Shown here piece by piece: positions 1 to 32,556 of a stretch of 32,556 bases of DNA. The stretch comes from Terriglobia bacterium. GTDB taxonomy: Bacteria; Acidobacteriota; Terriglobia; Bryobacterales; Bryobacteraceae. Location: NCBI GenBank assembly GCA_025350105.1, contig JANXYJ010000091.1, positions 1 through 32,556 of the forward strand, in the 5' to 3' direction. Made by a program: the position numbers and the translations under genes. The notes under the pieces were generated by a model that saw only the letters and a program-made list of their open reading frames with translations, was not told the DNA's origin and searched no databases. Within the stretch, counting starts at the first letter, position 1; the number at the start of each line of letters is the position of its first letter.

Positions 1-1
1 G

Positions 2-148
2 ATTCTGGCCGCAGCGGAGGAGTGCACGTCTCCCATGCCGCTGGCCAGTTTGGTGCATGACCATTTGCTGTCGGCGGTGGCGCAGGGTGAAGGTGAACTC
101 GACTGGTCCGGTGTTACCAGGGTGATCGCGCGCAACGCGGGGTTGTGA
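2..148 (+). CDS. C-terminal end of an NAD(P)-dependent 3-hydroxyisobutyrate-dehydrogenase-like oxidoreductase (partial)
   Basis: Only the last 48 codons are present; the gene begins before the window. The translated tail contains PMPLASLVHDHLL, then AQGEGELDWSGV, and ends in NAGL. This is the usual end of the beta-hydroxyacid dehydrogenase family (3-hydroxyisobutyrate, tartronate semialdehyde and glyoxylate reductase types), where a conserved DW lies about 15 residues before the end. The family reduces or oxidises small beta-hydroxy acids with NAD(P) in the cytoplasm. The Rossmann domain and the catalytic lysine are outside the window, so the substrate cannot be judged. The reading frame is open from base 2 to the TGA at 146-148. 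Confidence 0.72.
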   Translation: MLAAAEECTSPMPLASLVHDHLLSAVAQGEGELDWSGVTRVIARNAGL

Positions 149-301
149 GGGCTGGAGTGGGTTTCTGCTTCGCGATTTTTCCACAAGGGGAACTCGCGGA
201 CATTTGTGGAGCGCGTTGCGCTACGTCGAACTGGCTGTCCCAAACTGTTCCCGAAGGACACGATGCGCAGTTGACCGACACTGCATATAGTGGAATGACC
301 A

Positions 302-994
302 ATGGCTGCCGAGCAAATCGTCCCAGGGCTGTATATGTTCTCGACTCGAGCCGTGAACATGTTCTTAATCGAATCACCTGCCGGCTGTACGCTCATTGAT
401 ACGGGTCTTCCGGGTAGCGCCCCAAATTTGCTGCAGGAATTAGCCGCCATTGGCAAGCAATCGCGGGACATCCATCACATAATCCTCACGCATGCACATC
501 CGGATCACATTGGCAGCTTCGCGGCTCTGAAAAGGGAAACTAACGCTAGAGCTTATATGCACCGGCTCGACACCGGCATTGCCACCGCGGGACGCGGGTT
601 TCGGCCGATGACTCCTGCACCGGGTCTGCGGCGCCGTATTCTGTTTCGGCTCTTCGTTCACCTCGATACATCCGTAGAAGGCGAAATGATTGATCAGTCG
701 TTAGAAGACGGCGACAGATTAGATTTTGCCGACGACCTCCAGGTCATTCACACTCCCGGGCACTGTGCGGGGCAAGTATGCCTTCTCTGGCGGAAGAACG
801 GGGGCGTGCTGCTGGCCGCCGATGCTTGCAGCAACATGGGTGGTCTGGGATGGAGTCTTGGCTATGAGGACGTTGAAGAAGGAAAACGCAGCCTCAAAAA
901 ACTATCGTCACTGAACTTCCAATCGGCATGCTTTGGGCACGGCAAGCCGATTCGGGAGCTCGCTTCGGTTCAATTCGCCAAAAAGTGGGGCTGA
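302..994 (+). CDS. MBL-fold metallo-hydrolase
   Basis: A 230-residue protein of the metallo-beta-lactamase superfamily, probably a cytoplasmic binuclear-metal hydrolase. All metal ligands are visible: the HxHxDH motif THAHPDH (H64, H66, D68, H69), the HTPGH motif with H154, the bridging aspartate in LLAADAC (D174) and the last histidine in FGHGKP (H213). The N-terminal half has the typical LIDTG turn (residues 31-35). Length fits the compact glyoxalase-II-like branch, but the substrate cannot be assigned. There is no signal peptide and no strong ribosome-binding site before the ATG at 302. The gene is alone: 153 bp follow the upstream dehydrogenase and a 389-bp gap follows. Metal-dependent hydrolase is near certain; glyoxalase II, lactonase or lactamase remain open. 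Confidence 0.9.
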   Translation: MAAEQIVPGLYMFSTRAVNMFLIESPAGCTLIDTGLPGSAPNLLQELAAIGKQSRDIHHIILTHAHPDHIGSFAALKRETNARAYMHRLDTGIATAGRGFRPMTPAPGLRRRILFRLFVHLDTSVEGEMIDQSLEDGDRLDFADDLQVIHTPGHCAGQVCLLWRKNGGVLLAADACSNMGGLGWSLGYEDVEEGKRSLKKLSSLNFQSACFGHGKPIRELASVQFAKKWG

Positions 995-1383
995 ACTTCG
1001 TGTGCCGTAATAGGCCTCCCTCCAGTTTTACAGTTTCGGGGACTGGGGCGTGGGGACAAAGGCATGGACAGATCAAAGGGCTCCCAGAGTGAGCAGCGGA
1101 TATTCGTGCCTTGTGGGGGTTCGGTAACGCAGCTCCGAACATTACGTGCTGAACTTCCCCCATTTGACGCTACGAGTACCAGCGCCACCATCCCGGACGT
1201 TATTCCTGCTTGTTGCCACTTGGTCCCCAACAACCGCCGCGCTGCGTGATGGCGATGGAAGTGGGACACAGTCCGCCTGGATGGCGCGCGAGTTTAGAGC
1301 AAAAAGAAAAATCGGGGAAAAACGTGGACGGGGAAAACGGGGAATCACGACCCGCTGGAATGACTTCAGGATGCAAATTCGCT
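995..1383. other. Intergenic gap without a convincing gene
   Basis: This 389-bp stretch lies between the convergent 3' ends of the MBL gene and the MarR gene. It has several short overlapping open frames on both strands, none with a ribosome-binding site or recognisable protein. A purine-rich stretch (about 1297-1352, runs of GGGGAAAA type) stands out, but no hairpin followed by a T run was seen. Confidence 0.5.
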
Positions 1384-1836
1384 TCAAGATTTGGATTCAC
1401 TGCGGATCATGGCTTGGACGATCCGCAGCAGAGTTTGCTTGTCTGCCAAAGGCAACGCGGTTAGCGAAGGAGCAGGCTGGGTAAGCTGCGACCATAATTT
1501 TGCGCGGAAGAGTTGGCCTTCTTTCGTCAACGCGATCATTTTTACGCGCCTGTCGCCGGGTGCGGATTGGCGCTGAATGAAGCCGCGGGTTTCCAGTTTA
1601 TCCACCAATCCGGTGACGTTGGACGCGTCGCAATCGAGCGCCTCGGCCAGGCCGTTCATCTTCACTGGTCTGCCGGTCCTGAGTAACCGCAGTAAGTGGG
1701 CCTGCGGCAGCGTGATTCCATGCTCATGGCAGGCGGACGACCAATTGCGGCGCTCCACTTGAAAGTGTTCAAACAGCAGAGTCGAAAGCTTATGGTCTAA
1801 ATTTGCTTCGCGCGCACCCTCGGGTTTGACGCTCAT
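1384..1836 (-). CDS. MarR-family transcriptional regulator
   Basis: A 150-residue winged-helix DNA-binding protein. The central part shows the MarR pattern: LPQAHLLRLLRTG (helix into the domain), then MNGLAEALDCDASNVTGLVDKLETRGFI (recognition helix) and the wing QRQSAPGDRRVKMIALT with the conserved DRR. MarR proteins are dimers that usually repress a divergent operon and let go on binding a small aromatic ligand. Here the gene points away from an operon of exported proteins at 1977-4237, and the 140 bp between them hold a strong promoter with a palindrome, so that operon is the likely target. The ligand cannot be read from the sequence. Length is normal for the family. Confidence 0.92.
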   Translation of the reverse strand: MSVKPEGAREANLDHKLSTLLFEHFQVERRNWSSACHEHGITLPQAHLLRLLRTGRPVKMNGLAEALDCDASNVTGLVDKLETRGFIQRQSAPGDRRVKMIALTKEGQLFRAKLWSQLTQPAPSLTALPLADKQTLLRIVQAMIRSESKS

Positions 1837-1875
1837 CTATAGGTTCAGTGTAGTCAACAAGCATGATGGACGCAA

Positions 1876-1888
1876 CCATTGACAATGG
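1876..1888. promoter_or_regulatory. 13-bp palindrome, candidate MarR operator
   Basis: CCATTG-A-CAATGG is a perfect palindrome around one central base. It overlaps the -35 box of the promoter facing the 1977 gene. A MarR dimer bound here would block RNA polymerase. The assignment is an inference from position and symmetry. Confidence 0.55.
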
Positions 1889-1907
1889 CAACTATCGATG
1901 CTATAAA
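1879..1907 (+). promoter_or_regulatory. Sigma-70-type promoter for the exported-protein operon
   Basis: TTGACA (1879-1884) is followed after exactly 17 bp by TATAAA (1902-1907). The -35 box is a full consensus match and the -10 box matches five of six. Transcription would start near 1914, giving a leader of roughly 60 nt before the ATG at 1977. Confidence 0.75.
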
Positions 1908-1976
1908 ATAATGGCGTAAGAACGGCGAATTGCGACAAGCACTGTCCAAACGATGACGAGGTTTGAAGGTGGGCCA

Positions 1977-2924
1977 ATGCGGAAACAACATAGAGCAGTA
2001 GTGACCGTCTTTTGTCTGGCTACCTTTGTGACCACACTGTTGCCAATAACGGCATTTGCCGCCACGGTGGAAACGTTGGCGGTGCTGGCGCAGGAACCAG
2101 CCGCGCTGGAGGCGATTGACATCGCCCGGAATGGCCGCCTGTTCATTACCAACGACGTCGACGGAACCATCGTGACCACCGGCCCGGACGGCCGCGGGGT
2201 AACCAAAATTCAACTGGCCGGTGAACATCCGCAGGTTCTTTTACTCACCAATGGCGGAGGGATGGTGGTTACGGCACATGCGAAGCCGCCCGATTTTTCA
2301 GGCGCCGGGCGGGGCAATTTTGCCCTGACAAATTTGGACACCACGGTGTTGCTGCTGGATAAGACGGGGAAGGTTACGCGCAATTTTCCGGGGCCGGCGG
2401 ATTCGTTTTTCAATGGAATCGCAAGGGTGCGGGAGGGTGTCTACCTGATCGCCGATTCAACTGGCGGTTCGTTGTGGCGGCTGGATCTGAAAGCCGGAAA
2501 GCTGGAAAAATGGTTCACCGACGCCAGTGTGGAGAGTGCGGCCGGCAAAGGCAAATTTGGCGGTTCAAACGGGATTAAGGTTCATGCGGATTGGGTGTAC
2601 TACACCTCGCGGGGCGCCATGTGGAAGGTGAAGATAGGGCGGGACGGCAAGCCAGACGGCGCGGCGATGAAACATTCCGCCCAGGGCGGCGATGATTTTG
2701 ACGTGGCCGCGGATGGGTCCATTTACATTGCGGGCAATAAGAATCTTTTGAAAATCGCTACCGATGGCAGCGTGAGCGTGGTTGCGGAAGTGGGCGTGGA
2801 CTGCCCCACGGTCCGGCTGACCCGCGATGGCGGCGCGGTTTTGATGACGACGCGCGGGAGTTTCCCTGGTCTCCCGGGGCCGGTGGTGCCTTCGCGCTTG
2901 CTTCGCGTAACCCTGCTGCACTGA
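1977..2924 (+). CDS. Exported beta-propeller protein (SMP-30/gluconolactonase-like)
   Basis: A 315-residue exported protein of unknown substrate. The start at 1977 is chosen over an ATG 24 bp upstream because a GAAGGTGGG ribosome-binding sequence sits just before it and because the signal peptide then begins MRKQHR, has a hydrophobic core and ends with AFAA. The mature part is made of repeated short strands with DG turns (AIDIARNGRLFI, DFDVAADGSIYIAG, LLKIATDGSVSVV, VRLTRDGGAVLM), typical of six-bladed SMP-30/NHL-type propellers. Metal ligands of a true gluconolactonase could not be confirmed, so a binding role is equally possible. It is the first gene after the promoter at 1879 and is followed by two more exported proteins. 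Confidence 0.8.
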   Translation: MRKQHRAVVTVFCLATFVTTLLPITAFAATVETLAVLAQEPAALEAIDIARNGRLFITNDVDGTIVTTGPDGRGVTKIQLAGEHPQVLLLTNGGGMVVTAHAKPPDFSGAGRGNFALTNLDTTVLLLDKTGKVTRNFPGPADSFFNGIARVREGVYLIADSTGGSLWRLDLKAGKLEKWFTDASVESAAGKGKFGGSNGIKVHADWVYYTSRGAMWKVKIGRDGKPDGAAMKHSAQGGDDFDVAADGSIYIAGNKNLLKIATDGSVSVVAEVGVDCPTVRLTRDGGAVLMTTRGSFPGLPGPVVPSRLLRVTLLH

Positions 2925-2929
2925 AGACT

Positions 2930-2958
2930 CTAAACTGCTGTCCGTGTTTAGTATTTTT
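2930..2958 (+). terminator. Weak intercistronic hairpin with T run
   Basis: CTAAAC (2930-2935) and GTTTAG (2946-2951) form a 6-bp stem with a 10-nt loop, followed by five T (2954-2958). It lies directly before the ribosome-binding site of the next gene. It could trim or attenuate transcripts between the first and second genes of the operon; the AT-rich stem makes full termination doubtful. Confidence 0.33.
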
Positions 2959-2969
2959 AAGGAGGCCGT

Positions 2970-3359
2970 ATGTTTCGTAGATGTATATTGATGATGATCA
3001 TTGGCGCGGTTCTGCTGGCGGCTACAGCTTGGGGGCACCACTCGTTTGCGGCGGAATTTGACGCGAAGAAGACAGTTAGTATCGCTGGCGTGATCACCAA
3101 ACTGGACTGGATCAATCCGCATGCCTATATTTACCTTGATATGAAAGATGCCAACGGGGTGCTGGTGCATTGGGCATTCCAGACGATTCCTCCGATGATG
3201 ATGAGGGCGCGCGGCATCAACCGGGATATGTTCCCGGTTGGCCAAACCGTGACCATTTCCGGTTTCGGTGCCAAGGACGGCACGCAGAGTTTGGGCTGGA
3301 TCAAGAAAATTCAGTACGCGGATGGCCGCGTGCTGCAGGTAACGGCGGAAGAACAGTAA
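2970..3359 (+). CDS. DUF6152 family exported protein
   Basis: A 129-residue exported protein. A consensus ribosome-binding site AAGGAGG (2959-2965) precedes the ATG by 4 nt. The signal peptide (MFRRCILMMIIGAVLLAATA) ends just before WGHHSFAAEFD, the hallmark start of DUF6152 proteins. The conserved core is a small beta-barrel-like domain: VSIAGVITKLDWINPHAYI, then W-AFQTIPP and VGQTVTISGFGAKDG. The family is common in Acidobacteria and Proteobacteria and has no known activity; the paired histidines and NPH motif could bind metal, which is only a guess. In many genomes these proteins precede an exported protein like the one that follows here after 14 bp, so the pair probably works together in the envelope. 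Confidence 0.85.
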   Translation: MFRRCILMMIIGAVLLAATAWGHHSFAAEFDAKKTVSIAGVITKLDWINPHAYIYLDMKDANGVLVHWAFQTIPPMMMRARGINRDMFPVGQTVTISGFGAKDGTQSLGWIKKIQYADGRVLQVTAEEQ

Positions 3360-3373
3360 ATCAGGGGGCCGAT

Positions 3374-4237
3374 ATGAATGTTTCAAGGAATGTGATCAAG
3401 CTTGTATTGACGGCGAGTCTGTTCCCGGCAAGTATGGCCGTGGCGCAATTTGGCCCGCCAAGCGCCGCGCAAATCGAAGCAATGAAGAAAGCCGCTGCGC
3501 TGCCGACCCCTAAATCCGCCGATGGCCATGCGGATCTGTCCGGCTATTGGGGACAGAATGGAATGGCGGCGGCCGCCAATATTCTGGGCGGTGACAAAGT
3601 GACTCTTGACGGAAAGGTTGCAGTGGTGGCACCGGAGTCGGTGGAGCAAAAGTTTAATCTGTCGGGGGTGGCGCAGCGCAAGGCCAACACGGCGGCGCGG
3701 CCGGTATATAAGCCACAGTCCGCGGCAAAAGCGAACGAAAATTTCGAGCGCGCCGCATTTTTGGATCCTTCCTACAAGTGCATGCCCTCGGGCGTGCCGC
3801 GCCTGGGGCCACCCACTGAAATCGTGCAAACCCCCAAGGCAAGTTATTTTCTGTATAACAATCGCAACGTATTCCGCGTGGTGCCGACGGACGGGCGTCC
3901 GCACGATAAAACTGCCGACCGCATGCCGATGGGAGACTCCACCGGCCGCTGGGAGGGCGATACATTTGTAGTAGACGTAACCAACTTTACCGAAGACACT
4001 TGGCTGGATGGGGACGGTTCCTTTCACACGCAAGATATGCATGTGGTGGAATGCTTCACCCGCAAGGGCAATACACTGGAATACCAGGTGACGGTAGAAG
4101 ACCCAGCCGTGTTTGCCCAGCCATTTGCCGCACGGCCCCGCACGATTTTGTTGGGCGGGGCGGATGCCCACGCGATGGAAGATTATCCGTGCCGGGAAAT
4201 GGAACAAGAGCATTTGCTAACCACGGAGAGACACTAA
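3374..4237 (+). CDS. Conserved exported protein, partner of DUF6152
   Basis: A 287-residue exported protein with no assigned function. The start at 3374 is supported by AGGGGG a few bases upstream and by the signal peptide it creates (MNVSRNVIKLVLTASLF to the AVAQ cleavage region). A longer in-frame reading back to 3170 would overlap the DUF6152 gene and lose the signal peptide. The mature part has DLSGYW near the start, then RPHDK, MGDSTGRWEGDTFVVDVTNF, DTWLDGDGSFHTQDMHVVE and FTRKGNTLEYQVTVEDP. This motif series recurs in a large acidobacterial family of exported proteins, often in several copies per genome. It closes the likely MarR-controlled operon; no terminator is obvious behind it. 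Confidence 0.8.
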   Translation: MNVSRNVIKLVLTASLFPASMAVAQFGPPSAAQIEAMKKAAALPTPKSADGHADLSGYWGQNGMAAAANILGGDKVTLDGKVAVVAPESVEQKFNLSGVAQRKANTAARPVYKPQSAAKANENFERAAFLDPSYKCMPSGVPRLGPPTEIVQTPKASYFLYNNRNVFRVVPTDGRPHDKTADRMPMGDSTGRWEGDTFVVDVTNFTEDTWLDGDGSFHTQDMHVVECFTRKGNTLEYQVTVEDPAVFAQPFAARPRTILLGGADAHAMEDYPCREMEQEHLLTTERH

Positions 4238-4373
4238 AGAATTCACTAGAGATGGGATTTCCGTGATGAGATTCGGTTGTTATTGCTTTGTGCTGCCGCG
4301 CTTTTGAGCGCTGTCCCATCTCCTATCTGTCCCTTCGGCCCATACGATAGTTGAGGTTAATGGTATTTCGGAA

Positions 4374-4393
4374 CGGTCTCTGTTGGTAGACCG
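4374..4393. other. Hairpin in the gap before the bactofilin gene
   Basis: CGGTCT and AGACCG form a perfect 6-bp stem with an 8-nt loop. No T run follows directly, so it is not a standard terminator. The rest of the 278-bp gap 4238-4515 shows no gene or clear promoter. Confidence 0.35.
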
Positions 4394-4515
4394 CTCCACT
4401 ACCTTTAGTACTGGCCTCGGTACGGGCATTTTTCCTTTTCCGCATAAAATTTCTGATTCTAGGCCCCTTGGCACGTAGTAGGATAGAGGAGCGAGTTGCA
4501 TACCCGCATCCATAT

Positions 4516-5076
4516 ATGTGGAACCGCCGCAAAGACGAAACTCCTGCTCCAACCAGCAAACCGGCATCGGCTCCGCCCACGCCGTCTGAACTTGCCAAAG
4601 AAGGAATCCCCATGTCCACCTTACCCAGCCGCCCCGCTGAATCTGGTTTCGACCCTGCGCGCGGAGGCACGGCGGTGTTGGGGAAATCCGTGATCGTCAA
4701 AGGGCAGATTTTTGGCCGCGAGGATTTGACGATTGACGGCGAGGTGGAAGGCACGGTGGAGTTGCAGGAACACCGCTTGACGGTGGGCCCCAATGGAAAA
4801 GTCACCGCCAGTGTGAAAGCCCGCGAAGTGGTGGCGCTGGGCACCATTCACGGCAACGTGGAAGCCCGCGACAAAGTGGAAATCCGCAAGGAAGCCAAGC
4901 TGGTGGGCGATATTCGTACGGCGCGCATCGTCATCGACGACGGGGCGTACTTTAAAGGCAACATTGATATTGTGCGGGCGGAAGCGCCGAGGGTGGCGTC
5001 GGCTCCCAAGCCGGCGGTACCGGTGGCGCCAACCGGAACAAGTCCTGGGCCGGGCAACGGTGGGCCCGCTAAATAA
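4516..5076 (+). CDS. Bactofilin (polymer-forming cytoskeletal protein)
   Basis: A 186-residue bactofilin. These proteins self-assemble without nucleotide into filaments or membrane-bound patches that place cell-wall enzymes and other factors. The core (about residues 50-160) is a right-handed beta-helix seen as short repeated strands: GKSVIVKGQIFGREDLTIDG, EVEGTVELQEHRLTVGPNG, ASVKAREVVALGTIHGNVEARDKVEI and LVGDIRTARIVIDDGAYFKGNI. The flanks are disordered, rich in Pro and Ala, as is usual. The start MWNRRKDE at 4516 is chosen because many bactofilins begin this way and can touch the membrane through this end; a TTG start at 4468 would also be in frame. No strong ribosome-binding site is visible. 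A methyltransferase gene follows after 11 bp. Confidence 0.9.
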   Translation: MWNRRKDETPAPTSKPASAPPTPSELAKEGIPMSTLPSRPAESGFDPARGGTAVLGKSVIVKGQIFGREDLTIDGEVEGTVELQEHRLTVGPNGKVTASVKAREVVALGTIHGNVEARDKVEIRKEAKLVGDIRTARIVIDDGAYFKGNIDIVRAEAPRVASAPKPAVPVAPTGTSPGPGNGGPAK

Positions 5077-5087
5077 GCCACTGAATT

Positions 5088-5750
5088 GTGTCAACCGCCG
5101 CTTCCAAATTGCAGTCCGAACCTACTTCACGTCCCAGTAACGCGCTTGCGGAGTTTTGCTCTTCACTCGAAGAACGCCCGGGCTTGGCGATTCTGGATTT
5201 TGCACCGGTAAATCAAGGGACCATCAGCTTCGTCACCAATTACGGACACAAGCTGTATGCGGAAGATTTCCTGCATCAATTGGACCAGTGCTTCGGCGTG
5301 GAAACCTTGAACCAATTGGGGATAGAGCCCGGGCCGGATCTGCTGGAGCATCACGCCAACCCCTTGCTGGCCTCGCGCTTTTTCGCCTCTGCGTTGAATT
5401 TTACCGATGAGAGCTTCGACGGCGCGCTGGTGTGGGATTCGCTGGAGTATCTGGCTCCGCCGCTGCTCGAACAAGCGGTGGAAAAGCTGCATCGCATTTT
5501 GCGCCCCGGTGCGTATTTACTGGCGCTGTTTCATGCGGATAGCCCTTTTGATAGCCGGGCCGAACCAGCTGGCGCGAGTTCGTCCTATCGGATTCAAGAC
5601 GGCCGCACGCTGATGATGACGCCGCGCCCCTACCGGGAGTTTGCACAGGTCTTTAACAACCGTATGCTGGAGCGCATGTTTCAGGACTTTGGGTCCGTCA
5701 AATTCTTCCTGACGCGCAATAATCTGCGCGAAGTGATCGTGCGGAAGTAG
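5088..5750 (+). CDS. Class I SAM-dependent methyltransferase-like protein
   Basis: A 220-residue protein beginning with GTG, 11 bp after the bactofilin gene and probably in its operon. The fold is seen in LAILDFAPVNQGTISFVTNYGHKLYAEDF (strand 1, a degenerate glycine loop, strand 2), in FDGALVWDSLEYLAPPLLEQAVEKLHRILRPG (the acidic strand 4 and helix D, common in SAM methyltransferases) and in YLLALFHAD (strand 5). The glycine-rich SAM loop is weak (DFAPVNQG in place of DxGxGxG), so SAM binding may be altered or lost. The substrate is unknown. The gene converges with the amidase gene that follows. Confidence 0.75.
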   Translation: MSTAASKLQSEPTSRPSNALAEFCSSLEERPGLAILDFAPVNQGTISFVTNYGHKLYAEDFLHQLDQCFGVETLNQLGIEPGPDLLEHHANPLLASRFFASALNFTDESFDGALVWDSLEYLAPPLLEQAVEKLHRILRPGAYLLALFHADSPFDSRAEPAGASSSYRIQDGRTLMMTPRPYREFAQVFNNRMLERMFQDFGSVKFFLTRNNLREVIVRK

Positions 5751-5786
5751 CGGTTTGGGACCAAGGTTCCATTTCCTGGGTCACTC

Positions 5787-5814
5787 TTTGTGTCACACCT
5801 TTTGTGTCACACCG
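5787..5814. repeat. 14-bp tandem duplication at the 3' end of the amidase gene
   Basis: TTTGTGTCACACC occurs at 5787-5799 and again at 5801-5813, with a 14-bp period. The second copy contains the amidase stop codon (complement of 5807-5809), so the first looks like a slippage copy in the convergent gap. The inner GTGTCACAC is nearly palindromic. Confidence 0.6.
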
Positions 5815-7387
5815 CAATCGCCGGGCGCTTTTTTCCAAACCCGGTGGCCTCCTCAAACGCGTGCGCCATTTGCAGCACCGCGAAATCCTGGTGATAGCGT
5901 CCGACAATTTGTATACCCACCGGAAGACCCGACCCTGATTGTCCGGGTGGAGTAAATCCGGCGGGAACCGACGCCGCTGGATTGCCGGTGGCGGAAATGT
6001 ACCAGCAGGATTTCATCCAATCGATGTAACTGGCGAACTTCACGCCTGCGATTTCCGTTGGGTAAGGCGTGTTGATATCGAACGCCGGCAACTGGGTTGT
6101 TGGCAGTACGAAGTATTCGTACTTTTCCAAGAACGCCTGAAGACGCCGCCACACTTGCCCGTGCGCGGTTTCGGCCTCGGCCACCTGAGTGCCGGTTAAG
6201 CGCAGGCCTTCTTCAATTTCGGCCTTTAGCGTGTCTTTGAAGGAGTTGGGGTGCTCCCGCAGCAACTTGCCGTATGAGTTGGCCGTGTTCCAGGCGCGCA
6301 GCACTCGAAACGAGATTTCCGCGGGCGCGAAATCGGGCTCGGCTTCTTCGACAACGCACCCGAGTGCCTCGAATGTCTTGCGGTGGCCGTCGACGATGGT
6401 GCGCACGCGAGGATCGAAGGGGACACTGTTTGAGTCAGCGCCCAAATTTTTGAAAAACGCCACGCGCACGCTCTTGAAATTGCGCTGCAAAGGCCGGGCG
6501 AAAATCTCCCCGGGTTCTTCAATCGACAGCGGCGCACGCGCATCCGGCCCCGCAATGGTGCTGAGCGCGAAGGCCAAATCCGCTACCGAACGTCCCAAGC
6601 ATCCGTTGGTGCTGAGCGGAAACCAGCCAAACGCCGCTTTCGGATTGGGCACGCGGCCCACCGAAGGCCGGAAGCCCGCGACGTTGCAAAACGCAGCGGG
6701 ATTTCTCAATGACCCGCCGGAATCCGACCCGCTGGCCACCGGCACCATTCCGCACGCCAACGCTACTGCCGCGCCGCCCGAGGACCCGCCGCAGGTTTTG
6801 GCCAAATCATACGGATTGTGCGTCGCGCCGAAAACCTGATTGAAGGTTTGTGAGCCGGAGCCGAACTCTGGCGTATTGCTTTTCCCGACGATGATGGCCC
6901 CCGCGCGGCGCATGCGCTCAACCACAAGATCGTCTGTCGTTGGAATGTTGTCTTTGTAAATCGGCGAACCATGGGTGGTGCGAATACCAGCCGTGTCAAG
7001 CAGATCCTTGTGCGCCACCGGCAAACCGTGCAAAGGCCCCAGCGTTTGTTTATGAGCCTGCATCTCGTCGGCCTTCAACGCCGCTTCCATCGCCATTTCC
7101 GGTACCAACGTGACGATCGCGTTGACCTTCGGATTGACCCGTTCAATTTGTTTGAGATGCGCCGCCAGCGCCTCCCGCGCCGACAGTTTTTTGCTGCGAA
7201 TCAGGCGAGCCATCTCCACTGAGCTGGTAAAACATAAAGAGGAATCAGCGTTCCTCTGTGCTGTTGGCTGCGCTGCAAGCGCAGCGTCTTCAACCAGACG
7301 CACGGCGGCCAAGCCCGTGGCCAAATCTCCCAAAGCTTCGCGGCGCGTGCTTTGCGTCCCAAGGGGAAACGCTGGCTTTTCGCTCAT
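5807..7387 (-). CDS. Amidase-signature family amidase
   Basis: A 526-residue amidase-signature enzyme that hydrolyses a carboxamide by a Ser-cisSer-Lys triad. The triad is visible: K127 in LPVAHKDLLD, the cis-serine pair in CGGSSGG (202-203) and the nucleophile S226 in GSDSGGSLRNPA. The C-terminal part has the usual WYISATGNPAASVPAGF and LPVGIQIVG motifs. GatA is unlikely because no gatB or gatC is near and the N-terminal extension is unlike GatA. Residues 12-40 include TRREALGDLATGLAAV, which resembles a degenerate twin-arginine signal, so export is possible but unsure. The gene stands alone, convergent with the methyltransferase gene; its start region lies 91 bp from the tRNA gene. The substrate cannot be told. 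Confidence 0.92.
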   Translation of the reverse strand: MSEKPAFPLGTQSTRREALGDLATGLAAVRLVEDAALAAQPTAQRNADSSLCFTSSVEMARLIRSKKLSAREALAAHLKQIERVNPKVNAIVTLVPEMAMEAALKADEMQAHKQTLGPLHGLPVAHKDLLDTAGIRTTHGSPIYKDNIPTTDDLVVERMRRAGAIIVGKSNTPEFGSGSQTFNQVFGATHNPYDLAKTCGGSSGGAAVALACGMVPVASGSDSGGSLRNPAAFCNVAGFRPSVGRVPNPKAAFGWFPLSTNGCLGRSVADLAFALSTIAGPDARAPLSIEEPGEIFARPLQRNFKSVRVAFFKNLGADSNSVPFDPRVRTIVDGHRKTFEALGCVVEEAEPDFAPAEISFRVLRAWNTANSYGKLLREHPNSFKDTLKAEIEEGLRLTGTQVAEAETAHGQVWRRLQAFLEKYEYFVLPTTQLPAFDINTPYPTEIAGVKFASYIDWMKSCWYISATGNPAASVPAGFTPPGQSGSGLPVGIQIVGRYHQDFAVLQMAHAFEEATGFGKKRPAIAV

Positions 7388-7478
7388 GTGGGTTAGTTTA
7401 GCGTTTCTTTTCTAAAAAAGCCTCCGCCTCCGCCGGCAAAAACGCGCTTCCCCCGGAAATCAGCTAAAATAAAAATTC

Positions 7479-7568
7479 GGTGAGGTGGCAGAGTGGTCGA
7501 ATGCGGCGGTCTCGAAAACCGTTGAACCTTCACGGGTTCCGTGAGTTCGAATCTCACCCTCACCGCCA
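7479..7568 (+). tRNA. tRNA-Ser (anticodon CGA)
   Basis: A complete cloverleaf with the long variable arm of class II tRNAs. The acceptor stem pairs GGTGAGG (7479-7485) with CCTCACC (7558-7564), then discriminator G and an encoded CCA (7566-7568). The anticodon stem GCGGT/ACCGT encloses the loop CTCGAAA, giving anticodon CGA for UCG codons. The T arm is GTGAG-TTCGAAT-CTCAC. No integrase gene or copy of the 3' end was seen nearby, so the tRNA does not appear to mark an island edge. Confidence 0.96.
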
Positions 7569-7777
7569 CTTTTGCCATAGCCTGCGTTAGGGCACGTCCA
7601 TATCCATGCACGCTACATCCGCTAGGCCCGCGTCCGTCTGGCCGCTTGAAAGCCCCGGGTTGTTCTGTTGAGCCTCCCGTTGAGTCAAATACGCACGCAA
7701 CAGCCGTGGCGAATGGGGAATCCCGCTATCTCAAACGCGGTCATCGCTGCTCCATTCACCAGCCGTCCGGGTAACTC

Positions 7778-9319
7778 ATGAAATTCATTCTCAACGTGAT
7801 CTGGAACTGGCTCGGCGTGATGATGAGCATCGTCATCGGCATGGCGCTGACCCCCTATATCCTGGCGAAATTGGGCGCGAATGGCTACGGTGTCTGGACG
7901 CTGTCATTTTCGCTGATTGAGTCACTCACTTTATTTGATTTCGGTCTGCGGTCGGCTGGGGTGAAATACGTTTCGCACTATTACACGATTGGGGACCGCG
8001 ACAAACTGGCGGAGGTTCTCCACACCTCGTTTGTGTGGGCGGTGTGCATGGGCGGGACGCTGTTCGCGGGAGTTTTACTGTTCGCGCCTTTCGCCGCTTC
8101 GCACTACCACATCTCCGAACAATACAAGAGCCAGTTTCCGGTGCTGCTGATGCTGATCGGCGGCAGCTTCGCCGTCGGCCTCACCTTCAACCAGATACGC
8201 AATGCCATCGACGCCGTGCAGCGGTTCGATCTCACCAACCGGGCGGCGATTCTGGGAACTTTCATCCGGGGCCTGGGCACTTTTCTGCTGCTGAGAGCCG
8301 GGTACGGACTGGTGGAAATTTGTATCTTGACCATCGCTTCGCAAATCTTCACTTATGTCCTGAACTATGTGGATTTCCGGCGCGTTTTTCCCGGACAAAC
8401 GATTTCTTTCGCGCGCTCCAACTGGGCCATGTTTAAGCAACTGGCGTCCTACGGCATCCATACGTTTTTCACCACGCTGGCGTACCTGGGCTTGATGCAA
8501 GGGCCGCCCATCGTGTTGGCGCAGTTGCGGTCGGATACTGAAGTGGGCTATTTCAGCCTGCCCGCCCGCCTGGTGAATTACCTGAGTGAAGCGGTGGGCC
8601 GCATCGCCGTGGTGACCGCCACTAGCGTCACCGCGCTGGTAGCCAAGGGGCAGATGGACGAGGTGCGCAAAATGGCGTCCTATCCCAACCGCTACACGCT
8701 GGCCCTATTCTTCCCGGTGGCCATCTGGTTGTTCTCGCACGGCGAACGCTTCCTTCTGGTACTGGCCAAGCCTGCGGTGGTGGAACAAAGCATGCGGGTT
8801 TTGCCGTGGGTTGTCGCCGGTACGCTGATCGGCTTCATCGGGCAGATCAATTCGTTCAATTTGCTGGTGGCGATGGGGCGGCATAGCGGCGCGGCGCGCA
8901 TGATGGCGCTGGAGGCCGCGGCGCTGGTGGCCGGCATGTACTGGTTAGTGCCCAGCTACGGGATCTCCGCCGCAGCGTGGTTGAGCGGAGGACTGATGGC
9001 CCTGAACCGCGGCTTTCTGATCCCCATCATCGTGGTTCGCGTGCTGAACCTGCGCTACGTCTCTTATATGACGTCCATCTATGTGCGCCCCGCGCTGGTG
9101 GCGATTCCCGTTTGCGCCTTGTCGTATTTTCTGGCTTCGGCCATACCCGATCCGGCCAGCACATCGAAACTGGTGCGGGTGGCCGGGTTGTTGGGACAGG
9201 CCGGGTTCATCGCGGCGGTCTATTGCGCCATCGCCTATTTTGCGGTTCTGCTGCCGGAACACCGGCAGATGGTGAAGGGCGGAATCGAGCGGCGGTGGAC
9301 GGCGCTGCGCGCGGCGTAG
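7778..9319 (+). CDS. Polysaccharide/oligosaccharide flippase (Wzx/MurJ-like, MOP superfamily)
   Basis: A 513-residue integral membrane protein with about 12-14 hydrophobic segments along its length. It begins MKFILNVIWNWLGVMMSIVIGMALTPYIL, followed by LGANGYGVWTLSFSLIE, the signature of the polysaccharide biosynthesis (RfbX/Wzx) branch of the MOP exporter superfamily. Such proteins flip lipid-linked sugar units across the inner membrane for capsule, O-antigen or exopolysaccharide assembly. No glycosyltransferase genes lie next to it here, so it is an isolated copy, which is unusual because Wzx genes normally sit in sugar clusters. The ATG at 7778 has no strong ribosome-binding site. The 209-bp gap after the tRNA holds nothing else that can be supported. 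Confidence 0.88.
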   Translation: MKFILNVIWNWLGVMMSIVIGMALTPYILAKLGANGYGVWTLSFSLIESLTLFDFGLRSAGVKYVSHYYTIGDRDKLAEVLHTSFVWAVCMGGTLFAGVLLFAPFAASHYHISEQYKSQFPVLLMLIGGSFAVGLTFNQIRNAIDAVQRFDLTNRAAILGTFIRGLGTFLLLRAGYGLVEICILTIASQIFTYVLNYVDFRRVFPGQTISFARSNWAMFKQLASYGIHTFFTTLAYLGLMQGPPIVLAQLRSDTEVGYFSLPARLVNYLSEAVGRIAVVTATSVTALVAKGQMDEVRKMASYPNRYTLALFFPVAIWLFSHGERFLLVLAKPAVVEQSMRVLPWVVAGTLIGFIGQINSFNLLVAMGRHSGAARMMALEAAALVAGMYWLVPSYGISAAAWLSGGLMALNRGFLIPIIVVRVLNLRYVSYMTSIYVRPALVAIPVCALSYFLASAIPDPASTSKLVRVAGLLGQAGFIAAVYCAIAYFAVLLPEHRQMVKGGIERRWTALRAA

Positions 9320-9429
9320 GAGCCCGTTGGACGGTGCGCAATGACGCTCCATTACGGTCGCGGCTTGGTGCGGGGATTAGGTGGCGGGATTCGTTGCAGG
9401 GATTATAGGATCAAGAGAGTCGCTACCAC

Positions 9430-9533
9430 ACAAGCTACCGACACAAGCTACCGACACAAACTACCGACACAAGCTACCGACACAAGCTACCAGAACAAAC
9501 CACCAACACGAACCACCAGCACAAACCGCAGGT
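9430..9533. repeat. Array of eight 13-bp tandem repeats
   Basis: The unit ACAAGCTACCGAC repeats every 13 bp from 9430. Copies 1, 2 and 4 are identical, copy 3 differs by one base, and copies 5-8 drift towards ACAAACCACCAGC and ACAAACCGCAGGT. A further degraded unit precedes the array. The array ends 20 bp before the ATG at 9553, so it lies in the promoter or leader region of that gene. Thirteen is not a multiple of three, so it is not a coding repeat. A related set is found at 13455-13493. Confidence 0.9.
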
Positions 9534-9551
9534 AAAGCGATAGACTACCTG
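9529..9551 (+). promoter_or_regulatory. Hairpin directly before the 9553 start codon
   Basis: CAGGTA (9529-9534) pairs with TACCTG (9546-9551) around an 11-nt loop, one base before the ATG. It includes the last 13-bp repeat copy. It would cover the ribosome-binding region, so it may limit translation; this role is inferred. Confidence 0.4.
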
Positions 9552-9552
9552 C

Positions 9553-11445
9553 ATGAGAAAACTGCTGTGCAGGGCAGTTTTCGCCCTGTATGCCTCCCAC
9601 GCCTTGGGAGCGGACCCGCGCTGGATTCGAATGCCGTCGGAGGATTTCGAAATTTTCAGCACCGCGGGCGAGGGCGATACCCGCCGTACCTTGCAAAACT
9701 TCGAACGCGTTCGCCTGTTTTTTGACCAAGTGCTGGGTGGAAAAGTAGATAAAACCGACCCGGTGCGGATCATTGTGTTCGGTTCGAAAAAAGAATACGC
9801 CCCCTATCGGCCCAACGAATTTGCGGTGGCCTACTACACCCAACTGGGCGGCCGCGATTATATTGTGATGGGCGATACCGGCGATGAAGTTTTTCCGGTG
9901 GCGGTACACGAATATGTTCATCTGGTGGTGCAGCATTCTGGTTTCGCGTTCCCGCCGTGGTTCAACGAAGGGCTGGCGGAACTCTATTCCACCATCAAGC
10001 CCGCCGCGGACAAAGTTTTGATGGGGACGCCGATTGCCGCCCGCGTGCAAGCCCTGCAGCGCGACAAATGGGTGCCGCTGGCCACCATCGTTTCCGCCGA
10101 TCGCAACTCGCCTTATTACAACGAAAAAGATAAAGCGGGAAGCCTGTACAACGAAGGCTGGCTGCTGACGCACATGCTGGCGCTGAATAGCCAGTATGCA
10201 GCGAATTTCCCCAAATTCACCGCGGCGCTGCAAAAGGCGGAGGCAGTTGGAACGGAATCAGCCTCGCAAACCGCGCTGGAAAGTACCTTCGGCAAACCGC
10301 TGAGCCAGATCGATAAAGATCTGCAGACGTATTCGCGTACCGGTAGTTTTACCGCCCGCATCTTCAACACCAAGCTGCAGAGTGGGGTCCGCGTGGATGC
10401 GGCCCCAGCCAACCTATTTGACGTACGCCTGGCGCTGGCCGATTTGCTTTCGCGCCCCGGCAAAGAAGCCGAATCGCGACGGACGCTGCAGGCTTTAGTG
10501 AACGAAGATCCGAAACGTCCGGAACCGCACGTCGCGTTGGGTTATCTGGCGTGGCGTGATCACCAGAACGAAGAAGCGCGAGCCTCATTTCAAAAAGCCG
10601 TGGAACTGGGCAGCCAGAATACGCAAATGCTGTGGGATTACGGGCGAATGGCGATGGGTTCAAACCCGGAGTCGGCGATGAAGGCGTTTAACACATTGCT
10701 AACCGCACAGCCGAATCGCTTGGAAGTCCGGCTGGCGCTGGCGCAGACGCAAATGAACGTGCATCAGGCCAAAGACGCTATCGAAACGCTGAAGCCCATG
10801 CGCACGGTGACTCCAAAAGACGCGGAGGTCTTTTTTAAAATGCTGGCCTTTGCCAATCTGCAAACGGAAGATCACGATGAGGCCAAAGCCAACGCCCAGA
10901 AGTGGCTGGAGTATGCAAAGGATCCAGGCGAGCGCGACAGTGCGGAGAAGATGCTGGACTATTTGGACAATCGGGCGCGGGCCGCTGCGCAAGTCCGCGC
11001 CGCGCCGCAGCAACGTGAGCGGCCGGCGGAGCCGGCGCTCGCAAGAAGCACAGTTCCGCCATCGCTAACCAGCGCAGCGATCCCCAATACACCTGCCCCC
11101 AATACACCCATGAGGATGTTGCCCCAGCGCCCCTTCATCGCCGGAACCATGGTGGAACTGGATTGCAAGAACACCCCGCCCAACCTTGTGGTGCTGCAAC
11201 CGGGGAAAGGCCGCGTGAGCTTTTTGATGGACGAACCGCGCTCCATCGTTCTTTCGGGATTGAAGGACGCCATCATCGATATGAACTGCGGGCCGCAGAA
11301 ACCGGCGGCGGTGTGGGTGGAGTACGCCGAGCCTGCGCCAACTCAGAAAGGGATCGCTGGTCTGGTGCGGGCGATTCATTTTGAGCCGCTGCCGGGGGCG
11401 GCCGGGGAAAAGAGCCAAGAGACTGACAAGTTGAAGACGCGGTGA
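9553..11445 (+). CDS. Exported HExxH metallopeptidase-like protein with TPR repeats
   Basis: A 630-residue protein with a signal peptide (MRKLLCRAVFALYASHALGA). The N-terminal third is a gluzincin-like domain with VAVHEYVHLVV (H119, E120, H123) and PPWFNEGLAELYS, where E139 is the expected third zinc ligand. This fits the peptidase MA-like/DUF1570 group. Residues about 280-480 form tetratricopeptide-like helices (LALADLLSRPGKEAESRRTL, PHVALGYLAWRDHQNEEAR, AFNTLLTAQPNRLEVRLALA), likely for protein contacts. A Pro/Ala-rich linker near residue 515 repeats PNTPAPNTP and leads to a C-terminal beta-rich region. It probably acts in the periplasm on an unknown protein. The next gene, 36 bp on, has the same type of active site, so the two may share an operon. 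Confidence 0.82.
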   Translation: MRKLLCRAVFALYASHALGADPRWIRMPSEDFEIFSTAGEGDTRRTLQNFERVRLFFDQVLGGKVDKTDPVRIIVFGSKKEYAPYRPNEFAVAYYTQLGGRDYIVMGDTGDEVFPVAVHEYVHLVVQHSGFAFPPWFNEGLAELYSTIKPAADKVLMGTPIAARVQALQRDKWVPLATIVSADRNSPYYNEKDKAGSLYNEGWLLTHMLALNSQYAANFPKFTAALQKAEAVGTESASQTALESTFGKPLSQIDKDLQTYSRTGSFTARIFNTKLQSGVRVDAAPANLFDVRLALADLLSRPGKEAESRRTLQALVNEDPKRPEPHVALGYLAWRDHQNEEARASFQKAVELGSQNTQMLWDYGRMAMGSNPESAMKAFNTLLTAQPNRLEVRLALAQTQMNVHQAKDAIETLKPMRTVTPKDAEVFFKMLAFANLQTEDHDEAKANAQKWLEYAKDPGERDSAEKMLDYLDNRARAAAQVRAAPQQRERPAEPALARSTVPPSLTSAAIPNTPAPNTPMRMLPQRPFIAGTMVELDCKNTPPNLVVLQPGKGRVSFLMDEPRSIVLSGLKDAIIDMNCGPQKPAAVWVEYAEPAPTQKGIAGLVRAIHFEPLPGAAGEKSQETDKLKTR

Positions 11446-11481
11446 GCGGCGGTACCATCAGGTGAGGACTCGTTTATACCG

Positions 11482-12216
11482 ATGCCGCGCCCCAAGTTCC
11501 TGATCGCCATCGCCGCCGCATTTGCGCTGGCCCTCATCGGCCTAAGCTTGGCCGTTCCCACCGCCGCGGCCTGTGCTTTAGTGCAACATCAGGGTCTGCA
11601 AAAGCTCGAGCAGACCCTAATCGAACCTGACGCTTCTGAGCAAGATCGCGCGCGCTTTCTGCAACTCGCCACGGATGCTCGTGCGCGGATCACGCGGACT
11701 TTCGGCGCTCCCCACGCACCGGCTGAGTTGGTCTTTCTGCAACGGCGCACGAAACTCTGGCCGCTCGCTTCGGTCGGTTCGTTTGGCAGCACGTTGATGA
11801 TCGGCACGCGTGCGTGCGTAATTATCGGACCCAAAGGCCAGAGTGTCGACGTCGTCGCTCATGAGCTGATGCACGCGGAACTGTTGGATCGCGTCGGCTT
11901 CTGGGGAAGGCTCACGCGCATCCCGGTGTGGTTCGACGAAGGCGTGGGAATGCAGGTGGATTACCGGCCGGATTTCAATCTTCCTCAGGCGTCTGGCGAG
12001 GCGCTCTCGCAGACTGGCCCACAGACTGACTACGTCCGGCGGCTGAAAACTGTACACCAGTTCTCTGACGTGAACACCCACCAGTTGATTTGGAACTACG
12101 TAGCCGCAAAAGCGGAAGTGGCGCGCTGGCTAGCTGCAGCGGGTCCAGGCAATTTGTATCCACAGCTCCAGCGCATTCGCAATGGTGAGACGTTGGAAAA
12201 AGTGCTTCAGCAATAA
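11482..12216 (+). CDS. Signal-anchored HExxH metallopeptidase-like protein
   Basis: A 244-residue protein with an N-terminal hydrophobic segment (about residues 7-30, ending AAACALVQ) that could be a signal peptide or anchor. It has VVAHELMHAELL (H127, E128, H131) and IPVWFDEGVGMQVDYRP, with E153 as probable third zinc ligand, the same HExxH...WF(N/D)EG pattern as the gene before it. The proteins differ elsewhere: this one has no TPR region. The family is unnamed to my knowledge; gluzincin fold is inferred from the motif spacing. The start ATG at 11482 has AGGTGAGGA about 16 nt upstream, rather far for a ribosome-binding site. Threonine synthase follows after 35 bp. Confidence 0.75.
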   Translation: MPRPKFLIAIAAAFALALIGLSLAVPTAAACALVQHQGLQKLEQTLIEPDASEQDRARFLQLATDARARITRTFGAPHAPAELVFLQRRTKLWPLASVGSFGSTLMIGTRACVIIGPKGQSVDVVAHELMHAELLDRVGFWGRLTRIPVWFDEGVGMQVDYRPDFNLPQASGEALSQTGPQTDYVRRLKTVHQFSDVNTHQLIWNYVAAKAEVARWLAAAGPGNLYPQLQRIRNGETLEKVLQQ

Positions 12217-12251
12217 GCGGCGGCACATTTTCGTAGTAATATTCGAAAACC

Positions 12252-13433
12252 ATGCCCAACGTCACTCACCTGGAATGCAGCCTCTGCAATAAACACTTCG
12301 AAGCCCGCAAAATTCACAATTTGTGTTCGTGCGGCGGCGCTCTATTGGTGCGGTACGACCTGGCAACCATTCGCAAGGATTGGGATCGCGACACTCTTTT
12401 CGCCGCCAAGCCTGACATGTGGCGCTACTGGCCGGTGCTGCCGCCGAATCATCGCAACTCCATCATCAGTTTGGGCGAAGGCATGACGCCCATCATTCAC
12501 ACCAAACGCCTGGGCGCGAAGTTGGGTATGGATCAGCTTTACGTAAAAGACGAAGGACTGAATCCCACCGGCTCCTTCAAAGCCCGGGGCATGACCACCG
12601 CTATTTCCATGGCGCGCGAGTTGGGCATCATGAAAGTGGCCGTGCCCTCCGCCGGAAATGCCGCCAGCGCGGCTGCGGCGTATGCGGCAGCGGCTGGAAT
12701 TGAGGCGCACATCTTCATGCCGAAGGATGTTCCGCAGGCCAATTTCATCGAATGCAAAGCGCTGGGCGCGCACGTCACTTTGGTCGACGGCCTGATCAGC
12801 GATTGCGCCCGCATCGTCACCGAACGCAAAGACCAGGAAGGCTGGTTCGACCTGAGCACGCTGAAGGAGCCCTATCGCATCGAAGGCAAAAAAACCATGG
12901 GCTACGAAGTGGCCGAGCAATTCGATTGGGAACTGCCCGACGCCATTTTCTACCCCACCGGCGGCGGCGTGGGTTTGATCGGCATGTGGAAAGCGTTCGA
13001 GGAAATGGAAGCGCTGGGTTGGATTTCAAAGAAACGCCCCAAGATGATTGCCGTGCAGGCCGCCGGTTGCCAGCCCATTGTGCGCGCATTTGAAAAAGGC
13101 GAATCGCGCAGCGAATTCTGGCAAGGCGCAGCAACAATCGCCAGCGGCCTGCGCGTGCCCAAACCGTTGGGCGATGTTTTGATTCTGGATGCCCTGCGCG
13201 AAAGCCATGGCACCGCCATTGCGATTGACGACACCGAGATCATCGACGGCGGCATTGAACTGGCGAACCTGGAAGGCATGTTCGTGGCACCGGAGGGCGC
13301 GGCCTGCATCGGCGCCCTAAGAAAATTGTTGGCCAATGGATTTCTTTCGCCCAGCGAACGCGTCGTGATCTACAACACCGGCGCGGGATTGAAGTATCTG
13401 GAATCCTACGCCGAAGGTTTTCCGCGCGTCTAA
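12252..13433 (+). CDS. thrC: Threonine synthase
   Basis: A 393-residue pyridoxal-phosphate enzyme that converts O-phosphohomoserine to threonine in the cytoplasm. The PLP lysine is K110 in PTGSFKARG, and the phosphate loop is PSAGNAASAAAAYAAAAG and YPTGGGVGLIG. The N terminus carries a zinc-ribbon-like element, CSLCNKHF...CSCGGALLVRYDL, which marks the class of threonine synthases found in archaea and several bacterial phyla rather than the longer E. coli type. GEGMTPI and the ending YNTGAGLKYLE agree with the family. A cysteate synthase or another fold-II enzyme is possible but less likely. No other threonine-pathway gene is adjacent. Confidence 0.9.
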   Translation: MPNVTHLECSLCNKHFEARKIHNLCSCGGALLVRYDLATIRKDWDRDTLFAAKPDMWRYWPVLPPNHRNSIISLGEGMTPIIHTKRLGAKLGMDQLYVKDEGLNPTGSFKARGMTTAISMARELGIMKVAVPSAGNAASAAAAYAAAAGIEAHIFMPKDVPQANFIECKALGAHVTLVDGLISDCARIVTERKDQEGWFDLSTLKEPYRIEGKKTMGYEVAEQFDWELPDAIFYPTGGGVGLIGMWKAFEEMEALGWISKKRPKMIAVQAAGCQPIVRAFEKGESRSEFWQGAATIASGLRVPKPLGDVLILDALRESHGTAIAIDDTEIIDGGIELANLEGMFVAPEGAACIGALRKLLANGFLSPSERVVIYNTGAGLKYLESYAEGFPRV

Positions 13434-13454
13434 AACGTCATACACGCGTCGGAC

Positions 13455-13493
13455 AAAAACCACCAGCGTAAACCGCCAGCGAAATGCTACCGT
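13455..13493. repeat. Three degenerate 13-bp repeats related to the 9430 array
   Basis: The units AAAAACCACCAGC, GTAAACCGCCAGC and GAAATGCTACCGT follow each other with a 13-bp period. The first two closely match the last copies at 9508-9533 (ACGAACCACCAGC, ACAAACCGCAGGT). As at the first site, they end just before a start codon (13500). The small palindrome GCTACCGTAGC (13486-13496) overlaps the last unit. Confidence 0.6.
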
Positions 13494-13499
13494 AGCGAA

Positions 13500-13895
13500 A
13501 TGGGCTTAGAAAGCAGCCCTGCGGATCCGTTGCCGATTCCGCAGGTTGCGCCGTCCACCACATCGGAGTCTGCCGAACGAAAACCCAGCGCGGAGTCAGC
13601 CGAGCGCAAACGAAGACGTAGCCTGGAGCCGGAGGCCAAGGCCAAAGCTATCATGCGCGTGTTGGCCGGGGAACCCAAAGCCAGCGTCGCCGCCGAGCTG
13701 GGCGTGTCCATCGACCGCATGGAACGTTGGCAATCCACCTTTTACAACGCAGGCGTGGAGGCCTTGGCCAACAAATCCAGCTCCCGCAAAAGCGTCAAAT
13801 TCAAACCGGGTTCGGGGACCTTGGGCCAATGGGCTCTACTAGCGTTGATCCTGATCGCCAGCATCGTGATGTTGGTGCGGATGTTGACGCCGTAG
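13500..13895 (+). CDS. Transposase-type helix-turn-helix protein with C-terminal membrane anchor
   Basis: A 131-residue protein of unusual make-up. Residues 1-44 are charged and disordered, with a repeated ESAERK. Residues 45-90 (EAKAKAIMRVLAGEPKASVA, then AELGVSIDRMERWQSTFYNA) match the helix-turn-helix found at the start of IS3-type transposases and related small HTH domains. Residues 109-127 (GQWALLALILIASIVMLVRM) form one transmembrane helix, with only a few residues behind it, so the protein should be tail-anchored with the HTH in the cytoplasm. No transposase catalytic domain is present. It may be a domesticated HTH that acts from the membrane on DNA or as an adaptor. The gene stands between thrC and a secreted amidohydrolase, behind 13-bp repeats. 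Confidence 0.75.
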   Translation: MGLESSPADPLPIPQVAPSTTSESAERKPSAESAERKRRRSLEPEAKAKAIMRVLAGEPKASVAAELGVSIDRMERWQSTFYNAGVEALANKSSSRKSVKFKPGSGTLGQWALLALILIASIVMLVRMLTP

Positions 13896-13968
13896 CATGC
13901 GCGTGATCCTTTGCGCCTTCACCGTTCTTGTTCAGTAGTCGAAAGCCCAGGTATGTCAAAGTGTAGGT

Positions 13969-15579
13969 ATGCGAAAACCGTTCTTTAGCTTCGTATGCGT
14001 GTTGATTCTTGCCACGGCCGCACCGGCGCAAACTGCTGCTCAAAAAGTCTCGCCTGAAAAAGCCGCCAGCATCAAAGCTGATCTGATGGGCCAAATCGAC
14101 GGCATGAAGAAGCAGGCTCAGGTGATGACGGACACCGTCTTCAGCTTCGGCGAGCTGGGCTTTCAGGAATTCGAGACCTCAAAGTACCTAACCGAAATGC
14201 TGGAAAAAGAAGGCTTCAAAATCGAACGCGGCGTGGCTGGCATTCCCACTGCGTTCGTCGCAACCTGGGGACAAGGCAAGCCGGTGATCGCGTTGGGCTC
14301 TGACATCGACGATATTCCGCAGGCCTCGCAGAAGCCTTCTGTGCCGTATCACGCGCCGATGATTGATGGCGCGCCGGGGCACGGAGAAGGTCACAACTCC
14401 GGCATGCCGCTGAATATCCTGGCCGCTCTGGCGGTGAAGAAAGTGATGGAGCGCGAACATCTCACCGGCACGCTCAAAATATGGCCCGGCGTAGCCGAAG
14501 AACAATTGGGTACGAAAGCGTTTTATGTCCGCGCGGGCCTTTTTAAAGATGTTGACGTTGTGTTGTTCGCGCACGTGGGCGATAATTTCCGCGTCGCCGC
14601 CGGGCCCGGCGGGCAAACCGGACTGGTCTCCATCGAATATACATTTCAGGGTGAATCCGCGCATGCCGCCGGTGCCCCTTGGCGTGGCCGCAGCGCGCTG
14701 GATGCCGTGGAACTGATGGACATCGGCTGGAATTTCCGCCGCGAACACATTCGCGTGGGGAGCCGGGTGCACTACGTCATCACCAACGGAGGCGACCAGC
14801 CCAACGTGGTGCCCTCCAACGCCAGCGTCTGGTATTACTACCGCGAAGCCGATTATCAACATGTGATGGACTTATGGAAAATCGGCGACGACATGTCGAA
14901 GGCGGCGGCACTGATGACCGGCACGACAGTGAGTTCACGTTTGTTAGGCGCAGCCTGGCCCGGGCACTTCAACGTGCCCATCGCCGAAGCCATGCACGAC
15001 AACATGACCAAGGTGGGTTTGCCGCAATGGTCGGAGCAGGACCAGGCCCTGGCGAAAGCGCTGCAGCACGAACTGAAAGTTCCCGAGCGTGGATTGGCAG
15101 CGAAGATTCCGGAACTGAAAAAGCCGCAGCCTCCTGCAGATGATGATAACGGCGTGGGCGGCGTCGGTGGCGGCTCCGATGACATCGGCGACGTGTCTTG
15201 GGTGGTGCCCACCGTGACGCTGAACTATCCATCGAATATTCCCGGCGGCCCCGGCCACAATTGGGCCAATGGAGTTTCCATGGCGACGCCGATCGCGCAC
15301 AAAGGAGTGATCGCCGGCGCCAAGGTGCAGGCGATGACGATGTTGGATCTGCTTACACAACCCGAGTTGGTGACCAAAGCCTGGGACTACTTCCGCGACG
15401 TACAGACCAAGGACACCAAATACCAAAGCTTCCTGCGCCCCGACGACAAGCCGGCCATCTGGCTGAACCAGAAAATCATGGAACAATACCGTCCCAAGAT
15501 GAAAGAGATGTATTACGATCCACTGAAATACGACACGTATCTGGATCAACTGGGGATTAAATATGGGGATGGGAAGTAG
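13969..15579 (+). CDS. Secreted M20-family amidohydrolase, AbgB-like
   Basis: A 536-residue exported metal-dependent amidohydrolase. The signal peptide runs MRKPFFSFVCVLILATAAPAQ. The peptidase M20 core is visible: ALGSDIDDIPQ (residues 108-117, metal-binding aspartates), GHGEGHNSG (137-145, with H138 and H142), GVAEEQLG (catalytic glutamate pair 177-178) and ESAHAAGAPWRGRSALDA in the lid domain. The order and length fit AbgB, the p-aminobenzoyl-glutamate hydrolase subunit B family. The position usually held by Cys in GHxCGH is Glu140 here, a variant seen in secreted relatives. A Gly/Asp-rich loop (DDDNGVGGVGGGSDD, about residue 388-402) is an insertion. The natural substrate is probably an acylated amino acid or peptide outside the cytoplasm; it cannot be fixed from the sequence. 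Confidence 0.88.
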   Translation: MRKPFFSFVCVLILATAAPAQTAAQKVSPEKAASIKADLMGQIDGMKKQAQVMTDTVFSFGELGFQEFETSKYLTEMLEKEGFKIERGVAGIPTAFVATWGQGKPVIALGSDIDDIPQASQKPSVPYHAPMIDGAPGHGEGHNSGMPLNILAALAVKKVMEREHLTGTLKIWPGVAEEQLGTKAFYVRAGLFKDVDVVLFAHVGDNFRVAAGPGGQTGLVSIEYTFQGESAHAAGAPWRGRSALDAVELMDIGWNFRREHIRVGSRVHYVITNGGDQPNVVPSNASVWYYYREADYQHVMDLWKIGDDMSKAAALMTGTTVSSRLLGAAWPGHFNVPIAEAMHDNMTKVGLPQWSEQDQALAKALQHELKVPERGLAAKIPELKKPQPPADDDNGVGGVGGGSDDIGDVSWVVPTVTLNYPSNIPGGPGHNWANGVSMATPIAHKGVIAGAKVQAMTMLDLLTQPELVTKAWDYFRDVQTKDTKYQSFLRPDDKPAIWLNQKIMEQYRPKMKEMYYDPLKYDTYLDQLGIKYGDGK

Positions 15580-15596
15580 CGCCACCTATTGTAAGA

Positions 15597-16025
15597 TCAG
15601 CGAATCGCCACGTTGTGTGCCGCCGCCGCGCCCAGGCCTCCGGCAATGGCAACATTCATCCAGCCGAATGTTTTGTACAATTTCGGGTTGTGATGCAGTG
15701 CCCAGCGCTGAATCACGAAGGACGTCCCCAGCAATCCGGCTTTGATGGCCAGTGACCCAGCGCCAAAATTCCCGCCGGACTTTGCCAGCAGCGGATTCCC
15801 TTCGCTTTGGTTCCAACTGGAAAACGTATCCGCCCCGTTGGCGGCGAACACTGCCACTTGTGACCAGCGATAGAACGTCCGGCCATCGACGGGCTGATAC
15901 TTTGTTTCGGGAAACTGTACCGCGTGGCCCAGCGCAGCCGAGGCCGCGGCAGACGGCGAAACAAACGCCGGCGATTGCGCCATTAGCGGCAATGCCAATA
16001 TCAAGAGAAGCAACCCGATTTTCAT
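15597..16025 (-). CDS. Small exported protein of unknown function
   Basis: A 142-residue protein. The start at 16025 is decided by a strong ribosome-binding site on the minus strand (GGTAGGAGG, about 5 nt before ATG) and gives a clean signal peptide MKIGLLLLILALPLMAQ. The mature part contains TFYRWSQVAVFAANGADTFSSWNQ and a stretch of Gly/Ala-rich segments (FGAGSLAIKAGLLGTSFVIQ, MNVAIAGGLGAAAAHN) that may be two membrane-embedded or amphipathic helices. I do not recognise a named family. It converges with the amidohydrolase gene and is divergent from the membrane protein at 16191, sharing a 165-bp intergenic region with repeated AATCAT motifs. Confidence 0.75.
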   Translation of the reverse strand: MKIGLLLLILALPLMAQSPAFVSPSAAASAALGHAVQFPETKYQPVDGRTFYRWSQVAVFAANGADTFSSWNQSEGNPLLAKSGGNFGAGSLAIKAGLLGTSFVIQRWALHHNPKLYKTFGWMNVAIAGGLGAAAAHNVAIR

Positions 16026-16104
16026 CACGCCTCCTACCATTACAGGAAGCTCATCGCACCGAAGCTCCGCCGTGATAGCGAATCATCAGTGGGAGTTTTC
16101 CGCA

Positions 16105-16167
16105 AATCATTTCTCTTACGGGTCTTCTAAGGAAAAGGTACTAATCACGCGCGCTAATCATTTCCCT
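16105..16167. promoter_or_regulatory. Direct repeats AATCATTTC(T/C)CT in a divergent intergenic region
   Basis: AATCATTTCTCT (16105-16116) and AATCATTTCCCT (16156-16167) are 11/12 identical and 51 bp apart. Two further AATCA(T/C) copies lie at 16081 and 16143. All are in the region between divergent genes 15597-16025 and 16191-16841, where a regulator could bind. No promoter of good quality was found with them. Confidence 0.4.
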
Positions 16168-16190
16168 GAGTTCCTCCGATCTATTTGCAC

Positions 16191-16841
16191 ATGAACACGG
16201 CGAATGTGTACCGGGCAAACACGGTTGAAATGACCTACCGCATGGAATCCGGCGGAGATGTGCAGGCCGCACTCTGCGCCGCCAACGGCTTCACGGTGGA
16301 AGAAATGACGGAGAACCGCCTGGGCCGCATCGCTCCCACGCAGGTTCCACGCCTGATCGCCGCCGCGTCTCAGCCGTTCATCAAAGCCTTGATGGTCGTC
16401 GGCGGGTGGCTGATTTTCCTGATGATCATTTACACTTTTATTCCAAGTTGGCTGCTGATGATCCTTCGCAGAATAGTCCCGATCCTCGGCTTCAGCGGAC
16501 TTGCCATCACGCTCAGCGTGGGTGTCGCTCTGCTGTGCGGCTTCTTTAAATCCGCATGGACTTTCGCTTGTCTCGCTCTGGATCTGAACGGGGGCACGCC
16601 CGTCTGCGTCGAGGCCCGCGTCAGCACCAGCATGTCCACCGAAGAGGGCAAAGGAATGGACAGACTGCACGGCGATCGCGACGAAAGCCATTTCTATGTC
16701 GTGTCCAATATCTATGTGCCCGTCACTCGCGGCGGCTACGAGGCATTTCGCGAATATTCCGGTTCCACCTGCAAAGTGTATATGACGCAGCGCAGCCAGT
16801 TGCTGCTTGCGATTGAACCAACCAAGTTGAAACGGGCGTAA
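16191..16841 (+). CDS. Membrane protein of unknown function
   Basis: A 216-residue protein with two clear transmembrane helices (about residues 65-83, ALMVVGGWLIFLMIIYTF, and 95-118, IVPILGFSGLAITLSVGVALLCGF). The N-terminal 60 residues and the C-terminal 90 residues are soluble; the latter has several beta-strand-like stretches (SHFYVVSNIYVPVTRGGYEAF, CKVYMTQRSQLLLAIEP) and might form a small domain. Start ATG 16191 is used; a TTG two codons earlier is also possible. No family was recognised. The gene is followed by the VOC gene, which has its own promoter. Confidence 0.7.
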   Translation: MNTANVYRANTVEMTYRMESGGDVQAALCAANGFTVEEMTENRLGRIAPTQVPRLIAAASQPFIKALMVVGGWLIFLMIIYTFIPSWLLMILRRIVPILGFSGLAITLSVGVALLCGFFKSAWTFACLALDLNGGTPVCVEARVSTSMSTEEGKGMDRLHGDRDESHFYVVSNIYVPVTRGGYEAFREYSGSTCKVYMTQRSQLLLAIEPTKLKRA

Positions 16842-16848
16842 ATTTCCC

Positions 16849-16877
16849 TTGCAATGGCCGCGCGGCCAGTGTATAAA
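16849..16877 (+). promoter_or_regulatory. Sigma-70-type promoter of the VOC gene, probably leaderless
   Basis: TTGCAA (16849-16854), a 17-bp spacer and TATAAA (16872-16877). Transcription would start near 16884, about two bases before the ATG at 16886, so the message would have no leader. Confidence 0.6.
16855..16868. promoter_or_regulatory. Perfect 14-bp palindrome inside the promoter spacer
   Basis: TGGCCGCGCGGCCA reads the same on both strands and fills most of the spacer between -35 and -10. A dimeric repressor or a MerR-like activator could bind here. Because it also lies shortly after the stop of the previous gene it could form a hairpin, but no T run follows. Confidence 0.5.
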
Positions 16878-16885
16878 CTTGCAGT

Positions 16886-17278
16886 ATGAATCGTGTCGTA
16901 CACTTTGAAATTCACGCCAAGGATCTTGACGCCGCCCAGAAATTTTATGGCGGCATTTTTGGTTGGACCATAACCGACCTGGGGCCGCAAATGGGCAACT
17001 ATCGCATGGTGTCCACCGGCACTGACGAACCCGGAGCCAAATGGCCCGGCATCAGCGGCGGCATGATGGTGCGCCAAGGCCCGCCGCCTGTTGGCGGCGA
17101 ACCGGTGAATGCGTTTGTCTGCACGATTTCCGTCGATAACCTCGACATCTACATCGACAAGGTGAAAGCCGCCGGCGGGACGACTGCATTGGACAAAATG
17201 CAGGTGCCTGGGGTGGGTTGGCTGACATATGTGAAGGATCCGGAAGGTAATCTGTTCGGGATGTTGCAGCCGGATTAA
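16886..17278 (+). CDS. VOC-family (glyoxalase/bleomycin-resistance-like) protein
   Basis: A 130-residue single-chain vicinal-oxygen-chelate protein made of two beta-alpha-beta-beta-beta halves. The first half opens VVHFEIHAKDLDAAQKFYGGIFGW, the common start of this family, with H6 and E8 near the metal-site position. The second half has FVCTISVDNLDIYIDKVKAAGG and ends WLTYVKDPEGNLFGMLQPD, where the PEGN motif holds the last metal ligand in related proteins. It most resembles the PhnB/glyoxalase-like single-domain group; the substrate is unknown. The promoter just upstream suggests independent and possibly repressed expression. Confidence 0.88.
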   Translation: MNRVVHFEIHAKDLDAAQKFYGGIFGWTITDLGPQMGNYRMVSTGTDEPGAKWPGISGGMMVRQGPPPVGGEPVNAFVCTISVDNLDIYIDKVKAAGGTTALDKMQVPGVGWLTYVKDPEGNLFGMLQPD

Positions 17279-17301
17279 CCTAGTCGCGGTAAACTGGAGT
17301 C

Positions 17302-17526
17302 ATGGCAACACAGCCTGAGGACAGCATCGACGAACCCCGTCTGGATCGCACGAAATTGTCCGTCGTGCCTCTGACCGAGCCCGACGATTCACTTCAATAT
17401 TGGCTGTCCCGTCCAGTGATCGAGCGATTGCAAGCGCTGGAACGCCTGCGAAGGACATTCTATGGTGATCGCGCTAGCGAACGACTTCAAAAAGTTCTTG
17501 AATTCGTTAAGCTTGAACCGCGTTGA
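17302..17526 (+). CDS. Small protein of a nucleotidyltransferase-associated module (antitoxin-like)
   Basis: A 74-residue protein with LTEPDDSLQYWLSRPVIERL, then ALERLRRTFYGDRASERLQK and VLEFVKLEPR. This pattern, DPDD..YWLSR...ERL..LE.LR...YG....RLQRVLE, recurs in short proteins encoded directly before a nucleotidyltransferase in many bacteria. Such pairs look like toxin-antitoxin modules of the AbiE or MNT type, but for this subfamily that is an inference. The 3' end overlaps a broken nucleotidyltransferase reading frame by 65 bp, so the module has lost its enzyme. The gene itself is full length and may be a stranded remnant. Confidence 0.65.
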   Translation: MATQPEDSIDEPRLDRTKLSVVPLTEPDDSLQYWLSRPVIERLQALERLRRTFYGDRASERLQKVLEFVKLEPR

Positions 17527-17602
17527 GTATTTGTTGATTGGCGGGTACGCAGCGCCCTGTAAGATAATAGGATCGTGCAATCCCACGTCTTCCGTGTCGT
17601 GA
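17462..17602 (+). pseudogene. Remnant of a nucleotidyltransferase gene (N-terminal fragment)
   Basis: Read from ATG 17462, in another frame than the gene it overlaps, the DNA encodes LANDFKKFLNSLNLNRVEYL then LIGGYAA. That is the typical N-terminal stretch of nucleotidyltransferases of the AbiEii/DUF6036 kind (DFxxFLxxLNxxxVxYLLIGGYAV), normally followed by HG and the catalytic DxD. Here the match stops after GGYAA at about 17554; the frame runs on as PCKIIGSC and ends at TGA 17600-17602, already inside hicB. The catalytic part is missing, so a deletion removed about 85% of the gene. The placing just behind and overlapping the 17302 gene matches the intact two-gene modules. Confidence 0.6.
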
Positions 17603-17829
17603 TCGAAGAGGACCGTTTCGAAGACGGTTCTCCCGCCTATCACGCCTCTTGCCCCGCGCTCAAAGGGTGTCACACGTGGGGGCATTCGCCTGAAGAGGCA
17701 CTCGCCAATATCCGGGAAGCGGCTGAGCTTTACGTAGAGGACTTGATTGATGCGGGTGATCCAATACCCGGCGACGCCTCGGATGGCACCATCGTGATTC
17801 CAGCACCCGCGGTAGTTGTTAGCCACTAG
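17575..17829 (+). CDS. hicB: HicB-family antitoxin
   Basis: An 84-residue protein beginning with GTG. Residues 3-55 have the HicB fold: VFRVVIEEDRFEDGSPAYHA then SCPALKGCHTWGHSPEEALA, followed by NIREAAELYVEDLID, the standard pattern in which an inactive RNase-H-like fold binds and blocks HicA. The short tail (GDPIPGDASDGTIVIPA) has no ribbon-helix-helix or HTH DNA-binding domain, so autoregulation would need another partner. The toxin gene begins 3 bp after the stop, so the two are surely co-transcribed. The order antitoxin then toxin is the reverse of classic hicAB, though common in this subgroup. The start lies inside the broken nucleotidyltransferase frame. Confidence 0.85.
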   Translation: MQSHVFRVVIEEDRFEDGSPAYHASCPALKGCHTWGHSPEEALANIREAAELYVEDLIDAGDPIPGDASDGTIVIPAPAVVVSH

Positions 17830-17832
17830 AAT

Positions 17833-18066
17833 ATGCTCCGGCGCACAATCACGGCGCGGGAGTTAGTCTCCGCGCTAACGAGAGATGGCTTCGCCCTGCA
17901 GCGTGTCCGAGGCAGCCATCGGATGTATCGAAAACCTAATGGACTCCGCGTCGTCGTCGCATATCATGGTCTCGGCCAAACATTTCCTATCGGGACTCTA
18001 CGCGCCATGGTGGAGAGCGCTGGCTGGAACGATAAGGATTTGGTGCGCCTGGCGCTGGATGACTGA
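17833..18066 (+). CDS. hicA: HicA-family mRNA interferase toxin
   Basis: A 77-residue double-stranded-RNA-binding-like fold toxin that cleaves mRNA when freed of HicB. It shows ITARELVSALTRDGFALQRV, then RGSHRMYRKPNGLRVVVAYH, with the catalytic histidine H29 in the GSH motif, then FPIGTLRAMVESAGW. Length and all motifs are complete, so the toxin looks functional. The gene begins 3 bp after hicB. Together they form a type II toxin-antitoxin module in an accessory patch that also holds remains of another module. Confidence 0.88.
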   Translation: MLRRTITARELVSALTRDGFALQRVRGSHRMYRKPNGLRVVVAYHGLGQTFPIGTLRAMVESAGWNDKDLVRLALDD

Positions 18067-18184
18067 GCACGTCACTTAGCCGGTCCCTGCGGCGATAGGG
18101 AGTTGACGATCAAGTCTATTCCTTGGTTCATATAATGGGCGGCTCTGCTGTGGATTTCTTGCTCTTGAGGTTCACAATTGAGGC

Positions 18185-18718
18185 ATGCCCACCGATTTTC
18201 TAAAGACTCTCCTTACCGTTGCTGTTAGTTTTCTCGCTGGACTACTTGCTGAACCGCTGCGGTTGCTAATAACCGAAACGATGAAGCGAAAGCAGATACG
18301 GAGCGCTCTCTATCGCGACGCCGTCTCGCACTATTGCGACCTGATAGGAATCGTGTATTCAACACGGAACGCCGAGATCGATGGCTCAACCTCGCTGGCA
18401 ATTAACCGTCGCTATCTTCTGGATAACTTGTTCGAGCACTACGACTCCACCGATCCTGCTAACCTTCGCCGATTGAGAGAATTTCGTGAACTCAAAAATT
18501 ACTTCAGCCATCTCAGTCGTCTTAGGAATATCGAATTCCCTTCCCGCCTTGATTACGAGCAATATATGCGCGATGTTCTGAACGTTTTCGACTTCTACGT
18601 AAGAAACGGCAGGCATTCCCGTTGGAAGGCTTACCGCAGCGGTGGAAGACGCCTACTAAAACATTGGCGCAATAAGAAGGCTACGTACTCGCCAGAAGGC
18701 TTTACAGAGTTACTTTGA
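18185..18718 (+). CDS. Membrane-anchored protein of unknown function
   Basis: A 177-residue protein with one N-terminal transmembrane helix (about residues 9-29, LTVAVSFLAGLLAEPLRLLI) followed by a charged cytoplasmic part that is mostly helical (KRKQIRSALYRDAVSHYCDL, LRRLREFRELKNYFSHLSRL). Similar orphan proteins, TM helix then K/R-Q-x-R-x-A-L-Y-R, occur widely next to mobile and defence genes, but no activity is known. The codon choice is less GC-rich than in neighbouring core genes. A perfect TATAAT (18131-18136) lies upstream; the only good -35 (TTGACG, 18103) is 22 bp away, too far for a standard promoter. It converges with acs, with 5 bp between the stops. Confidence 0.65.
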   Translation: MPTDFLKTLLTVAVSFLAGLLAEPLRLLITETMKRKQIRSALYRDAVSHYCDLIGIVYSTRNAEIDGSTSLAINRRYLLDNLFEHYDSTDPANLRRLREFRELKNYFSHLSRLRNIEFPSRLDYEQYMRDVLNVFDFYVRNGRHSRWKAYRSGGRRLLKHWRNKKATYSPEGFTELL

Positions 18719-18723
18719 AGCCC

Positions 18724-20694
18724 TCAATCCTCATCCGTCTGCGCCGCCAGATTCGCGATCACGCTCAAATCTTCGAGCGTAGTCACATCGCCGCTGACAG
18801 TATTGGATGACACAATCTCTCGTAACAGCCGCCGCATGATTTTGCCGCTTCTCGTTTTCGGCAGCGCGTCGGTGAAGCGGATTTCTTCGGGGCGTGCGAA
18901 GGCTCCAATTTCGTGCGCCACCCATTGGCGTAATTCTTTGCCCAGCTTTTCGTGTTCGCTGGCATGACCTTTTTTGAGAGTCACGAAACAACACACGGCT
19001 TGGCCCGTGATCTCATGCGGCTTGCCGACCACAGCGGCCTCTGCCACAAACGGATGTTTCACCAGCGCCGATTCCACTTCCATGGTGCTCAGCCGATGTC
19101 CGCTGACGTTCATCACATCGTCGACGCGGCCCAAAATCCAGTAATAGCCGTCGGAATCACAGCGCGCGGCGTCGCCGGTGAAATACGCACCCGGCACCTT
19201 GGTCCAATATTGTTCTTTGAAACGCTCCGGATCGCCCCAAATATTGCGAATCATGCCCGGCCAGGGCCGGCGCAAAATCAGAAATCCTTCGCGCCCTGGT
19301 TCCACCGGATAGCCATGAAAGTCGACAATATCGGGAATCACACCGGGCATGGGAAGTGTTCCGGAGCCAGGTTTCAACGGCACCGCGCCCGGCATGGGCG
19401 CAATCAACATGCCGCCGGTTTCGGTTTGCCACCAGGTGTCGACAATGGGGCAGCGGCCTTTGCCGATCACGCGGTAATACCATTCCCACGCCGCGGGGTT
19501 GATGGGCTCACCCACCGATCCCAATAAGCGCAAACTCGAAAGATCGTGCGCTTCCGGCCACTGGTCCCCTTGCCGAATCAGAGCCCGAATGGCCGTGGGC
19601 GAAGTATAAAACGTATTCACGCGGTGCCGTGCAATGATTTTCCAGAAGCGATCAAACTGCGGATAATCCGGCGCGCCTTCATACATCAACGTGGTCGCGC
19701 CGGCGGAGAGCGGCCCGTAAACCACGTAACTGTGGCCCGTCACCCAACCGATGTCCGCCGAACACCAAAACGTGTCTGAATCCTTCAGATCGAAAACCCA
19801 CTTCATGGTGGCGGTGACGTGCGTTAAGTAACCGCCAGTCATGTGCAGAATGCCTTTGGGTTTGCCCGTCGTGCCGGACGTATACAGAACATACAGGGGA
19901 TGTTCGCTGTCCAGTTCCACCGCCGGACAGAAGTCCGCGCTATCGGGTAAAGCGGCGTCCAGTTCATGCCACCAACTGTCGCGGCCAGAGGTCATGCTTA
20001 CGTTGGACCCGGTGCGTTTATAGACGATCACGTCTTTGATGGTCGGGCACTCGCCGGCTGCCAGTGCTTCGTCCACCGCAGGTTTCAGCGCCACTTCTTT
20101 GCCACGGCGATAACCGCCGTCGCATGTGATCACGACGCTTGCTCCCAGATCCTGGATACGCGCCTTCAGTGCCTCCGCCGAAAATCCCCCGAAGACCACG
20201 CTGTGAGTGATGCCCAAGCGCGCGCACGCCAACATGGCCACGGCCAGTTCCGGCACCATGGGCATATAGATGATGCTTCGGTCGCCCGCCTTTAATCCGC
20301 GGGCTTTCAGCACGTTCGCAAAACGGCAGACCAACCTCAATAATTCCTGATAGGTGATGTGGCGATGTTCGCCCGGTTCGCCTTCCCACAGAATGGCAAT
20401 CTTGTTTTTGCGATGCGAGGCCGCGTGGCGATCCAAACAATTGTAGGAAACATTGGTTTTGGCTCCCACAAACCAATGCGCAAACGGCGGCTGCCAATCC
20501 AGCACCCGGGTCCATTTCTCGAACCAATGAATCTGTTCGCTGGCAATTTCGCCCCAGAAAGCTTCCGGGTCCTGCTCCGCGCGGCGATACAGGTCGCGAT
20601 AGCCGTCGATGCCCTGAACATGGGCATGGCGGACAAATTCAGGGCTGGGCGGGTAGACTCCGTGGGGATCTTTTTCCGTTGTACTCATCGACAT
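18724..20694 (-). CDS. acs: Acetyl-CoA synthetase (AMP-forming)
   Basis: A 656-residue acyl-adenylate enzyme, full length for Acs, that makes acetyl-CoA from acetate, ATP and CoA through acetyl-AMP. Motifs: an N-terminal Acs domain ending in [20 protein letters not shown], the P-loop [11 protein letters not shown], the acetate pocket region TWWQTETGG (with the Trp that limits the acyl chain to acetate or propionate), [22 protein letters not shown] and the C-terminal lysine K618 in [11 protein letters not shown], the site of acetylation in homologues. A propionyl-CoA synthetase is less likely given the close Acs match. It stands alone on the minus strand. The start MSMSTTEKD has two near ATG codons; either could be used. 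Confidence 0.96.
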
Positions 20695-20737
20695 TGACTC
20701 ACGACACGGATTGTAGCAAACGGGCGGTCCGATGAGC

Positions 20738-21532
20738 TTAGCGGGCGACTTTTTTGTTGAACCATCTGCGCTTCACATCCGGCCAGAATTCCTTCAGCAC
20801 GTTGGAAAACGCATCCGTGCCCACCGCCACCAGAAGTTTACTGACATTCGCGGAGGCAGTTCGCGTGTCTTCGCCATAGTACAGATTGGAGATGGCCGCG
20901 GAGCTGGCGTTCCCCAGCCATTCCGAGTAGTTGAAATCCCACGTACCTTTGTCCGTACGGCCAATAATGACGCGGGTGGCGGCGTAGCCCAGACGGCCCC
21001 ATTTGCGGCCTTCGCCTTTACGGAAATAACGCGTGTCTTCATGCAGCAGCACCGGAAACACTCCTTCGGTCAAAACGTTCCCAATGGATTGGTCCGCAAT
21101 CGCGGCGCCGTAGCGCTTGGCGTATCCCTTCACGCCTTGCCCATAGGAGGGCGTCTGATCCTCCAATTGATACAACCCTGCGAAAACCGCGCCAATGTAA
21201 AACACCGGATAGTCGAAGGAATCTTTCGACGCGATATAGAACTTCCGCCGTGAACTGATCGGCGCAAAGGGGATGGACCCATCCACTGTCCGGTAATTCG
21301 GCAGCACACCGAAAATGCGTTTGTCTTGCGGAATTGCTTCAGGACCCGCCGCGGGAACTGGTGCTGCCGCGGGTTCAACTGCGGAGGGTTGCGGCTGAGC
21401 CGATGTTGGCACAGCCGGCGCCGTTGCGTCTTGCGCGCGAAGTGTACCGGCCATGGCAACAACCAACACCAAGCGTCTTGTGAAAATGAACAGGGAATTG
21501 GCCACTCCCCTATTACTACGCACACTCCGCAC
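20738..21532 (-). CDS. Conserved exported protein (acidobacterial type)
   Basis: A protein of up to 264 residues, exported. A GTG at 21532 opens the frame, but a GTG or ATG further in (before [21 protein letters not shown]) is as likely; all keep the hydrophobic segment that ends in RAQ. After it comes a Pro/Ala/Gln-rich linker ([20 protein letters not shown]), then [15 protein letters not shown] and a helical domain with [35 protein letters not shown] and [15 protein letters not shown] know this motif series from acidobacterial genomes as a conserved protein without function. It may sit in the envelope. It is in line with the downstream acs (44-bp gap). Confidence 0.72.
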
Positions 21533-21629
21533 GCGAAGTTACCACAGCTTTGGTGACCTATTGGTTTCAACGGGATGTAGTTTGTTTTACTGGATCACAG
21601 GCGCCTGGATCACTGCCCGCGCAGGCCGC

Positions 21630-22079
21630 TTACGCCGGATAACTCCCGTCTATATAGTGATGCAGGTGATGAATCTCTTCCTCTTGCCGCCGGATGGTCC
21701 AGTTCACCAGATCGCCAATCGACACTACACCGAGAACAGCGCCTTCGTCCACCACCGGCAAATAACGTACGCGGCACTCAGTCATGAACCGCATGCAATC
21801 ATCCACCGTTTGTGTTGGTGACACCGTCACCGGATGGCTGGTCATGATCTCGTGCACCGGCGTTTCTTTCGATGCTTTGCCCTGCAGAATCACTTTGCGG
21901 GCGTAATCGCGCTCCGAGAAAACCCCGCACAACTGGCTGTCTTCCACAACCAGCAGCGCGCCAATATCGCGATCGGCCATAATTTCCAAAGCGGAATAAA
22001 CGGGCGTCTCCGGGGCAACCGCACAAATGCCGATACCTTTGTGGTTCAGCACTGCGCGAACGGTGTCATCAAGTACCAT
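21630..22079 (-). CDS. Two-CBS-domain protein
   Basis: A 149-residue protein made of two CBS motifs, which pair to bind adenine nucleotides and sense energy state. CBS1 spans about residues 12-62 (ICAVAPETPVYSALEIMADR, DIGALLVVEDSQLCGVFSER, DYARKVIL) and CBS2 about 75-130 (MTSHPVTVSPTQTVDDCMRF, VRYLPVVDEGAVLGVVSIGD, LVNWTI). A GGAGG ribosome-binding site about 6 nt upstream fixes the start at 22079; the longer in-frame version has none. Stand-alone CBS pairs often regulate an unknown partner. It is upstream of, and in line with, the exported protein at 20738. Confidence 0.9.
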   Translation of the reverse strand: MVLDDTVRAVLNHKGIGICAVAPETPVYSALEIMADRDIGALLVVEDSQLCGVFSERDYARKVILQGKASKETPVHEIMTSHPVTVSPTQTVDDCMRFMTECRVRYLPVVDEGAVLGVVSIGDLVNWTIRRQEEEIHHLHHYIDGSYPA

Positions 22080-22207
22080 GAGTAACCTCCGCAAGCATCA
22101 TACTGCCGGGGGCGGGTGTGTCAAGGGGGGCTGGATGAGAAATCTGCCCGTCAAGATTCGCGGTTAAGATTTGTGAAGATCGTGGACACACCGTCAGCTT
22201 CCAAGTC

Positions 22208-22474
22208 ATGCGCATCAGCATGGAAGACCACGTGAATGATTCCCATCGCGTGGTGCTCACCATGCGGGATAAGCTGCACGTCACCGCGTTCGCCTTCATC
22301 ATAGTTTCTCTAGTTGGTTTCTCTGGTTGGTTTCTCTGGGCGGAGTCCACTTCTTCGCTCATGCTTTTTGAAAAGGGCAAAGAAGCGCTGTCCCGGCGCG
22401 TCGAACCCATTGCGTTTTTCATCACCTTGCCGCTGTATCTGGCCATCACCGCGTTGGTCGTACTAGGGGGCTAA
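22208..22474 (+). CDS. Small two-TM membrane protein, unknown
   Basis: An 88-residue open frame with two hydrophobic segments (about residues 28-46 and 67-86) separated by a charged loop (EKGKEALSRRVEP). The start could be at 22208 or at the in-frame ATG 22220; no clear ribosome-binding site helps. The first TM region is encoded by a short internal repeat, GTTTCTCT at 13-bp spacing three times (about 22304-22338), which might mean recent slippage. No family recognised; it may be a real small membrane protein because the hydrophobic pattern is clean, but evidence is limited. Confidence 0.5.
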   Translation: MRISMEDHVNDSHRVVLTMRDKLHVTAFAFIIVSLVGFSGWFLWAESTSSLMLFEKGKEALSRRVEPIAFFITLPLYLAITALVVLGG

Positions 22475-22525
22475 GTGATAGCGACACGCGACCGGGATTG
22501 CCGGCAAAAATGTTATTCTAAGCGA

Positions 22526-22541
22526 GCTAGAGCACACTAGC
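22526..22541. promoter_or_regulatory. Inverted repeat upstream of the MetE-like gene
   Basis: GCTAG (22526-22530) and CTAGC (22537-22541) are separated by 6 bp, 31 bp before the start codon. A -10-like TATTCT lies at 22514-22519 without a good -35. It may be an operator or leader hairpin; weak evidence. Confidence 0.3.
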
Positions 22542-22571
22542 GAAAACGCCATCAGGAGATCGCACCATTTC

Positions 22572-23723
22572 ATGAAGACCAGCACAGACCGCATTTTGAC
22601 AACGCACGTCGGCAGCCTGCCGCGCCCTCAGGATGTGGTGGATCTATTGTTTGCACAGGACCGCGGCGAAGCGGTGGATATGAAGCTGTTCGACACCGTG
22701 ATGACGCGTGGCGTCAACGACGCGGTGAAGAAGCAGGTGCAATCGGGCGTGGATATCGTCAGCGATGGCGAGACCAGTAAGATCAGCTACGCCACCTACA
22801 TCCGCCATCGTCTGACTGGCTTTGAAGGGGATTCGGCCCGTCCCACCCCGCAGGATCTGGACGATTTTCCGGAATACCGCGATCGCCTGGTGGCCGCCGG
22901 ACACTCGGCGACTTATAAGCGGCCGGTGTGCAAGGGTCCCATCCAAGTGAAGGATTTGAGCGCGCTCAAGAAAGATATTGAGAATCTGAAAACGTCGGCA
23001 GCGGCCAACAACGCCGGCGAAGCATTTATGAATTCGGTTTCGCCGGGCACCATCGCCGTATTCCAGCCGAACGAATACTATCCGTCGCACGAAGCGTATT
23101 TAGGCGCCCTGGCCGACGCCATGCGCGACGAATACGAAATGATCGCCAACTCCGGTTTGCTGCTGCAGTTGGATTGTCCGGATCTTGCCATGGGGCGCCA
23201 CTCGCGCTTCAAGAAACTTTCCGACGAAGAATTTTTGCGCAACGCCGAAATGCAGGTGGAGGCGCTGAATCACGCGCTGAAAAACGTTCCAGCGGACCGC
23301 GTGCGCTTGCATGTGTGTTGGGGCAACTATGAAGGCAGCCACGTCCACGATATGGACTGCCGCAAGATCTTCCCCATCGCCATAAAAGTGAAACCCATGG
23401 CGCTGCTGGTGGAGGCGTCCAACCCGCGTCACGAGCACGAATACCAGGCTTGGAAGGACATCAAACTCCCGGATGACAAAGTGCTGGTGCCGGGTGTGAT
23501 CGCTTCAAGTTCCAATTACGTGGAGCACCCGGAAGTGGTCGCGATGCGCCTGATCAATTTCGCCAACGTAGTCGGCAAGGAACGCGTGATCGCTGGTACG
23601 GACTGCGGTTTCGGAACTTTTGCGGGATTTGGTGCCGTCTATCCGGAATTCTGCTGGATGAAGATGAAATCGATGGCCGAAGGCGCCGCGATTGCCACCA
23701 AGAAGCTGTGGGGCAAGAACTAA
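22572..23723 (+). CDS. Cobalamin-independent methionine synthase (MetE) C-terminal-like methyltransferase
   Basis: A 383-residue protein equal to the catalytic C-terminal half of MetE; the N-terminal half is absent. It opens with RILTTHVGSLPRP, the family's usual start. The zinc site is visible as H247-x-C249 in LHVCWGNYEG and C345 in AGTDCGFG. QLDCPDLAM holds another conserved acid region. Such short MetE relatives transfer a methyl or alkyl group between thiols, and their donors vary (methyltetrahydrofolate, methylcobalamin protein, epoxyalkane for coenzyme M transferases), so methionine formation is only one option. AGGAG about 13 nt before the ATG is the only ribosome-binding candidate. 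A strong terminator follows. Confidence 0.85.
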   Translation: MKTSTDRILTTHVGSLPRPQDVVDLLFAQDRGEAVDMKLFDTVMTRGVNDAVKKQVQSGVDIVSDGETSKISYATYIRHRLTGFEGDSARPTPQDLDDFPEYRDRLVAAGHSATYKRPVCKGPIQVKDLSALKKDIENLKTSAAANNAGEAFMNSVSPGTIAVFQPNEYYPSHEAYLGALADAMRDEYEMIANSGLLLQLDCPDLAMGRHSRFKKLSDEEFLRNAEMQVEALNHALKNVPADRVRLHVCWGNYEGSHVHDMDCRKIFPIAIKVKPMALLVEASNPRHEHEYQAWKDIKLPDDKVLVPGVIASSSNYVEHPEVVAMRLINFANVVGKERVIAGTDCGFGTFAGFGAVYPEFCWMKMKSMAEGAAIATKKLWGKN

Positions 23724-23743
23724 AGCTCTCGTTGAGTCATCAA

Positions 23744-23776
23744 AAAAGAGGGCCAGGGCGCACCAGGTCCTCTTTT
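23744..23776. terminator. Bidirectional Rho-independent terminator
   Basis: AAAAGAGGGCC (23744-23754) pairs with GGTCCTCTTTT (23766-23776) over 11 bp with one G-T pair and an 11-nt loop. The A run before and the T run after the stem suit termination in both directions between the convergent genes at 22572-23723 and 23889-24434. Confidence 0.8.
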
Positions 23777-23786
23777 AAGAAACGCG

Positions 23787-23820
23787 CCAGGAGGAGCAGT
23801 TGCCATTTCCCCCTGGTTTT
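23787..23820 (+). terminator. Second, imperfect terminator-like hairpin
   Basis: CCAGGAGG (23787-23794) pairs with CCCCCTGG (23809-23816) with one mismatch, followed by TTTT. It resembles the hairpin at 24891-24922 read on the other strand (both have CCAGGAG...GCAGTTGC), so it may be a dispersed element. Confidence 0.4.
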
Positions 23821-23878
23821 GCCCGGAGTTGGTTTCGCCCGGAGTTGGTTTTGCCCGGAGTTGGTTTCGCCCGGAGTC
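23815..23878. repeat. Four 16-bp tandem repeats
   Basis: The unit GGTTTTGCCCGGAGTT alternates with GGTTTCGCCCGGAGTT, so the array is also a 32-bp unit repeated twice; the last base of copy four differs. It lies between the terminator and the 3' end of the minus-strand gene at 23889. It is short, has no spacers and is not a CRISPR. Confidence 0.9.
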
Positions 23879-23888
23879 CGGCCGTTTC

Positions 23889-24434
23889 TCACTTGCTCGC
23901 TTTGTCGGGAAGCGCGCTCCAGGCTTCACTGGAGATTTCACGGCCACGCCACGCCGGCTTCTTGAATGGCCAGGCCTCGGCCACCCAGGTTTTCATATCC
24001 TTGTACAGTTGGTCCTCGAAACCTTTGGCGAACTCTTCTTTCGTCGTCCACATCGTCACGGACACATCAAAGCCTTGCTTAGTGCTGGGGCGGAGGTAAA
24101 AGCAGCCGAGTTCCTTGGTGCCTTCCAAATTCAGGACGGCGAAAGGGAACGATTTTCGGCCGTCCCACTGGGCTTTTTCGCCAGCCATGTCCTTGGCTTG
24201 ATCTTCCATGGTGAGATCCGGCCGCGGCCAATCGCCGCCCTCGGTTTTGCGGATGTGCTCAATCGAACTCATGTAAGCGTGGTAGTCGAGATCGGCCACG
24301 GCCGGGCCCAGCGGAACGATCTTGTAGTTTGCGCCCACGTAAGCGGTGGGCACCTGGAAAGAGTCGGGAACCAACTGAGCAAGAACTGCGACGGGGAGAC
24401 TTGCCAGCAGCAATAAGAGCTTTACTGGCTTCAT
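23889..24434 (-). CDS. Exported GNAT-like-domain protein
   Basis: A 181-residue protein with a signal peptide (MKPVKLLLLLASLPVAVLAQ). The mature part resembles a GNAT-type acetyltransferase fold: SFPFAVLNLEGTKELGCFYL gives strands 2-4, DVSVTMWTTKEEFAKGFEDQ a beta strand and helix, and DMKTWVAEAWPFKKPAWRGR the conserved WPF...GR ending found in a cytoplasmic family with the same layout (tVL...LGC.Y..P.......WPF....GR). The acetyl-CoA loop (R/Q-x-x-G-x-G/A) is not clear. Export of such a domain is odd because acetyl-CoA is absent outside the cytoplasm; it may have become a binding protein. The next gene upstream is 7 bp away. Confidence 0.65.
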   Translation of the reverse strand: MKPVKLLLLLASLPVAVLAQLVPDSFQVPTAYVGANYKIVPLGPAVADLDYHAYMSSIEHIRKTEGGDWPRPDLTMEDQAKDMAGEKAQWDGRKSFPFAVLNLEGTKELGCFYLRPSTKQGFDVSVTMWTTKEEFAKGFEDQLYKDMKTWVAEAWPFKKPAWRGREISSEAWSALPDKASK

Positions 24435-24441
24435 GGGGTGA

Positions 24442-24861
24442 TTATAGCAAGCTGGGTAGGCCGGATTTTGTTTGCGGAATAATAGGCCTTACTTCAGAAC
24501 GCGATCCGAACCAGCGCTCGACAATTGTGCGTACGTCGTCCGCATGGTTGTAAAACATGATTTTTGCTTTTGGCACCACTTCATGAGCTGCATCGATGAT
24601 TTGCTCCATGAAGTAACTCATCGCGGGATCGCCTGCTACGCCGCCTCCGATCAGCACGCCATCGCAAGGCTGTGTTTCTAATTGATGTTTGAAACTGTCG
24701 AGGCCAGTCTCGGGCGAGGCGTGGACGATTTCGTAGTGATACCCGGCGAGTGTCATCCGTTCCTGCAAGTCACGCAGCCTTTTCGCGATCTTCGGGCGCT
24801 CTTCCACCGGGATCAATGGATGATCCAGCGGCAGTCCGATGTGGAGGATGGATATGGCCAA
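24442..24861 (-). CDS. Small alpha/beta protein of unknown function
   Basis: A 139-residue protein starting with TTG, chosen because an AGGAGG ribosome-binding site lies 5 nt before it on the minus strand. It alternates strands and helices like a small Rossmann-type domain: SILHIGLPLDHPLIP, YHYEIVHASPETGLDSFKHQ, CDGVLIGGGVAGDPAMSYFM and KAKIMFYNHADDVRTIVERWF. The GGGVAGD loop could bind a phosphate or nucleotide. I do not recognise a named family. It is co-directional with the exported GNAT-like gene 7 bp downstream. Confidence 0.75.
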   Translation of the reverse strand: MAISILHIGLPLDHPLIPVEERPKIAKRLRDLQERMTLAGYHYEIVHASPETGLDSFKHQLETQPCDGVLIGGGVAGDPAMSYFMEQIIDAAHEVVPKAKIMFYNHADDVRTIVERWFGSRSEVRPIIPQTKSGLPSLL

Positions 24862-24890
24862 GAGCGCCTCCTAAGCGTAGAAAGTTATGC

Positions 24891-24922
24891 AAAAACTAGG
24901 AGCAACTGCCAGTTGCTCCTGG
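24891..24922 (-). terminator. Rho-independent terminator behind the 25012 gene
   Basis: AGGAGCAACTG (24898-24908) and CAGTTGCTCCT (24910-24920) are perfect inverted repeats, extended by two outer pairs. On the minus strand a TTTTT run follows (complement of 24891-24895). It fits termination of the minus-strand gene 25012-25524 before the 24861 start. Confidence 0.7.
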
Positions 24923-25011
24923 TTTTCCCGCGGTTTCCCGAAAAACACGCGGCTCGGTGGCGTTAGGGCACGGGCTGGCAGAACAAGCCTGGATCAGTGC
25001 TTTCCGGCGGT

Positions 25012-25524
25012 TCACTCGCATAGTGTCGCATTAGTGGGCGCGCCTTCTTTATGGAAGGTAAGTCTCTGCCGGTTGTTGTGAACCCCCGCTGTCTTGGCAA
25101 ACTCTGCGGTCACACAGAATGAATTGTCGGTGATATCGGTAACCGAATAACCGACGACATCTCCTTGCTCGCTGCGAGCTACGAAACCGCGCGCCTGATT
25201 ACCAACCACGACTAGCTGCACGTTATGGGAATCGCCTTCGACGTCGTGGCCATTGACAATACAACCTTCCATTTGTTTAAGTTGAAATACGGTTCCTTTT
25301 TGCGGCCCTGGGCCGTTGCCCACCACTCGCCAATCCCCGGCTAAGGAGAGGCAACCGTTTTGGCGGAGAGCAGCTGAATCGACCGTTTTCTGCAGGTTCG
25401 CAGATTTGGCGTCCGCTGCCTGAGCTTTTTGGGAGCTCACCCACGCGGTAGCTAAGCCGACTGTCGCCGTGAGCAACAGGATGATATTGATTACCAAATC
25501 GAGGGTGCTTCTCTTCTCAGCCAT
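25012..25524 (-). CDS. Membrane-anchored protein of unknown function
   Basis: A 170-residue protein with one N-terminal transmembrane helix (about residues 9-29, DLVINIILLLTATVGLATAW), a short helical linker and a C-terminal domain with beta-strand character: CLSLAGDWRVVG, TVFQLKQMEGCIVNGHDVEG, VQLVVVGNQARGFVARSEQG and RQRLTFHKEG. The layout suggests a small lipocalin-like or beta-barrel module outside the membrane; this is only a guess from strand pattern. Four cysteines (in NGCLS, EGCIV, SFCVT and TLCE) could make disulfides. No family recognised. A terminator follows on the minus strand. Confidence 0.65.
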   Translation of the reverse strand: MAEKRSTLDLVINIILLLTATVGLATAWVSSQKAQAADAKSANLQKTVDSAALRQNGCLSLAGDWRVVGNGPGPQKGTVFQLKQMEGCIVNGHDVEGDSHNVQLVVVGNQARGFVARSEQGDVVGYSVTDITDNSFCVTAEFAKTAGVHNNRQRLTFHKEGAPTNATLCE

Positions 25525-25646
25525 AGCCTACAGTTTAGTACAAATTGTGTATGGCTCCCAACATGCGTTGCCAACGTGTGTTTAACGTCCTTTATCATAC
25601 GTTAGCAAGGGATAACCTATGCACCTGGTTTTGGAATTTCTCTCCT

Positions 25647-26594
25647 TCACCAAACCCGAAACCCGCCTCGCGCTTCCGCCTTTTTGCCGGTGACTTTGTC
25701 CTCCATCGTAATCAGCAAAATGTAATTGCCCATGGGGACTTTGGGATCTAGCGTTAGGCTCAGCGCTCCGGGGACGTAGCGTTGGGGATAGAACGTTTCC
25801 GCTGTATCGGCGGCGGCGGCAGGTTGGGCGAACACCTGGTCTCCGGTTTCTTTCAACACAGCTAAGCCATACTCCACGGAAAAGCGACTTTTGGCATCTT
25901 TTCCATCAGGCTTTTTCTCATACCCGAAGCCCGTGATGTCGAAACGGGCCCACAGCGTCTCGCCCGGATGATACGCCACCGGGTTCAGCGGCGGGCCGTC
26001 TTCTTCGCTGTGCAAAAAATGCAGATTGCGAGCGATGATTTCGGCGCTTGGTTCCACTGTATGGCCGCGGACATCAAAAAACATTTCCGTGGATGCCGAC
26101 GACTTCGCCACCTCGTCCGTCGCCGCCACTCGAATCCGGTACTTGCCGGGCGGCGCAAACGGCGGGATGGTGAATTCTTTCAGGAACTTAGGCCGCCAGT
26201 CTTTGTCTTGCCGGAACAGAGGCTCGGCGATCAGGCCGGAGGCGGCCGGGACCAAAGCGGTGCCAGAGGGGTCTGTCACCTCGATCTGCCAATTCAGTTT
26301 GACGCTGCGGGATTCGTCTTTGGGGTCTTCAAGCGGCTGGTAGCCGTTCAGGCGGCACGCAAAATAGATGGGTTCGCCGGGCAGGAAGACGTGCGATGCG
26401 GGCAGGATGGGTCCATCTTCAAATTGATGCAGCGTGGCGCGTTCAATTACCAGCGCGGCGCGGGCGGGCGCCGTCAGGGCCAGCAACGCCGCCAGCAGCC
26501 AAACGGTTATTTTTGAGGTACTTGCGGTGGCATCGTCGGTACGGTGAGGTGCGAATCTACATCGGTTTCCAGGTTCAGAGGAATTTCTACCCAT
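25647..26594 (-). CDS. Exported protein of unknown function, beta-sandwich type
   Basis: A frame of 315 codons. The first ATG (26594) lies 88 bp inside the preceding gene, and no other good start exists before the hydrophobic segment ITVWLLAALLALTAPARA, so either the genes overlap deeply or an unusual start is used. The mature part (about 265 residues) has two beta-rich modules: VFLPGEPIYFACRLNGYQPL with KLNWQIEVTDPSGTALVP and IPPFAPPGKYRIRVAATDEV, then VAYHPGETLWARFDITGFGY with LTLDPKVPMGNYILLITMED. They look like two immunoglobulin-like domains of similar shape, perhaps by duplication. It probably forms an operon with the lipoprotein gene before it. Confidence 0.7.
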   Translation of the reverse strand: MGRNSSEPGNRCRFAPHRTDDATASTSKITVWLLAALLALTAPARAALVIERATLHQFEDGPILPASHVFLPGEPIYFACRLNGYQPLEDPKDESRSVKLNWQIEVTDPSGTALVPAASGLIAEPLFRQDKDWRPKFLKEFTIPPFAPPGKYRIRVAATDEVAKSSASTEMFFDVRGHTVEPSAEIIARNLHFLHSEEDGPPLNPVAYHPGETLWARFDITGFGYEKKPDGKDAKSRFSVEYGLAVLKETGDQVFAQPAAAADTAETFYPQRYVPGALSLTLDPKVPMGNYILLITMEDKVTGKKAEARGGFRVW

Positions 26595-27076
26595 ATATAC
26601 TTCTCCGATGAGGGATCTCCGCCGTCGGTTAGACGCAGGCGGTAGGACTTCAGAGGTACATCGAAAACCAGGTTGCCTTGGCGGGTGTCACCGGGACCGA
26701 TTTCCCGGATTACACCGAACCAGTTGCCCACGCCGTTGCCATCTTGCACTTCTTTGTAGGAAGACTGATTGTCACCCTCCAGGGTGAAGAACGGCAGCGA
26801 AACGCTTTGCGTTCCTTTGTTGTTCACCGAAAGCGTGATCTGCAGAAAGCGGTTCTGGGGAATGCGTTTCTTCAGCAAATCGCCATACTCGGTGCGCCAG
26901 GTGGTCTGCACCACGTTGTAGATGAGCGGCCCGGCGGCAGCCACTTCGCCGGCCTGAAAATTGGTCTGGCCGGAGGGGGCTTTCTGGCATCCGCTGGTTC
27001 CCAAAGTGCCAAACGCGACGGCGGCAATCAGAGAAACAAGCGACAATAAACGCAAGGAGATAAGCTGCATGACCAT
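26507..27076 (-). CDS. Lipoprotein with a DUF4352-like domain
   Basis: A 189-residue protein. The N-terminal hydrophobic segment ends with the lipobox-like LGTSGC, so cysteine 30 is probably lipid-modified and the protein anchored in the envelope. The rest is a beta-sandwich like DUF4352 extracellular domains: GPLIYNVVQTTWRTEYGD, RFLQITLSVNNKGTQSVSLP, FFTLEGDNQSSYKE, GDTRQGNLVFDVPLKSYRLR. DUF4352 proteins are usually of unknown, perhaps adhesive or chaperone-like, role. Two start codons two residues apart (27076, 27070) are possible. The gene is divergent from the secreted methyltransferase, with start codons touching. Confidence 0.75.
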   Translation of the reverse strand: MVMQLISLRLLSLVSLIAAVAFGTLGTSGCQKAPSGQTNFQAGEVAAAGPLIYNVVQTTWRTEYGDLLKKRIPQNRFLQITLSVNNKGTQSVSLPFFTLEGDNQSSYKEVQDGNGVGNWFGVIREIGPGDTRQGNLVFDVPLKSYRLRLTDGGDPSSEKYIWVEIPLNLETDVDSHLTVPTMPPQVPQK

Positions 27077-27869
27077 TCCACAATTTAACGGGTATCCCCT
27101 TAACGTTAACGGTTATCGTCCCGGAAGGCAAATACGGGCGCGAAGGCAAATGTGGGCGGCGCTTGTGTTGATGGGTGTGCTGCTGTTTGGGGGCGACGCG
27201 GTTGGCCAAAGTGCTGGTCAAAATACTGGTAAAGGCTTCGCTCAAAGCGACGTCCATCCGCTCACCGGCCGTCACTTCGCGAATGTGATGGGGATCGGCG
27301 GGGCTCCGTGGTTGAACCGGCCGGAGAGGGAATCGGAAGAAAATGTGGAAGGCGCGCTTGACGCCTTGTTCGCGCAAGGGTTTCTGAAACCCGGCATGAC
27401 GGTAGCCGAAGTAGGGGCGGGAACCGGCTACGTGATTTTGCGCATCGCCAAGCGGGTAGGGCCAACCGGGAAGGTCTATGCCAACGACATCCAGCCGCAA
27501 ATGCTGGAATTACTGCGGCAAAACGCAGACAAACAAGGCCTGCACAACGTAGAGACGGTGCTGGGGGAGGTCGCGGATCCGAAATTGCCGGCAGGGAAGA
27601 TGGACGCGGTGATTCTGGTGGACGTGTATCACGAGTTTTCGCAACCGCAGAAAATGCTGGAGGGAATCCGGGCTTCGCTGAAACCAACCGGCAAGCTGAT
27701 CCAGTTCGAATACCGCAAAGAAGACCCCGCTGTGCCCATCCTGCCCGACCACAAAATGAGCGTCGCAGAGGCCAAGAAGGAAGTGGAGGCGGAGGGGTTT
27801 AAGCTGAACACGGTGCTGGAGAATCTGCCTTGGCAGCATTTGTTTGTGTTTGGCAAGGCGCTTCAGTGA
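27069..27869 (+). CDS. Exported class I SAM-dependent methyltransferase-like protein
   Basis: A 266-residue protein if the ATG at 27069 is used, which has AAGGAGAT about 8 nt before it; an ATG at 27150 would leave room for a promoter but has a poor ribosome-binding site. Both forms keep the signal sequence MWAALVLMGVLLFGGDAVGQ. The mature part starts with DVHPLTGRHFANVMGIGGAPWLNRPERE, then the SAM loop VAEVGAGTGYVILRIAKRVG, VYANDIQPQMLELL with the acidic end of strand 2, and VILVDVYHEFSQPQKMLEG for strand 4. SAM is not expected outside the cytoplasm, but this exported family is common in Acidobacteria and Planctomycetes. The substrate is unknown. Confidence 0.82.
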   Translation: MTIPQFNGYPLNVNGYRPGRQIRARRQMWAALVLMGVLLFGGDAVGQSAGQNTGKGFAQSDVHPLTGRHFANVMGIGGAPWLNRPERESEENVEGALDALFAQGFLKPGMTVAEVGAGTGYVILRIAKRVGPTGKVYANDIQPQMLELLRQNADKQGLHNVETVLGEVADPKLPAGKMDAVILVDVYHEFSQPQKMLEGIRASLKPTGKLIQFEYRKEDPAVPILPDHKMSVAEAKKEVEAEGFKLNTVLENLPWQHLFVFGKALQ

Positions 27870-28214
27870 GAAATTAGGGAAACTCTGCCCAAAAAGTACT
27901 ACGTACGCGTAGGGCGCGTCCTACCGGCCAGTCGGAGATGGATGGCATCCTAGTACCAAGTGTGATACTTGTCAAGTACTTTTTAGTACTATCGGGCCAT
28001 TTGTTTCATACACTTAGACTTGAGCGCCGACCAAATTTAAGATATTTGCCTTAGTATTGGCTAGAGATACCATAATCTAGTAACAGCGCCGTACTAGAAT
28101 GGCTACGGCTTGATACGCCGTTCTCTAAGTGGAACACTTGATTTCCAGCTTCCAACCTTTGTTACACAATTTGATATAGGCGTCTGGCAGTCGAATTGCA
28201 GATGTATGTTAGTC
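27870..28214. other. AT-richer intergenic stretch with repeated AGTACT motifs
   Basis: These 345 bp are visibly AT-richer than the core genes. AGTACT occurs at about 27895, 27975 and 27985, the last two making AGTACTTTTTAGTACT, a perfect inverted repeat around a short T spacer. GTACC and GTACTAG variants lie near 27953 and 28091. The repeats might be operator sites or an insertion scar. No gene, terminator or good promoter pair was found. Confidence 0.45.
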
Positions 28215-28598
28215 ATGGCTGTTAAAGAAAACAATTCTTCCATTTGCGAGTCTGAGAAAGGGTCCCTCGAGGGTCCGGCGGTCACTCGAGACCAAATGAC
28301 TCGAGTATGCCTGCAGGCATCCCAACAGGTTCGTGCTTGGCTAGAGCACGCTCCTACTGCGCGTTATGCTCAAGTACTATCTGAACATGATGGCTTTTGG
28401 TTAAATATTCTGGAGGGTTCACGCATGACCGCTTTCCATCGAAGCCGGAAGCGTCGTGCCCGAATTACAGATGCCACCATTAGCGCGGATTGGGCGATGG
28501 TCGGCCGCGATATGTGTAATGCAGTACTTGCCTTTGAGCAAGAGCAATGGCCGATAAACCCTCACAACTCCCAAGGGTGTCATCCCAGCAAGAGCTAA
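28215..28598 (+). CDS. Unknown protein encoded before the DUF2335 gene
   Basis: A 127-residue protein using ATG 28215; another ATG three codons earlier (28206) is possible, and an extended frame back to a TTG at 28110 has no support. The middle looks folded and mostly helical: DQMTRVCLQASQQVRAWLEH, APTARYAQVLSEHDGFWLNI, LEGSRMTAFHRSRKRRARIT and DWAMVGRDMCNAVLAFEQEQ. No family was recognised and there is no signal peptide or TM segment. The stop lies 52 bp inside the DUF2335 gene, so translation of the two may be coupled. Its codon use is less GC-rich than the str operon or the methyltransferase next door. Confidence 0.55.
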   Translation: MAVKENNSSICESEKGSLEGPAVTRDQMTRVCLQASQQVRAWLEHAPTARYAQVLSEHDGFWLNILEGSRMTAFHRSRKRRARITDATISADWAMVGRDMCNAVLAFEQEQWPINPHNSQGCHPSKS

Positions 28599-28960
28599 GA
28601 ATCGAAACATCATTTTCCGGTCCGCTCCCTCACCCAGGTTTTCTGGCTGCTTACGAACAGGTGTGCCCTGGAGCCGCTGCAAGAATTATAAAAATGACCG
28701 AAGACCAGGGCGAGCATCGACGAGCCTTGGAATCGCGAATGTGGAGAGACCAGACAATCGAGGCTATAGCCGGGTTATTGTGCGGGTTCATGATAAGTCT
28801 GGCCTTTATTGCAGCCGCAGTCTATACCTCTATTCATGGTCAACCGTGGGTTGGGGGAGTTCTCGGAAGTCTCGGCTTGACGGGATTGGTGACTGCTTTT
28901 ATAAACGGCAAGCCCCACCAAGAAACACCACCACAACGCAAAAAGAGTCAGAAGCGTTGA
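28547..28960 (+). CDS. DUF2335 family membrane protein
   Basis: A 137-residue protein with the DUF2335 signature in order: FSGPLPHPGFLAAYEQVCPG (residues 23-42, the family's GPLPxP...Y...xPGAA motif), ARIIKMTEDQGEHRRALE (46-62) and two transmembrane helices (about 73-93 and 101-119, AIAGLLCGFMISLAFIAAAV and WVGGVLGSLGLTGLVTAFIN), then a Lys/Arg-rich tail. Two-TM proteins of this kind resemble small membrane effectors found in mobile regions, but DUF2335 has no tested activity that I know. It overlaps the unknown gene upstream and stands alone from the str operon by 424 bp. Confidence 0.82.
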   Translation: MADKPSQLPRVSSQQELRIETSFSGPLPHPGFLAAYEQVCPGAAARIIKMTEDQGEHRRALESRMWRDQTIEAIAGLLCGFMISLAFIAAAVYTSIHGQPWVGGVLGSLGLTGLVTAFINGKPHQETPPQRKKSQKR

Positions 28961-29106
28961 TGCGTGCAGGTCCATAGAGTTTTTTCGCGTCAGTCGTTAC
29001 CAGAAGTATGGTTAACCAATTTTAATTGCCATGTACCAGTAAGATGTGGTACTCTACGAAGGTTTGGCGAGTAGATCTTCTGCTCCTGTGCTACCCCTCT
29101 TTGAAG

Positions 29107-29140
29107 GGCGTTTTGTAGTAAGTACATGTTAGAAAACGCC
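29107..29140 (+). other. Stem-loop in the str leader region
   Basis: GGCGTTTT (29107-29114) pairs perfectly with AAAACGCC (29133-29140) around an 18-nt loop; two more A-T pairs outside follow after a bulge. The T run is within the stem, so it is not a classical terminator on this strand. Confidence 0.5.
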
Positions 29141-29310
29141 TTGCGGTAGGATTTCGAAAGAAATCACATCAACGAAGAGCCCGGCCGGGGGTCGGTCCCG
29201 CTGCTCTGTTGGATTTACGCCACCAGTGGTATGGACTTGTCCGAAGCATGTTATCCCTCGCAGTATTTAGCTGAGACGGCAGAGATTGTGCGCGTATGCG
29301 TATGATTTTA

Positions 29311-29340
29311 TTGCCTTTGTGGATTGGTTGAGCCTATTTT
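29311..29340 (+). promoter_or_regulatory. Candidate sigma-70 promoter of the str operon
   Basis: TTGCCT (29311-29316), an 18-bp spacer and TATTTT (29335-29340), each four of six matches. The start of transcription would lie near 29347, giving a leader of about 38 nt before rpsL. Other promoters further upstream cannot be excluded. Confidence 0.4.
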
Positions 29341-29384
29341 GGCTCTCACCGGTTCGCGCGTTTTATTGTGGAGAGATTTTTTCT

Positions 29385-29771
29385 GTGCCTACATTCAACC
29401 AACTAGTGCGCAAGGGCCGCAAGCCCACCCGTTTTAAGACGGCCAGTCCCGCGTTGCAGGAATGCCCGCAGCGGCGTGGCGTTTGCACCCAGGTGAAGAC
29501 CACCACCCCGAAAAAGCCGAACTCGGCGCTGCGGAAAATTGCGCGCGTGCGGCTGACCAATGGGCTGGAAGTGACCACCTATATCCCTGGCGTTGGCCAC
29601 AATCTGCAGGAACACTCCATCGTTTTGATCCGCGGCGGCCGCGTGAAGGATCTGCCCGGTGTTCGCTACCACATTGTTCGCGGAACCCTGGATACGGCTG
29701 GCGTGGCTGGCCGTCTGCAAAGCCGCTCCAAGTACGGAGCCAAGCGGCCCAAAGGCGCAGCGAAAGCATAG
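29385..29771 (+). CDS. rpsL: 30S ribosomal protein S12
   Basis: A 128-residue S12, complete. The start is the GTG at 29385, with GGAGAG about 10 nt before it; the product then begins (M)[12 protein letters not shown], as S12 does. A longer frame from 29286 adds an unrelated tail and is rejected. S12 sits at the decoding centre of the 30S subunit. The conserved [15 protein letters not shown] (with the lysines where streptomycin-resistance changes occur in other species), [20 protein letters not shown] and [13 protein letters not shown] are all present and unchanged. It is first in the str operon; rpsG follows 17 bp later. Confidence 0.98.
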
Positions 29772-29788
29772 GAGTCGACTGAAAACGC

Positions 29789-30259
<471 letters not shown>

Positions 30260-30287
30260 TTCGAGTTTTTAAACCTAAAGACCATTT

Positions 30288-32372
30288 ATGGCCCGCACCG
30301 TTCCCTTAGAAAAGATGCGCAACATTGGCATCATGGCTCACATCGACGCCGGTAAAACGACGACGACCGAGCGTGTCCTTTATTACACTGGCCGGACCTA
30401 CAAAATCGGCGAAGTGCATGAAGGCACGGCGGTGATGGATTGGATGGAGCAGGAGCAGGAGCGCGGGATTACGATTACTTCCGCTGCTACCACCTGCCAG
30501 TGGCGCGATTTCACCATCAATATTATCGACACGCCGGGTCACGTGGATTTCACGGCTGAGGTGGAACGCAGTTTGCGCGTTCTGGATGGCGCTTGCGCGG
30601 TGTTCGACGCCGTGGCTGGTGTGCAGCCGCAATCGGAAACGGTTTGGCGTCAGGGCGATAAGTACAAAGTTCCACGCATTTGTTTCATCAATAAAATGGA
30701 CCGCGTGGGCGCTGACTTCTTCCGCTCCGTGGGAACCATCGTGGACCGCCTGCAGTGCCGCCCCGTGCCGACGCAGTTGCCCATTGGCGCTGAGGATAAA
30801 TTCCTGGGTATCGTGGATCTGGTGAAGATGAACGCGCGCATCTGGCGCGACGATTCGCTGGGCGCGGAATTCGACGACGGGCCGATTCCGGCTGACTTAG
30901 TGGACCAGGCGAAACAGTACCACGATCAGCTGGTCGAAGCGGTATCGGAGAGTGACGATGCTCTGTTTGAGAAATTCGTCGAAGGCAAGCCGATTACCGA
31001 AGACGAACTGCGCGCCGGTATCCGCAAGGCCACCATCCTGATGAAGATCTTCCCGGTGGTTTGCGGGACGGCCTTCAAAAACAAAGGCGTGCAAAATCTA
31101 TTGGACGCCGTGGTGGATTATCTGCCATCGCCGCTGGACGTGCCGCCGATGGAAGGCAGCGACGTCGACGATAAAGAAAAGAAGATTGTCCGCAAGCCGG
31201 ACGACAGTGAGCCGTTTTCGGCTTTGGTGTTCAAGATCATGACCGACCCGTTTGTCGGTCAACTAGCGTTCATCCGCGTGTATTCGGGAAAGTTGAGCGC
31301 CAGTGATTCGGTTTTCAATGTGGCCAAGGGCCGCAAGGAACGCATTGGCCGTTTGGTGAAGATGCACGCCAATAAGCGTGAAGACATCACTGAGATTTTG
31401 GCTGGCGACATTTGCGCGGTGGTCGGACTCAAGTCCGTGATCACCGGCGATACGATCTGCGACGAAAAATCGCCGGTGGTTTTGGAGTCGATTGACTTCC
31501 CGGCTCCCGTGATTCAGTTGGCGATTGAACCCAAGACCAAGGTCGACCAGGAAAAGCTGGGCATTGCGATTGCCAAGCTGGCGCAAGAAGATCCGACGCT
31601 GAAAGTTTCCACTGACCCTGACACGGGGCAAACCATTTTGGCCGGTATGGGTGAGTTGCACCTGGAAATTATTGTCGACCGCATGCAGCGTGAATTCGGC
31701 GTGGGCGCGAACGTTGGCAAGCCGCAGGTGGCTTATCGCGAAACCATCCGGCAAGCCGCCGAGCACGACGAGACTCACAAGAAGCAGACTGGCGGTAGCG
31801 GCCAGTACGCCCGCTGCAAGCTGCGGATTGAGCCGAATCCGGGCACGGAATTTACCTTTGAAAACGAAATCAAAGGCGGCAATATTCCGAAGGAATTCAT
31901 TCCGGCGATTCAAAAGGGTGTTGTCGAAGCCCTGGAGCACGGCATTCTGGCGGGCTATCCGATGTCGGATGTGACGGTGACGGTGCTGGATGGCGCCTAT
32001 CACGATGTCGATTCATCGGAAATGGCGTTTAAGATTTGCGCTTCCAAATGTATTAAGGAAGCCGCGCGCCGCGCCAAGCCGGTTCTTCTGGAACCCGTGA
32101 TGCGCGTGGAAGTGGTTGTGCCGGACGAGTACATGGGTTCGGTGAACGGCGATCTGATTTCGCGCCGGGGACGCCTGGAAGGCACGGAAATTTTGGGCAG
32201 CACGCACATTATTAAGGCAATGGTTCCGTTGTCGGCCATGTTCGGCTACGCGACGGAATTGCGCTCGCGCACACAGGGGCGCGGGGCCTTCACCATGCAC
32301 TTTGGTCAATACGAGGAAGTGCCCAAGAATGTGGGCGAAGAAATTGTCAGCAAGGCGCAAGGCAAAGAATAG
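30288..32372 (+). CDS. fusA: Translation elongation factor G
   Basis: A 694-residue EF-G, the GTPase that moves tRNA and mRNA on the ribosome. The G domain has the P loop [14 protein letters not shown] (A17-T24), [14 protein letters not shown] (switch I), DTPGHVDF (switch II) and NKMDR (G4). Domains II-V follow, with [58 protein letters not shown] and [20 protein letters not shown]. Length and order match the canonical str-operon EF-G rather than the second, shorter-branch copy some bacteria have. It lies between rpsG and tuf as expected. Confidence 0.98.
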
Positions 32373-32422
32373 GTTTTTAATCTCAATAGCGATTCGCAAG
32401 TAATCGGGAGAGGGCAAACAAA

Positions 32423-32556
32423 ATGGCGAAGGAAAAGTTTGATCGCAGCAAGCCGCACTGCAATGTGGGGACGATCGGGCACATCGATCATGGGAAGACG
32501 ACGCTGACGGCGGCGATTACCAAGACGCTGGCCAAGCACAATCCGAAGGTGGCGTT
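32423..32556 (+). CDS. tuf: Elongation factor Tu (partial, 5' end)
   Basis: The first 44 codons are present; the gene leaves the window. It begins [20 protein letters not shown] and contains the P loop [14 protein letters not shown], the standard EF-Tu start. A GGGAGAGGG ribosome-binding sequence lies about 10 nt upstream. It is the fourth gene of the str operon, 50 bp after fusA. Confidence 0.97.

Follow-up and report, generated by a model that had tools for sequence, protein, structure and literature searches.

A small, rare gene of Bryobacteraceae joins a transposase-like helix-turn-helix to a predicted C-terminal membrane helix

The stretch of Terriglobia DNA analyzed here (the window, 32,556 nucleotides) contains a gene on the forward strand (13500..13895, ATG to TAG) for a 131-aa protein in which a helix-turn-helix (HTH) domain is followed by a single predicted transmembrane (TM) helix at the C-terminus. 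Proteins of the same layout occur in two other genera of the family, and the three-genome layout, together with a codon pattern common to the window and one of these relatives, makes this look like a real, rare gene at the sequence level. The explanation that we favor, at about even chances, is a one-component transcription regulator that is tethered to the membrane and binds DNA through a domain of common ancestry with the HTH of IS3-type OrfA.

The reading frame and its translation were taken from an ORF listing, and the order of elements along the protein was derived from Pfam, hydropathy and AlphaFold2. A charged N-terminus is followed by the HTH domain (13629..13787, forward strand; model helices from residue 44, Pfam match over residues 47-96), a short basic linker and the hydrophobic helix (13818..13889, forward strand; residues 107-129 in the model). 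The AlphaFold2 model of the window protein, for which the input was a 3-row alignment, is of modest confidence overall (mean pLDDT 66.5, pTM 0.36) and of low confidence in the linker between the HTH and the C-terminal helix; its order of elements agrees with the sequence-based layout. The GC content by codon position is 0.56/0.53/0.74, compared with 0.59/0.45/0.72 for the upstream gene, and at third positions the gene resembles its neighbors. Inspection of the charged N-terminal stretch (13566..13610, forward strand) bears out a repeated ESAERK motif that had been remarked on in the first-pass annotation. The two copies (13566-13583 and 13593-13610) lie 27 bases apart, start to start, and carry three synonymous differences and no amino-acid differences. 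Neither relative shows the duplication, each having one comparable stretch at most, and the repeat is most simply a local duplication within a charged linker.

To describe the HTH domain, we compared it with domain models, with hand-picked protein sets and in a tree. The Pfam model HTH_28 matches residues 47-96 of the window protein (E 1.4e-7; 31.9 bits, curated cutoff 25) and matches all three members at E 1 or better. In the AlphaFold2 model the domain consists of helices at residues 44-55, 60-67 and 71-94, with pLDDT of 76-86 in residues 41-90. The domain had earlier been called an HTH of IS3-transposase type, a label that holds as to kinship and falls short as to membership. Pfam's IS3-type model, HTH_Tnp_1, is matched by all six proteins of an OrfA-like set but reaches only 17.0 bits in the window protein, under its cutoff of 24.1. 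Profile comparison gave E 5.3e-11 to this OrfA-like set over 55 columns, against 3.2e-8 to a set of six IS630-like proteins, both sets having been picked by hand. In a tree of 61 short domains, which is based on 66 columns and leaves many forks unresolved, the three members fall on the OrfA-like side, split from the IS630-like and similar domains at 98/97. The window and G049 domains pair in this tree at 94/79, and the three members do not form a single supported clade in it. The OrfA-like and IS630-like labels of other single ORFs were assigned by eye. A fair description is that, among the domains compared, the window HTH appears in sequence somewhat closer to those of IS3 OrfA-like proteins than to those of the IS630-like kind; "IS3-transposase type" would then name the nearest kin among these sets, short of formal membership. 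In OrfA, a coiled coil follows the HTH. The OrfA-like proteins compared here have a charged tail at this place, where the members have the basic linker and the hydrophobic helix, with 1 to 9 residues beyond the hydropathy peak.

Among Pfam matches up to E 10, from which the filters drop most weak ones, there was no OmpR-type winged HTH model. The NCBIfam model SAG1386_EF1546 matches two of the three members; its score in the window protein (28.8 bits, residues 22-75) is far under the cutoff of 80, and the match is probably compositional. The members also matched, weakly, models such as phage CII, terminase small subunit and DrmC. A Foldseek search of the PDB returned no match at E 0.001 or better, the best being 2elh at 0.14. 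A sequence search of the PDB with the alignment returned the same entry, a CENP-B-type domain, at E 2.3e-6 and no other up to E 0.1; the likeness indicates an HTH and says nothing on function.

The hydropathy of the C-terminal helix peaks at 2.52 over residues 112-130, ending one residue before the C-terminus, a value matched by only 6 of 20,000 shuffles of the window protein. AlphaFold2 places a helix at residues 107-129 (pLDDT 76-80 in residues 111-130), and the membrane helix, called from hydropathy and this model, is a prediction. The 20 residues that precede it carry a net charge of +5, which agrees with a predicted cytoplasmic N-terminus. Across the three members, the peak values are 2.52, 2.47 and 2.02 (reached by 6, 18 and 102 of 20,000 shuffles), the net charges in the 20 residues before the helix are +5, +5 and +7, and the maxima lie 1, 9 and 9 residues from the C-terminus. 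By eye, the members seem to have no N-terminal signal; the longer of the possible starts in G193 opens with hydrophobic residues. The HTH_28 score and the predicted helix thus agree with the first-pass annotation, which had described a small HTH joined to a single C-terminal TM helix without a catalytic domain, and none of the 6 Pfam families that match the window protein is a catalytic domain.

Members of this layout are rare. In all, 3 of the 237 family genomes contain one, the window's own, G049 and G193, each from a different genus, with lengths of 110-131 aa. The G049 protein is 39% identical to the window protein (E 8.4e-18, query residues 27-128 aligned) and the G193 protein 30% identical (E 1.8e-15 with a two-row profile). 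The family was searched three times (237 genomes, own included), with at most the best 17, 19 and 18 candidates per genome scored. Samples of 399 genomes from the class and 396 from the phylum gave no added member among the best candidates scored, at most 11 per genome in each. Whole-genome searches also covered 101 genomes, 61 genomes around G049 and 61 around G193, the own or center genome counted in, and over all of these searches three genomes had a member. Diverged members may have been missed, because the family, class and phylum searches scored the best candidates per genome only. Neither the other 22 searched genomes of the window's genus nor the sampled congeners of G049 (G274) and of G193 (G041) gave a member. 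The weak matches in these two congeners are without the helix; the G274 frame has 71 residues and lies at the end of a contig.

We then asked how often matching domains are joined to such a helix. The three-member profile matches 105 distinct ORFs in the loci that were read, and only the three members combine an HTH with a C-terminal hydrophobic helix. This test took in 40 additional weak family matches and all loci except four redundant ones; the count leaves aside a handful of weak matches, including repeat copies in G221, and the loci L132 and L133 have no profile match. A smaller test of 62 ORFs gave the same three members. A fourth ORF that passed the hydropathy limit (1.69) was rejected: it aligns at E 0.054, its hydrophobic stretch lies 85 residues from the end, and it reads as a TetR-type regulator. 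The single-protein search of genome_contigs gave no further member, and the alignment search returned the two known loci and two loci of the Magnetospirillum group. In the latter (L056 3-542 and L055 2955-5387) a related HTH lies near the end of the ORF, without a membrane helix. These two domains rank directly after the three members in the profile search (E 8.6e-15 and 2.4e-12).

To assess whether the helix is shared by descent, we scored the helices pairwise (BLOSUM62, ungapped) and compared codons. The scores were 35 for window/G049, 24 for window/G193 and 19 for G049/G193, reached by 0, 1.2 and 0.7% of 5,000 shuffles. As a control, 42 overlapping 19-residue hydrophobic segments of one flippase scored no higher than 13 with the window and G049 helices and up to 20 with the G193 helix, where the score of 19 was reached by 2 of the 42. 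Codon-position identity between the window and G049 genes is 0.59/0.66/0.30 in the HTH and 0.52/0.62/0.29 in the helix. Because positions 1 and 2 agree more than position 3, both parts appear to be under protein-level selection. In the G193 HTH the excess is smaller (0.50/0.55/0.41 with the window, 0.55/0.54/0.34 with G049), and in the G193 helix there is no consistent excess at positions 1 and 2 (0.29/0.43/0.57 with the window, 0.33/0.62/0.52 with G049). For G193, protein-level conservation is thus clear for the HTH only. Common descent of the helix is solid for the window and G049 only, because the pairings with G193 lack the codon signal and flippase segments reach a score of 19. From these comparisons, the helix is clearly common to the window and G049 and probably common to G193 as well.

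The three genes stand in different surroundings. In the window, a PLP-dependent enzyme read as threonine synthase (12252..13433, forward strand; Pfam PALP) ends 66 bases before the gene, and an M20-type peptidase/amidohydrolase with a likely signal peptide by eye (13969..15579, forward strand; Pfam M20_dimer) starts 73 bases after it. The G049 vicinity encodes a short-chain dehydrogenase, an aminotransferase, a TPR protein and an O-antigen ligase (by Pfam). In G193, the gene and a three-gene ABC transporter (ATPase, permease and binding protein), read as sugar-type, are transcribed divergently, with a gap between start codons of 50 bases as placed or 26 with the longer frame; VanZ-like, AAA, NusG-like and ABC-2 genes lie on the other side of the HTH-TM gene. 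By Pfam, no neighbor is common to the three loci. A conserved neighborhood was considered for the window locus and rejected. A thrC match at E 1e-100 or better is present in 18 of the 23 genomes of the window's genus (19 loci), and in the 17 other genomes these loci gave no match at E 1e-3 to the HTH-TM protein or to the proteins encoded on either side of it in the window (18 loci compared, flanks of about 1.5 kb, two of them shorter).

No transposase was found among the 27 neighboring proteins scanned with Pfam, which were selected ORFs (10 from the window, 9 from G049 and 8 from G193). The first-pass annotation had set homologues with the same HTH-TM order outside mobile elements against fragments found only beside insertion sequences; the two relatives, in two other genera, keep the HTH-TM order, and with no transposase among the neighbors scanned, the latter outcome was not observed. 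Eight pairs of inverted repeats were listed at 12200-15700, and those that bracket the gene are 73-75% complementary, lie inside the flanking genes and were rejected as IS ends. A search of 13350-14050 that covered the sigma-70-like type of promoter found none, and three terminator-like sites were predicted on the minus strand, against 1.2 expected by shuffling.

If the protein is a membrane-tethered regulator, its C-terminal helix would insert tail-first into the membrane and the HTH would remain in the cytoplasm. Pairing of the membrane helices, perhaps replacing the pairing role of the OrfA coiled coil, would let two HTHs engage a palindromic or repeated site; at promoters, such binding would repress or activate a few genes. 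As the protein has no extracytoplasmic domain, any signal would need to be relayed through the membrane or a partner protein, or by cleaving the linker. The divergent position beside the ABC transporter in G193 is a usual place for a local regulator. With only three members and no common neighbor, no target can be named. This reading is also weakened by the G193 helix without a consistent codon signal, by the lack of one supported clade in the short-domain tree, by the sigma-70-like promoter search at 13350-14050 that gave none, and by the 22 searched congeners of the window's genome that gave no member.

The layout had been thought unusual, and it is less so than supposed, since DNA-binding domains on a single membrane helix form a known class. 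One survey (PMC10269533) counts 50,302 transmembrane transcription regulators (TTRs) with >100 domains, about 56% of them single-pass, and lists Acidobacteriae among the groups with more TTRs per genome. Like the TTRs as described there, the window protein combines a DNA-binding domain (HTH_28, above cutoff) and a membrane region (here predicted) in one chain, and the layout as such is therefore already known; unlike them, it is small, lacks an extracytoplasmic domain and has an IS-like HTH. In Vibrio parahaemolyticus, the ToxR-type proteins VtrB and VtrA likewise have a cytoplasmic HTH followed by a membrane helix, and VtrB is described in PMC9977878 as an HTH followed by a membrane-tethering helix. 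According to PMC5693285, VtrA cut down to its N-terminal domain and TM helix still activates its target, and the N-terminal domain alone does not. By analogy, this may serve as a precedent for a membrane helix sufficing for regulator activity. The HTH of VtrB and VtrA is, however, of the OmpR winged type rather than HTH_28, and VtrA has a C-terminal domain beyond the membrane that the window protein lacks. ArnR and ArnR1 of Sulfolobus acidocaldarius, as described in PMC6396743, also have an N-terminal HTH and C-terminal membrane segments, but differ by a second membrane helix and by putative HAMP and sensor domains. IS3-family OrfA resembles the window protein by profile and by side of the tree, and differs by its charged tail in place of the hydrophobic helix; the window protein, in turn, matches HTH_Tnp_1 below cutoff and has no adjacent OrfB-type transposase among the scanned neighbors. 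Searches of open-licence papers listed none on point about bacterial transposase HTHs that are membrane-anchored or domesticated.

A more specific form of the regulator, which we consider improbable, is a sensorless, IS-derived one: a transposase-type HTH adopted by the host would have exchanged its coiled-coil tail for a membrane anchor and would now hold specific chromosomal sites at the inner membrane so that expression is controlled by position. If the protein works as the membrane-tethered regulator that we favor, it would show that swapping one short segment can turn the DNA-binding part of a mobile element into such a regulator; with 110-131 aa and no sensor, its members would also be very small natural subjects for the question of whether a tether by itself suffices to regulate.

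It is unlikely, in our view, that the protein is instead a DNA tether, which pins a chromosomal site to the membrane for spatial organization or transertion (in which a gene's expression is coupled to insertion of its product into the membrane) and hardly influences transcription directly. The layout would suffice for this in principle, the next downstream gene in both the window and G049 has a likely signal peptide by eye, and the divergent neighbor in G193 is a transporter. Membrane-bound regulators, too, hold their own locus at the membrane according to PMC9977878. Nevertheless, a general chromosome-anchoring role is argued against by a gene so rare and patchy (3 of 237 family genomes), and the repeats near it, in a search local to the gene, are short and chance-like. 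Chromosome anchoring, which the first-pass annotation had put forward, is possible but unsupported.

We also give a low probability to a horizontally spread accessory gene that serves its own element, for instance by self-regulation, and not the host cell. Single genomes of three genera contain the gene and the sampled congeners G274 and G041 gave no member, the window's two flanking genes were not found around thrC in the genus, and G049 has a tRNA-Val gene some 110 bases upstream, a kind of gene into which mobile elements often integrate. (In the window, the only Rfam match at gathering score is a tRNA at 7479.) However, no relative was found in viral contigs, in a pattern-based scan, or in phages, the matches in plasmids were confined to an IS630 transposase and one hypothetical protein with a short match, and no integrase or other mobility gene is present among the neighbors scanned in the three loci. 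Least probable of all is a relic or chance fusion, an OrfA-like fragment run into a hydrophobic frame with no working gene: the related HTHs in these genomes look mostly transposase-type by eye, the distribution is sporadic and the G193 helix lacks a clear codon-position signal, but an HTH, a similar length and a helix are common to three genomes in three genera, the window/G049 codon pattern fits selection on the protein, the third-position GC is like that of the neighbors and no transposase was found among those scanned. The membrane-tethered regulator remains the reading that we prefer.

Several other features were observed around the three genes and elsewhere in the window. Within 9 kb of the HTH-TM gene, Pfam identifies a bactofilin gene (4468-5076) and a polysaccharide flippase-type gene (7778-9319). 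Surface-polysaccharide genes lie near all three members (the O-antigen ligase in G049, the ABC-2 and NusG-like genes in G193, and the flippase 4 kb upstream in the window), an observation made with no control for how common such genes are. Between the flippase gene and the next there is a tandem array of 13-base GCTACCGACACAA-like units in about 5 to 8 copies (9422-9527). A perfect two-copy 32-base repeat at 23814-23877, made of four similar 16-base units (TGGTTTCGCCCGGAGT), sits downstream of an ORF read as methionine-synthase-like (22572-23723). The ORF at 28547-28960 (137 aa) has a soluble N-terminal part, with hydrophobic stretches toward its C-terminus, and by eye looks like a small membrane protein.
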